DNA of 64,000 bases. Source: Prochlorococcus sp. AG-347-K10 (GTDB lineage Bacteria; Cyanobacteriota; Cyanobacteriia; PCC-6307; Cyanobiaceae). Positions 1-64,000 of the stretch are shown in pieces. The notes beneath the pieces were generated by a model. The model was not told the origin of the DNA. It worked only from the letters and a program-made list of their open reading frames with translations, and searched no databases. The stretch is taken from positions 20,751-84,750 of the forward strand of contig QCCB01000004.1 of NCBI GenBank assembly GCA_003278955.1. Reading direction: 5' to 3'. How positions within the stretch are numbered: the first letter of the stretch is position 1; each line of letters begins with the position of its first letter. Made by a program: the position numbers and the translations under genes.

Positions 1-807
1 ATTCAATGGGCAAAGCAACTTGAGCAAGCTGGAATTCATGTTGTATATGGAATCATCGGATTTAAAACACATACAAAAATTGCCCTAATAGTAAGAAAAG
101 AGAAAGGACGATTAAGGAATTATTTCCATATTGGAACAGGAAATTATAACTCTAATACTTCAAAGTTTTATACAGATTTAGGATTACTTTCAACGGATCC
201 TGATATTGCATCTGATTTACTTGAGTTATTTAACTACTTATCTGGTTTTTCTAAACAAAAAAGTTATCAAAAGTTATTAGTTTCTCCCTCATCGATGAGG
301 GAGAAATTTATATTACTGATAAAGAGAGAAATTAAAAATGCAGAGGAAGGCAAAAAAGCCGAAATAATCGCAAAAATGAATTCTTTAGTAGACCCAGAAA
401 TAATTAAACTTCTTTATTTAGCTTCAGACTCAGGTGTAAAAATTAGCCTTATCATAAGAGGTATTTGTTGCTTATATCCTCAAAGAAAAAATTTAAGTGA
501 AAATATTAAAGTTATAAGCATTATTGGCCATTTTCTTGAACACTCAAGAATTTTTTGGTTTTGTAATAACGGGGATAATGAGGTTTTTATAGGGAGTGCA
601 GATTGGATGAGAAGAAATCTTGATAGAAGAATAGAAGCTGTTACTCCTATAGAGGATTATGAATTGAAATCTAAAATATACACGCTTTTGCAAACTTACA
701 TTAAAGATAATTACTTTTCTTGGATAATGAAAGATGATGGTTCATATTCGAAATATGAATTAGATTCATCGCATAATCGTTCGCAAATTGACCTCATAGA
801 AAAATAA
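1..807 (+). CDS. ppk: polyphosphate kinase, C-terminal part (5' end truncated by window)
   Basis: Frame 1 is open from base 1 (IQWAKQLEQAGIHVVYGIIGFKTHTKIALIVRKE...YFHIGTGNYN) into the 295..807 ORF; the HTK and GTGNYN motifs are typical of PPK1 C-terminal domains. Confidence 0.9.
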   Translation: MQWAKQLEQAGIHVVYGIIGFKTHTKIALIVRKEKGRLRNYFHIGTGNYNSNTSKFYTDLGLLSTDPDIASDLLELFNYLSGFSKQKSYQKLLVSPSSMREKFILLIKREIKNAEEGKKAEIIAKMNSLVDPEIIKLLYLASDSGVKISLIIRGICCLYPQRKNLSENIKVISIIGHFLEHSRIFWFCNNGDNEVFIGSADWMRRNLDRRIEAVTPIEDYELKSKIYTLLQTYIKDNYFSWIMKDDGSYSKYELDSSHNRSQIDLIEK

Positions 808-1013
808 AATTAATATTGATTTTTACAACATTTAAAAAAAATACTTAATATTTTAAATTTTTTTTATTTTTTATAAAATCATCTCATACCAATGGATTTC
901 AAGAAATAAGCTTTTAAAATAAAATTTTTGTCTTTAAAATTTCAACGTAAAAGTAGTTTTTATTTCAATTTCAGTGCTAGCTTTTTAAAAAATCCATTAT
1001 TTAGGAGGCCAGG

Positions 1014-2036
1014 GTGATGGGGATCCCTCTGGAATCTGCGAAAAGCTCTTCAGATAATAATTTTGATGAGCCAAGATTACCAAACACTGCGGGCAAGTCT
1101 CGCAAATCGAAATCCAGTCTTACGGCAAAACAAAGCCAAAAAAAATCAGGAAGACTCGCTTCAGATTCTATTGGCTATTACTTAAGTAGCATAGGAAGAG
1201 TACCTCTTTTGACTCCAGCAGAGGAAATAGAGTTAGCTCATCATGTTCAGAACATGAAAAAGTTGTTACAAATTCCTGAAAATGATAGAACACAACGAAA
1301 TCTTTATCAAATTAAGATTGGCAAAAGAGCAAGAGATAGAATGATGGCAGCTAATCTAAGGCTCGTTGTATCGGTTGCAAAAAAATACCAAAACCAAGGG
1401 CTTGAATTATTAGATCTTGTCCAGGAAGGAGCTATTGGCCTTGAAAGAGCTGTAGATAAATTTGATCCTGCTATGGGATATAAATTCTCAACTTATGCTT
1501 ACTGGTGGATTAGGCAAGGAATGACGAGGGCGATTGATAACAGTGCTAGAACCATCCGTTTGCCTATTCACATAAGTGAAAAACTGTCCAAAATGAGAAG
1601 AGTCTCTAGAGAATTATCACATAAATTTGGCAGGCAACCTACAAGATTGGAAATGGCAACTGAGATGGGAATTGATCAAAAAGATTTAGAAGATTTAATT
1701 TCTCAAAGTGCTCCTTGCGCCTCCCTAGATGCACATGCAAGAGGGGAAGAAGACAGAAGTACTCTTGGTGAACTCATACCTGATCCAAACTGTGAAGAAC
1801 CCATGGAGGGTATGGATAGAACTATTCAAAAAGAGCATTTAGGAACTTGGCTTTCTCAATTAAATGAAAGAGAGCAAAAAATCATGAAGCTCAGATTCGG
1901 GCTAGATGGTGAAGAACCATTAACACTAGCAGAAATAGGAAGACAAATTAATGTTTCACGAGAAAGAGTGAGGCAACTAGAAGCTAAAGCAATATTAAAG
2001 CTTCGAGTAATGACAACTCATCAAAAAGCAGCTTAA
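1014..2036 (+). CDS. RNA polymerase sigma factor, RpoD-like group 2
   Basis: 340 aa with sigma-70 regions 2-4 (DLVQEGAIGLERAVDKFDPAMGYKFSTYAYWWIRQGMTRAI; SRERVRQLEAKAILKLR); RBS-like AGGAGG upstream. Confidence 0.93.
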   Translation: MMGIPLESAKSSSDNNFDEPRLPNTAGKSRKSKSSLTAKQSQKKSGRLASDSIGYYLSSIGRVPLLTPAEEIELAHHVQNMKKLLQIPENDRTQRNLYQIKIGKRARDRMMAANLRLVVSVAKKYQNQGLELLDLVQEGAIGLERAVDKFDPAMGYKFSTYAYWWIRQGMTRAIDNSARTIRLPIHISEKLSKMRRVSRELSHKFGRQPTRLEMATEMGIDQKDLEDLISQSAPCASLDAHARGEEDRSTLGELIPDPNCEEPMEGMDRTIQKEHLGTWLSQLNEREQKIMKLRFGLDGEEPLTLAEIGRQINVSRERVRQLEAKAILKLRVMTTHQKAA

Positions 2037-2041
2037 CCAAA

Positions 2042-2683
2042 TTGATAAAATTTACTGTAGTTTTATTATATTTATTTTCAATTTTTTTAATATCAATAGT
2101 TTTTAAAAAATATAATGAAGATAGCAGAGAAATCGTCAGAAAAATAATACATATTGGAATAGGACCTTTAATACCAATTGCTCAATTTTTAAAAATTAAT
2201 CAAAACTCTGCTCTAATTTTTACAGGAATTGTTTCATTAATGGTTTTCATCAATTACAACTATAAATTATTGCCAACAATTGAGGATGTTGAGAGAAAAA
2301 GTTATGGGACATTATTTTATTGTCTAAGTTTATTTATTTTGATTTATCTTTTCTGGGATAAAGATCCATATGCACTAATTAGTGGATTTTTCATAATGAC
2401 TTTTGGTGATGGATTAGCTGGATTAATAGGAAAAAGCTTTAACTCAAAGAGTTGGATTTTTTTTAAACAAAAAAAATCTTTATATGGAACCATGACAATG
2501 TTTTTAACAACTTTGATAGTAGTTTGCTCAATAGGATACTCTCAACAAAATAGTCTAAATTTAAATTATTTGACAATAGCTTTTATTGCGACTTTGCTCG
2601 AACAATTTAGTGTTCTAGGAATAGATAATCTTATTGTTCCAATATCTTCAGCATTATTTTTTAATTTTTTTATAACTAGCTAA
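2042..2683 (+). CDS. polytopic membrane protein of the phosphatidate cytidylyltransferase / dolichol-phytol kinase family
   Basis: 213 aa, multiple hydrophobic helices, RKIIHIGIG and FGDGLAGLIGK motifs; TTG start. Confidence 0.75.
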   Translation: MIKFTVVLLYLFSIFLISIVFKKYNEDSREIVRKIIHIGIGPLIPIAQFLKINQNSALIFTGIVSLMVFINYNYKLLPTIEDVERKSYGTLFYCLSLFILIYLFWDKDPYALISGFFIMTFGDGLAGLIGKSFNSKSWIFFKQKKSLYGTMTMFLTTLIVVCSIGYSQQNSLNLNYLTIAFIATLLEQFSVLGIDNLIVPISSALFFNFFITS

Positions 2684-3743
2684 GTGAATCGTATAAAATA
2701 GCGATTAATTCTTTTGTTGTTTCTATATCTATACATGCATCTGTAATGCTTCTGCCAAACTGGAGAGCTTCTTTTTTTAAAAGTTTTTGATTTCCTGCCT
2801 TCAAATGACTTTCAAGCATAACTCCTAAAATATTTTTTTCACCATTACGAATTTGAGAAGCTACATTTTTTAGCACTTCCGACTGTTTTCGGAAATCTTT
2901 ATTGGAATTGCCATGACTACAATCAATCATCACTTTATGGGGAAGATTACACTGCCTTAATTCTGCTGAAATTTTTTGTACATGATCACTTTCGAAATTT
3001 GGGCCTTTTGAACCGCCCCTTAAAACTATATGTCCATCTGGATTTCCTGTAGTATTAACTATAGAAGCCATTCCATGTTCATTTACACCTAAGAAGTGAT
3101 GGGATTTTGAAGCTGACTGCATTGCATTAATTGCAGTAGTAAAAGAACCATCCGTTCCATTTTTAAAGCCTATAGGCATTGATAGTCCTGATGCCATTTC
3201 TCTATGAGTTTGACTTTCTGTAGTACGCGCACCTATGGCTGTCCAACTTATTAAATCGGCAATGTATTGAGGAACAATTGGATCTAACAATTCTGTAGCA
3301 GAAGGTATGCCACGAGTTGCTAAATATGAAAGCAAACTTCTTGCTCTTCTTAAACCAGTATTAATATCATAAGAATCATCTAGATGAGGATCATTTATCA
3401 ATCCTTTCCAACCAATAGTTGTTCTTGGTTTTTCAAAATATACTCTCATAATTATTTCTAATTTATCTCTATACAGTTCTCGGAATTTTTGAATATATTT
3501 TGAATATTCCTTTGCCGCCTCAAGATCATGAATTGAACATGGACCCACAATGACTAAAAGCTTCTGATCATTATGATGCAAAATATTTTGTATAGATCTT
3601 CTTGTTTTAGATACTGTATTAGCAGAGTCGTGATCTAAAGGTATATCATTATGTAATCTGCTTGGAGGTATTAATGGCCGTGTTTCAAGAACATGTAAAT
3701 CTGATGTCTTTTCTAAAGCTGAATTATTTGATGATGTCGTCAT
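2676..3743 (-). CDS. aroG: 3-deoxy-7-phosphoheptulonate (DAHP) synthase
   Basis: 355 aa with LVIVGPCSIHD, MRVYFEKPRTTIGWKG, GARTTESQTHREMASG. Confidence 0.93.
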   Translation of the reverse strand: MTTSSNNSALEKTSDLHVLETRPLIPPSRLHNDIPLDHDSANTVSKTRRSIQNILHHNDQKLLVIVGPCSIHDLEAAKEYSKYIQKFRELYRDKLEIIMRVYFEKPRTTIGWKGLINDPHLDDSYDINTGLRRARSLLSYLATRGIPSATELLDPIVPQYIADLISWTAIGARTTESQTHREMASGLSMPIGFKNGTDGSFTTAINAMQSASKSHHFLGVNEHGMASIVNTTGNPDGHIVLRGGSKGPNFESDHVQKISAELRQCNLPHKVMIDCSHGNSNKDFRKQSEVLKNVASQIRNGEKNILGVMLESHLKAGNQKLLKKEALQFGRSITDACIDIETTKELIAILYDSLS

Positions 3744-3840
3744 TGATTAATTAAGAAGTTTGAATATTTAAAAAAGCATTTATGAATACTCTCCTTTTCA
3801 ATATTAAAAATAACAATAGATTAGGCATTAAACCTTACTA

Positions 3841-6414
3841 ATGAAGAATTTGGAAACATTGCTAAAAGATTATGCAGATCATGTAGCTGAAAGAGCTGCC
3901 AAAGGTATACCTCCTTTACCTTTAAATGCTGAACAAACAAATTGTATTACAAAATTATTAGAACAAGATAGTACTTACGATTCATCTTATTTACTTGATT
4001 TACTAATAAATAGAGTACCCCCAGGAGTAGATGAGGCTGCTTACGTAAAAGCAAGCTGGCTTACGGCTATTGTTAATTCCGAAAAATATTGCAAATCAAT
4101 AAATCCCGAAAAAGCAATTGAAATACTAGGAACAATGATAGGCGGATACAATGTAAATTCTTTGGTTGAAATACTTAAAGGAAAAAATAGTTTACTCGCA
4201 AAAAAAGCTGCAGAAGTTTTAAAAAATATTATTCTTGTTTACGACTCGGCTAATGAAATTTATGAATTATCTCAAAATAATATTTATGCAAGAGAAGTTG
4301 TAAATAGTTGGGCAAATGCAGAATGGTTCATAAATAAAAAAGTTCTGGAGAAAGAGATTACTTGTTTAGTATTTAAAGTTGACGGTGAGACAAACACAGA
4401 CGACTTATCTCCAGCTGTACATGCAACAACACGCCCGGATATTCCAATGCATGCATTAGCTATGTTGGAATTTAAAAAACCTGATGGACTAAAGATTCTT
4501 GATAATTTAAAAAAACAAAATTTACCAATAGCTTATGTTGGAGATGTTGTTGGAACAGGGAGTTCTAGAAAATCTGCTATTAATTCACTCATTTGGCATA
4601 TAGGAGAAGATATCGCTTTTGTTCCCAACAAAAAAACAGGTGGAATAATAATTGGAAGCAAAATAGCTCCAATTTTCTTCAATACTGCACAAGATTCAGG
4701 AGCTTTACCTATAGAAGCTGACGTATCTCAAATGAAAACAGGAGATGTTATTAAAATATATCCCCATAAAGGCATTATTAAAAAAATTGAAAAAGATTCA
4801 AATACTGAAGAATTAATAAGCAAATTCGAGTTGTATCCATCAACTCTTACTGATGAAATTCAAGCTGGCGGAAGAATTAATCTTATGATTGGAAGATCTC
4901 TTACGGACAAAATTAGAAACAAATTAGATTATCAACCAAGTGAAATATTTACTAGACCACAAAATCCAACCGAAAGTAGTGCCGGATTTACTCAAGCTCA
5001 AAAAATAGTAGGCAAAGCATGCGGTTTAGATGGAGTTAGGCCAGGAATGACCTGTGAGCCAATCATGACAACAGTTGGTAGTCAAGATACTACTGGGCCA
5101 ATGACTAGAGATGAATTAAAAGAACTAGCTTGTTTAGGATTTACTGCAGATTTAGTGATGCAAAGTTTTTGTCATACAGCTGCATATCCTAAACCAGTAG
5201 ATCTACTTACCCATAAAGAATTACCTGATTTTATATCTCAAAGAGGTGGAGTAGCTCTTAAGCCTGGAGACGGCATCATTCATAGCTGGCTTAACAGAAT
5301 GCTTCTCCCTGATACTGTTGGCACAGGTGGAGATAGTCATACAAGATTTCCTCTTGGCATTTCATTTCCTGGAGGCTCAGGCATTGTTGCATTTGCCGCT
5401 GCAATAGGATCAATGCCATTAAATATGCCGGAATCTGTGCTGGTTAAATTTAAAGGAGAATTATTACCAGGGATTACTCTTAGAGATTTAGTTAATGCAA
5501 TCCCTCTCTTCGCAATTAAAAAAGAACTTTTAACTGTTGAGAAAGAAAATAAGAAAAATATATTCAACGGGAAAATTATGGAAATTGAGGGATTACCAAA
5601 CCTAAAACTTGAACAAGCTTTTGAACTTACTGATGCTACTGCAGAACGCTCATGCGCTGGTAGCACAATACTTTTGTCCCAAGAAACTGTTCAAGAATAT
5701 TTAAAAAGCAATATTTGCCTGCTAGAAAAAATGATCGAGGGCAATTATGAAGATTCAAAATCGATTTCAAGAAGAATAAATGATATGAAAAATTGGTTAA
5801 AAAAACCATCATTAATTCAACCAGATGCAAACGCTCAGTATGAAGAAATCATTGAAATTGATTTAGCAAAAGTAAAACAACCTATAGTTGCTTGCCCTAA
5901 TGATCCAGATAATGTAAAAGAAATCACTGATGTTGCAAATACAAATATTGATGAGGTTTTTATAGGTTCTTGCATGACAAATATTGGTCATTACAGGGCA
6001 GCTGCAAAAGTTCTTGAAGGAGTACAAAATTTAAAAGCTAAATTATGGATTTGTCCACCAACAAAGATGGATGAAGAAACTCTAAAAGCTGAAGGCTACT
6101 ATAAAATATTCGAAGATTGTGGTGCAAGATTAGAATTGCCAGGCTGTTCTTTATGCATGGGAAACCAAGCTAGAGTAGATGAAGGTTCTGTAGTGTTTTC
6201 TACTAGTACAAGAAATTTTGACAATAGACTTGGCAAAAATGCGCAAGTATTTTTAGGTAGTGCAGAATTAGCAGCAGTTTGCGCACTGCTTGGAAAAATC
6301 CCTGAAATAGAAGAATATCAGGATATTACTAAAAATAAAATTAATCCATATTCAGATGAACTTTACCGCTATCTTCAATTTGATGAAATACACAATTTCA
6401 GCTTGACAAAGTAA
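3841..6414 (+). CDS. acnB: bifunctional aconitate hydratase 2 / 2-methylisocitrate dehydratase
   Basis: 857 aa AcnB architecture; GTGGDSHTRFP, FIGSCMTNIGHYRAAAKVLEG, LPGCSLCMGNQARV. Confidence 0.96.
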   Translation: MKNLETLLKDYADHVAERAAKGIPPLPLNAEQTNCITKLLEQDSTYDSSYLLDLLINRVPPGVDEAAYVKASWLTAIVNSEKYCKSINPEKAIEILGTMIGGYNVNSLVEILKGKNSLLAKKAAEVLKNIILVYDSANEIYELSQNNIYAREVVNSWANAEWFINKKVLEKEITCLVFKVDGETNTDDLSPAVHATTRPDIPMHALAMLEFKKPDGLKILDNLKKQNLPIAYVGDVVGTGSSRKSAINSLIWHIGEDIAFVPNKKTGGIIIGSKIAPIFFNTAQDSGALPIEADVSQMKTGDVIKIYPHKGIIKKIEKDSNTEELISKFELYPSTLTDEIQAGGRINLMIGRSLTDKIRNKLDYQPSEIFTRPQNPTESSAGFTQAQKIVGKACGLDGVRPGMTCEPIMTTVGSQDTTGPMTRDELKELACLGFTADLVMQSFCHTAAYPKPVDLLTHKELPDFISQRGGVALKPGDGIIHSWLNRMLLPDTVGTGGDSHTRFPLGISFPGGSGIVAFAAAIGSMPLNMPESVLVKFKGELLPGITLRDLVNAIPLFAIKKELLTVEKENKKNIFNGKIMEIEGLPNLKLEQAFELTDATAERSCAGSTILLSQETVQEYLKSNICLLEKMIEGNYEDSKSISRRINDMKNWLKKPSLIQPDANAQYEEIIEIDLAKVKQPIVACPNDPDNVKEITDVANTNIDEVFIGSCMTNIGHYRAAAKVLEGVQNLKAKLWICPPTKMDEETLKAEGYYKIFEDCGARLELPGCSLCMGNQARVDEGSVVFSTSTRNFDNRLGKNAQVFLGSAELAAVCALLGKIPEIEEYQDITKNKINPYSDELYRYLQFDEIHNFSLTK

Positions 6415-6423
6415 TCATGGACA

Positions 6424-7782
6424 ATGCCAAACTTTATAAAAGATAATATTCAAAAAACAAGTAATAATTCTTCTCGTAGCATCAAAAAATTATTAAAACA
6501 AAGATCTTTAGTCGTTGCATTATCGCTCTTATTAACAGGTCTAGGGGCTTCAATTACAAGCATATCTTTTAAAACTGGAATCTATTTTATTAATAATTGG
6601 AGATTAGCATTATTAGACCAATTCCCATCTATTGCGGTCTTACCTATTTTTGGAGCTCTAGGAGGAGCTATTGCGGGATATTTGATCAAAAATATAGCAC
6701 CTGCTGCAAAAGGTTCAGGTGTAAGTCAAATCATGGGTTTCTTAAGACATAAAAAAGTTCCAATGAATTTAAAAGTAGGATTAGTAAAGCTCATATCGGG
6801 AATTATTGCAATTGGTAGTGGATTCCCTTTGGGTCCAGAAGGTCCATCAGTTCAAATGGGAGGATCCGTAGCTTGGCAAATGGCCAAGTGGCTCAAAGCT
6901 CCTACAGCTTTCAGAAGAGTAATAGTAGCCGCAGGTGGTGGTGCTGGAATAGCTGCAGTATTTAGCGCTCCATTAGGAGGGTTTATCTATGCAATAGAGG
7001 AGTTATTAAACTCTGCTAGACCAGTAATTTTATTATTAGTAGTAATTACAACTTTTATTGCAGATTCATCTGCTGATATTATTCAAGCCTTGGGTTTAGA
7101 TCCTAAAGCAGGAGGCTTTGATTTTAACCTCGGATTTTTGATTCAAAAAGAATATGACCCATCAGTTTTTTTCTTACCTGTAGATTTGATTTACTTAGTT
7201 TTACTAGGAATAATTATTGGAATATTTGCAGAATTGTACAGCAGATATGTTTTGTTAATGCAAAATCTTGGGAAAAAGTGGTATAAAAATAAATTTGTTT
7301 TAAAAATGAGTATCTGTGGGCTCATTTTAGGAAGTATCTACTCTTTTTTACCCAGTACATTTCATAATTTAGATGAATTACAGAAAATAATAGCTGAACA
7401 AAATACAAGTATTGGAATTGCTTTATTAGCAGTTTTAGTACTATTTATCACGACAGGTTTAGCAGCAGCATCCGGAGCTCCTGGAGGATTATTCTATCCA
7501 ATGCTTACTTTAGGAGGGTCAATCGGACTAATAATGGGGAGCTGGGTAGAAATTGCTACAGGACATGCACCAAGTACATATATTTTTGCGGGAATGGGAG
7601 CTTTCGTAGCAGGATGTTCGCGAACGCCAATAACAGCAATGTTTTTAGCTTTTGCTTTAACAAAAAATTTATTAATAATGAAACCTGTGTTAATCAGCTG
7701 CATTGCCAGTTTCTTGATAGCAAGAGCTTTTAATGAAGAATCAATTTATGAAAGACAAATACAAATAGAATTAGAAGACTAA
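6424..7782 (+). CDS. ClC-family chloride channel/antiporter
   Basis: 452 aa polytopic; GSGVSQI, GFPLGPEGPSVQMGG and GAPGGLFYPMLTLGG selectivity-filter motifs. Confidence 0.94.
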   Translation: MPNFIKDNIQKTSNNSSRSIKKLLKQRSLVVALSLLLTGLGASITSISFKTGIYFINNWRLALLDQFPSIAVLPIFGALGGAIAGYLIKNIAPAAKGSGVSQIMGFLRHKKVPMNLKVGLVKLISGIIAIGSGFPLGPEGPSVQMGGSVAWQMAKWLKAPTAFRRVIVAAGGGAGIAAVFSAPLGGFIYAIEELLNSARPVILLLVVITTFIADSSADIIQALGLDPKAGGFDFNLGFLIQKEYDPSVFFLPVDLIYLVLLGIIIGIFAELYSRYVLLMQNLGKKWYKNKFVLKMSICGLILGSIYSFLPSTFHNLDELQKIIAEQNTSIGIALLAVLVLFITTGLAAASGAPGGLFYPMLTLGGSIGLIMGSWVEIATGHAPSTYIFAGMGAFVAGCSRTPITAMFLAFALTKNLLIMKPVLISCIASFLIARAFNEESIYERQIQIELED

Positions 7783-7792
7783 GAAACTATTT

Positions 7793-8647
7793 TCAATCAA
7801 AAACAGCAGTTTTGCTGTTATAGACAAATACTTGATGATTTAGATGTAATCTAACTGCTCTTGCTAAAGCTATTCTTTCAATATCTCTCCCTTTTCTAAT
7901 CAAATCATCAACTTCATCCCTATGACTTACATTAACTGTACATTGCTCTATTATAGGTCCTTCATCAAGATCTTCAGTAACATAGTGAGCAGTAGCACCG
8001 ATTAATTTAACACCTCTCTTCCATGCTCTATGGTATGGTTGCCCGCCCTTAAATGCAGGTAAGAAAGAATGATGAATATTTATAATTGAAGAAAACTTTT
8101 TTAAAAAAGAGTCACTCAAAATTTGCATATATTTGGCTAATACAACAAGATCAATGTCATATTCTTTTAGTAAATTTAAAAATTGATCTTCAACAATAGT
8201 TTTATCAGTTTTAAAGGTATCAACATGAACAAATTTTGCATTAAAGTCATTTGCAATATTTTCAAGATGAGAATGATTTGAAATTATTAAAGGAACTTTC
8301 ATTTTGAGTTCTCCATTTCTTACTCTCCAAAGTAAATCAATCAAACAATGATTTTGTTTACTCACAAAAATAGCAACATTTGGAATTTCATCAGAATAAT
8401 TTACGTTAAATTGTCCATTTATTTCATCAGCAATTTTTTCAAATTCTTTATAAATTTCATCCCTATTAAAAGATTCATTGTTACTATCCCATTCAATTCG
8501 ACTAAGAAACAAACCTGCATCTTGATCTGTATGATGATCAGAATGTTTTATGTTGCCACCGTAATTTGAAATCCAACTTGTAAGTAAACTTACAAGGCCA
8601 GGACGATCGGGACAAACAATTTTGAATATAATTGAAGGATGTTCCAA
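7793..8647 (-). CDS. purU: formyltetrahydrofolate deformylase
   Basis: 284 aa; N-terminal ACT-like (CPDRPGLVSLLT) plus formyltransferase domain (INIHHSFLPAFKGGQPYHRAWKRGVKLIGATAHYVTEDLDEGPIIEQ). Confidence 0.95.
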   Translation of the reverse strand: MEHPSIIFKIVCPDRPGLVSLLTSWISNYGGNIKHSDHHTDQDAGLFLSRIEWDSNNESFNRDEIYKEFEKIADEINGQFNVNYSDEIPNVAIFVSKQNHCLIDLLWRVRNGELKMKVPLIISNHSHLENIANDFNAKFVHVDTFKTDKTIVEDQFLNLLKEYDIDLVVLAKYMQILSDSFLKKFSSIINIHHSFLPAFKGGQPYHRAWKRGVKLIGATAHYVTEDLDEGPIIEQCTVNVSHRDEVDDLIRKGRDIERIALARAVRLHLNHQVFVYNSKTAVFD

Positions 8648-8695
8648 AAAATCTTTAACTATTAAGTCAAATAAGCAAGTATATCTAATATATCA

Positions 8696-9778
8696 ATGAA
8701 AAGCTTAAAAGAAAATTTTCAAAAAGCAAACATAGTTATTATTGGATCAGGGATTATTGGAAAATTTAATGCCTTAGAATTATCAGAATTAGGTTTCCAG
8801 GTAACGATAATAGATCCAACTCAACTCCAAAATAGTAGCAATGCAGCTTTAGGCTTACTAATGGGTAATATGTATCAAAAAAGAAGAGGTAGAAGCTGGG
8901 ATCTCAGGAAACAAAGCATTGAATTATGGCCACAATGGATTACATTCCTACAAAAATTTAATTATGAATTAAATATCGAAAAACCATTAATAAAACTAAC
9001 TACTGATGAAGAAAAGTTTAAAAAATTAGAGAAATTTGTTTATGAAAATAATGATCCAACGTTACTAATTTTAGAAAAAGACTCAATATTAATCAAGAAT
9101 ATAAATAAAGCCTTCCAAACGAAAAATATAAGAGGAATGATCTCCTTCAAAGATGGAAGAATAAATGCTTTATTGTTACTTCAAACACTAGATAAATATC
9201 TAAAACATAAAAAAGTAAATTATTTAAAAGGAGAAATAATAAAAATAAGAAAATCAAACAATCAATGGATTTCTACGACAAGGAATAATGAAAATATCAA
9301 ATCTGACATGGTTATTTTGTGTAATTCACTAAAAGCAATTGATTTAATAGATAGCCGATCTCACAACATCAAATTAAAGCCTGTTTTAGGTCAAGCTATG
9401 GAAATTGAGATTAATGATGCAGAAGTTGATTTGTTATCGCTGCCAAAACAATTCAATATAAATGATAAAAATATAATTCCAAAATCAAAAAATAAGCTAA
9501 TTATTGGGTCAACTGACGAATATAGTACTAAGCCAGAAAAAAATACATTCGAAAAACTCACAAATTTTCTCGATAAAAAACCAAATTGGCTGGAGAAAGG
9601 AAAAATTTCTAAAAAGTGGTACGGAATTAGGTCAAGACCAGAGGGTGAGCCTTCACCAATAATGAAAAATCTTGAAAATGGACTAATTATATGTACAGGT
9701 TTTTATAAAAATGGGATTTTACTGGCTCCCGCTTGTTCTAAATGGGTTGCTAATGAAATCAAAAATTACCTTTACTAA
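8696..9778 (+). CDS. FAD-dependent oxidoreductase (DadA/ThiO-like)
   Basis: 360 aa; N-terminal [28 protein letters not shown] Rossmann motif; C-terminal [14 protein letters not shown]. Confidence 0.85.
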
Positions 9779-11682
9779 TCTTTTGTTTCAGTAAAGTCTG
9801 CATCAATTACATCATCTCCACCTTTTTCATTTGAATCACTCTGATCAGGACCGCCTGCTGCGCCAGGTGAGGGTGGCTGATTGCCTGGTTGCTGATAAAC
9901 AGATGAACCAACTGCATAAAGTTCTTGCTGGAGTTCTTCAAGAAGTTTTTTCATTGATTCATAATCTTCTTTTGAAGTTGCTTCTTTTAAAGCATTACTT
10001 TTTTCTTCAACTTTAGACTTTGCTGCAGCATCAATTTTGTCTCCTAACTCACCAAGTTGCTTTTCTGTCTGGTAGACAAGAGTTTCTGCTTGATTTTTTA
10101 AATCAATTTTTTCTCTTTTTTCTTTATCTGCAGATGCATTTGATTCAGCATCTTTTACCATTTTTTCTACTTCATTATCAGATAGAGTGGAAGCCCCAGT
10201 GATAGAAATACTTTGCTCTTTACCACTTCCTTTATCTTTAGCAGTAACACTAAGAATTCCATTTGCATCGATATCAAATGTAACTTCAATTTGCGGAACC
10301 CCTCTTGGTGCTGAAGGTATTCCATCTAATCTAAAGGTTCCTAAGCTTTTGTTATCAGAAGCCATTTCTCTTTCACCCTGTAAAACATGTATTTCAACAT
10401 TTGTTTGACCGTCTACAGCAGTTGAATATGTTTCAGATTTCTTTGTAGGTACTGTAGTATTTCGATTTATCATTTTTGTCATTACTCCGCCTAAAGTCTC
10501 TACACCTAGAGAAAGTGGAGTAACGTCAAGCAACAATATATCTTTAACCTCTCCTGCTAAAACTCCTCCCTGAATTGCAGCTCCAACAGCTACTACCTCA
10601 TCAGGATTAACGGTTTGATTTGGATCTTTACCAATTATTTTTTTAACTAAATCTAGAACAGCAGGTATTCTAGATGAGCCTCCGACCATAACAACTTCAT
10701 CAATTTCACTAGTAGAAATTTTTGCATCGCTTATAGCTCTCTCAACTGGGGTCTTACACCTATCAATTAATGAAGCTGCTAGTTCCTCAAACTTTGCTCT
10801 AGTAAGGTTCAAATCTAAATGTTTTGGTCCTTCAGGCGTGGCTGTAATAAAAGGTAAATTTATCTCACTTTGCGTAGCATTTGAGAGCTCTATTTTTGCT
10901 TTTTCTGCAGCTTCAGTCAATCTTTGCAAAGCTTGCTTATCTTGTCTAAGATCAATTCCCTCATTTGATTTAAAGGTATTAGCTAAGTGATCTACAATAC
11001 ATCTATCAAAATCATCACCACCTAAATGTGTATCCCCAGACGTAGATAGAACTTCAGTTACTCCATCACCTGCTTCAATAACTGAGACATCAAATGTTCC
11101 TCCCCCTAAATCAAAAACAAGAATTTTTTCATTTTCTTTATCCAAACCATATGCTAAGGCCGCAGCGGTAGGCTCATTTACGATTCTGAGAACTTCTAAA
11201 CCTGCAATCTTTCCGGCATCTTTAGTAGCCTGTCTTTGTGAATCATTAAAATAAGCTGGAACTGTAATTACAGCTTGTGTAACTTTTTCTCCAAGGTATT
11301 TACCCGCATCATCTGATAACTTTCTTAAAACTTGAGAACTTACCTCTTCAGGAGAAAACTGCTTATCCAAAATAGGGCATTTTAATTTGACACTAGAACC
11401 AGATTTTTCAACAGAATAACTAACTTCTTTAGATTCTTCATTAACTTCATCGACTCTTCTTCCAACAAATCGTTTTGCTGAATAAAAAGTATTTTCAGGG
11501 TTCATTACAGCCTGTCTTTTAGCTATTTGTCCAACAAGCTGATCTTGATTTTTTGTATATGCAACAACTGATGGAGTAGTTCTGAAACCCTCAGCATTTG
11601 CTATTACAGTAGGTTTACCACCTTCCATTACAGCAACACAACTATTAGTTGTTCCTAAATCGATTCCTACAACCTTACCCAT
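9775..11682 (-). CDS. dnaK: chaperone protein DnaK (Hsp70)
   Basis: [22 protein letters not shown] start; [31 protein letters not shown] track starts at 11745, but the conserved N-terminus begins at the ATG at 11682. Confidence 0.97.
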
Positions 11683-11797
11683 GGGTAAACCCTTTATATT
11701 TGTTATTCTCCATAATCGGTCATTGACGTCATTATTGTTACTCAAAGATGGGGTGTGGTTCCCGAACAGATCATTATTTTAAAGAAAAATTCTAAAC

Positions 11798-12658
11798 ATG
11801 ATTTCAAGTAAGACATCTTTTATAGCATTAATCGGCAATCCTGTAAGCCATTCATTGTCACCGATTATGCAAAATGCTGCATTCCAATATTTAGGCCTAG
11901 ATTTAATTTACATTGCTATACCTTGCAAAGATGAAGATCTAGAATTGGTTCTGAATTCTTTGAAAAAAATCAATTGCAAAGGTTTAAACATTACAATCCC
12001 CCATAAAGAAAAAGTATTTAACTTATGTAGTGAAATTTCTCCTATTGCAAGCAAACTTAAAGCCATTAATACCCTGAAATTAAATTCTGTAAATGAATGG
12101 AGCGCAACTAATACTGATTTAGAAGGATTTATTTATCCATTAAAAAATTTAAACTTAGCAAAGAAAAAATCAATAGTTCTTGGCTCCGGGGGTGCAGCAA
12201 AATCTGTTATTCAAGGTTTAATAAATTTAAATCTTTCACAAATTTCAGTAATAGCACGTAACAAATCATCACTAGATGAATTAATAAAAAACTTTGAAAA
12301 TCAAATTGAACTTCAGAGCTTCTTAACTAATGATAATCAAGCTCAAAATTTAATTGAAGAAGCAGATTTAATTGTAAATACAACACCAGTAGGAATGAAA
12401 ACAGCCAAAAATGAAATGAATTTATTGCCTTATGGAGATTATTTTTGGAGATCTCTTAAGTCAAAAACTATTGTTTATGATTTAATATACAATCCTGCCC
12501 CGACTCATCTATTAAAATTCAGCGCCAATAAAGGATGCATGACTATAGATGGTTTGCAAATGCTTGTTGCTCAGGGATTGAAATCATTATCATTTTGGAC
12601 AAATGGCTTAGAAGTACCTTTTCATATTATGAATGATGCACTCAAAAATCATCTTTAA
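11798..12658 (+). CDS. aroE: shikimate dehydrogenase
   Basis: 286 aa; LIGNPVSHSLSPIMQNAAF, GLNITIPHKEKV, VLGSGGAAKSVI. Confidence 0.95.
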   Translation: MISSKTSFIALIGNPVSHSLSPIMQNAAFQYLGLDLIYIAIPCKDEDLELVLNSLKKINCKGLNITIPHKEKVFNLCSEISPIASKLKAINTLKLNSVNEWSATNTDLEGFIYPLKNLNLAKKKSIVLGSGGAAKSVIQGLINLNLSQISVIARNKSSLDELIKNFENQIELQSFLTNDNQAQNLIEEADLIVNTTPVGMKTAKNEMNLLPYGDYFWRSLKSKTIVYDLIYNPAPTHLLKFSANKGCMTIDGLQMLVAQGLKSLSFWTNGLEVPFHIMNDALKNHL

Positions 12659-12760
12659 AATAATGCTAATTTTCAAGGAACTGCACATCATGATGTATCG
12701 TTAAAGATGAACAGACGCTCATGATATCAATCATATGAGCCAAAGACCTTGTCTGAAACT

Positions 12761-13222
12761 ATGAACGATCAACAATCTTATTACGAAACCATGTATATCC
12801 TCCGCCCAGATATTGCGGAAGATAAAGTAACTAACCACATCGATAAATACAATAAGCTTTTAGAAGAATTTGGCGGTACCATCCTCGATAGTCAAATGAG
12901 GGGTAAAAGAAGATTAGCCTATCAAATAGCAAAACATAGAGAAGGTATTTACGTCCAACTCAGTCATCAAGGAGATGGACAACATATTTTCAAAATCGAA
13001 AAAGCAATGAGACTAAGCGAAGATGTTATTAGATACATGACCGTTAAACAAGAAGGGCCCTTGCCAACTCCAAGACCTTCTACGAAGAGTTCAACTAAAG
13101 CAGATGATAAAGAAAACATAGAAACTAAAGTTGAATCTAAGGAAGAACAACCTGTAGTAAGCGCAGATACTTCAACTTCGGGAAAAGATGATACTGAAAC
13201 TAAAGAAAATACAGAATCTTAA
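12761..13222 (+). CDS. rpsF: 30S ribosomal protein S6
   Basis: [17 protein letters not shown] and GKRRLAYQI typical of bS6. ORF track starts at TTG 12749; ATG at 12761 is the alternative. Confidence 0.95.
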
Positions 13223-13225
13223 ATG

Positions 13226-14440
13226 TTAATCTTTTGTTTTTGAATTTAATTCAGCCCAAATTTTATTAGACATACCCCACATATAAATAAAACCCTCTGC
13301 TAAAGAATGATTAAAAACATCGTCTTTGCTATAAGTTGCCAAATCTTCTCTGTAAAGTGAATTATTTTCCGACATTCTACCGATTACTATTGCGTTCCCC
13401 TTATGAAGTCTAATCTTTACTCTTCCATTAACTGCAGTTTGAGTCGACGAAATAAATGAATCTAAACTATCTTTAAGAGGTCCAAACCAAAAACCTTGAT
13501 AGACAAGTTGACCCCATTTTTTTTCAACTGTTCCTTTAAAGTCGACAACATCAGGATTTAATGTAATGCTTTCTAATTCTTTGTGAGCTTTGATTAAAAG
13601 CAAGAGGCCTGGGGTTTCGTAAATCTCTCTACTTTTAATTCCTACTACTCGATCCTCAATCATATCAATTCTTCCAAAACCATGCTCACCTGCGAGAACA
13701 TTAGCTTTTTTAATAATCTCTACGGGGGTTAGAGATTCATCATTCATTCCAACAGGAAACCCATTTTTGAAAATAATTTCTACTTCTTGAGGAGAATCAG
13801 GTGAATTCTCAATAGATGATGTCATTGCAAAAATATCTTCAGGTGCTTCTTTCATTGGGTCTTCTAATATGCCTGCTTCAATACTCCTACCAAGTAAGTT
13901 AACATCTATTGAATATGGTGATTTTTTTGATACTGGTGCAGGAATACCAAACTTTTCTCCGTACACTATTGCCTCTTCCCTACTCATATTCCATTCTCTT
14001 GCAGGAGTAATTATTTTTAAATCAGGACCTAAAGCATTTATTGCTAAATCAAATCGAACTTGATCATTCCCTTTACCAGTGCATCCATGAGCAACTGCAT
14101 CAGCACTAAACTCTCTAGCAATATTTACAAGATTTTCTGCAATTAAAGGTCTAGCAAGAGCTGTAGATAAAGGATATTTATCTAAATATAATGCGTTTGC
14201 TCTAATGGCTGGAAAAGCGTATCTCTCAACAAAACTTTTAACTAAATTGCCAACAATTGATTGAGATGCACCAGAATTTAAAGCTTTTTGCCTAATAAGT
14301 TCTAAATCCTCGCCTTGACCAAGATCTGCGACAAAAGTAACCACTTCTGAAATTCCATACTCATTCTTTAAATATGGAATACAAACGCTCGTATCTACGC
14401 CACCAGAATAAGCTAGTACAACTTTTTTTACCTGCTGCAT
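13226..14440 (-). CDS. argG: argininosuccinate synthase
   Basis: 404 aa; [34 protein letters not shown]. Confidence 0.97.
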
Positions 14441-14477
14441 CTAAATTTGCTCCATAAATTTAAAATTTTTGACGTAA

Positions 14478-14672
14478 TTAAGAATTTGAAAACTTATTAA
14501 AGACTAATACTATTGTAACTAAAAGAGCTGGACCAAAAACTAGTAATAAGAGAAGAAAGTTATTAATTATTAAAACATTGGGATTTAAATATCCTATAAG
14601 TTTTAATAATCCAGACAGCAACAATGAAATTAGCCAAATAAAAAAGTATTTTAAATTTCCTTTATCAAACAA
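14478..14672 (-). CDS. small hypothetical membrane protein
   Basis: 64 aa, hydrophobic, fills the gap between argG and the next gene. Confidence 0.5.
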   Translation of the reverse strand: MFDKGNLKYFFIWLISLLLSGLLKLIGYLNPNVLIINNFLLLLLVFGPALLVTIVLVFNKFSNS

Positions 14673-14725
14673 AGTTTTTAGTGTGCATCATTATGTATTA
14701 TCTTATATATAGAACATTATCTATA

Positions 14726-15007
14726 ATGGATTCAAACAAACTAAAACTTAGATTAGACGATATTTCTGAAATCAATCCTGCTTTAACTTGCTACCACAGA
14801 GACGATCCAGCTCCTGTATTGCCATTAAGAGAGGAGCCTGATCTACTATCTTGGCTCGAAAATACAGGTAGACTCGTTGCAGAAAAAGATGGAGATTCCC
14901 AAGAGATTAGTACAATAGAGGAAGAAGAACTTTCAGCGCTAATGGGTGAAAAGGAAGATTATAAAACTGAAGAAGATCCTGCATTAGAAGATGATTGGGA
15001 AGATTAA
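14726..15007 (+). CDS. acidic conserved cyanobacterial protein (DUF3134-like)
   Basis: LKLRLDDISEINPALTCYHRDDPAPVLPLREEPDLLSWLENTGRL; internal ATG at 14726 is the likely start; overlaps the mraY start. Confidence 0.75.
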   Translation: MDSNKLKLRLDDISEINPALTCYHRDDPAPVLPLREEPDLLSWLENTGRLVAEKDGDSQEISTIEEEELSALMGEKEDYKTEEDPALEDDWED

Positions 15008-16067
15008 AAAGTTTAACTTTGAATCTTTATTTATATTAAATACTTTTGCTTTAATAGTTACCTCCTATTTTTTTAATAATTTTATTTTTACAGGAGTTTA
15101 CATATTATTCTTCTTTATTTCTATTTTTACAACGAAAAATGGTCTGAAGATTATCAAAAAATTTAATTTACTTCAAAATATTAGGAATGAAGGCCCAGCT
15201 AATCACTTTAAAAAAAGTGATACTCCAACAATGGGTGGGATATTTATGATAATCCCTTTTTTAATTTGTCTTTTAATAATAACTATCAATTTAGGATCCC
15301 TTCAATTATTTCTTTTATTCCTGACTATTTTTGGTTTCTTTATGACAGGTTTTTTAGATGATTATTTAAGTATTAGAAACAAAGAAAATACAGGTTTAAA
15401 AACAAAAGAGAAATTTATCATACAAAGTTTTATCTCAATAATTTTTATATTGTTAGCCTATGAAAAAGATTTAATCAGTCCATTAATAACAGTTTCTAAC
15501 TCCTGGGGAATAAATATGAATATTTTCATATTGCCAATTTCTTTTTTAGTACTTGTAGGCATAAGTAATTCAGTAAATTTGACTGATGGACTAGATGGAT
15601 TAGCAGCTGGATGCAGTGGAATTGTCTTTTATGGATTAGGAACAGAAATATTAATGAAAGAACAGCAAGAACTTTTTGTTTTTAGCATCTTATGTTTTTC
15701 GATGTCCGGCATATGTCTAGGATTTCTCAAGTTTAATAGTTATCCTGCAAAAATATTTATGGGTGACACAGGATCTCTAAGTATTGGAGCAATTTTAGGT
15801 TCTATAGCGTTATTAACCAATAGCGTTTTTACCTTATTTATTTTCTCAGGAATATTTATTATTGAATCCTTATCAGTAATAATTCAAGTAGGGTTTTTTA
15901 AAATTACAAAAAAATTATTTCATAAAGGTAAACGCATATTTTTAATGGCTCCATTACACCACCATTTTGAACTTAAAGGAGTTGAAGAACAAAAAATAGT
16001 TGAAAATTTTTGGAAAATCAACATTTTACTTGTAATTTTAGGTATAGTTTTAAAAATCAATCTTTGA
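14991..16067 (+). CDS. mraY: phospho-N-acetylmuramoyl-pentapeptide transferase
   Basis: 358 aa polytopic; FKKSDTPTMGGIFMI, NLTDGLDGLA, FMGDTGSLSIG, APLHHHFELKG. Confidence 0.96.
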   Translation: MIGKIKKFNFESLFILNTFALIVTSYFFNNFIFTGVYILFFFISIFTTKNGLKIIKKFNLLQNIRNEGPANHFKKSDTPTMGGIFMIIPFLICLLIITINLGSLQLFLLFLTIFGFFMTGFLDDYLSIRNKENTGLKTKEKFIIQSFISIIFILLAYEKDLISPLITVSNSWGINMNIFILPISFLVLVGISNSVNLTDGLDGLAAGCSGIVFYGLGTEILMKEQQELFVFSILCFSMSGICLGFLKFNSYPAKIFMGDTGSLSIGAILGSIALLTNSVFTLFIFSGIFIIESLSVIIQVGFFKITKKLFHKGKRIFLMAPLHHHFELKGVEEQKIVENFWKINILLVILGIVLKINL

Positions 16068-16077
16068 AAAATTTGTT

Positions 16078-16323
16078 ATGAATTTTTTTACATGGAAAGA
16101 TAATGGATTAACAAGTGACTGCTCAAGCCTTGATGCCATGGCATCAAGGTTTGAAGAAACTGCTAACCTAATGAAAAAACTATCTAAGAAAGGCTTCAAA
16201 CTAAAGAAAACGCAAAATAATCAACTAATTCTTCACCCTGATCCTGAAGTATTTGATCAGTGGGGTTTTATAAGTGAGGAAGTCCCTTTTAAACAACTTT
16301 GCTTAATATCAGATGAAGAATAA
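16078..16323 (+). CDS. small conserved hypothetical protein
   Basis: 81 aa with an intact reading frame downstream of mraY; C-terminus overlaps sps (opposite strand). Contains the palindrome at 16123-16154. Confidence 0.7.
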   Translation: MNFFTWKDNGLTSDCSSLDAMASRFEETANLMKKLSKKGFKLKKTQNNQLILHPDPEVFDQWGFISEEVPFKQLCLISDEE

Positions 16324-17666
16324 CTATTTGAACTTGAGAATTCTTCCGTAAGTACTGATAAATAATTGCGCACATGAGTGTTCCAACTAAAGTGTCTGTT
16401 AACACCCTCAATTCCGTTTCTGCTCCATATTTTCCACTGATTATTATTTGATATTCCTTTTTCAAGAATAACTTTCAACTCATTAACATCACTAACATCT
16501 ACTAGAAGTCCATTTTCACATTTTGAACGAATTTCTTTTGGCCCTCCATCATTTGTTGATATTATTGGTAAACCACATGAAGAAGCTTCAAGAAGAGTTA
16601 AACCAAAAGGCTCTGTTAGAGCTGGATTTACAAATACACCACCTCTGCTAGCAGCCCACCTATATAAAGCAGGAATCTGACTTGGAAGATGTTTTTTGGG
16701 ATAAGCTACCTTTCCGTACAAATTATATTTATCAATTGTTTCAAAAATATTATTGAAAACCTCTTTTTGTTGGGGGTCAAGTTTTGAAGTACTATCTCTA
16801 CAACCTAAAATCAAAATTAAATTAGTTTTTCTTTTTAATTTTTCAGATCTTCCATATGCTTCAATCAAAGCTGGAATATTTTTTCTTCGTACAGCTCTAG
16901 AAATAGTCAAAAATGGAGGTTTAGTAGAATCCTTTAGAAAAGGTTTCATCATGTTATCAATTTCAGCTGTCTCGCTTGTGGAGTGAATATGGTGAAATTT
17001 ATTATGATCAACGCCAGGAGGAATAACTTTAGCTTTGTGAGGTGAAAAAGAAGAATACTGGGAATATTGATACACTGACTCTTGTTTAGTGCTTGTAACA
17101 ACAATATCTGCAGACTTCAATGCTTTTTCTTCTGCCTCAATTCTTTTACTTATAGAATAAATTTTTTCTATTTGATTATTTTTTAAACCCGTATCAAGCA
17201 ATTTCCTTTTTTTCTCTCTTCCTAAAGAATGACCAGTAAAAATAAGAGGAACGTTTAAGGATTTACTTAGTTTAACTCCTACATATCCAGCATCTGCATA
17301 ATGTGCATGAATGAAATTAGGCTTTTTATTTTTTTTATAGTAAGAAATTAGTTTTTCAATTAAATTATCTAGATAAGGCCAAAGCAATTCCTTTCTTAAA
17401 TATTTATCAGGTCCAAATTTGAATCTTAAAATTCTAACTCCAGACTCTACAAATTCTTTTTCTTGAGAATATTCATCTTCTACTTTAGGGTCATTTATTA
17501 AACGAGTAACTAAATCAACTTGATCAACTTCTGAAGTATTAGCCAAACTTTTAATTAACTCTAAAACGTATTGTGTTTGCCCTCCTGTATCTGCATCCCT
17601 ACCTAACTCAAGATTTTTAGAACGTATAAGACCATGTAAATGTAAATGTAAAAATTTCAACCTCAT
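16257..17666 (-). CDS. sps: sucrose-phosphate synthase-type GT4 glycosyltransferase, without a visible SPP domain
   Basis: 469 aa; HGLIRSKNLELGRDADTGGQTQYVLEL, HAHYADAGYVGV, NPALTEPFGLTLLEASSCGLP. Confidence 0.85.
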   Translation of the reverse strand: MRLKFLHLHLHGLIRSKNLELGRDADTGGQTQYVLELIKSLANTSEVDQVDLVTRLINDPKVEDEYSQEKEFVESGVRILRFKFGPDKYLRKELLWPYLDNLIEKLISYYKKNKKPNFIHAHYADAGYVGVKLSKSLNVPLIFTGHSLGREKKRKLLDTGLKNNQIEKIYSISKRIEAEEKALKSADIVVTSTKQESVYQYSQYSSFSPHKAKVIPPGVDHNKFHHIHSTSETAEIDNMMKPFLKDSTKPPFLTISRAVRRKNIPALIEAYGRSEKLKRKTNLILILGCRDSTSKLDPQQKEVFNNIFETIDKYNLYGKVAYPKKHLPSQIPALYRWAASRGGVFVNPALTEPFGLTLLEASSCGLPIISTNDGGPKEIRSKCENGLLVDVSDVNELKVILEKGISNNNQWKIWSRNGIEGVNRHFSWNTHVRNYLSVLTEEFSSSNSYSSSDIKQSCLKGTSSLIKPH

Positions 17667-17865
17667 TCAGCAAATCCTCCGATCAACGGCCTTTAATACA
17701 AATAAGCTGAATTTTCTATGGAAATATTAAGAAAGCATTATGATTTGAAACTTTTTTAACATAAAAGTTTTCAAAAAGTAGTTATAGAGGGGTTTTATAT
17801 CACTTTAAAAAGAATTTCGTATTGCTTAAATAATTAAAATAAAAAGAAATACAACAAGGATTTTC

Positions 17866-20769
17866 TTATTTCAGAACCTTTTTAAGATATTTTGCTGTAT
17901 GACTTTTAGGATTTTTAGCTACATCCTCAGGAATACCTTCTGCAATGATTTCTCCTCCTTTATCCCCTCCATCAGGTCCTAAATCTATAATCCAATCTGA
18001 ACATCTAATAACATCTAAATTATGTTCAATAACAATTACTGAATTACCTTTATCTACCAAACGTTGTATCACATCCATTAATTTATGAACATCATAAAAA
18101 CTTAACCCTGTAGTAGGTTCATCAATCAGATATAAAGTTTTTCCAGTAGCCCTTTTTGACAATTCCGTTGCTAACTTAACTCTTTGAGCCTCCCCACCAG
18201 ATAATGTAGGAGCTGGCTGGCCTAATTTGACATATCCTAAGCCAACATCAACCAATGTAGATAATCTATCAGCAGCTTGAGGTATAGCAGAAAAAGTTTC
18301 TGCAGCTTGTTCAACAGTCATCTCTAAAACATCAGATATATTGAAACCTTTATATTTAACTTGAAGAGTTTCTCTATTAAAACGAGCTCCTTTACATACT
18401 TCACATTGAACATACACATCAGGTAAAAAATTCATTTCTATAACATTGACTCCCTGGCCTTTACAAGCTTCGCATCTTCCTCCTTTCACATTAAAGCTAA
18501 ATTGACCAGCCTGATAACCTCTTGCTTTTGCTTCTACTGTGGCAGTAAATATCTGCCTTATAGGGTCAAAAGCACCTGTATATGTAGCAGGATTTGATCT
18601 TGGAGTTCTTCCTATTGGAGATTGATCAATAACGATAACTTTATCAATTGCCTTTATCCCCTTTAACTCTTTTACACCTTGAGGAAAAGGGACTTTTAAT
18701 CCAAGAGAATGACATAATGCAGGATGAAGTAATTCATTTATCAAAGTGCTCTTTCCACTTCCACTCACACCAGTTACAGAAACTAACCTTCCTAAAGGAA
18801 ATTCAACAGAAATATTTTTTAAATTATTTTTAGAGCAATTATTTAAAATTAAACTTTTTTTTACTGATGATCTACGTTCTTTTGGAGTAGGAATTGACTT
18901 CCTACCACTAAGATAAGCTCCAGTTAATGACTTTTCTGAATTTAATACATCTTGATAAGATCCTTTAGCAATAATTTCCCCACCATAAACACCTGCCCCT
19001 GGACCAATATCTACTAAATAATCTGCGGATTTCATAGTATCTTCATCATGTTCAACGACAACCAAAGTATTTCCCAAGTCTCTTAAGCTTTTTAATGTTT
19101 CTAATAATCTGTCATTGTCTCTCTGATGCAAACCAATACTTGGTTCATCTAATACATATAAAACGCCAGTAAGACCTGCACCTATTTGTGTAGCCAATCT
19201 AATACGCTGAGCCTCACCACCAGACAAAGTCATAGCTGGTCTATCTAAAGTCAAATAATCTAAACCTACATTAATTAAAAACTTCAAACGTAAACGAATC
19301 TCTTTTAAAACCAATTCACCTATCTGCTTTTGTTTTTCTGATAAAGATATATTTTCTTTCTTTGTCTTACCTAAGCCCATAATGCGCTCTACGTGGTTTA
19401 GGGTTTCAGAAACGCTTATAGAAGTTAAATCAGTAATGTTGTATGGACCAATTTTAACTGCCAAAGCCTCAGGTCTTAATCTTTTTCCAGAACATGTCTT
19501 ACAGGGAACTAATTCTAGATACTTTTCTAATTTTTGTTTAACTGATTCTCCATTGGCTTCATTCAATTGCCTTTCTAATATTGGCAAAATCCCCTCAAAA
19601 GGTCTTTCAAAACCACTAGAAGTTTTAAAACGACTATCAGCTTGGATTAATATTGGTTTATCTGATCCCAAAAGTAGAACTTTTTTTTGCAAATCACTTA
19701 AATCTTTCCAAGGAGTTTTTAACTCAAAACCATAAGCTTGTCCTACAGAATAAAGTAAAGAGAAGTAATAAGTATTATCTTTTTCACTCCAAGGAGCTAT
19801 TGCTGCATAAACAGGTAATGTTTTATCAGGTATGACTCTATCCGCAGTAAATTTTTTTAAATAACCTATCCCATGACAATCTGGACAGGCCCCATATGGG
19901 CTATTAAAAGAGAATAATCTAGGAGAAAGTTCTTCAACGATAGATCCATGTACAGGACATGCATAATTTTCTGAGTAAAGTTTTTCTCTTTCTAAGTTAG
20001 AAGGTAAGTTTTCTCCTTTTTTTGGAACAACTTCTACTATTGCTAAGCCATCGCCTCTTTTGAGACAAGTTTGTAGAGAATCATTTAATCTTTCTTGTAT
20101 GCCTTCTCTTGCAATTAATCTATCTACTACTACCTCAATATTATGAATTTGATTTTTATCTAATTCAATACTATCAGCAAGTTCTCTTACCTCTCCATTG
20201 ATTCTTACCCTAGCAAATCCTTCAGCAGCTAGTCCGCTTATTAATTTTGTATGTGTTCCTTTCTTACCTCTTACAACAGGAGCCAACAATTGGTACCTTG
20301 TCCCTTCTGGTAAAAGAAGAATTTGATCCACCATTTCATCAATTGTTTGAGGCGCAATTGGAATACCACAATGGTGACAATGAGGCTCACCAGCACGACC
20401 AAACAATAATCTTAAATAATCTTGTATTTCCGTTACTGTTCCAACTGTTGATCGAGGATTATGACTTGTAGATTTTTGATCAATTGAAATAGCAGGTGAT
20501 AAACCTTCAATATTGTCAACATCTGGTTTATCTACTTGACCCAAAAATTGCCTTGCGTATGCAGAAAGACTCTCAACATATCTTCTTTGACCTTCAGCAA
20601 AAATAGTATCAAAGGCCAGAGAACTTTTCCCACTTCCACTCACACCTGTAAAAACTATAAATTTATTCCTAGGTAGAGAAAGATCAATATTTTTTAAATT
20701 ATGCTGACGAGCTCCCCTAATATTAATTGAGTTATCTTCTCCAAAACTACTATCGACTTTATTAACCAT
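17866..20769 (-). CDS. uvrA: excinuclease ABC subunit A
   Basis: 967 aa; two ABC ATPase halves (GVSGSGKSSLAFDTIFAEGQRRYVES; GVSGSGKSTLINE), CxxC zinc motifs, LSGGEAQR x2. Confidence 0.98.
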   Translation of the reverse strand: MVNKVDSSFGEDNSINIRGARQHNLKNIDLSLPRNKFIVFTGVSGSGKSSLAFDTIFAEGQRRYVESLSAYARQFLGQVDKPDVDNIEGLSPAISIDQKSTSHNPRSTVGTVTEIQDYLRLLFGRAGEPHCHHCGIPIAPQTIDEMVDQILLLPEGTRYQLLAPVVRGKKGTHTKLISGLAAEGFARVRINGEVRELADSIELDKNQIHNIEVVVDRLIAREGIQERLNDSLQTCLKRGDGLAIVEVVPKKGENLPSNLEREKLYSENYACPVHGSIVEELSPRLFSFNSPYGACPDCHGIGYLKKFTADRVIPDKTLPVYAAIAPWSEKDNTYYFSLLYSVGQAYGFELKTPWKDLSDLQKKVLLLGSDKPILIQADSRFKTSSGFERPFEGILPILERQLNEANGESVKQKLEKYLELVPCKTCSGKRLRPEALAVKIGPYNITDLTSISVSETLNHVERIMGLGKTKKENISLSEKQKQIGELVLKEIRLRLKFLINVGLDYLTLDRPAMTLSGGEAQRIRLATQIGAGLTGVLYVLDEPSIGLHQRDNDRLLETLKSLRDLGNTLVVVEHDEDTMKSADYLVDIGPGAGVYGGEIIAKGSYQDVLNSEKSLTGAYLSGRKSIPTPKERRSSVKKSLILNNCSKNNLKNISVEFPLGRLVSVTGVSGSGKSTLINELLHPALCHSLGLKVPFPQGVKELKGIKAIDKVIVIDQSPIGRTPRSNPATYTGAFDPIRQIFTATVEAKARGYQAGQFSFNVKGGRCEACKGQGVNVIEMNFLPDVYVQCEVCKGARFNRETLQVKYKGFNISDVLEMTVEQAAETFSAIPQAADRLSTLVDVGLGYVKLGQPAPTLSGGEAQRVKLATELSKRATGKTLYLIDEPTTGLSFYDVHKLMDVIQRLVDKGNSVIVIEHNLDVIRCSDWIIDLGPDGGDKGGEIIAEGIPEDVAKNPKSHTAKYLKKVLK

Positions 20770-20823
20770 GTTTAAATCTAAATTATGATTTAAAAAGATT
20801 ATTATAGTAGAATTTTTTTTATA

Positions 20824-22503
20824 TTACGCAGCTGAGTGATCAAGAAGTCTAGAAGCATATTCGTTTACTTCGCATGAACCTCCACCTATAAGTTCCATTA
20901 GTTCATTTTTTCTTTGATTTTTTGTAGTTAGTTTTGCGATTGAAGTAAAAGTTATCCCATTAATTACGTTTTTATTAACTTTGAAATGAGCTGAACCCCT
21001 TGCAGCGAGAAATGGCTGATGTGTAATACATAAGACCTGTTGATTTTTAGAAATTTCTTTTATGAGCTCCACCAAAGAAAATAGAGATTTACCGCTTAAA
21101 CCACTATCAATTTCATCTAAAAAGAAAGTATTGGGTTTTTTAGAAATACTTGATTTAATAGCTAACAAGAATCTTGACATTTCTCCGCCAGAAATAACAT
21201 TTGATAATGGAGCAAGTTTCTGATCAGGATTAGCCGAAAACAAAAAATTTATATCGTCAATTCCATCGCCAGAAGGCTTGCACTCTGAGAATTGAATTGA
21301 AAAATTTGCATTTTCTAAACCTAGATTGCTTAAAATTGACATTACTGAAATTTGTAACTGTTTAGCAATTTTTTTTCTTTCAGTAGATTGAATAACAAAT
21401 AAAGAATTTAGATTACTTTGTAAATTCTCAATTTGAGCTTTAATTATGGAAATCTCATTACCTTGATCATTTTGTTGAAAATACGTTTTTAATTGATCGC
21501 GCTTTTCAATTAATTGAGTTAAGTCCAATGAAAAAGTTCTCTCTAAGTTTTTTAAAAAGAATAATCTTTTTTGTATTTCTGGAAGATTAGATTCATAATT
21601 TTCTATTTCTTGCAAATATGATTTTAAATCAAAAATTAAATCTTCAACATCAGCATAAATATTTAATAACTTCTCTCTAAATTTTTGAATCTTTAAATCG
21701 AAATCTGCTGTTTTATTTAAAATCTTTAGTGATTGATTGATAAAAGAAGTTACTGACGGTTCATCATGACTGAAATTGTTTAAGTTTTCTAATGATGATT
21801 TAATTGAATTATTAATTTCTAGATTATTTACTAGTTTATTTTCCAATAACTCTAATTCTAAAATTTCTTCACTTGAATTTAAATCAGCTTCTTCTAAACT
21901 CTTCAACATGTGCTTAATTGCTAAGTTTTTTTCTGTTTGATTCCTAGAAAATTCTATTTTTTCATGCATTAATCCTTCCAAAACTTTAGTTTCTCCCCAT
22001 ATACTTTTAATCTTTTCGCTAGTATCTTTTGATTCTTGGGAAGATAAGTCATCAATAATTAATCTTCTCTTATCTAAAGAATCAAATATAAAAGTGTCGG
22101 ATTGACCTGCAAAATCAATTAAAAATCGTCCAAGCTTTTCTAATAATTGTCTATTTATTGATAAATTATTAACGCTATATTTGGATAAAATTTTATTATT
22201 TTTTTTATAAGATTTTCTTTTAATTTGTAGTTCTGAAGAAGTTATTTCAAAACCATTAACAATTAACCAATCATTAATCTGGGTAGAAGAAGAAAATATG
22301 GCCTCGATAAAGCAACAATCTTTTCCTGGACGTATTAAATGTTTTAGAGGTATATTAGTTCCACCAAATAAAGCATTTAGGGAATCCACAATTAATGATT
22401 TTCCTGAACCTGAATCTCCCGTTATGATATTCAAACCTTTTTCGAAATTAATTTCTATAATTTCTATTAAGGCAATATTTTTTATTTTTAGTTGTATTAA
22501 CAT
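20824..22503 (-). CDS. recN: DNA repair protein RecN
   Basis: 559 aa SMC-like; GDSGSGKSLIVDSL, VISGGEMSRFLLAIK, FLDEIDSGLSG. Confidence 0.94.
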   Translation of the reverse strand: MLIQLKIKNIALIEIIEINFEKGLNIITGDSGSGKSLIVDSLNALFGGTNIPLKHLIRPGKDCCFIEAIFSSSTQINDWLIVNGFEITSSELQIKRKSYKKNNKILSKYSVNNLSINRQLLEKLGRFLIDFAGQSDTFIFDSLDKRRLIIDDLSSQESKDTSEKIKSIWGETKVLEGLMHEKIEFSRNQTEKNLAIKHMLKSLEEADLNSSEEILELELLENKLVNNLEINNSIKSSLENLNNFSHDEPSVTSFINQSLKILNKTADFDLKIQKFREKLLNIYADVEDLIFDLKSYLQEIENYESNLPEIQKRLFFLKNLERTFSLDLTQLIEKRDQLKTYFQQNDQGNEISIIKAQIENLQSNLNSLFVIQSTERKKIAKQLQISVMSILSNLGLENANFSIQFSECKPSGDGIDDINFLFSANPDQKLAPLSNVISGGEMSRFLLAIKSSISKKPNTFFLDEIDSGLSGKSLFSLVELIKEISKNQQVLCITHQPFLAARGSAHFKVNKNVINGITFTSIAKLTTKNQRKNELMELIGGGSCEVNEYASRLLDHSAA

Positions 22504-22571
22504 GATAATTCTTCCATATAGAAAAATTAACTTCTTTTTTAAAAAAATAAAGGTTTTAAATATATAAAGTT

Positions 22572-24428
22572 ATGAAAGAAGATTTTACCGATTTTATTGA
22601 GTTATCTGGACTCTTAAATTATGATCCAGATACAATTTCTAAAATATACAAAAAAAATCCTAAAAGACTTTTAAGAAGACTTTGGCAAACACTCCTACCT
22701 ATTTTTGCTTACATTTTTTCCGTTGGATGGGATAAATTAACTGGAAGACTGAAAAATGAAGAGCAAGCAAGATTTAGAGCAAAAGAATTAACAAATTTGT
22801 TAGTAGAACTTGGACCTGCATTTGTTAAGGCAGGCCAAGCTTTATCAACAAGACCAGATATAATCCCAGCTATTCTTCTAGAAGAATTATCTGAATTGCA
22901 AGATCAGCTCCCTGGTTTTGATGGCGATAAAGCTATGGAATTAATAGAAGAAGATTTAGGAAAAAAAATAGATGAGATTTTTTTAGAAATTGATAAAGAG
23001 CCAATTTCTGCTGCCTCTTTAGGTCAAGTGCATAAAGCTAAACTAAAAAATGAAGAGATCGTTGCAATAAAAGTACAACGGCCAGGTTTAAGAGAACAAA
23101 TAACCTTAGACCTTTACATTGTAAGAAATATTGCTTATTGGCTAAAAAACAATATCGGATTAATAAGAAGTGATCTAGTTGCTTTGATTGATGAATTAGG
23201 CAAGAGAGTTTTTGAAGAGATGGATTATCTAAACGAAGCTGCAAATGCAGAAAAATTTAGAGATATGCATAACCATAACAAGATGATTGCCGTACCAAAA
23301 ATTTATAAAGAAATAACTTCAAGAAGAGTTTTAGCAATGGAATGGATAGACGGTACAAAATTAACAAATTTAGAGGACGTAAAAAAATTAGGAATTAATC
23401 CTGATGACATGATTGATATAGGGGTGCAATGCAGTTTAGAACAGCTTTTAGAACATGGTTTTTTTCATGCAGACCCGCATCCAGGTAATTTATTAGCCTT
23501 AGAAGATGGAAGATTATGTTATCTAGATTTTGGAATGATGAGCGAGGTTTCCAGAGAATCCAGGTCAGGATTAATTCAAGCAGTAGTCCACTTAGTAAAT
23601 AAGAACTTCGATAAATTGTCCCAAGATTTCGTAAAATTAGGATTTTTATCAGAGGAAGTTAATCTAGAACCCATTGTTCCAGCATTTCAAGATGTTTTCA
23701 TTAACGCCGTTGAACAAGGAGTTTCAAAGATGGATTTTAAGAGCGTTACTGACGATATGTCTGGTGTTATGTATAAATTCCCCTTTAGACTACCCCCGTA
23801 TTATGCTCTTATAATTAGATCATTACTTACATTAGAGGGAATAGCTTTAAGCGTAGATCCAAACTTCAAAATATTAGGCGCAGCTTATCCATATTTTGCA
23901 AGAAGATTAATGGAAGACCCTGATCCACAATTAAGGGAAAGCCTTAAAGAAATGCTTTTTGATAATAAAAAATTTAAATGGGATCGTTTAGAAGATCTTC
24001 TTTCTAACGCTGCAAAGCAAACAAACCTCGATTTGGAAAAACTTTTAGACGAAGTTATAAATCTTCTCTTTTCTTCGAATGGAGGATTTCTTAGAAATGA
24101 GATAGTTGAAGGTTTAACAAATCAGATAGATTTACTTAGTCTAAAAATATTGAAAAGTTTTAATAATTATCTTCCACAATCAATTAAATTAAACACTACT
24201 AACGAAAATAATAACTTGAGTGACCTTATTATTTATGTTGAGCCATTGAGAAACTTTTTAGAGATTTTACAAAAAGTACCGGGGTATTCAATTGACATTT
24301 TTCTAAAAAGATTACCAAGACTTGTTAATGAGCCCTACACAAAAGAGATGAGTATAAAAATTGCAAAAAAAGTAACTGAAAAAGGAGTAGTAAGACTTGT
24401 TAAGATTGCAGCTGGTGCAAATATATAA
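22572..24428 (+). CDS. ABC1/UbiB-family atypical kinase
   Basis: 618 aa; LGPAFVKAGQALSTRPDIIP, AAASLGQVHKA-like (ISAASLGQVHKAKL), HADPHPGNLL, YLDFGMM. Confidence 0.95.
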   Translation: MKEDFTDFIELSGLLNYDPDTISKIYKKNPKRLLRRLWQTLLPIFAYIFSVGWDKLTGRLKNEEQARFRAKELTNLLVELGPAFVKAGQALSTRPDIIPAILLEELSELQDQLPGFDGDKAMELIEEDLGKKIDEIFLEIDKEPISAASLGQVHKAKLKNEEIVAIKVQRPGLREQITLDLYIVRNIAYWLKNNIGLIRSDLVALIDELGKRVFEEMDYLNEAANAEKFRDMHNHNKMIAVPKIYKEITSRRVLAMEWIDGTKLTNLEDVKKLGINPDDMIDIGVQCSLEQLLEHGFFHADPHPGNLLALEDGRLCYLDFGMMSEVSRESRSGLIQAVVHLVNKNFDKLSQDFVKLGFLSEEVNLEPIVPAFQDVFINAVEQGVSKMDFKSVTDDMSGVMYKFPFRLPPYYALIIRSLLTLEGIALSVDPNFKILGAAYPYFARRLMEDPDPQLRESLKEMLFDNKKFKWDRLEDLLSNAAKQTNLDLEKLLDEVINLLFSSNGGFLRNEIVEGLTNQIDLLSLKILKSFNNYLPQSIKLNTTNENNNLSDLIIYVEPLRNFLEILQKVPGYSIDIFLKRLPRLVNEPYTKEMSIKIAKKVTEKGVVRLVKIAAGANI

Positions 24429-25001
24429 ATGAAGTTTAATAAATTTTTAAAATTTAAAATATTTTTTATTTTAGTAATTTCTCCATTATTTTTTAATGTT
24501 CCAAAAGCTTATACTGCTGAAGAAATTAAAATCACATATAGCATATTTTCTAGAACAATTAAAGTAAATTCATTAAAAACTTTTGCTAAAGAAGGTAAAT
24601 CTACAAGACAATTAAAAAGAATTTTGAAAGCAACTGGGTCTCCCGATAAAGAAATTAGAAAAGTATTAAACAAAGATTTTGAAGTACCTATTACCATTGC
24701 AAGCAAACTAATATATTCTGAAATAGGAAATGTTTTTTTAACAAGACTTTCATCTATAATCCACCCACCCAGAGCAACTGATGAAAGAACAGGTATGCTG
24801 GCCCTAAGAGCAAGCGTAATTCAAGGAATTAACATAGGAAATGGAAAAATAAATCTAGTAAATTTTTTTGAAGGATATCCAACTAAAACTGTAATTTTAG
24901 ATGTCAGCGCTTTGAGCAAAGTTATGAATAAAGTAGAATCGATTTCAGAATTATTAACCTTTTTCACCAACTCACCTCTAGAAAAAATCAAAACGAATTA
25001 A
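24429..25001 (+). CDS. secreted DUF1400-like (alpha/beta hydrolase-associated) protein
   Basis: 190 aa, N-terminal signal peptide, EEIKITYSIFSRTIKVNSLKTFAKEGK typical of cyanobacterial DUF1400 proteins. Confidence 0.7.
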   Translation: MKFNKFLKFKIFFILVISPLFFNVPKAYTAEEIKITYSIFSRTIKVNSLKTFAKEGKSTRQLKRILKATGSPDKEIRKVLNKDFEVPITIASKLIYSEIGNVFLTRLSSIIHPPRATDERTGMLALRASVIQGINIGNGKINLVNFFEGYPTKTVILDVSALSKVMNKVESISELLTFFTNSPLEKIKTN

Positions 25002-25007
25002 ACAACC

Positions 25008-26111
25008 ATGGTGTTATTCAATAAAATAAAAAATAAACTGCGTATTAATTACAGAAAAAAAAGATGGCCAGGTCTAATAGAAGCTTATAAACAATATCTT
25101 CCAGTTACAAAGAAAACTCCTATTATTTCCCTAAATGAAGGAAATACACCACTAATTCTAAGCGAGTCAATTAGCAACTTAATTGGAAATGGAACAAAAG
25201 TTTTTTTAAAATATGATGGCCTTAATCCAACAGGATCTTTTAAAGATCGTGGAATGACTATGGCAATTAGCAAAGCAAAAGAAGAAGGCCGTGAAGCAGT
25301 AATTTGTGCAAGTACTGGAAATACCTCTGCAGCTGCTGCTGCATATGCTTCGAGAGGAGGATTAAAACCTTATGTTTTAATCCCAGAAGGATTTGTTGCA
25401 CAAGGAAAGCTTGCGCAAGCATTAATGTATGGTGCTGAAATAATATCTATTAATGGAAACTTTGATAAGGCTCTTGAAATTGTTAGAGATTTATCCTCAG
25501 AACATCCTATAGAGCTTGTTAATTCTGTTAATCCATATCGAATACAAGGACAAAAGACGGCAGCTTTTGAAATAGTTGATGACTTAGGTTATGCTCCTGA
25601 TTGGCTCTGTATTCCAATGGGTAATGCAGGAAACATAACTGCTTATTGGATGGGATTTAAAGAATATTCAACAATAAAAAAGAATTTGAAATTACCAATA
25701 ATGATGGGTTTTCAGTCCGAAGGCTCTGCTCCATTAGTAAAAAATATAATAGTTAAGGATCCAGAAACAATTGCAACTGCAATAAGAATTGGAAATCCTG
25801 TAAATAGAGAAAAAGCAAAAAAAGTAAGGAAAGAGAGTAAAGGAGACTTTCAATCAGTTACAGATGAAGAAATAATCAATGCTTATAAAATTCTTGCCAA
25901 AGAGGGAGTATTTTGTGAACCTGCCAGTGCAGCATCAGTTGCTGGACTGATTAAAAATAAAAATAGAATTCAGAAAGAATCGACTATTGTTTGTGTTCTG
26001 ACTGGAAATGGATTGAAAGATCCTGATTGCGCTATAAAAAACAACGATGCTATTTTTAGGAAAAATATTGAACCTTCATTAAAAAATATAACTAAGATCT
26101 TGGGATATTAA
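25008..26111 (+). CDS. thrC: threonine synthase
   Basis: 367 aa PLP enzyme; [51 protein letters not shown]. Confidence 0.96.
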
Positions 26112-26449
26112 AATCCAAAAAAAATAGTGTCTGTGGAAATCAATTAAAAATAGACCTCATTTGTTGAAAAGTACATAACAAGAAATTCTATTTGTTGAAT
26201 ATTTTTTACTTTTTTCGAAAATTTTAAATTTATTTAACAAATAAAAAATTTTTTACACATATTCTTTTCTTCGTAAACTAAATAAACAAGCTGTTTTATT
26301 GAAGAATTCCACAGTTCCCACAAAAACTACTACTACTAGATTTTTTATTTTATTATTTATTTTTATATTAGAAAAAGAATGAAAAATAAATTTATTGAAT
26401 TTAATTTACGAAAAAAGTATATTGTATTTGTAAAAAGTTCCAAATTCTG
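26112..26449. promoter_or_regulatory. putative replication-origin region (oriC) / dnaN promoter region
   Basis: 338-bp very AT-rich spacer between thrC and dnaN. DnaA-box-like ATTTCCACA (26132-26140, minus strand), TTTTACACA (26251-26259), AATTCCACA (26305-26313), GTTCCCACA (26314-26322). Confidence 0.6.
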
Positions 26450-27607
26450 ATGGAAATTATTTGTAATCAAAATGAATTAAATAATGCTATACAACTAGTA
26501 AGCAAGGCAGTTGCTTCAAGGCCAACGCATCCAATTCTTGCAAACATACTTTTAACAGCTGACGAAGGAACTAATAAAATTAGTGTCACAGGATTTGACT
26601 TAAATTTAGGAATTCAAACTTCTTTTGATGGAACTGTCAAAAATAGTGGAGCCATTACTATACCTTCAAAACTTTTATCCGAAATAGTAAATAAACTACC
26701 TAATGAAACTCCTGTTTCTCTAGAAGTAGACGAGAATTCAGATAATATCCTAATAAAAAGTGATAGAGGTTCTTTTAATCTAAAAGGGATCCCCTCTGAT
26801 GAATATCCTAATTTGCCATTTGTTGAAAGCGGTACTTCCTTAAATATTGATCCTAGTTCTTTTTTAAAAGCTTTAAAATCTACCATTTTTGCCAGTAGTA
26901 ATGATGATTCAAAGCAACTACTAACAGGTGTCAATTTTACTTTCAAACCAAATTATTTAGAGTCTGCTTCTACAGATGGTCATAGATTGGCTGTTGCCTT
27001 AATTGGTAATGAAGAACATATTAAAAATAAAGAAAACTTATCTTCAAATGTTGATGATTTATCGGTAACTATCCCAACTAGATCATTGAGAGAAATTGAA
27101 AAACTAGTATCTTTGAAAACCTCAGAAAATTCAATTAAGCTTTTCTATGACAAAGGTCAAGTAGTATTTATATCTTCTAATCAAATAATTACTACAAGAA
27201 CTTTAGAAGGTACTTATCCTAATTATTCACAATTAATTCCTGATTCTTTCTCTAAAATTCTAAATTTTAATACAAAAAAATTAATTGATTCATTAGAAAG
27301 AATTGCTGTTTTGGCTGATCAGCAAAGTAGTGTTGTAAAGATTAAATTAGATGATACCGATTTAGCTTCAATCAGTGCAGATGCTCAAGATATTGGAAAT
27401 GCAAATGAATCAATACCTGTTTCTTATTCTGGAGAAAATTTTGATATTGCATTTAACGTAAGATATTTATTAGAAGGTTTAAAAGTTATTGCTTCTGAAA
27501 ATGTACTTTTAAAGTGTAATATTGCAACTACTCCAGCGGTTTTTGTACCAGAAGATAATCTTAATTCTTTTACTTATTTAGTTATGCCTGTGCAGGTTCG
27601 TTCTTAA
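26450..27607 (+). CDS. dnaN: DNA polymerase III beta subunit (sliding clamp)
   Basis: 385 aa; MEIICNQNELNNAIQLVSKAVASRPTHPILANILL, SASTDGHRLAVA, C-terminal YLVMPVQVR. Confidence 0.97.
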   Translation: MEIICNQNELNNAIQLVSKAVASRPTHPILANILLTADEGTNKISVTGFDLNLGIQTSFDGTVKNSGAITIPSKLLSEIVNKLPNETPVSLEVDENSDNILIKSDRGSFNLKGIPSDEYPNLPFVESGTSLNIDPSSFLKALKSTIFASSNDDSKQLLTGVNFTFKPNYLESASTDGHRLAVALIGNEEHIKNKENLSSNVDDLSVTIPTRSLREIEKLVSLKTSENSIKLFYDKGQVVFISSNQIITTRTLEGTYPNYSQLIPDSFSKILNFNTKKLIDSLERIAVLADQQSSVVKIKLDDTDLASISADAQDIGNANESIPVSYSGENFDIAFNVRYLLEGLKVIASENVLLKCNIATTPAVFVPEDNLNSFTYLVMPVQVRS

Positions 27608-27608
27608 T

Positions 27609-28316
27609 TTGAAATTACCTAAAGAAATTTTATTAAGTGAATTATTACATTATAGTGTTAAGGGTAATATGGTCCCTAATTATGGAAATGGTGAAAATGT
27701 TTGGATGCATCCTCCAGTTCACCGGATTCTAGGGTGGTACTCTCGTCCTTCAAATTTTGATTTAAAAAGAAATGTTTGGCGATTAAATCAAATTACCCAA
27801 ATAATAGATAATGAAATTTATGTCAAAGGCGATCCAGCTATCTCGGATTTAGCAACTTTAAATAGGTTTCCAACTCTAATAGAAGCTAATCTTGTAAATA
27901 TAAATGGATCAAAAATAGGATTCATTGCAGATTTTTTATTTGAAATGAAAACGGGAAAAATTAAATATTACTTAGTTTCTAGATCTAATCCTAAGATTCC
28001 AGGTTCTAGTAGATGGAAATTAACTATTGATAATATCAATGACCAACAACCGGGATTGGTATTTTGTGAAAGTAATTCTTTAGATGATTTACCTTTAATA
28101 AAATCAAGTATTAAAAATGAATTTATGCAAAAAGGGAAAAAAATTTTTGATAGATTTGATGATATGAAAAATATTGCTTCTAATAGATTAGAGGAATGGC
28201 TTGAAGAAGATGAAGATATTAGCCAAAACTTAGATTTTAAACAAAAAAGTTTTTATAATAATGACAAAACATCTATACCGTCTAGTGAAAAAAAAGAAGA
28301 TGACCCTTGGATATAA
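27609..28316 (+). CDS. PRC-barrel domain protein
   Basis: 235 aa; two PRC-barrel-like segments (FPTLIEANLVNINGSKIGFIADFLFEMKTGKIKYYLVSRSNPKIPG); TTG start; dnaN-adjacent. Confidence 0.75.
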   Translation: MKLPKEILLSELLHYSVKGNMVPNYGNGENVWMHPPVHRILGWYSRPSNFDLKRNVWRLNQITQIIDNEIYVKGDPAISDLATLNRFPTLIEANLVNINGSKIGFIADFLFEMKTGKIKYYLVSRSNPKIPGSSRWKLTIDNINDQQPGLVFCESNSLDDLPLIKSSIKNEFMQKGKKIFDRFDDMKNIASNRLEEWLEEDEDISQNLDFKQKSFYNNDKTSIPSSEKKEDDPWI

Positions 28317-28319
28317 ATA

Positions 28320-30668
28320 ATGATAAATCAAGAAAATAATGATCTATATGATCTTAAAGAAGCACTACAAGTTGAAAATTTAACACTTAAAGATTATGAA
28401 GAAATTTGCAAAAGATTAAAGAGAAAACCCAACAGAACGGAATTAGGTATGTTTGGCGTTATGTGGTCAGAACATTGTTGTTATAGAAATTCAAAACCTT
28501 TACTATCTAAGTTTCCCACTAAAGGTAAAAATGTTTTAGTTGGACCTGGAGAAAATGCTGGCGTTATTGATGTTGGAAATAATCAAAAACTTGTTTTTAA
28601 AATAGAAAGTCATAATCATCCTTCTGCTATTGAACCTTTTCAAGGCGCAGCAACAGGTGTAGGAGGAATTTTAAGAGATATATTCACAATGGGTGCTAGG
28701 CCAATCGCAGTCTTGAATTCATTGAGATTCGGCAACCTTGATAAATCATCAAATGTTGATTTACTACGAGGAGTTGTATCAGGTATTTCACATTATGGGA
28801 ATTGCGTAGGTGTGCCGACTGTTGGAGGTGAGATTGACTTCGATGATAGTTACTCTGGAAATCCTCTAGTGAATGTTATGGCTTTAGGACTTTTAGAGAC
28901 TGAGGAAATCGTTTGTTCTGGAGCTAAAAATTTAGGATCACCAGTGTTATATGTTGGTAATACAACTGGCAGAGATGGTGTTGGTGGTGCTAGTTTTGCT
29001 AGTTCAGAATTAACTACAACTTCATTGGATGATAGACCTGCTGTTCAGGTAGGTGATCCATTTGTTGAGAAAAGTCTTATTGAAGCTTGTTTGGATGCTT
29101 TTAAGACAGGGGATGTCATTGCAGCTCAAGATATGGGTGCTGCAGGTTTAACATGCAGTAGCGCAGAAATGGCCGCAAATGGAAATTTAGGCATATCTGT
29201 CGATTTAGATTTGGTCCCCTCTAGAGAAGATGATATGTCTTCATACCAGTATTTATTATCTGAATCGCAAGAAAGAATGTTATTGGTCGTTAAAGAAGAA
29301 AAAATTAATGATCTTATTGGAAAATTTAATAAATGGGGATTATATGCCAGTGTTATTGGTGAAGTGATAGGAACTAATGAAGTAATTATTTCTCATAAAG
29401 GTAAAATTGTGGCCCAAATACCTACTTCTGCATTATCTGATGATACTCCTGTTAATTTTCACAATGTGATTAATAACCCACCAGATGATCTTTTAAATAA
29501 ATGGGAATGGAAAGAAAATGATTTACCAGAAATTCATGACCAAAAAATATTTTCATTGAAGGAAAATAAGAATTTTTCTTTTTCAGAAATCATTTTAAAA
29601 CTACTCTCTAATCCATCAATAGCTTCTAAACGATGGATTTATAAACAATATGATTCTCAAGTTCAGGCAAATACAGTTTTTAAACCTGGAAAATCAGATG
29701 CAGCCGTAGTAAGACTAAGAGAACAAAATAAAAAAAATAAAAAAAATAAAAGTAAAGTATTTTCTGGTGTCGCTGCTTCAGTTGATTGCAACAGTAGATG
29801 GGTTGCGCTTGATCCTTTTAGAGGATCTATCGCTGCCGTTGCAGAGTCCGCTAGAAATGTTAGTTGTGTTGGTGCTGAACCAGTAGCAATTACAAATAAT
29901 TTAAATTTTTCTTCCCCTGAGAATGAAATAGGATATTGGCAACTTTCATCTTCATGTAATGGAATTGCTGAAGCCTGTAAAGCTTTAGAAACTCCTGTTA
30001 CAGGAGGTAATGTATCTTTATATAATGAATCAAAAAATAAAGATAATCTAATTACTCCTATCAATCCTACACCTGTTATTGGAATGGTTGGAAAGATAGA
30101 TAATGTCGAAAAAGCTATAAGTAGTGAATGGAAAAATATTGAAGATGAAATCTGGTTAATTGGTTCTTCCAAATCAGAAATAAAAATTGCAGCTAGTTCT
30201 TATCTGGAATATTTTCATGGAAAAATTACAGGTCGGCCGCCAAAAATAGATTTGTTGGATGAAAAGTTTTGCCAGAGTTTTTTAAGAAATGCGATTTTAA
30301 ATAATCTTGTAGTTTCTTCGCACGATATCAGTGACGGAGGTTTAGCTATAGCTTTATCAGAGTCTTGCATTTTGTCCTCAATGGGCGCAACTATAGAATT
30401 AGAGAAAGATGTAAATAGAGTTGATAATTTATTGTTTGCCGAAGGGGGGTCAAGAATTATTTTTTCAATTAGTAAAATGAAACAAAATGAATGGTTTAAT
30501 TATTTAAAACAAAATCAAATAAATTTCCCATCAAGTGTTTTTGTAAAAAAAATAGGGTACGTATCTGGTGACACGCTTAAGATACAAATCAACGAAAATA
30601 ATATTTGCAATATTAGGGTTGAGGAATTAACCGAAAAATTTAATAATAGTATTTCAGGTTACTTTTAA
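28320..30668 (+). CDS. purL: phosphoribosylformylglycinamidine synthase subunit PurL
   Basis: 782 aa; [50 protein letters not shown]. Confidence 0.97.
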
Positions 30669-30715
30669 ATATGAAAAATATTTTTCAACTATTAATCATT
30701 TTAAGATATTAAGTT

Positions 30716-32176
30716 ATGTGCGGAATAGTTGGAATTGTTTCTTCAAATGATGTAAATCAACAAATTTACGATAGTCTTTTGCTTTTGCAGCATAGAGGTC
30801 AAGACTCAACAGGCATAGCAACAATGGAAAATACTGTTTTTCATATACATAAGGTTAAAGGTCAGGTTAATACAGCTTATAGAACTAGAGATATGAGGAA
30901 TTTAATTGGCAAAATTGGATTGGGTCATGTTAGGTATGCAACAAAAGGATCAGCAGAAAGTGTAGAAGAAGCACAGCCTTTTTATGTTAATGCTCCTTAT
31001 GGAATTGTTTTGATACATAATGGAAATTTGACTAATACCAGAGATTTAGAAAAACAGTTATTTAATGTCGACAAGCGGCATACAAATTCTTCAAGTGATA
31101 CTGAAATGTTGTTAAATGTATTTGCGACAGAATTACAAGAACAAATTAATAATCAAGAATTAGAACCTGATATTATTTTTAATGCGGTCAAATCTTTACA
31201 TAAAAGAATTCAGGGGTCATATGCTTCAATTGCGTTAATTTCAGGACATGGTTTATTAGCATTTAGAGATCCTTTTGGTATTAGGCCTTTAGTCATAGGG
31301 AAAAGACTTTCATTAACCACAAAAAAAGAAGAATGGATGGTTGCAAGCGAATCTTTAGTACTTGAGAATAATGATTATGAAGTAGTGAGAGATGTAGATC
31401 CAGGAGAAGCTGTTTTTATAAATCTTGATGGGGAGTTTTTCTCTAAGCAATGTTCTGAAAATCCAATGTTATTTCCCTGTGCTTTTGAATATGTTTACTT
31501 AGCTAGGCCAGATTCAATTATGAATGGAATTTCAGTCTATAAAGCTCGTTTAAAAATGGGAGATTATTTAGCAGAAACAATAAAACAAACAATCAATTCT
31601 GGAGATATTGATGTAGTTATGCCTATTCCTGATTCCTCTCGACCCGCGGCAATGCAAGTTGCAAGACAATTGGGGATAGAATATAGGGAAGGTTTTTTTA
31701 AAAATAGATATGTTGGCAGAACATTTATAATGCCTGGTCAGCAGAAACGTAAGAAATCTGTAAGGCAAAAATTAAATGCCATGAGTGCAGAGTTTAAAAA
31801 TAAAAATGTATTAATTGTTGATGACTCGATAGTAAGAGGTACTACTTCAAAAGAAATTGTTCAGATGGCTAAAGATGCAGGAGCAAATAAAGTTTTTTTT
31901 ACATCAGCAGCTCCTCCTGTTCGTTATCCTCACGTTTATGGAATTAATATGCCTAATAGAGATGAATTAATAGCTCACAATAGGACAATAAGTGAAATCG
32001 CCGATAAACTTGAAATTGATAACCTTGTTTATCAAAGTGTTGAAAGTTTGCGTAAATCTATAATTGGTGATTCTCCTATTAAAGGTTTAGAGATGAGTTG
32101 TTTTACTGGTGATTATGTAACTGGAACAGTAAATCAAGAATACTTAAATTGGGTTGAAAATGAATATAAATCTTAG
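30716..32176 (+). CDS. purF: amidophosphoribosyltransferase
   Basis: 486 aa; MCGIVGIV Ntn-type glutaminase start, [33 protein letters not shown]. Confidence 0.97.
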
Positions 32177-34614
32177 TCAAGAAAGTTTTCAAGTCGGAAA
32201 CAATTTTCAAGGTATTCATCATTATCTAATTTTAAAAAATCAATTAAAAAGTTTGATTTATTGGATTTGAAATTTAATTTGTTTAGGTCTAATCTTGCAG
32301 ATTTATTTTTATTAGTTTCAATATCAAGGTAATGGTTACTTGCCATTATTTTGAGGAAGTAATCGTTTTTAAGTTGGGTTTTTTCATTCAAATATCCCAA
32401 ACTGTATTCATTTGAGCAGTAAATTTCATCACTATTTATGCAAAAGATTTTTCCTTGTTTAGAGATTAAAAAAATATTTTCTCCATCATTAAATGTACTA
32501 CAAGAAACGATTTTTTCAGATGGTAAAAGTTTTGCAATGATTAATCCTTGGGATTGTTTAGAAGTTGGCGTTAAAAATTTATTTGATAAATTAAATTTAA
32601 AAATTCTTCCTATCGAGGTTAATATTATTAAATCTTCCCTCTCATTAGAAATAAAAGAATCAATTGTTTTTAAATTATTTTTTAATTTTGTAATAGTGAA
32701 AGATCTATTGCTTTTAATCATATCTTCATCAAATAAAACTTTTTTAAATCTTCCATCTGAATTTAATATGCATAAATAATTTTTAATTTCTTTTTTAATT
32801 GAGTGAAAATTTATTATTTCACTAGGATGAATATTTCCAAGAATTTTATTATCTAATTTATAGTCTTTATTAATATTTGATTCCCAATCAATGTTAAATA
32901 CTTTTCCCGTATTTGTTATTCCAATTAATTTTATATTTTTTTCAATATTACCTATAAATTTTTGAATATTTTTATTATCTATAATTTTATTTACAACCTC
33001 AAATGATTTCTTGTAATTACCTAAAATCATCTTCTTTAAATAAAGTCTATTGTCTATATACATTTTTGTTTTTTTATTTATAAAGTCCTCTAATATCTGA
33101 TTATTAAGCGTTTCTAATTCTTGATTTTGATTTATATTTTTAATTATTTTTGTTTTACGTATAACATTAAATTTTTTCTTTAATATTAATAATTCTTCTA
33201 TAAGTAATTCAAGTAATAATTCTCTTTCGTTTAACAATTTTTGAAAATAATTCTTTTTTTCTTCTAAATTTTTTATATCGTTATCAATTTGATTTTTTTC
33301 TAGATTTGTTAATTTTTTTAGTGGCATATCCAAAACTGAATTTGCCTGTTTTTCACTTAAGAAAAAATTTTCAACTAATTTTGATCTAGCTTGCGCAGAA
33401 TTTTCTGATTCTTCTATAATTTCGATAACTTTTTTTATGTTTTTTGTAGCTTTAGATAAACCTTCTGATATTTCTAGTTTATCAAGGGTGTTTTTTAGAA
33501 AATAAAAAGTTCTTTTTCTAATTGTTTCTTCTCTAAATTCAAGAAAATAGTTGAGATATTTTTTCAGATTTAGTTGTACAGGTTTGCCTTTAATTAAAGC
33601 TAAGAATATTGCGCCAAAGTTTGTTTGGAGATTTGTTTTTTTATATAAATTAGAAATAACAAGTTCAGAATTAGAATCTTTTTTTAGTTCTATTACAATT
33701 CTCATTCCATCTCTATCGCTCTCATCCCTAATATCAGAAATCCCAGTAATCTTGCCTGAATTAACAAGTTCTGCGAGTTTTTCAATCCAACCTGCTTTAT
33801 TAATTTGGTAAGGAAGTTCAGAAATGATTATTGCATTCTTTTTATGTTTTCCTTTGCCTAAATTTATCTCTTCCTTATTTACAACTCCTCTTATCGTTAT
33901 AGATCCTTTTCCAGTTTGATAAAGTTCTTCTATTACATGACTATAAATTAATTCTCCGCCTGTAGGAAAATCAGGTCCTTTGATAATGTTAGAAAGTTTT
34001 TTATCACTAATATCTTTATTTTTAACTAAGGCAACTAAGCCATCTACAATTTCGCCTAGATTATGAGGCGGAATATTTGTTGCCATGCCAACAGCAATAC
34101 CTGTTGAACCATTCAACAATAAGAATGGAAGTTGGGCTGGAAGCACATCTGGTTCTTTTTGAGAACCGTCAAAATTATTTGAAAAGCTTACTGTTTCTGA
34201 TACAATTTCTTCAAGAAATCCTTTATGAGCTATAGGCGCTAATCTGGTCTCGGTATACCTCATTGCTGCAGGTGGATCATTATCCACAGATCCAAAATTC
34301 CCATGGCCGTCAAGAGTAGGATATTTAGTCGAGAAATTTTGTACCAACTTTACCAATGCATCGTAAACTGCTTGATCTCCATGTGGATGGTATTTTCCAA
34401 GTACATCTCCAACAACTCTTGCACACTTCCTGAATGGTTTATCAGGAGTTAAACCTAATTCGTGCATTGCAAATATGATTCTTCTTTGTACAGGCTTAAG
34501 ACCATCTCTTGCATCAGGCAACGCACGTCCAACTATGACGCTCATTGCATACTCCAAGTAAGAACGTTGCATTTCTTCATGAAGCGAGATGGAAGTGAAG
34601 TTTTTCTTATCCAT
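32173..34614 (-). CDS. type IIA topoisomerase subunit A (GyrA/ParC paralogue, divergent C-terminus)
   Basis: 813 aa; [45 protein letters not shown]. The C-terminal half is K/N/I-rich and no GyrA-box (QRRGGKG) is visible. Confidence 0.92.
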
Positions 34615-34691
34615 TAGAGCGCAAAATTAAATAATTATTAATTAACTAAATTAAGACTAATAGGTAAAACGATATTTACCAGTATTGAACA

Positions 34692-35555
34692 TTAAGTTGA
34701 TTCACTAATTTTGGATTTTGCCAGTATTACATCTTTTTTAAGTTGTTCATTTTGTAAAAGAATTTCTGTAGAGGCTTGTAATTTTTCTCCCCATAACTGT
34801 TCTTTTCTATAATCATAATTAACATATTTGGGATCTTTATCCAAAGCTTTTTTTGCTAGCTGAATGGCTAATTTATTATCTTGGATATTTATACATGAGG
34901 CTAGACCTAGTAATGGTTCAGCATTCTCCTCGATTGAGATTGCACTTTCAAAAAGTTTGATTGCGAGATTTACTCTGTTTTTTTCGAAATAAGCTAAACC
35001 TTGATTATTTATTGCTTGCCAGAAATCAGGCTTGATTTTTATAGATTTATCAAACAATTTTATAGCTCCCAAATAATTTTTTTCCATTAATAAAATATTT
35101 CCCAATTGAAAAATAGCTTTGTGGTTATTGGGCTCAATCTTTATTCCTTTTTCTAAAGCATTCTTTGCTTTAGTCTGTTGGGAAATTTTTAAATAAATAT
35201 TACTTTTAGCAAAATATATTTCGCTAATATTTGAATTTATTTGTTCTGCTTTATTTAGAGAACTTAATGCGTTTTTGTATTCTTTGTTAGCTATTTGTGC
35301 TTCAGCCAAAATCAACCATAGTTTTTCATCTTTTGCATTTATTTTTACTGCTAATTTGGCTAAGTTAACACTGTCTTCATATTGACCAAAATAAAGTAGT
35401 TGATATGCATTTTTGCCAATATATAAACTTTGCTTTTGTAAATTTTTTATTGTTGGGAAATAATAATAGGGAACTATTGCTCTAACTATTTCTATTTGAA
35501 AAAAATAAAAACAGATCAAAGAGACCCAGATTGTTTTTTTTAAAAATGACTTCAT
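34692..35555 (-). CDS. TPR repeat protein with N-terminal signal/anchor
   Basis: 287 aa with TPR units (NPNNHKAIFQLGNILLMEKNYLGAIKLFDKSIKIKPD-type). Confidence 0.8.
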   Translation of the reverse strand: MKSFLKKTIWVSLICFYFFQIEIVRAIVPYYYFPTIKNLQKQSLYIGKNAYQLLYFGQYEDSVNLAKLAVKINAKDEKLWLILAEAQIANKEYKNALSSLNKAEQINSNISEIYFAKSNIYLKISQQTKAKNALEKGIKIEPNNHKAIFQLGNILLMEKNYLGAIKLFDKSIKIKPDFWQAINNQGLAYFEKNRVNLAIKLFESAISIEENAEPLLGLASCINIQDNKLAIQLAKKALDKDPKYVNYDYRKEQLWGEKLQASTEILLQNEQLKKDVILAKSKISEST

Positions 35556-36508
35556 ATTTTAATTTTTTTATTCTTTATATTTGCTTGTATATTTCTTTTC
35601 CACATCCATGGTTTAATTCTTTTTAAAGTAGTTCCTTTGAGATTTTCCTGCCACGTTTTATCGTCCCAATTGAGGGAATCAATATTAAGATTTTTAATCC
35701 ATTCTTTTGGCGTGGTTTCATGATTATTGTTGTATGGCACTGATTTATTCCATGGACAAACATCTTGACAAATATCACATCCTGCAACCCATCCACCTAA
35801 ATTTTTTTCTATTTTCTTCGGAATAGTTTTATCTCTGCTTTCTATTGTGTGATATGCAATGCATAAATCTGATTGTATTACAAATGGTTCTACAATTGCC
35901 TTTGTGGGACAATGTTTAATACAAATATCACATTTTCCACAAAGTGATTGATGAGGTGTATCTGGCATTAATTCTTTTGTGAGAATCATAAAACCCAAAG
36001 TAAACCAAGAACCATTTTTTTTGCTGATTAAATTACTATTTTTACCTATCCAACCAATCCCTGCTTCCTCTGCCCATGCTTTTTCAAGAAGAGGAGAGGT
36101 ATCAACACATATTTTCCATTTGCAATCAGGGATTTCTAGGTTGATCCATTTACCAATATTCTTCAATTTTTTGTGAATCACTTTATGATAATCCTCACCT
36201 TGGCTAAATTTAGCTACCTTGAGAAAATTGTTGTTGCTGTTTTGTGAATTAATGTAAGTAAATCCAACGCTTAAAATACTTTTTGCATTTTCAAAAAGTG
36301 TGCCAATATTTTTTCTTTTTTCTGCTTCCATCCATTTCATTTCAGCATGATAGTTATTTAATAACCATCTTTCTAATGCATTAGTTCTTAATTTTACGCG
36401 CGAACTACCTGGAATTGAAGCTATTCCGGCAACTGCAAAACCCTCAAAAATAGCCCTTTCTTTTAATTTTCTACTTATTTCTTTTTTTTCTTGAATCGTA
36501 TCAATCAT
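35552..36508 (-). CDS. queG: epoxyqueuosine reductase
   Basis: 318 aa; 4Fe-4S motifs CGKCDICIKHCPTKAI and GCDICQDVCPWN. Confidence 0.94.
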   Translation of the reverse strand: MIDTIQEKKEISRKLKERAIFEGFAVAGIASIPGSSRVKLRTNALERWLLNNYHAEMKWMEAEKRKNIGTLFENAKSILSVGFTYINSQNSNNNFLKVAKFSQGEDYHKVIHKKLKNIGKWINLEIPDCKWKICVDTSPLLEKAWAEEAGIGWIGKNSNLISKKNGSWFTLGFMILTKELMPDTPHQSLCGKCDICIKHCPTKAIVEPFVIQSDLCIAYHTIESRDKTIPKKIEKNLGGWVAGCDICQDVCPWNKSVPYNNNHETTPKEWIKNLNIDSLNWDDKTWQENLKGTTLKRIKPWMWKRNIQANIKNKKIKI

Positions 36509-36647
36509 TTTTTTATAGAATTTCTTTTAAAAGTTATGTTTGGGAGGAAAAACTTATGAATAAAATAGATATATTTAAGAAAAATATATCCTAACTTAGT
36601 AAAAACAGTTAAATTATTAGTAAAGTTAATATAGTTAAAACGTTATT

Positions 36648-37382
36648 TTGGTTGAATCTAATCAAAATCAAGATTCGAATTTAGGATCAAGGCTTCAACA
36701 AGATCTCAAAAATGATCTTATTGCTGGGTTATTGGTTGTAATACCTTTAGCAACAACAATCTGGCTGTCATCATTAGTTAGTAAATTTGTTTTAACGTTA
36801 GTTACTTCAGTCCCAAAGCAATTAAATCCTTTTATTAATTTAAATCCTTTATTACAAGATTTAATTAATCTCACCTTAGGTTTAACTGTTCCTTTATTAG
36901 CTATTTTGCTTATAGGCTTGATGGCGAGAAATTTTGTAGGAAGATGGTTATTAGAATTTGGAGAGGGTACCTTATCAAAAATCCCAGTAGCTGGAGCGGT
37001 TTATAAAACTCTTAAACAATTGCTAGAAACTTTTTTAAGTAATAAATCTAATAGATTTAGACGAGTTGTTTTAGTCGAATATCCTCGTGAGGGACTATAT
37101 AGTGTAGGCTTTGTAACTGGAGACGTAGGACCTTCTCTACAGCCAGAATTAGAAGAAAAGTTACTTAGTGTTTTCATTCCTACAGCACCAAACCCAACGA
37201 CTGGGTGGTATACACTCGTTCCTGAGTCCTCTGTTAAGGATTTGGATATTTCTGTCGAAGATGCTTTTAGAACAATAATTTCTGCTGGGATAGTTAATCC
37301 AGATGAAAAAAATAACACCACAAATCCAACATTTTCAAAATTGTTTTCTCAATTACGAGCTTCCACTAATACTTCTTCTTAA
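36648..37382 (+). CDS. DUF502 family membrane protein
   Basis: 244 aa; two TM segments and IPVAGAVYKTLKQLLETF, VVLVEYPREGLYSVGFVTG; TTG start. Confidence 0.9.
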   Translation: MVESNQNQDSNLGSRLQQDLKNDLIAGLLVVIPLATTIWLSSLVSKFVLTLVTSVPKQLNPFINLNPLLQDLINLTLGLTVPLLAILLIGLMARNFVGRWLLEFGEGTLSKIPVAGAVYKTLKQLLETFLSNKSNRFRRVVLVEYPREGLYSVGFVTGDVGPSLQPELEEKLLSVFIPTAPNPTTGWYTLVPESSVKDLDISVEDAFRTIISAGIVNPDEKNNTTNPTFSKLFSQLRASTNTSS

Positions 37383-38003
37383 TTGATGCATAAAAGATCA
37401 CTTTCTAGAGAATTATCTTTAATTTCTCTTGGCCTTATAAAAGATAAAGGTGATTTTAAATTAAATAAATTTCAGATAGAAGAAATTTTTGAATCTGCTT
37501 TAGATTCTCTAATAAACCATTGCAGAGAGGAATTAGATAATTGCGAGTCAGAGTTAGAAAATGCTTCACAAAAAATAATAGATAGTGAATTGCAAGAAGG
37601 TGGTGATTCCTCTTATTCAAATGTTCGAGATGAGTTAAAAAAATCTCTGCAAAAAATTGAAACCGTAATGAATACTCTCTCTGTTATCATAGATTTTCCA
37701 AAATTAATTGTTACTAGCGGTCAAATAGATATTAGAGAGGATGTAAATCAAAGAATTTGTAATATAATTAATAATCTCAAAAGTATTGATTCTGACATCG
37801 ATCAAGTAATGGATGGCTGGAGATTAAAAAGATTACCAAGAATTGATAGGGATATTCTGCGCCTAGCTTACGTGGATATAAATTTTTTGAACACACCTGT
37901 AGCTGTTGCTTGTGATGAGGCTGTTAATTTAGCTAATAAATATAGTGATTTGCAAGGAAGAAAATTTATTAATGGAGTTTTAAGGAGATTACAAACAATT
38001 TAA
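37383..38003 (+). CDS. nusB: transcription antitermination factor NusB
   Basis: 206 aa; RLPRIDRDILRLAYVDINFLNTPVAVACDEAVNLANKYSD...FINGVLRRL. Confidence 0.93.
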   Translation: MMHKRSLSRELSLISLGLIKDKGDFKLNKFQIEEIFESALDSLINHCREELDNCESELENASQKIIDSELQEGGDSSYSNVRDELKKSLQKIETVMNTLSVIIDFPKLIVTSGQIDIREDVNQRICNIINNLKSIDSDIDQVMDGWRLKRLPRIDRDILRLAYVDINFLNTPVAVACDEAVNLANKYSDLQGRKFINGVLRRLQTI

Positions 38004-38069
38004 TTGTCATAATTATTTGATATAAATAAATAGTATTTAGAAAATTTTAATTACGTACTATAAATAATA

Positions 38070-39299
38070 ATGACCAATACTGATTCTGATAATTCTCGTG
38101 AATGGGCTGCACAAGCTTATGCAATTTTAAAAAAACGACAGGCAGAACAAAAGCAGGAATTAGAGAAACAGGCAGAACAAAAGCAGGAATTAGAGAAACA
38201 GGCAGAACAAAAGCAGGAATTGATTGATAGTTCTAATAATGAAAATATTGCTGGACAAACTAAAACTATTGATGACCCTGAATTAGGAGAATTTGATGAT
38301 AATTTTACTTGGTCTGCAATGGTATTAGCTGCTCAAGGAAAAAAAATAAATCAAATATCGATTGATGAAATTGATTGGTTAACTAAATTACGGAGAGGAT
38401 TAGAAGAAACCCGCAAAGGATTTGTTACTGAATTATTGGATAAATTGGGAGATGATCCTCTTACTCCTGAATCTCTTGATGATTTAGAGACTCTATTAAT
38501 CAGAGCTGATGTAGGGATTGATTCAACCGATAAAGTTATAAGTTCTCTTAGAACAAAATTAAACGAAGAAGTCGTGGGTGGAGAAGCAGGAATAAAATTC
38601 TTGAAGAAGGAATTAAAATTAATTATCGATAAACCTATAAAAAATTCGGGCTCCGACCTTTTAGTTCCCCAAAAAGGTAAGTTAAATGTCTGGTTATTAG
38701 TAGGAGTTAATGGTGTTGGTAAAACTACTACCTTAGGAAAATTAGCATATTTGTCATCAAAAAGTAATTATAAAACTTTGATTGCTGCTGCTGATACTTT
38801 TAGAGCGGCTGCAGTAGAACAACTTAAAGTGTGGGGAGATAGAAGTAATGTTGATGTTATATCTAATAAATCAAAAAATGCTGATCCAGCTGCTGTAGTT
38901 TTTGATGCAATTAATTCTGCAAAAAAAAGAAATGTTGATTTATTACTTGTTGATACAGCGGGTAGATTGCAAACAAAAAATAATCTGATGGATGAATTAG
39001 CAAAAATAAAAAAAATTATTGATAAAAAGGTTCCAGATGCAATTGTTGAATCATTATTGGTTTTAGATGCAAGTCAGGGACAAAATGGCTTAAAACAAGC
39101 AAAAAGTTTCGCTAAATCAGCAGATTTAAGTGGAGCAATTATTACTAAATTAGATGGCACTTCTAGAGGAGGTGTCTCTTTGGCTGTATCTGAAGAAGTA
39201 AATTTGCCTATAAGGTTTATTGGAGCTGGAGAAGGTATAAAAGATTTGAGACCATTTAATAGTTATGAATTTGTAGAGGCTATGCTTGCAGATAAATAA
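38070..39299 (+). CDS. ftsY: signal recognition particle receptor FtsY
   Basis: 409 aa; GVNGVGKTTTLGKLA, DTFRAAAVEQL, DTAGRLQ, TKLDGTSRGG. Confidence 0.96.
   Translation: MTNTDSDNSREWAAQAYAILKKRQAEQKQELEKQAEQKQELEKQAEQKQELIDSSNNENIAGQTKTIDDPELGEFDDNFTWSAMVLAAQGKKINQISIDEIDWLTKLRRGLEETRKGFVTELLDKLGDDPLTPESLDDLETLLIRADVGIDSTDKVISSLRTKLNEEVVGGEAGIKFLKKELKLIIDKPIKNSGSDLLVPQKGKLNVWLLVGVNGVGKTTTLGKLAYLSSKSNYKTLIAAADTFRAAAVEQLKVWGDRSNVDVISNKSKNADPAAVVFDAINSAKKRNVDLLLVDTAGRLQTKNNLMDELAKIKKIIDKKVPDAIVESLLVLDASQGQNGLKQAKSFAKSADLSGAIITKLDGTSRGGVSLAVSEEVNLPIRFIGAGEGIKDLRPFNSYEFVEAMLADK
38139..38221 (+). repeat. 30-bp in-frame tandem repeat (~2.7 copies) in the FtsY N-terminal domain
   Basis: GGCAGAACAAAAGCAGGAATTAGAGAAACA at 38141-38170 and 38171-38200, partial third copy 38201-38220; encodes (AEQKQELEKQ)n. 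Confidence 0.95.
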
Positions 39300-39365
39300 A
39301 TATTTAATTAATTTTTTTTAAAAACTTAAATTTATGTTAAAACATACTTATCTAATAGATTTGTT

Positions 39366-40709
39366 TTGACAAATAATCAAAAAGAAAAAATATTTTCGAA
39401 TAAATTTATCCAAAATTTTTTAGAAAATGATCCTAAAGTACCTCAAAAAAATAAATATAAATTTGCAGAAATTGCATCTTCTTTAGCATATTATTTAAAA
39501 TCATTTTCCAACATAAATAAATTACTGGATTATGTATGCTTAATTTTTAAACATATTTTTTCTGAAAATATAATTTTAATTATTCCTTTAAATAACGAGG
39601 GTGGGATATGGAATGAAAATATAAAAATTTCTGTTAATTATAAATATTTAACAATTCAAGGGGAGATTAATAGTTTTTTGGATCAATTTCATTTTTCAAA
39701 AAATTTTAAAATAAAAGAAATTCAAACTTTTGAAAATGCTTTAAAAAATAAATTTAAAGAATATAGAATTGAAACAAAAAAAATAATATCTAGAGGCAAA
39801 TGTAGAGGATTTATTTATATTTTTAGCGAAGATATTGCTAGACAGTCGATTACTGAAGATACTAATTTTAATTTTATTGAAAATTGTTTAGCTATTGGAT
39901 TAGAAAATCACGACTTAATAAAAACAAAGAAAAAGCATGAAAATGTAGATAGAGAAATTTCCACTGGTGCTGAAATTCAATCTCAACTACTACCGGATTA
40001 TTGTCCAATTATCTATGGAGTAGACCTGGCTGCACATTGTAGATCAGCTCTTCAGCTCGGTGGAGATTACTATGATTTTATGTGCTTAAAAACGAATATC
40101 TCAGAAAAAAGAAGAGAAAAAGCAAGATGGGCTTTAGTAATAGGTGATGTTATGGGTAAAGGTATTCCAGCCGGCCTTTTAATGACCATGCTCAGAGGAA
40201 TGCTTCGCGCAGAAGTTCTAACAGGTTTACCTCCAGATAGAATTTTGCATGATTTAAATCAACTAGCAATAAATGATTTAGATCAGTCTCATAGATTTGT
40301 GACATTATTTTATTCAGATTATGATCCTAGAACTAGAAAATTGAGATTTGCTAATGCAGCACATAATCCGCCTTTGCTTTGGAAAAGTTCAGATCAAAAA
40401 ATTATAAAATTAGATGCGGAAGGATTTGTGCTTGGACTACAAAAAGATGCTGAATATCATTGTCGTGAAATCAAGCTGAATGAAGATGATTTAATTCTTT
40501 ATTATACTGATGGAGTAATTGATACTTCAAACTCTTTAGGTGAAAGATTTGATGAAGAAAGGTTAATTAAAATTCTTACAAAATTGTGCAAGCAATCTTA
40601 TACATCTCAAGAAATCTTAAATAAAATATTTAAAAAATTAGATGACTTTACAGGACAAAATAGAAATTTGGAAGACGATGCATCGATGGTCATTTTTCAA
40701 GTGAAATAG
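39366..40709 (+). CDS. PP2C/SpoIIE-type (RsbU-like) serine phosphatase
   Basis: 447 aa; AEIQSQLLPDYCP, LGGDYYDFM, VIGDVMGKGIPAGLLMTMLRGMLR, YYTDGVIDT. Confidence 0.9.
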   Translation: MTNNQKEKIFSNKFIQNFLENDPKVPQKNKYKFAEIASSLAYYLKSFSNINKLLDYVCLIFKHIFSENIILIIPLNNEGGIWNENIKISVNYKYLTIQGEINSFLDQFHFSKNFKIKEIQTFENALKNKFKEYRIETKKIISRGKCRGFIYIFSEDIARQSITEDTNFNFIENCLAIGLENHDLIKTKKKHENVDREISTGAEIQSQLLPDYCPIIYGVDLAAHCRSALQLGGDYYDFMCLKTNISEKRREKARWALVIGDVMGKGIPAGLLMTMLRGMLRAEVLTGLPPDRILHDLNQLAINDLDQSHRFVTLFYSDYDPRTRKLRFANAAHNPPLLWKSSDQKIIKLDAEGFVLGLQKDAEYHCREIKLNEDDLILYYTDGVIDTSNSLGERFDEERLIKILTKLCKQSYTSQEILNKIFKKLDDFTGQNRNLEDDASMVIFQVK

Positions 40710-40771
40710 ATATTTTTTGTCACCTATATAAAAAAATGCTTTATTAGAGATATCTCAAGTCAAGAATTCAT

Positions 40772-42145
40772 ATGTCAAAAGTTTGGAGTAAAAGGTTTGA
40801 TACTTCTCTTAACCCTTTTATTGAAAAGTTTAATGCCTCAATTGGTTTTGATAAAAAACTTATTTTAGAAGATTTAGATTGCTCAATTGCTCATGCCAAA
40901 ATGCTTGGTAAAACAAAAGTTTTATCTTCTTCTGAAGCTTTGCAAATTATTAATGGTCTAGAGTTAATAAAAGTTGAGTATTTGCAGGGTAAATTTTTCC
41001 CTGGTCCACCTTCTGAAGATATTCATTATTGTATAGAAGAAAAGCTGATAAGTTTAATTGGTGAAACTGGGAAAAAATTACACACAGGTAGAAGTAGAAA
41101 TGATCAAGTCGGTACAGATATAAGATTGTGGCTAAGAAAAGAGATTGACAATATTGAAATTTTAATAACCGATTTGCAAAAATCTTTCTTAAATCTTGCG
41201 AAATCCCATATTTATACCTTAATTCCTGGATATACCCACATGCAAAGAGCTCAACCATTATCTTTGGCTCATCATTTATTGGCGTACATAGAAATGCTTC
41301 AAAGAGACCGTGAAAGGTATAAAGAAGTACGCTCAAGAGTTAATATCTCTCCGTTAGGAGCTGCGGCATTAGCTGGAACAAAAATAAAAATAGATAGGCA
41401 CTTTACAGCTGCAGAATTGGGATTTAAAAAGATTTATAAAAACAGTATTGATGCAGTAAGTGATAGAGATTTTTGTATAGAATTTGTTTCCGCATCTGCT
41501 TTATTGATGTCTCATTTAAGTAAAATTTCAGAGGAAATAATTTTATGGGTAACTGATGAATTTTCTTTTGCAAAATTAACAGATAAATGTGCCACAGGAA
41601 GTAGCTTAATGCCCCAGAAAAAAAATCCTGACGTTCCAGAATTGATAAGAGGTAAGACAGGAAGAGTGTACGGACATCTCCAGGCATTGTTAACGATGGT
41701 CAAAGGAGTACCACTTTCTTATAATAAGGATTTTCAAGAAGATAAAGAGCCAATATTTGATACTGCAGAAACAATATCTTTATGTATTGAAGCAATGACT
41801 ATTTTAATTAATGAGGGCATTGAATTTGATATTAAAAATTTATCTGATTCTGTAGAAAACGACTTTTCTAATGCTACTGATTTGGCAGATTATTTAGTTA
41901 ATAAAGATGTTCCTTTTAGAACCGCCTATCAAGTTGTTGGTCAAATGGTTAAATATTGCATAGAGAGAAAAATATTATTTAAAAATCTCAAAATTGAAGA
42001 ATTTAAAAAATTTCATCCAGAATTTGAAGAGGATGTTTTTGTGGATCTTAAACCTCTTAATGTCGTTAAATCAAGAAATAGTGAGGGTGGCACAGGTTTT
42101 GTTCAGGTAGAAAAAGAGGTAAATGATTGGCAAAAAAGATTGTGA
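40772..42145 (+). CDS. argH: argininosuccinate lyase
   Basis: 457 aa; [46 protein letters not shown]. Confidence 0.97.
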
Positions 42146-42215
42146 CTTTGAATCTCAATTAATTTTCTACAACAAGGGTATGCTTTGAAGTAGAATAATA
42201 AAGCAAAGTTATGAG

Positions 42216-42236
42216 ACTACACATTGTAGTTTTTTT
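42216..42236 (+). terminator. intrinsic-terminator-like hairpin (argH terminator or rbp leader attenuator)
   Basis: ACTACA-CAT-TGTAGT perfect 6-bp stem followed by TTTTTT, 28 nt before the rbp GTG start. Confidence 0.65.
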
Positions 42237-42263
42237 ATAAGGTTAATTTTTGTTGAGTTTAAA

Positions 42264-42743
42264 GTGAGTATTTTTGTTGGCAATTTGCCGTTCCGCGCAG
42301 AGCGTGAAGATGTGATACAGTTATTTGCCCCTTTTGGAGAGGTTTTGAATTGTTCTCTTCCCTTGGAGAGGGATACTGGAAGGAAAAGAGGATTCGCATT
42401 TGTTGAAATGGCAGATGAAGCGATTGAGTCAAAAGCTATTGATGGTTTGCAAGGTGCGGAACTTATGGGTAGACCATTAAGAATTAATAAAGCTGAGCCT
42501 AGAGGTTCTAGTGGATCTCGTAGAGGAGGAAGAGGCGGCAATAATGGTGGCTACGGCGGCGGTGGCTACGGTGGTGGCAATAATGGATCTAATAGCTCCA
42601 ACGCTAATAAATCTTCTGGAGCAGAAGGTTGGGAAGACAGAAGTTATGGAAATTCTCCTGATAACTCTGAATATGAAAATGGTAGGAGTAGAAGAAAAAG
42701 GGGAGTGTCCAATGAGAGCAATGCTTCAAACGAGACAAACTAG
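42264..42743 (+). CDS. RRM-type RNA-binding protein with glycine-rich C-terminus
   Basis: 159 aa; RNP2 SIFVGNLPF, RNP1 KRGFAFVEM, then GSRRGGRGGNNGGYGGGGYGGG; GTG start. Confidence 0.92.
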   Translation: MSIFVGNLPFRAEREDVIQLFAPFGEVLNCSLPLERDTGRKRGFAFVEMADEAIESKAIDGLQGAELMGRPLRINKAEPRGSSGSRRGGRGGNNGGYGGGGYGGGNNGSNSSNANKSSGAEGWEDRSYGNSPDNSEYENGRSRRKRGVSNESNASNETN

Positions 42744-43744
42744 TAACCCATTTCTTCAAGCGCTGTTGTTAATTTAAATAGATATTCAATATTTAATTCT
42801 TTTTTTATAGATTTATTTGAAATTTGATTTCTCCAAATTTTAGCTTTTGGTATGCCTTCAACTAGATTTATAAGATGTTTACAAATATCCCAAGATTTTC
42901 CTCCATTTCTTAAATGTGCATCTATGTATGGAATTAATGAGAAAATAATATTTGAAGCAGATTTGGGTTTTTTATTAATTCCGTAAATCCTTTGATCAAT
43001 TTCAGACCACCTTAAGGGATGTTTATAAATTGACCGTCCAATCATGACTCCATCAAAATAATTCAAGGCTTTTAATGATTCATCGATATTTGTCAAACCC
43101 CCATTGATTTCTATTAATAATTCTGGATTTGATTTTTTCAATTTTTTTACTACATTATAATTTAGTGGCGGTATCGTCCTATTTTGTTTTGGATTTAGAC
43201 CATTTAGTATGGCTTTCCTTGCATGAACTGTAAATCTGTCTGCACCAGCATTTGCGATAATTCTTACGAAATTATTCAAATTAACGAAACTATCATTATT
43301 GTCTACACCGATTCTGTGTTTGATCGTTACTGGTAAGTTGCAATTATTTTTTAAGGATTCTATACATTTTGCTACTTTTTCAGGCTCTTTCATAAGGGAA
43401 GCGCCAAAATTTCCAGAACAGACCCTTGGACTTGGACAACCAACATTAAAGTTTATTTCGTCATAACCCCAATCCTGTGCCATTTGGGCTGCCTCTTTAA
43501 GGATATTAGGATCGTCCCCACCAAACTGAATCGATATCGGGTGTTCCTCATCATTAAAATCTAGAAAAATTTCTTTTTTTTTCGTATAAACTAAACTCTG
43601 GGCCACAATCATTTCCGTATACAATAGAGCTTCAGAACTAATTTTTCTCATTATCATTCTGAAGTGTTTATCAGTACAATCCATCATTGGAGCAATACTT
43701 AATTTATGAATATTTTTAATAGAATTGGTTTGAATAAAATTCAT
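42740..43744 (-). CDS. tRNA-dihydrouridine synthase (DusA-like)
   Basis: 334 aa; APMMDCTDKHFRMIMRKI, NFNVGCPSPRVCSGNFGASLM, TIKHRIGVD, EINGGLTN. Confidence 0.93.
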   Translation of the reverse strand: MNFIQTNSIKNIHKLSIAPMMDCTDKHFRMIMRKISSEALLYTEMIVAQSLVYTKKKEIFLDFNDEEHPISIQFGGDDPNILKEAAQMAQDWGYDEINFNVGCPSPRVCSGNFGASLMKEPEKVAKCIESLKNNCNLPVTIKHRIGVDNNDSFVNLNNFVRIIANAGADRFTVHARKAILNGLNPKQNRTIPPLNYNVVKKLKKSNPELLIEINGGLTNIDESLKALNYFDGVMIGRSIYKHPLRWSEIDQRIYGINKKPKSASNIIFSLIPYIDAHLRNGGKSWDICKHLINLVEGIPKAKIWRNQISNKSIKKELNIEYLFKLTTALEEMGY

Positions 43745-43766
43745 TACTTTTTTGTGATTTAAATAT

Positions 43767-44261
43767 ATGAATCAATTTCTAACAAGAAGAACTTTTATTC
43801 TAATTCCTACCATGTCAATCTTAAAAATAATCTTTAATCCCGTCCAAGTATTAGCATCTTCACTAGCTTCTAAAGGAGAGTGGAATTTCTCAAAAGACGA
43901 ATGGAAAGCAAGGCTTAGTCCAGAATCTTATTATATTTTGAGAGAGGAAGGGACTGAAAGAGCTTTTAGCAGCCTGTTAAATAATGAGAAAAGAAAAGGG
44001 ATTTTTCACTGTGCAGGATGCGATTTGCCGCTTTTTTCCTCAGATAAAAAGTATGATAGTGGTACAGGGTGGCCAAGCTTTTGGGATTCAATTCAAGGAT
44101 CAGTAGAAACAAAAGTTGATTTCAAGTTAATTGTCCCTAGAACCGAATATCATTGCTCTAGATGTGGAGGTCATCAAGGACATGTCTTCAATGATGGACC
44201 ACTTCCAACTGGCAAAAGATACTGCAACAATGGATTAGCATTAAGGTTTGTTCCTAATTAA
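43767..44261 (+). CDS. msrB: peptide-methionine (R)-S-oxide reductase
   Basis: 164 aa; [56 protein letters not shown]. Confidence 0.95.
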
Positions 44262-44268
44262 ATATTTG

Positions 44269-44282
44269 TGCGGCCTTCCGCA
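44269..44282 (+). terminator. short GC hairpin after msrB, possible weak terminator
   Basis: TGCGG-CCTT-CCGCA 5-bp stem just after the msrB stop; followed by only a weak T-run (ACTTGTTTTG). Confidence 0.35.
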
Positions 44283-44335
44283 ACTTGTTTTGTGCCTCAC
44301 TTTATTGGAAAATAGTTTTATTAAAATTTAGAAAA

Positions 44336-45055
44336 ATGATTGAAAATCAATCAGACAATATTGATAATAAAGAAAATGATGATTCTAACCAGGACAATAC
44401 TCCTGAAGATATATCATCTACCCAAAATTCAACTACTGAAAATGATGAATTATCTTCTCAAAAAATAGAAGAAATAAATACTGAAGAATTAAAAAATACT
44501 ATTACAAATAATGATGCAAGGTTAGAGCAATTAGAAAAAGAGCATGAAACGTTAAAAAATCAATATGTAAGGATTTCAGCAGATTTTGACAATTTTAGAA
44601 AAAGGCAGTCTAGGGATCAGGACGATTTAAAAATTCAACTCGTTTCAAAGGCTTTAACTGCAATACTTCCTATTGTTGATAATTTTGAGAGAGCAAGACA
44701 ACAACTTAAACCAGAAAGTGAAGAAGCTCAAGCTCTTCATAGAAGTTATCAGGGATTGTATAAACAATTGGTAGAAGTTTTAAAACAACAGGGAGTGTCG
44801 CCCATGAGAGTTGTTGGTCAGCAATTTGATCCAAACTTGCATGAAGCTGTTTTAAGAGAACCTAGTGAAGAGTTTGAAGAGGATATTATTATTGAAGAAT
44901 TGCAGCGAGGATATCATCTAGAAGGAAAGATTTTGAGACATGCATTGGTTAAGGTTTCTATGGGACCCGGTAAACAAAATTCACAACAAGAAGTAGAAAA
45001 GGATACAGTTGAAGTGGATGTCGATTCAGAGGTGAATTCTTCTGAGGATGAATAA
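44336..45055 (+). CDS. grpE: nucleotide exchange factor GrpE
   Basis: [47 protein letters not shown]; internal ATG at 44336 favoured over 44285. Confidence 0.94.
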
Positions 45056-45084
45056 ATTCTAAATTTTTATTTGAGCATTATCTA

Positions 45085-46218
45085 ATGGCTGATTTTTACC
45101 AAATACTTGGAGTTTCAAGAGATGCTGATGCCGATACCTTAAAAAGGGCTTACAGAAAATTAGCAAGACAATATCATCCTGATGTTAATAAAGATCCTGG
45201 AGCTGAAGATAAATTTAAAGAAATTGGTAAGGCTTATGAGGCATTAGCTGATCCTCAAACAAGAGCTAGATATGATCAGTTTGGTGAGGCTGGCCTTGGA
45301 GGTGCGGCTGGAATGCCTGATATGGGTGATATGGGTGATATGGGTGGCTTTGCAGATTTATTTGAAACTTTTTTTAATGGCTTTGGTGGACAAAATCCCC
45401 AGGGAGGAAGAACTCAAAGAAGAGGCCCGCAACAAGGCGATGATTTAAGGTATGACCTTAATGTTGACTTTAAAGATGCAATATTTGGCCAACAAAGAGA
45501 AATAAAAATTCCTCATCTTGAAACATGTGAAGTTTGTAGGGGAACAGGTGCTAAAGCAGGAACTGGACCTAAAACTTGTTCAACCTGTGGGGGCAGTGGA
45601 CAAGTTAGAAGAGCTACGAGAACACCTTTTGGTAATTTTACACAAGTAGCTGAATGTCCTTCATGCAATGGAGCTGGTCAGATAATTGCAGATCCATGTG
45701 TAAGTTGTGGCGGTAATGGAGTAAAGCAAGTAAGAAAAAAATTAAGAATTAATATTCCTGCGGGAGTTGATACTGGTACTAAATTAAGAGTTTCCAGAGA
45801 AGGAAATGTTGGTTTGAAAGGGGGTCCGCCTGGAGATCTTTATGTTTTTATCAAGGTTAAGAATGATCCAAAACTTAAAAGAGATGGTGTGACTATTTAC
45901 TCAGAGATAGATGTGAGTTATTTACAGGCTATTTTAGGTGATACTGTTGAAATTACTACAGTTGATGGAAATGTTAATTTAAAAATCCCAAGTGGTACCC
46001 AGCCAAATACAACTCTTTCACTTGAGAATAAAGGTGTACCTAGACTTGGCAACCCGGTTGCCAGAGGAAATCATGAAGTTTTAGTAAAGGTAAAATTGCC
46101 AACTCGTATAACTGACGAAGAACGAAAGCTATTAGAGGGTTTAGCTTCTCAATATTCAGATAAAAATATTAATTCCAGTAGTGGACTTTTTAGTAAATTA
46201 TTTGGTAAAGAATCCTAA
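45085..46218 (+). CDS. dnaJ: chaperone protein DnaJ
   Basis: 377 aa; J-domain with HPD ([15 protein letters not shown]) and four CxxCxGxG-like zinc motifs. Confidence 0.97.
45319..45345 (+). repeat. 9-bp x3 tandem repeat in the dnaJ G/F region
   Basis: GATATGGGT repeated three times, encoding (DMG)3. Confidence 0.9.
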
Positions 46219-46448
46219 TGACTTCTTTAAAGCATTTGGATCTCAAATCTGTTCCATGTCCTCTAAATGTTGTCAAAATCAAATTAGCTTTGGAGAAGTT
46301 ATCTAAAAACGAACACCTTATAGTTGAACTAGATAAAGGTGAACCAGAAGAAATGGTATTAAACAACTTAAAAGAGATGGGGTTTTTGTTTAAACAAATT
46401 AAAGAAAATGAAAAATTTATAAAAATAAAAATATTGAATGAAAATTAG
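46218..46448 (+). CDS. TusA/SirA-like sulfurtransferase-fold protein
   Basis: 76 aa; LDLKSVPCPLNVVKIKLALEKL CPxxxVK-type motif. Confidence 0.85.
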   Translation: MTSLKHLDLKSVPCPLNVVKIKLALEKLSKNEHLIVELDKGEPEEMVLNNLKEMGFLFKQIKENEKFIKIKILNEN

Positions 46449-47355
46449 TAATAAATATTTAGGTTTAGTTACGAAAAAATTTAATGATTTTGTTTTAGTT
46501 GACTTAAAAAATCCAGAAAACTCTGGAAATAGCGAGAAATTTTTATGTAAGGTGAGGAAGTCTATAAATTTTAAAAATCAATTAATTTATGTTGGAGATG
46601 AAGTAGTAATTGAAAATATTGATTTAAAAAGCAAACGCGCAGTAATAACGAGGCTTAAAAAAAGAAAAAATTTATTAGTTAGACCCTCAGTTGCGAATAT
46701 TTCTAATGTATACATTACTTTTTCTGTTGAAGAGCCAGCATTAAATTTATCTCAAGTTAATAGGTTTTTGATATCGGCAGAATCTATGGGTGTTGATGTG
46801 TCATTAGTTTTGACAAAATGTGATTTAATTTCTGATACAACAAGATCTTCATTAATAGATAAATTTGAGAAATGGGGTTATAAAGCAATAACTTTAAATT
46901 TAGATAAATCCGATGACTTTCATAATTTATTAGTTGAGTTAAAGCAAAAAGAGTGTTCAATATTTATGGGCCCATCGGGTGTTGGCAAAACTACTTTGCT
47001 TAACATGATAATTCCAGGTCTTCAAAATAGTACTGCTCCAGTTTCCAATAAAATTAAGAGAGGTAAAAATACTACGCGAAATGTTGAGTTATTTTCTATA
47101 TCAAATCAAAGTTACATTGCAGATACTCCAGGTTTTAATATGCAACCCCTAGAGATTAATATTAGCTTGTTGCCAAATCTTTATCCAGAAATATACAAAC
47201 AGGTAATCGATGATGAAATTAAGTGTAAATTTCGTAATTGCTTACATTTGGACGATGAGGGCTGTAATTTAAATAAATCCTTCGAAAGATATTCTTTTTA
47301 TAAAGAAATGATTGAGTCTTCTAAGAGTCACTATTATCAAAACCAGGAAGATTAA
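46438..47355 (+). CDS. rsgA: ribosome small-subunit-dependent GTPase RsgA
   Basis: 305 aa; circularly permuted GTPase: [29 protein letters not shown]-terminal zinc C/H cluster ([14 protein letters not shown]). Confidence 0.94.
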
Positions 47356-47671
47356 GATTTAGTCCACCAGTCAAATCATTCATTCTTTCTTTCATAGTTG
47401 TAGTTGATAATTCATGAGCTTTTTGAATAGCTTGTAAAATGTTCTGCTCTATTTTTTCCTTATTTGCGTTTAAAATATTTTCTTGTACTTCTACCTTTAA
47501 GGGAAGTTGGTTTCCACTTATCCATACTTTTATCATTTCATCATCACTTTTTCCTTCAATCTCCATATTTTCAAGTTCATCTTGTAATTTTTGCGCATCT
47601 TGCTGAATTTGTTTAGCTTTTTTAAAAGCTTCTGTAAGTTGTCCAAAGTTAGGAAGTCCAAAACCCGCCAT
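47321..47671 (-). CDS. YbaB/EbfC nucleoid-associated protein
   Basis: 116 aa; [36 protein letters not shown]. Confidence 0.9.
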
Positions 47672-47688
47672 TGTGTAAAAAAGTTTCT

Positions 47689-48582
47689 TTAATTAGGATA
47701 GTCAAAACCAATCATTCTTACTTCAGGTTGCAAAAAAATTCCTTTGTTTTGTAGTACTTTTTGTTGAATTACTGTTATTAATTTATAAATATCTTTTGAA
47801 CTTGCTGAAGAAGTGTTAATTATAAAATTTGAATGTATTGTAGAAATTTCAGCATCGCCAATTTTAAATCCTTTTAAACCCATTTCATCAATTAATTTTG
47901 CTGCATAATTATTTGCAGGATTTTTAAATACACTCCCAAAACTTGGTTGATGATATGGCTGTGTTTCTTTTTTTAATTTAAGGTTATTTTTAGTTGTTTG
48001 CATTAATTGTTCTAGATTGCCATTAGGCTCAAAATGTAGTCTTGCACTAATAATTGTTAAATCATTTTTTTGAAAAGAGCTAAATCTATACTCAAAATTG
48101 ATATCCTTTTTTTCAATTTCAAGCTTTTCATGAGTTTTATTATTTATAACTTTTACGGAAATAAGATTTTTTGCTAGCGATAAATTACCTGTGCCAGCAT
48201 TCATATAAATTGCTCCTCCCAATGTTCCTGGAATTCCGACAGCCCATTCCCCTCCTTGTAATCCATTTTTAGCAAGAGAATTAGATAATGATGGGAGCAT
48301 TACACCTGCTTCCGCTTCAACAATTCCTGAATATGGCTCTATCTTTAATGATTTTAATTTTTTTGTACATACAACTAAGCCTTTTATGAAAATATTATTT
48401 ATTAAAAGATTTGAACCTGCGCCAATTATTTGACATTTTTGTTTGTTTAAATTAGCCCATTCTATTAGATATGAAAATTCTTCAATGCTTCTTGGCTCAG
48501 CAAAATATTCAGCTACTCCTCCCACTTTTATAGTTGTATAACTACTTAAATCACACTTTTTAGAAAAAATCTTTTTATTCAT
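47689..48582 (-). CDS. murB: UDP-N-acetylmuramate dehydrogenase
   Basis: 297 aa; [50 protein letters not shown]. Confidence 0.95.
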
Positions 48583-48589
48583 AAATAAA

Positions 48590-50005
48590 TTATTTTTTTA
48601 ATTTTTTTTCATTTAAAATTGACCAGAAATTATGACAATTACCAGCTCCCATATTCAAAATTAAATCCCCTTTTTGAGTTAATTCGTAAAAATTCTTTGA
48701 AACTTCATAATAATTATTTATGTAACTAACATTTTTATTTTTTTTATAAATCAGATCAGTGATAATTTTTGAAGTAATTTTATCTTCGTTTCCTTCTCCT
48801 GCTGAATAAATACTGGTTACATAAATAATATCTGCTTTTGATAATTCTTCAGCGAATTCTTTTTGAAATTGCTTTACTCGAGAGTATCTATGAGGTTGAA
48901 ATAAAGCAATTAATCTACTTTTTTGATATTCATTATTATGTTTTTGCTTAATAAATAATCTTCCTAATTTAATTGTCTCTTTTATTTCGTTTGGGTGATG
49001 TGCATAATCATCATATAAACTTCTTTCATCTATTTGGCCTCTGAATTCAAATCTTTTTTTAGGCAGCTTTAAATATTTTATATTTTTCTTTATTTTTATA
49101 AAATCTACTCCTATCATTCTTGAGGCTGCTATTGCTGCAGTGATATTAGATAGATTGTGTAATCCTGGAATTGGAATATTCAAACTACTGATAAAATTTC
49201 CGTTTTCATAATATCTTCCAATTGTATACTTTGAATTAATTTCAGTCGGGATTATTGCATAAGCAACGTTTTTAGCCGTAGTGATTGACCACTTACAATT
49301 AGAATAAAAGTTATTTCTTGAGGTTTCACAATCAAAATTAAGTAATAATTTTTTTGAGTTTTTAGCGAAACTTTTAAAAGAAGAAATGACTTCACTTAAA
49401 TTAGAAAAGTGATCGCAATGATCAAAATCAATGTTGTTGATTATTCCAATATCAGATTTATATTTGTTAATTGTCCCATCAGATTCATCAACTTCAGCTA
49501 CTAAGTATTTTGTATTTTCTAGATGACAATTAGAGTTGTAGATAGGAATTATTCCTCCAGTTATGGAAGATGAATTATGTGTACATAACTCAAGTATTGT
49601 AGAAAGAAATGTACTGGTTGATGTTTTTCCGTGGCTTCCTGCTATTGCCAATGCAGTGTAAGTACGCATTATCATTGCGAGTATCTCTGAACGATGTTTA
49701 ATTGATAAATTATTATCTCTGCAGTACGAAAATTCTTCATTTTCTGGCTTGATCGCGGAGCTTACAACAAAATTAATCAATTTGTTGGTAAATTTTGAAA
49801 TAACAAATTCAATATTTTGTCGCACTTGAGAGGTAAAGATTACTGCACCTAATTTCTCTAATTTATTAGTTTCATCGTTTTTAACTAAATCAGATCCTGA
49901 AACTGAACAACCTTTCTTAAGTAAACCCATTGCTAATGCTGACATCCCAATACCTCCAATCCCAATAAAATGAAAATGACTTTTCAATAGTAATTCTTTA
50001 TCCAA
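48590..50005 (-). CDS. murC: UDP-N-acetylmuramate--L-alanine ligase
   Basis: 471 aa; HFIGIGGIGMSALA, IAGSHGKTSTST, DDYAHHPNEIKET. Confidence 0.96.
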   Translation of the reverse strand: MDKELLLKSHFHFIGIGGIGMSALAMGLLKKGCSVSGSDLVKNDETNKLEKLGAVIFTSQVRQNIEFVISKFTNKLINFVVSSAIKPENEEFSYCRDNNLSIKHRSEILAMIMRTYTALAIAGSHGKTSTSTFLSTILELCTHNSSSITGGIIPIYNSNCHLENTKYLVAEVDESDGTINKYKSDIGIINNIDFDHCDHFSNLSEVISSFKSFAKNSKKLLLNFDCETSRNNFYSNCKWSITTAKNVAYAIIPTEINSKYTIGRYYENGNFISSLNIPIPGLHNLSNITAAIAASRMIGVDFIKIKKNIKYLKLPKKRFEFRGQIDERSLYDDYAHHPNEIKETIKLGRLFIKQKHNNEYQKSRLIALFQPHRYSRVKQFQKEFAEELSKADIIYVTSIYSAGEGNEDKITSKIITDLIYKKNKNVSYINNYYEVSKNFYELTQKGDLILNMGAGNCHNFWSILNEKKLKK

Positions 50006-50197
50006 TGTTTATCTTTTACTTAAATCAAAATAACTTCTAGCTGAAATTTTGCTATTTTTTCTTAAAAAAAATGTTTTTTTCCCTTGAATTAATACAAAAC
50101 TACACTTATTTGCTTAATAAATCAAAAAAACCTTACGTTATTGCACAAAATTCAGTATGATCAGCAACTTAGGTAAATCATTTAGAAATTATTAGTT

Positions 50198-51220
50198 ATG
50201 ACTTTGCGTGTTGCAATTAACGGCTTTGGCAGAATTGGTCGAAACTTTATGCGTTGTTGGCTTAGTAGAGGGGCTTACACCAATATTGAAGTAGTTGGAA
50301 TTAACGTTACCTCAGATCCTAAGACTAATGCTCATCTACTGAAGTACGATTCTGTCCTTGGTCAACTTGATGGTGTTGATATTCAATATACTGATGATAC
50401 TTTTGTAATTAATAACAAGACAATTAAGTGTTTCTCTGATAGAAACCCATTAAACCTCCCGTGGAAAGACTGGGGTGTAGATTTGGTTATCGAATCTACT
50501 GGAGTTTTTAATACAGACGTAGGTGCAAGTAAGCACTTAGAGGTGGGAGCAAAAAAAGTTATCTTAACTGCTCCTGGTAAAGGCGATGGCGTTGGTACTT
50601 ATGTAGTTGGAGTTAATGCTGATTCATATAAACATAAAGATTATGATATTTTGAGTAATGCAAGTTGTACAACGAATTGTTTAGCTCCAGTGGTTAAAGT
50701 GTTAGACCAAACTTTTGGAATTAACAAAGGTTTGATGACTACAATTCATAGTTATACAGGGGATCAAAGAATTTTAGATAATAGTCACAGAGATTTAAGA
50801 AGGGCAAGAGCCGCTGCAACAAACATTGTTCCTACTTCTACAGGTGCTGCTAAAGCGGTAGCACTTGTATATCCAGAAATGAAAGGCAAATTAACAGGCA
50901 TTGCAATGAGAGTTCCAACTCCTAACGTTTCAGCAGTAGATTTCGTTTTTGAATCTTCTAAATCTGTTACAACTGAAGAAGTCAATAATGCTTTAAAGGA
51001 AGCATCTCTAAGCTCAATGAAAGGCATAATTAAGTATGGAGATGAACCATTAGTGTCAAGCGATTATGCAGGTACCAATGAATCATCAATTGTAGATAGT
51101 GATCTTACTATGTGTATCGGAGATAACCTTGTAAAGGTCCTTGCATGGTATGACAATGAGTGGGGTTATAGTCAGAGAGTTGTAGATTTAGCAGAGATTG
51201 TTGCTAAAAATTGGGAATAA
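50198..51220 (+). CDS. gap2: glyceraldehyde-3-phosphate dehydrogenase (type 2, photosynthetic)
   Basis: 340 aa; [45 protein letters not shown]. Confidence 0.96.
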
Positions 51221-52207
51221 TTAAAAGTGTTTGAAAGGTTTGTTATTAAGTAATTTGTTTTTTTTATTATCTTTAAATTCTATTGATGGTTCACCATCAG
51301 CAAAAAACCCAATTTCTTTAATATCTTTATCAAGTTTTGATAAATTTTTTGCCCATTTTTTTGGCAATGAGAAAACTAATTCATAATCTTCACCTCCAAA
51401 AAAATAATATTCATCCCATTTATCTCCTTTAGGCCAATCCTTATCTTTAGGTATTTTTTCATAATTTATGATCGCTTTACAGTTGCTAGCTATTGCTAAA
51501 TCTTGTAAGGCTTGAAATAGGCCATCACTGCTATCAGTGCATCCTATTCTCCTTATTTTTTTATTTGAGCGAGTTTTGAGGAGATTATTTAGAAAATTTG
51601 GGTAGACTCTAGGACGACAAAAATGTTCAATGGACTTAATGATTAATCTTTCATTCAGAGAAAATTCATTATCGAAATTAATTTTATTTCGTATCAAAAA
51701 TCCCAGTTTGCTAAGACCATGAATTCCTGTAGTTAAGATTATATCTCCTGATTTACATGCGTTTCTTCGTAATTCAAGTTCACCTTGAATTCCAAAGGCC
51801 GTAATCGAAATGATTTTTTCATTCCCCTTTGAGCAATCTCCCCCAAGAATCAACCCGCCATATTCTTTTAATGCTTTATTTATTCCTTTGTATAGTTCTT
51901 CAACCCAAATCCACTCAGTTCTAGCAGGTAGAACTAGGCTTATTGTAATACCAATAGTTTTCTTGCTTCCACTAGATAATAAGTCAGAGATGTTGCTTAC
52001 AACTGCTTTCCAACCAAGGTCTTGAGGACAAATAGTAATGTCATTGAAATGAATATTTTCCACTAATGAATCAGTATTAACAAGTAAATTTTGATTTTTA
52101 GTTTTGATTAAAGCGCAATCATCTGAAACTTGATTTTTAGGCATAAATTTGCCTAGCCTATTTATTAGTTCTTTTTCTCCTATATCTTCTAATATTTCTT
52201 TATGCAT
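51221..52207 (-). CDS. thiL: thiamine-monophosphate kinase
   Basis: 328 aa; DDCALIKTKNQNLLVNTDSLVENIHF, GGDCSKG, GCTDSSDGL, FFGGEDYEL. Confidence 0.93.
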   Translation of the reverse strand: MHKEILEDIGEKELINRLGKFMPKNQVSDDCALIKTKNQNLLVNTDSLVENIHFNDITICPQDLGWKAVVSNISDLLSSGSKKTIGITISLVLPARTEWIWVEELYKGINKALKEYGGLILGGDCSKGNEKIISITAFGIQGELELRRNACKSGDIILTTGIHGLSKLGFLIRNKINFDNEFSLNERLIIKSIEHFCRPRVYPNFLNNLLKTRSNKKIRRIGCTDSSDGLFQALQDLAIASNCKAIINYEKIPKDKDWPKGDKWDEYYFFGGEDYELVFSLPKKWAKNLSKLDKDIKEIGFFADGEPSIEFKDNKKNKLLNNKPFKHF

Positions 52208-53291
52208 TTAATTCGAGGTTCTCAATTCCTTCTAAAACATCAATCGAAATTATTGTGTCATCTTTAGTAAGCTCTTCTAATACATCAAATCCATTTATAA
52301 CGTAACCAAAGGCAGCATTTCTCCCGTCAATTAAATTGCGACCTGCTGGATTTAATTCTGCTTCATATAAAAAGAAGAAAAATTGTGAAGACCCATCATC
52401 AACTGCGGTATTCGAATGGGACCATCCTAGAGTTCCAAGTGTGGCAAAAGGTAATGTTGGCGTCTCTGTGTAAAGACCTAAATCTTCAAAAGTTTGATTA
52501 TAAAAAGTATCTTTTTCATCAGGAATTCTAATTTCTAAAGGAACGTGTCGTTCTTGGTTTGTTTCGGGATCAATGTAACCAATATCTCCACCAATTGGAT
52601 CACCTGTTTGCAGTACAAAAAATTCTTCTGCTCTGTTGATAGGTAAATCTTTGTAGAAGTTTTTTGAAGATAAATCTATAAATGCTCCTGCTGTAAGTGG
52701 GGCGTTAAATCCATCCACAATAGCTTGCATATCTCCTTTGGAAGTTTTTATATTGACTTTTGCTCTGCCTAATAATCTTGGTAAATTATCAAATTCCTTG
52801 GGAATAGAGTATGGAAATTCATTTGGCAGAAAATATTCTTCTAATCCACCTATTTTGTCTAAAGCATCTCGTCGGGTCGCTATAAAAGAGTATTTATCCT
52901 TTAATTTAGAGTAATTTTGAAGGTTATCAAAATTTTCTTTGAGTTCTAAAAATGTTTTTTTAGCAATTTCTTTTTTATCGTTTGGTAATTCTTGAATAAT
53001 TTTACTCTGGTATTTTTTTAGTAAAGATTGACATTTTGTAACAGTTTTCGTAAGAGCAGGCCATCTTCCTCCTCGTACAAGGTCACTAGTTTCTTCTAAT
53101 TTGTGTTGAATTTCTTGCAACTCAACTTGCTTGATAGGGAGTGCATTTCTGAGGATTGCACTAGGGTCTTTTACTGCATTTCCAGTAGGTAAATCAGCTA
53201 ATACTTGAATCGGTTTTAAGAGAAAAACCTGTAAAATTACAATCGATAGACTTAATAAAAGTTTGTTCTGATTTGATAAGAATTTTTGCAT
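52200..53291 (-). CDS. cyclophilin-type peptidyl-prolyl cis-trans isomerase, exported
   Basis: 363 aa, N-terminal signal, C-terminal cyclophilin-like domain ([49 protein letters not shown] region). Confidence 0.9.
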
Positions 53292-53334
53292 AGCACTCTT
53301 GCAGGTTTATGATCCTTGGGGATGTAATACAGGA

Positions 53335-53895
53335 ATGATTTCCAGTAACGATTTTCGCACAGGTACGACCATCGAATTAGATGGACAAGTTTGGCGTGTT
53401 GTAGAATTTCTACATGTCAAGCCTGGCAAGGGTTCTGCTTTTGTGCGAACAAAATTAAAATCAGTTCAAAGCGGCAACGTGGTTGAAAAAACTTTTCGAG
53501 CCGGAGAATCAGTACAGCAGGCTATCCTTGAGAAGTCTAACCTGCAGCATACTTATGTGGAGTCTGGTGATTATGTTTTTATGGATATGACAAGTTTTGA
53601 AGAGACAAGACTCACCTCTGAACAAATCGGTAAAGGTTCAAAGTATTTGAAAGAGGGAATGGAGGTTAATGTAATTTTTCATAATGGTAAAGTTTTAGAA
53701 GTAGAACTACCTATATCTATTACTTTGAAAGTTACAGAGACTGACCCTGGAGTCAAAGGTGATACTGCTAGTGGGGGCACGAAACCAGCTATTCTAGAAA
53801 CAGGTGCTCAAGTTATGGTTCCTTTATTTATTTCTGTGGGAGAAATGATTAAAGTTGATACTCGTAATGACAGTTATCTTGGACGTGAAAATTAA
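53335..53895 (+). CDS. efp: translation elongation factor P
   Basis: [42 protein letters not shown]; internal ATG at 53335. Confidence 0.96.
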
Positions 53896-54401
53896 TGGCT
53901 ATGAAATTAGATCATGAAGACTTAAATCGCTTAATAGAGAAAATCTCTTTAAGTGACATACAAGAGTTCTCTCTGGAGGGAGAAGATTTTAAACTCGAAA
54001 TAAAAAGGAATGTATTTGATCAGAACCAAGTTGTTAATAATTTAGTTTCAAATACTTCATTTGATAAGCAATTAATTGCTAATCAAAAAACTATTAATGA
54101 TAATATCCCTGCAGTTAATGAGCCTGAAGCACCTCAGGTGGAACCCCCAGGACGTTCTGATTTAACTGAAATTACTTCTCCTATGGTCGGAACATTTTAT
54201 AGGGCTGCAGCGCCTGGTGAGGAGCCATTCGTCGAAGTAGGAAATAACATTAAGGTTGGTCAAACTATTTGTATTTTGGAAGCAATGAAGTTAATGAATG
54301 AAATTGAATCTGAATTTAATGCCGAAATAGTAGAGATTCTCGTTGAAAATGGAACACCAGTTGAATTTGGTCAAGTTTTAATGCGTGTTAAGCAGTCTTG
54401 A
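53895..54401 (+). CDS. accB: acetyl-CoA carboxylase biotin carboxyl carrier protein
   Basis: 168 aa; biotinyl site EAMKLMNEIE; stop/start overlap TAATG with efp. Confidence 0.96.
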   Translation: MAMKLDHEDLNRLIEKISLSDIQEFSLEGEDFKLEIKRNVFDQNQVVNNLVSNTSFDKQLIANQKTINDNIPAVNEPEAPQVEPPGRSDLTEITSPMVGTFYRAAAPGEEPFVEVGNNIKVGQTICILEAMKLMNEIESEFNAEIVEILVENGTPVEFGQVLMRVKQS

Positions 54402-55412
54402 ATTGTTAGTCATTTCTACGGCAGCCTTAATAGCCTCAATCATGCTTTGAGATTGAGCAATTCCTTTGCCAGCAATATCAAATCCTGTTCCATGATCAGG
54501 AGATGTTCTTATAAAAGGTAAACCGATTGTGGTATTAACTGAGTAATTAAGAGCTATTACTTTCATTGGTATTAAACCTTGATCATGATACATAGCAAGA
54601 ATGCCATCATGCTTTTCAGCATTTTTGTCATTCCATGCTTTTACAGAAGAATTCCAGCAACTATCTGGCGATAAAGGGCCTAATAATTTAATATCTCTAT
54701 TTTTTGTATTCCAAGTAATTAATGCATCATTGAGCCAATCTTTCTCTTCATGACCTAAAATGCCTTCTTCGCCGGCGTGAGGGTTTAATCCTGCTACTTT
54801 TAAACTGGGTTTATCAGTATAAGTATTACAAAAGTTTTTGAAAAGATCCAATTTAGAGTGGATTAATTCTTTAGTTAATTTCTTGGGAACCTCAGAAAGG
54901 GCTATGTGGGTTGTAGCTAATAAAGTATTAAATCTCCAACCTGTAATGGGCGATTTAGCTGTGAATAGCATGCCAACGTTTTTTACTCCACATGATTTTG
55001 CTAGTACTTCAGTTTGGCCAGAGAAGTTATGACCTGCTAGAGACCATGATTTCTTGCAGATTGGTCCAGTTACAAGTGCTGAATTCGGATATTGTTTTAC
55101 AATTTCTATTGCTTTTGTTAAATATTGGAAACTTGAATTACCGTAAATTGATTTAGGGTCGCTATCTAATGTAGAAATTTCGATATCATGTATCTTGAAA
55201 TTTTTTGGATTTGCAAGGTTTTCTAATCCTAATGAACTAAGGTATTCGTACGTATTTTGTAGATTTTTTTTTGACCCAACTAATATAAAGTCAATATTTC
55301 TTGGTATCTGATCAGAACAAAGTGCTTTTAAGATTATTTCAGGTCCAATACCTGACTCATCTCCAACGCTTAATACTACCTTCAATATTTTATTTTTATT
55401 TTGAAAATTCAT
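54378..55412 (-). CDS. pdxA: 4-hydroxythreonine-4-phosphate dehydrogenase
   Basis: 344 aa; GDESGIGPEIILKAL, GLNPHAGEEGILGHEE, MYHDQGLIPMK, RTSPDHGTGFDIAG. Confidence 0.95.
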   Translation of the reverse strand: MNFQNKNKILKVVLSVGDESGIGPEIILKALCSDQIPRNIDFILVGSKKNLQNTYEYLSSLGLENLANPKNFKIHDIEISTLDSDPKSIYGNSSFQYLTKAIEIVKQYPNSALVTGPICKKSWSLAGHNFSGQTEVLAKSCGVKNVGMLFTAKSPITGWRFNTLLATTHIALSEVPKKLTKELIHSKLDLFKNFCNTYTDKPSLKVAGLNPHAGEEGILGHEEKDWLNDALITWNTKNRDIKLLGPLSPDSCWNSSVKAWNDKNAEKHDGILAMYHDQGLIPMKVIALNYSVNTTIGLPFIRTSPDHGTGFDIAGKGIAQSQSMIEAIKAAVEMTNNSRLLNTH

Positions 55413-55433
55413 AAAAAGTTTTTAATTTATTTT

Positions 55434-56312
55434 TTAACTGTTTAGAAAGCAATTTTTCAAGCCTAGTTTATAGTTTTTATAAATTAGTTTATAACCGAGT
55501 GTTTCGCATAAAAGTTTGTTTGAAACTCTTCTATTTTCCATCCAAAAAGATTTAGCGATAGGAGATAATTCATCTTTTACATCCTCAAATAATATTGGTT
55601 TTGGCATTGTTAAACCAAGTAAATCATAGCAATATTGAATAACTTCATATTGAGAACAGGGTTTATCATCTGCAATATTAATGATTTGGTGAAACTTTAA
55701 ATAGTTTTTATTTTGTAATAAAAAAATTATCGCATTTGTAATATCAGCAACATGAACTCTTGAAAATACTTGAGCTTTTTTTAAGATAACTCGAATTTTT
55801 TGATTTTTGATTGCTTCAAACGTTGATCTTCCAGGTCCATATATACCAGGCAATCTAAAAATTTGCACTGGCAAACTAGATTCAATCCATTTTTTTTCGC
55901 AATTTAATCTATTATGGCTTCTTTTTTGAAGAGGATTAGGCTGATCTATCTCAGAAATCCAACCACCTTTAGTATTTCCATATACTCCTGTTGTAGATAA
56001 ATATCCAACCCATTCAAGTGGTAAATCTTTTAGTTTACTTTGAAGGCTTTTTAGTACGGGATCATCCCCATTTTTGTCGGGAGGTATGCAACTAAGAATA
56101 TGTGTGACTCCATCAAAAATTTTTTCATCAGGAACAATATCTTTTTCACTGTTGAAAATAAAACTATTTGGATCTTTGCTTGCAGATCTTGAGCTTGTTA
56201 AAACAGTGCAACCGAATTTTCTAATAGTTTTTGCAAAAAAACTCCCGCTGAAACCACATCCCAAGACTAAAAATTTATTTTTATTTCCTAGTAAATTTGC
56301 AGGTTTCTTCAT
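55434..56312 (-). CDS. NAD-dependent epimerase/dehydratase-like protein
   Basis: 292 aa; VLGCGFSGSFFAKTIRKFG Rossmann motif, TTGVYGNTKGGWISE, FRLPGIYGPGRS. Confidence 0.85.
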   Translation of the reverse strand: MKKPANLLGNKNKFLVLGCGFSGSFFAKTIRKFGCTVLTSSRSASKDPNSFIFNSEKDIVPDEKIFDGVTHILSCIPPDKNGDDPVLKSLQSKLKDLPLEWVGYLSTTGVYGNTKGGWISEIDQPNPLQKRSHNRLNCEKKWIESSLPVQIFRLPGIYGPGRSTFEAIKNQKIRVILKKAQVFSRVHVADITNAIIFLLQNKNYLKFHQIINIADDKPCSQYEVIQYCYDLLGLTMPKPILFEDVKDELSPIAKSFWMENRRVSNKLLCETLGYKLIYKNYKLGLKNCFLNS

Positions 56313-56344
56313 TTTGAATTAAAGTAGTACATATGTATTAATTA

Positions 56345-56575
56345 ATGATGAAGACATCTTCTGAGCCCGATTTAAAATCAAAAACTCTCTGTGTTAGCAA
56401 AAGTTACTGCCATCTTGTACAGAAAGACGTAAGCTTAGTTAGTTTTAAATTCTACCAAAAGTTATTTGTCTTTCTTATTTCATTTTCGACAATTTTAATA
56501 TTCCCAGAATCGCCAAAAGAATTTGAAAATATATGTGAGAGTTACAACTCTAGAAAAATATGTAATGTTTGGTAG
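56345..56575 (+). CDS. small hypothetical protein with one TM segment
   Basis: 76 aa ORF filling an otherwise empty gap; hydrophobic LFVFLISFSTILIF. Confidence 0.5.
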   Translation: MMKTSSEPDLKSKTLCVSKSYCHLVQKDVSLVSFKFYQKLFVFLISFSTILIFPESPKEFENICESYNSRKICNVW

Positions 56576-56977
56576 TCAAGCTGCCCTATATTTTGATTCA
56601 TCTTTTATGTAATTTTTATTTTTTACCTTAAAACCAGGATTAGCCCATTGTAGTAATCTAATAGCTAATCTTAAATCTCCTTCTAACCAAGCTCTTATAG
56701 CCATTGCTCTTCGGGGATCATAAAATTTTTGCCTTCTATACCAATACAAAGCATTTTCATCTGATTTATCCCCATTACATGATAGACATGCAGGGACGCA
56801 GTTTTCTGTTGTACTTAATCCTCCTTGGCTTCGTGGTATTACATGATCAATAGATTCAGATGGTTTTCCGCAATATATACAACTTTTTCCAGTAAACTTA
56901 TGAATAGATTTTCGCCATTGTCTTAATCTGAACTTAGGACATAAATCCTCTAAAAATACAGCATCATTAATATGCAT
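56576..56977 (-). CDS. HNH endonuclease domain protein
   Basis: 133 aa; CIYCGKPSESIDHVIPRSQGGLSTTENCVPACLSCNGDKSD. Confidence 0.9.
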   Translation of the reverse strand: MHINDAVFLEDLCPKFRLRQWRKSIHKFTGKSCIYCGKPSESIDHVIPRSQGGLSTTENCVPACLSCNGDKSDENALYWYRRQKFYDPRRAMAIRAWLEGDLRLAIRLLQWANPGFKVKNKNYIKDESKYRAA

Positions 56978-57141
56978 TCAGAATATTTAGTTAAATAAAT
57001 AATCGCTTGAATATATTAAAAGTCAACATTTATTAATACTTTTTTGCCTATATTTTCCAGTAAAAATATTATTTAGTGTGTTTAGATACAAAAGGGTATT
57101 TATAAAATTTAGAAAAATTATTATCTTTTGGAACTTCTTAA

Positions 57142-57606
57142 TTAATAACTATATCTATCAAGTGTTTCATCAGTAAATTCTTCAGAAATTTGTTCATTAG
57201 CTTCTTCTAATTCTTTTTCTAATCTTTTTCTTTTGTTTTCTTTATCTTTAGCTTCTTTTTCTTTTCTTTTTTGTTCTTTCTCTAAATCCCGTATTAGTTT
57301 TCTATTTGGATGAAGATTATCTAAATATTCAATGCAATAACTAAATTTTTCTCTCTCTCTTATAACTGTTTCAGTAATTTGCGCTGCTGCATTTTTAGGT
57401 GAAACTTTGAAGAATCCTCCCTTTTGTTTTTTTATATATGTATAAGCTGCATCCCAACTACTTTCATGGTCATTTCCGCCATCTCTCATAGTACAAAAAA
57501 TTTCTGCCCCAAATGCACTTGCATTTACTCTTGGAGTAGTAAGAGTAAGAGGAACGAAAATTCCCAATGCTAATGGTATTAGTTTTTTCTTCTTTAATCT
57601 TTGCAT
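57142..57606 (-). CDS. exported hypothetical protein (DUF6554-like), K/E-rich C-terminus
   Basis: 154 aa with signal peptide; RDLEKEQKRKEKEAKDKENKRKRLEKELEEANEQ coiled region. Confidence 0.65.
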   Translation of the reverse strand: MQRLKKKKLIPLALGIFVPLTLTTPRVNASAFGAEIFCTMRDGGNDHESSWDAAYTYIKKQKGGFFKVSPKNAAAQITETVIREREKFSYCIEYLDNLHPNRKLIRDLEKEQKRKEKEAKDKENKRKRLEKELEEANEQISEEFTDETLDRYSY

Positions 57607-57661
57607 TAGCTTTTATCTTCTATTTAAAAATATCTTTTATTGTGAATATGTCTATAGAAAT

Positions 57662-58174
57662 TTAAGATTTAATCACTCCAAATATATTTAAGCATTTCAC
57701 AACTAAAGGAAGAATTAAGAGTACAGTAATCAATCTTACAGCGTGTAAAGTTGCCACCGCAGGCCCAACTCCGTACTCAGACCCTACAAGACTCATTCCG
57801 CTAATTCCTCCAGGTGCAGCGCCTAGAATTGTTGTAATGATATCTATATTAAGTAATCTGCTTGTCCATAATCCTATTGCTAACCCAGTTATGACTAAAG
57901 TAAAAGTTATTAATATGGCTGGCCTCCATAAATTTTGAATATCAACTAATGATTCTTTTGTTAATGATGTACCGATGACTGTTCCAATTCCGATTTCTAA
58001 AATTGTTCTTGTGCCGATTGGCCACTCTGCGATGTCGACTTTACCACTTATGCTAATTATGCTTGCGCCTATTAAAGCACCTGCTAGAGGAGCTGCAGGA
58101 ATACCTGTTTTTAGAGCTAAAGCTCCAAAAATACAACCTGCAAAAAGATAATAGATTAGATTTATGTTAGGCAT
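57662..58174 (-). CDS. AbrB-type (COG3180-like) membrane protein
   Basis: 170 aa; GIPAAPLAGALIGASI, LGAAPGGISGMSLVGSEYGVGPAVATLHAVRL. Confidence 0.8.
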   Translation of the reverse strand: MPNINLIYYLFAGCIFGALALKTGIPAAPLAGALIGASIISISGKVDIAEWPIGTRTILEIGIGTVIGTSLTKESLVDIQNLWRPAILITFTLVITGLAIGLWTSRLLNIDIITTILGAAPGGISGMSLVGSEYGVGPAVATLHAVRLITVLLILPLVVKCLNIFGVIKS

Positions 58175-58307
58175 AAATTTTATGGATGTTTGAATATAAT
58201 ATTAGAAAAAATTTTTTTTGTTTAAGTTTATAGTCATATAATATTTTTAGTTTCCTCTCGTAATGTCCCCTTTTGTTGGCATAATATTAACTAAAGCATG
58301 ATTTTTT

Positions 58308-58505
58308 ATGTCTTCACAAATTTCTTACAAAGATAATAAAAACCGTATAAAGAAAAAATTATCTTTTTTTGAGGGTGGCCACCAACTCGAAAAATTAGAG
58401 TTTGCCCTCGCAATAGCTCAAACCAAAGGTGATGAAACAAAATCAATCTCTCTTAGAAAAAAGATTGTTGAATTAGGTGGAAATGTTGAAGAGCCAGGTA
58501 CTTAA
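58308..58505 (+). CDS. small conserved hypothetical protein
   Basis: 65 aa intact ORF convergent with the aminotransferase gene. Confidence 0.55.
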   Translation: MSSQISYKDNKNRIKKKLSFFEGGHQLEKLEFALAIAQTKGDETKSISLRKKIVELGGNVEEPGT

Positions 58506-58506
58506 C

Positions 58507-59670
58507 TTAATTCCCCTCTAGAAATTTTGATACCATCACTAATGCCTCACCAGCTTGTTTGGATGTAATTTTATTGAGCTTGAGAAGTGTATTACTAATA
58601 GCAGAAACTACCGTAATAATATCTCTATCATTTACATAACCTAAATGCCCGACTCTGAATATTTTCCCCTTCAGATGATCCTGACCACCTGCAAGAAGAA
58701 TATCAAAATTATTTTTTATTGTTTTTCTAAATTCTTCAGCATCAATTCCTTCAGTTTTTATTGCAGTAATTGAAGGACTTAAATATTTTTCATCAGCAAA
58801 TAATTTTAGATTCAAAGCCTTTACTGCATTGCTCATCGCTAATTTGTGTTTGTTGTGTCTTAGGAAAATGTTATCTAGGCCTTCTTCTCTCATCATTTTT
58901 AAAGCTTCATCTAAGGCAAAAACTAAATTAACTGCTGGGGTGTACGGATTACTGTTAGCTAAAAGACTTTTTCTGTAGGATTTTAAATTTAAATAAAATT
59001 TTGGTAGATTAGATTTTTCTGCAGCTTCCCATGCTTTTTGGCTCATTGCTATAAAGCTTAGCCCTGGAGGTATCATATATCCTTTTTGTGAGCCTGAAGC
59101 AACGATATCTAATTCCCATTCATCTACTGGTACATTGCAAGCTCCAAGACTTGTAACGCAGTCAACAATTGATAAAGCTGTGTTGTGTGCACGAATATAT
59201 GAACTAATAGTTTCTAAATCATTAATTACACCTGTTGAGGTTTCCGAATGAGTCAAAATAACAGCCTTTATTTCTTTTTGTTTATCTTCCTCTAATACCT
59301 TTTTGAATTCTTCTGGATTAAGTGGAGTACCCCATTCGGCATCAATTTTTATTACTTCCAAACCAAATTCTTTAGCAACTTTTACCCATCTTTCGCCAAA
59401 TTTTCCATTTTCTCCACAAATTACTTTATCTCCACTACTTAAGGTATTTATTATTCCAGCCTCCATTGCGGCGGTCCCACTACCAGTTATTGTTAGAACA
59501 TCATTTTGAGTTTGATGAAGCCACTGTAAATTTTTAGTTGTACTCTCTACGAGATCTTGAAATTCTTTACTGCGATGGCCTATTGGATGCTTACTTAATG
59601 CTTGTAAAACTTTTTCTGGAACTGGTGTGGGTCCAGGAATCATCAATGACAATTTTTGTTGTATGGCCAC
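58507..59670 (-). CDS. class V aminotransferase (alanine-glyoxylate / 'soluble hydrogenase small subunit' family)
   Basis: 387 aa; MIPGPTPVPEKVLQALSKHPIGHRSKEF, TGSGTAAMEAG, VASGSQKGYMIPPGLSFIA PLP-Lys motif. Confidence 0.92.
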   Translation of the reverse strand: MAIQQKLSLMIPGPTPVPEKVLQALSKHPIGHRSKEFQDLVESTTKNLQWLHQTQNDVLTITGSGTAAMEAGIINTLSSGDKVICGENGKFGERWVKVAKEFGLEVIKIDAEWGTPLNPEEFKKVLEEDKQKEIKAVILTHSETSTGVINDLETISSYIRAHNTALSIVDCVTSLGACNVPVDEWELDIVASGSQKGYMIPPGLSFIAMSQKAWEAAEKSNLPKFYLNLKSYRKSLLANSNPYTPAVNLVFALDEALKMMREEGLDNIFLRHNKHKLAMSNAVKALNLKLFADEKYLSPSITAIKTEGIDAEEFRKTIKNNFDILLAGGQDHLKGKIFRVGHLGYVNDRDIITVVSAISNTLLKLNKITSKQAGEALVMVSKFLEGN

Positions 59671-59730
59671 TTTTTATTAAATAGGTCATTCTTAGATTAG
59701 TTCTCATTATATATTTTTCAATTACTTGAT

Positions 59731-60843
59731 TTGAAAAAAGGATTTTCTTTACCTCTGTGGGTTGCTGGAGCTGCTAGGTCAGCATTAAATAAACTAGTAG
59801 GGTTACCATTTAATAATTATGAACTAATAAAAATTCCTAGTGAAAAAAAAGAAATAAAAATCGAGATCCATTCTGTTGGTTTAATTAAAGATGACTCGCA
59901 TGCATTAGGAATTACCTTTGCAAAGTCTGGATTAGATCTTGATATTACACAAAACTTAGAGATATGGACAATAGCCTCTTTAGAAAAAATTTCTTTTAAT
60001 TCTACGGTTCAAACAATTCCAATAAATATTATTGCAGGATATGGTGTAGGTATAAAAGAAGATACATCAGAGATATGCATTTCTAATTTTGCCAAAGAAG
60101 TTTTATATGAAAATTTATTAGATAGTATTCCTGCCGGCTTTAATTTGAAATTAGAAATTATTTTCCCAAATGGGGCATTTTTAGCCGAAAGAACTAGTAA
60201 TAAGTCGTTTGGTATTGTTAATGGATTATCTATTATTGGTACTTCTGCCGAGACTTATTCGAGTGCTTCACCTGATCAATTAGAAGAGGCTAAAAATAAC
60301 TTAGCACAGTTAATTCAAAATAATTTTAAAGGGGAAGTTATATTTGTTATTGGTGAAAATGGGTTAAATTTGGCCAAAACTTATAATGTCAAATTGCCAA
60401 TTATCAAAATTGGAAATTGGATAGGACCATTATTAGTTGATGCTGCAATAAAAAAAGTTAAAACTGTAATTCTTTTTGGTTATCACGGGAAATTAATTAA
60501 ATTAGCAGGCGGTATTTTTCATACACATAATCATTTGGCTGATGCAAGAATTGAGATTCTTGTTTATTTAGCTGTTCAAGAAAAATTACCACCTGAAATA
60601 ATACTTGAATTATCACAGTTAGATAATCTTGAGAATGCATTACAAATTCTTGAAAGATTTAATAAATCTTTAGCTGATAAATTATTCAAGAATTTATCAA
60701 ATACGATCGAAAAGCGTTCTTTTACTTATGTAAATAGGTATGTAAAAACCGATATGGAAATCGCATCAATCATTTTTGATAAAAAAAGGCAAATTAGGTG
60801 GGCTGGAATTAACGGAAATAATTATATTTCTTATTTTAAATGA
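59731..60843 (+). CDS. cbiD: cobalt-precorrin-5B (C1)-methyltransferase
   Basis: 370 aa; GFSLPLWVAGAARSAL, GYGVGIKED, LFGYHGKLIKLAGGIFHTHNHLADAR; TTG start. Confidence 0.88.
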   Translation: MKKGFSLPLWVAGAARSALNKLVGLPFNNYELIKIPSEKKEIKIEIHSVGLIKDDSHALGITFAKSGLDLDITQNLEIWTIASLEKISFNSTVQTIPINIIAGYGVGIKEDTSEICISNFAKEVLYENLLDSIPAGFNLKLEIIFPNGAFLAERTSNKSFGIVNGLSIIGTSAETYSSASPDQLEEAKNNLAQLIQNNFKGEVIFVIGENGLNLAKTYNVKLPIIKIGNWIGPLLVDAAIKKVKTVILFGYHGKLIKLAGGIFHTHNHLADARIEILVYLAVQEKLPPEIILELSQLDNLENALQILERFNKSLADKLFKNLSNTIEKRSFTYVNRYVKTDMEIASIIFDKKRQIRWAGINGNNYISYFK

Positions 60844-60897
60844 GATTAATTTGTGATTCATTATGCTTTTGTAAATAAATTGAGTTAACTTTTATAC

Positions 60898-62484
60898 ATG
60901 AGTGAAATAATTTTAAAAAAAGAACGAGATCCTTCTATATTAATTTTGGATTTTGGATCTCAATATTCTGAATTGATTGCAAGAAGAATTAGAGAAACTA
61001 ATGTTTTTTCTCTTGTAGTAAGTAATTACATTTCAATTAAGGAAATTAAAAATATTAACCCTAAAGGGATTATTTTAAGTGGGGGCCCAAATTCTGTATA
61101 TTCACAAAACGCGCCAAAGTGTGATGGAAAAATTTTTAATTTAGGAATTCCTATTCTTGGCATATGCTATGGAATGCAATTAATGGTCAAAGAACTTGGC
61201 GGATCTGTTATTTCGGCAAACAAAAGAGCTGAATATGGTAGAGCACCGATAAATATAGACCAAGAATCAGACCTCCTTTCTGATGTAGAAGATAAATCTA
61301 TTATGTGGATGAGTCATGGCGATTCTATAAATAGTTTGCCTGATGGATTTAATAAAATTGCTCATACCGAGAACACACTTCATGCAGCAATATCAAATGA
61401 TGTAAAGAAATTATTTGGCGTACAATTTCATCCAGAAGTTGTTCATTCAGAGTGTGGGATGACGGTAATTAAAAATTTCGTTTATAAAATTTCTTGTTGT
61501 GCGGCTGATTGGACAACCGAAACTTATATAGAGGAAACTATACCCAGGATAAGAGAGCAAGTTGGTAATAAAAAAGTTTTGCTTGCCTTATCTGGCGGAG
61601 TTGATTCCTCAACTCTTGCTTTTCTTCTCAATAAAGCTATTGGAAATCAGCTTACATGCATGTTTATAGACCAAGGTTTTATGAGAAAAGGTGAACCGGA
61701 ATTTTTAATGAATTTTTTTGATAAGAAATTTCACATAAAAGTTGAATACATTAATGCAAGGGAGAGGTTTATTGCCAAATTAAAAGGTATTACTGATCCA
61801 GAACAAAAAAGAAAAATTATAGGTGAAGAATTTATTAGAGTATTTGAGGAAGAAAGCAATAGATTGGGACCTTTTCAGTATTTAGCCCAAGGTACTCTTT
61901 ATCCTGATGTTATTGAAAGTGCTGGGACTAATATTGACCCTAAAACAGGAGAAAGAATAGCTGTAAAAATAAAGAGTCATCATAATGTGGGCGGATTGCC
62001 AAAAGATTTGCAATTTAAATTAGTTGAGCCATTAAGAAAACTTTTTAAGGATGAAGTCCGTAAAGTTGGAGCTGCTTTAGGTTTGCCGGATGAAATTATA
62101 AAAAGGCATCCATTCCCAGGACCAGGATTAGCAATAAGAATTTTGGGAGAGGTGAATAATGAAAAACTTGATTGTTTAAGAGATGCAGACTGGATAGTGA
62201 GAGATGAAATTAAAAAAGCATGTCTTTACAATGAAATTTGGCAAGCTTTTGCAGTATTGTTACCCGTAAAAACAGTAGGAGTTATGGGTGATAAAAGGAC
62301 TTATGCATGGCCAATAGTTTTACGTTGTGTATCTAGTGAAGATGGTATGACAGCCGATTGGTCAAAAATCCCTTTTCAGATTTTAGAAAGGATTGCAAAT
62401 AGAATCGTCAACGAAGTAAGTTCAGTTAATAGAGTTGTTTATGATATTACAAGCAAACCTCCTGGAACTATTGAGTGGGAATGA
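60898..62484 (+). CDS. guaA: GMP synthase (glutamine-hydrolyzing)
   Basis: 528 aa; [50 protein letters not shown]-terminal KPPGTIEWE. Confidence 0.98.
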
Positions 62485-62522
62485 AAAGTAGGGTATAAAC
62501 CCAGTTATAGTCTAGAAAAATT

Positions 62523-62607
62523 GGTTTCACATGAGTTTCACATGAGAATTTTGAAACCTGATGGCAAGGGATTTTAATATGGAGGTTTCACATAGGTTTC
62601 ACATGGA
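62523..62607. repeat. cluster of four TTTCACAT repeats in two pairs
   Basis: TTTCACAT at 62525-62532, 62536-62543, 62586-62593, 62597-62604; each pair offset by 11 bp; plus inverted TGAAACCT (62552-62559) / AGGTTTCA (62583-62590). Confidence 0.9.
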
Positions 62608-62720
62608 GGTAAAAATCTATTTCTATAGAGAAATCGTATAAAGTCTGTCTTCTTTATAGTTGTTATTTTAATTAAAAGTTAATTTTAATATCAAGAAACG
62701 AACTTATTTTTGTTGAGGAT

Positions 62721-64000
62721 TTATAAATGCAAATTTTGATATTTTTCAGTTTGAGTAAGTATTTCTATAGCAGGCTGCAGCATATCTTTGTAATTCTTCC
62801 ACCCACCAATTGATTTAGAATTAATTGGGGAACGAATTTGAACACTACTTGATGTCAAGACAGAGCGTTTATTTAAATGAGGCGATAGATATGAATCTTC
62901 CCACTTCCAATCTAACCAAGAGATTAAAGATTTAATTTCCTTATCAGAATTAGAAACTAATGAATCATAATTTAAGTCATAAATTTTTGATCGAAATCTA
63001 TTCTTATAATTACTCATTATTTCTTCTTGATCTAGATAAATTTTTGTGCAATCTCTTAAGGAAGAAGAAAATTCATTATCTCTGGTAAAATTTGCTCTAT
63101 AAATTGAAAGAATATTATCTAATGGATTTCTAAAGCAGTGAATAATTTTCGCATTCTTTATTTCTCTTGATATGATACCTGCATATTGATAGTTGAATAA
63201 CCATTTGTTAGTAGTGATATAAAAATTTTCAGTATATTTGCTAATTTTGTTCCAATAAATATCAGTAAGCGTTAATTTCTCATCAATGTTTTTTTGCTGA
63301 AGGAATGATTCTTCTAGTATATTAACTTCACCTAAATCAAAAACTTTGCTATTCATACTAAGGATTGATTCAACTAATGTGGATCCACTTCTTGGCATTC
63401 CTACAATAAAAATACTTTCTGGATATTTTGTGATTTTTGTCTGATTAATGCCTTCTTTATCAGTTTCAAAAAGTAATAATTTAGATTTATTGATTAAGTA
63501 ATCAGATTGAGACTTTTTAAAATCAAGTTTTAATTCATTTGCTAATTGAAGGTATCTAGAACTTTCTTGGTATTTTTTTTCATTATGAAGAATATTTGCT
63601 CTCGCAAAGTAAATGTTAACTTGATCTTTTTTGCTTTTGTTATCTAAAAAATTTTCTGAAAAAAGTGTTTCTTTCCATTTTTGATTTTTATTAGGGTATT
63701 TAAGAGTTGATATAATATAATATGCAATCCCTAAATTAGGATTAAGTTCTAGTGATTTACGAGTAGATAATTCTGCTTCCTTTAATTTTCCTAAATTTCT
63801 TAATATTCCTCCCAGATTCGAATAAGCAATAGCGTTGTTAGGATTAAGTTCTAGTGCTTTACGAGTAAATAATTCTGCTTCCTTTAATTTTCCTAAATCT
63901 AATAATATCCCCCCCAGATTCGAATGAGCGTTAGTGATATTAGGATTAAGTTCTAGTGCTTTACGAGTAGATAATTCTGCTTCCTTTAATTTTCCTAAAT
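62721..64000 (-). CDS. TPR-repeat sulfotransferase (5' end beyond window)
   Basis: The 62721..63398 ORF continues in frame upstream with no stop to base 64000 (YPESIFIVGMPRSGSTLVESIL...; IIHCFRNPLDNILSIYRANF PAPS-binding-like motifs); TPR units NNAIAYSNLGGILRNLGKLKEAELSTRKSLELNPN. Confidence 0.88.
   Translation of the reverse strand, partial: LGKLKEAELSTRKALELNPNITNAHSNLGGILLDLGKLKEAELFTRKALELNPNNAIAYSNLGGILRNLGKLKEAELSTRKSLELNPNLGIAYYIISTLKYPNKNQKWKETLFSENFLDNKSKKDQVNIYFARANILHNEKKYQESSRYLQLANELKLDFKKSQSDYLINKSKLLLFETDKEGINQTKITKYPESIFIVGMPRSGSTLVESILSMNSKVFDLGEVNILEESFLQQKNIDEKLTLTDIYWNKISKYTENFYITTNKWLFNYQYAGIISREIKNAKIIHCFRNPLDNILSIYRANFTRDNEFSSSLRDCTKIYLDQEEIMSNYKNRFRSKIYDLNYDSLVSNSDKEIKSLISWLDWKWEDSYLSPHLNKRSVLTSSSVQIRSPINSKSIGGWKNYKDMLQPAIEILTQTEKYQNLHL
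63738..64000 (-). repeat. 102-bp (34-aa) near-identical tandem TPR repeats
   Basis: AGGATTAAGTTCTAGTG... recurs at 63738, 63840 and 63942 with exact 102-bp period and few substitutions. Confidence 0.93.

Follow-up and report, generated by a model that had tools for sequence, protein, structure and literature searches.

What are the two pairs of short direct repeats that follow guaA, the GMP synthase gene, in the window, the 64,000-nucleotide stretch of Prochlorococcus DNA analyzed here, which reaches the end of contig C4 (84750)? As the first-pass annotation had described, the pairs (GTTTCACATGAGTTTCACAT and GTTTCACATAGGTTTCACAT) are exact, lie 61 bp apart and are built of exact TTTCACATNNNTTTCACAT units with a period of 11 bp within each pair (Table 1). 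They are the only exact copies in the 1.34-Mb genome (34 contigs, 82% complete), in which the next best match has two mismatches. Among the explanations offered were a regulator site, an attachment or recombination site at the edge of an accessory segment, and a gene remnant. Comparison with other genomes shows a core containing the last guaA codons, element-specific repeats at a fixed spacing, and matching repeats at the right ends of sister elements. Based on these sequence comparisons, we propose, with a probability of roughly 0.9, that an integrative element has inserted in the guaA 3' end, that the block is its attL, and that the repeats are putative arm-type sites within this attL; the attachment site appears to have been the right option among those offered.

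Table 1. Features at and downstream of the guaA 3' end (coordinates are positions in the window)
Feature	Position	Strand	Remarks
guaA (GMP synthase)	60898..62484	+	528-aa ORF; last codons are the putative integration target
Recombination core ACTATTGAGTGGGAATGA	62467..62484	+	Overlaps guaA 3' end and stop; other genomes have copies at element boundaries
AGTTATAG	62503..62510	+	Between core and arm pair 1; conserved in TTTC/TTAC classes (30 left att blocks aligned)
Arm pair 1 (two TTTCACAT units, 11-bp period)	62524..62543	+	57 bp from core start
Arm pair 2 (two TTTCACAT units)	62585..62604	+	61 bp after pair 1
Palindrome ATTTCTATAGAGAAAT	62619..62634	.	3' of arms; consensus TCTCTATAGAGAAAT; kept in all arm types aligned
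Leader segment	62628..62710	+	blastn matches of query 188-271 in other loci; direct comparison with L059
TPR-sulfotransferase, C-terminal part (cargo)	62721..63998	-	Sulfotransfer_3 and TPR matches; cut by contig end

Recurrence and geometry of the guaA-associated block

When the flank was searched against 197 genomes, the block of ~200 bp behind guaA recurred in many genomes of the genus, at about 69-95% identity. Several genomes contain further copies a few kb away, each restarting with the last ~20 bases of guaA. Searching the window genome and its relatives for the repeats and comparing guaA flanks thus revealed a block common to many genomes and tied to islands, not a lone local expansion without islands. 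This recurrence makes a local repeat expansion scarcely credible, and the same holds for a small-gene remnant: the 26-codon frame from 62561 on which the latter idea was based exists in the window sequence, but its start ATG is not conserved.

We fetched 40 regions, nearly all of them guaA flanks, a sample biased toward filled sites. In empty sites (L073-L076), the conserved neighbor gene c4 is located within about 50-80 bp of the guaA stop; in filled sites, guaA and c4 are separated by variable genes spanning up to several kb, which repeated cores divide into segments. Next to guaA, chromosomal sequence extends up to GAGTGGGA from the left and element sequence continues to its right; where an array ends, the empty-site flank comes after arm repeats and a core (L079 and L081 compared with L075). 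This comparison of empty and filled sites at GAGTGGGA bears the signature of site-specific integration and places the predicted crossover within GAGTGGGA, the chromosomal side of which swaps between the putative attL and attR. Two hallmarks of known guaA islands were found here: insertion at the guaA 3' end with restoration of that end, as judged from empty versus filled sites, and a GAGTGGGA core repeated at both ends, which in the window genome reads GAGTGAGA at the far end.

The arrangement consists of the core at the guaA 3' end, two arm pairs, cargo, a right arm pair, and the next core, and this geometry is fixed across picocyanobacteria. With p as the first base of core ACTATTGAGTGGGAATRA, arm pair 1 is found at p+57, a spacing shared by most left att sites, and arm pair 2 at p+118, with sister blocks having the same spacing and units that vary jointly with pair 1; the start of the right arm pair precedes the next core by 91 bp or, in a second class, by 83 bp. 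guaA precedes the array in every oriented locus that contains guaA, and on both strands of the oriented loci such arm pairs were found only within the guaA-c4 interval. A pattern scan of 266 Prochlorococcus genomes identified 96 left and 82 right sites, the reversed patterns giving 0 and 1; the right pattern allowed nine spacings, and the lengths found were 105 (53 sites), 97 (28), and 104 (1). A contig with a located guaA carries 153 of the 178 sites, all 153 on the guaA strand and -11 to 10,929 bp from its 3' end; the remaining sites are on separate contigs or in genomes where guaA was not located. At least one site is present in 105 of the 266 genomes; because only GTTT arms fit the patterns, this number is a minimum.

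OmpR/PhoB-type regulators recognize direct repeats spaced by about one helical turn, and 11-bp direct repeats between two genes resemble such sites. A response regulator site of this type that controls guaA or a neighbor gene is nevertheless very improbable, given that the genome offers no further copy with fewer than two mismatches and that the sites are found only in the guaA array, keep a fixed distance to the guaA core at both element ends, and vary in concert element by element, so that the unit sequence differs even between neighboring elements of one genome.

The four direct-repeat units and the palindrome described by the first-pass annotation are conserved on comparison. The palindrome could serve the first gene as an operator or be a site for a directionality factor; its consensus, TCTCTATAGAGAAAT, is often followed by TTTCTCTA. 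The inverted copy, TGAAACCT, is also present as described but appears incidental: conservation is limited to AACCT and the copy does not vary with the arm sequence, and we rejected it as an extra arm site because of this lack of conservation. The best matches in an Rfam search all had E > 1, far below gathering scores, and we therefore assign the block to no known RNA family. Matches to a 21-bp pattern in one Flammeovirgaceae and one Clostridia genome were taken as chance; viral contigs contained no exact repeat pair, and the one viral contig with a core-spacing match lacks the repeat sequence and was likewise attributed to chance. A cargo-less core-arm-core unit of 139 bp (L066 4836-4975) resembles a minimal element, and overlapping left and right matches in G023, G007, and G522 suggest more cargo-less units.

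Arm sequences, cargo, and probable cassette movement

The arm 8-mer is specific to each element and usually identical at its two ends. The arm types are TTTCACAT/C, TTTCACGT, TTTCCCTC, TTTCCCGT, TTACACGT, TTTTACGT, TTTGTCAC, and TTTGTTGC, to which integrase-bearing elements add RTCACACA, TCTCACC, and CTACCCC. In the alignment of 30 left att blocks, the arm units within one block generally vary jointly on a conserved backbone. Of the 22 elements that have both ends, 19 have left and right units that differ at no more than one of eight bases; shuffling the right ends 10,000 times gave a mean agreement of 6.5 and a maximum of 13, a result that is not a strict p-value because elements of one type are related. 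Neighboring elements in one array are often of different type (L053, L056, and L059), and the ends are mismatched in L107 and L086.

Cargo, which we surveyed by example, includes restriction-modification proteins, MreB, EPSP-synthase-family (MurA-like) proteins, sulfotransferase, asparagine synthase, exo/endonuclease-phosphatase-family proteins, and acyltransferase. The restriction-modification cassette is the second unit of the array in L056 (3612-5979), and in L087 (2505-4873) it comes first and is fused to guaA. From core to core the two copies are 97.4% identical over 2.37 kb; the guaA-containing flanks of the same two genomes are 80.7% identical. To the left of the left core, ungapped identity is at most 34%; over the final 100 bp ahead of the right core identity is 92-98%, and it falls to 50% in the 50 bp from the core on and then to at most 34%. 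The low identity between -400 and -150 of the right core reflects a length difference, not divergence. The simplest reading of this pattern is a recent transfer of the core-to-core unit. A 4.66-kb cassette encoding asparagine synthase, carbamoyltransferase, and an M20 peptidase is also 97.4% identical between L058 (273-4932) and L064 (3232-7891), and genes for MreB, a MurA-like protein, and a sulfotransferase form a set inside the guaA array in L062 (2208-7626) and L079 (2955-9394).

Integrases and proposed mechanism

Most elements lack an integrase, and a minority encode a tyrosine integrase. In L059, a 454-aa PF00589 protein is encoded directly after attL; close relatives of this integrase are present in 5 of the 266 genomes of the genus, in all five directly downstream of guaA. 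An alignment search detected strong relatives in other genera of the family, with guaA just upstream in eight of nine fetched loci; most of these loci have the same core-arm layout, with a shifted spacing in L199. Elsewhere in the genus we found weak matches (about 23%), viral contigs gave only integrases of about 23% identity, and phage records gave no integrase match. In Pfam the integrases match PF00589 only, and they matched phage integrase families too; an AF2 model (pLDDT 67.5, pTM 0.47) matches tyrosine recombinases, with the Tn1549 integrase first. L059, L107, L108, and L109 have further genes alongside the integrase, among them one for a possible replication protein (PF23343, a weak match below the curated cut-off), which is possibly of the HUH type. 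A DUF5906 helicase-like protein is encoded in L107 and L108, and a serine recombinase was identified from Pfam matches in L059 and L108 and from its sequence in L107 and L109. The integrase-bearing elements may replicate as circles.

Right arms match left arms in integrase elements L059, L108, L109, L198, L201, L202, L203, and L204; the arms are mismatched in L107, and L197 is partly decayed. Integrase distance is correlated with arm distance (Mantel r 0.56-0.63, p < 0.01) in a test in which the L110 arm units were set by hand and L199 was excluded because its frame is interrupted. The idea that the N-terminal integrase domain alone tracks arm sequence is not supported, since all three domains track it about equally. 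In G078, a decayed N-terminal integrase fragment with a stop lies directly behind attL (C8:15454-15588, L101), as in an element that is losing its integrase.

We propose that a tyrosine integrase with an arm-binding domain would bind the TTTCACAT repeats and recombine GAGTGGGA cores, so that an incoming circle would insert at guaA, restore the guaA end, and push earlier elements downstream. Given that most elements, including that of the window as far as it can be seen, are without an integrase, they would need one supplied by another element; an element with the same arm sequence could provide it in trans. A bolder extension, for which we see the odds as about even, is that picocyanobacteria have in the guaA 3' end a platform resembling that of integrons but lacking a resident integrase, at which the arm sequence acts as an address code for a visiting integrase. 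If so, stacked address types would let defense, cell-surface, and nutrient cassettes come and go independently at one site.

The att-delimited segments might instead be an immobile fossil array, reshuffled only by homologous recombination between shared blocks. The lack of an integrase in most genomes, the decayed fragment in G078, the mismatched ends of L086, and the hybrid or decayed end in the window genome are all in keeping with such an array. We consider it unlikely, however, because intact integrases with matching arms exist, because the arm match is retained at both ends, and because a near-identical cassette is present in different slots of divergent genomes with identity that stops at the cores. 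The attL reading is supported by insertion at GAGTGGGA, the fixed geometry, left/right arm agreement, the restriction-modification cassette, the integrase behind guaA, and the use of the same GAGTGGGA site by known guaA islands (PMC9376610, PMC7775301). Against it we count the lack of an integrase in the window genome, the differing arm type and mutated core on contig C29, the mismatched ends of L107 and L086, and the fact that excision and integration are inferred.

Relation to known systems and the window element

The guaA 3' end is a known integration site that is cut at GAGTGGGA (PMC9376610; PMC7775301, citing Song et al. 2012). GIsul2 and ICERspD18B share with the elements described here insertion at the guaA 3' end and the GAGTGGGA cut, and they have a tyrosine integrase, as do a minority of the elements here (PMC9376610, PMC7775301), and a sub-unit of GIsul2 between inner att sites is also excisable by the island's integrase (PMC9376610). 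Unlike these islands, the elements here are mostly 0.7-8 kb, integrase-less, and stacked, with element-specific arm repeats; their integrases match PF00589 only, and the P4-type integrase with AlpA was not seen, AlpA being absent among the proteins identified. CIMEs are integrase-less units that keep their att sites and undergo accretion (PMC5704250), and the arrays here likewise retain attL and attR, have lost integration genes, and are arranged in tandem. In contrast to CIMEs, no conjugation genes were seen in the examples, the cargo is one to several genes, and pairing by arm sequence is suggested; for mobilization by a related element, as with CIMEs, the restriction-modification cassette of L056 and L087 would be indirect support. 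The portions consulted of a description of Dehalococcoides ssrA arrays (PMC3146451) report tandem islands behind one essential gene that are bounded by 3'-end repeats, only some with a recombinase, as here, but with a serine recombinase, a tmRNA gene as target, and no arm repeats mentioned in those portions. Prochlorococcus tycheposons, as described in PMC10872708, are likewise integrative elements that carry cargo and have tyrosine recombinases, in the same genus, but are located at tRNA genes, whereas the sites here are at guaA. Integrons are similar in outline, in that small cassettes at one platform would depend on a recombinase supplied separately, but the sites here consist of core and arms rather than folded attC sites and the integrases found matched PF00589 and phage integrase families.

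Our literature search turned up no description of a guaA array of this kind in either Prochlorococcus or marine Synechococcus, and earlier mention elsewhere is possible. The guaA insertion site and CIME-like accretion are known; we judge the stacked integrase-less guaA cassettes with element-specific arms to be a new version of these known kinds. Prochlorococcus is a very abundant marine phototroph whose accessory-gene exchange is an active question, with tRNA-targeted tycheposons as the best-known route. The guaA arrays, whose sites occur in 105 or more of the 266 genomes, would constitute a second, site-specific route. Because arm sequences vary naturally while the core stays constant, and some elements with such arms encode integrases, recognition by an integrase of its own element is directly testable.

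The window genome itself has an intact attL; no close integrase of the L059 kind was found in this genome, which is 82% complete. Its gene c4 is on contig C29 (G000, L206), where the minus strand at 6763-6872 contains a right arm of the TTTGTCAC type, GTTTGTCACCGGTTTGGCAC, with the spacing of 83 bp, followed by the core mutated to GAGTGAGA and then by a stretch like the left end of an L110-type element. By our reading, the start of C29 falls within the N-terminal part of a TPR protein that is encoded on the strand of the window gene. If the C4 and C29 fragments are one gene, the element combines a TTTCACAT left end with a TTTGTCAC right end and is a hybrid; we conclude that it is probably either decayed or hybrid. 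The hybrid reading fits with the leader segment, which is common to the other arm class: there it also lies 3' of the arms and precedes cargo genes, and in the window the gene start after the leader has been lost.
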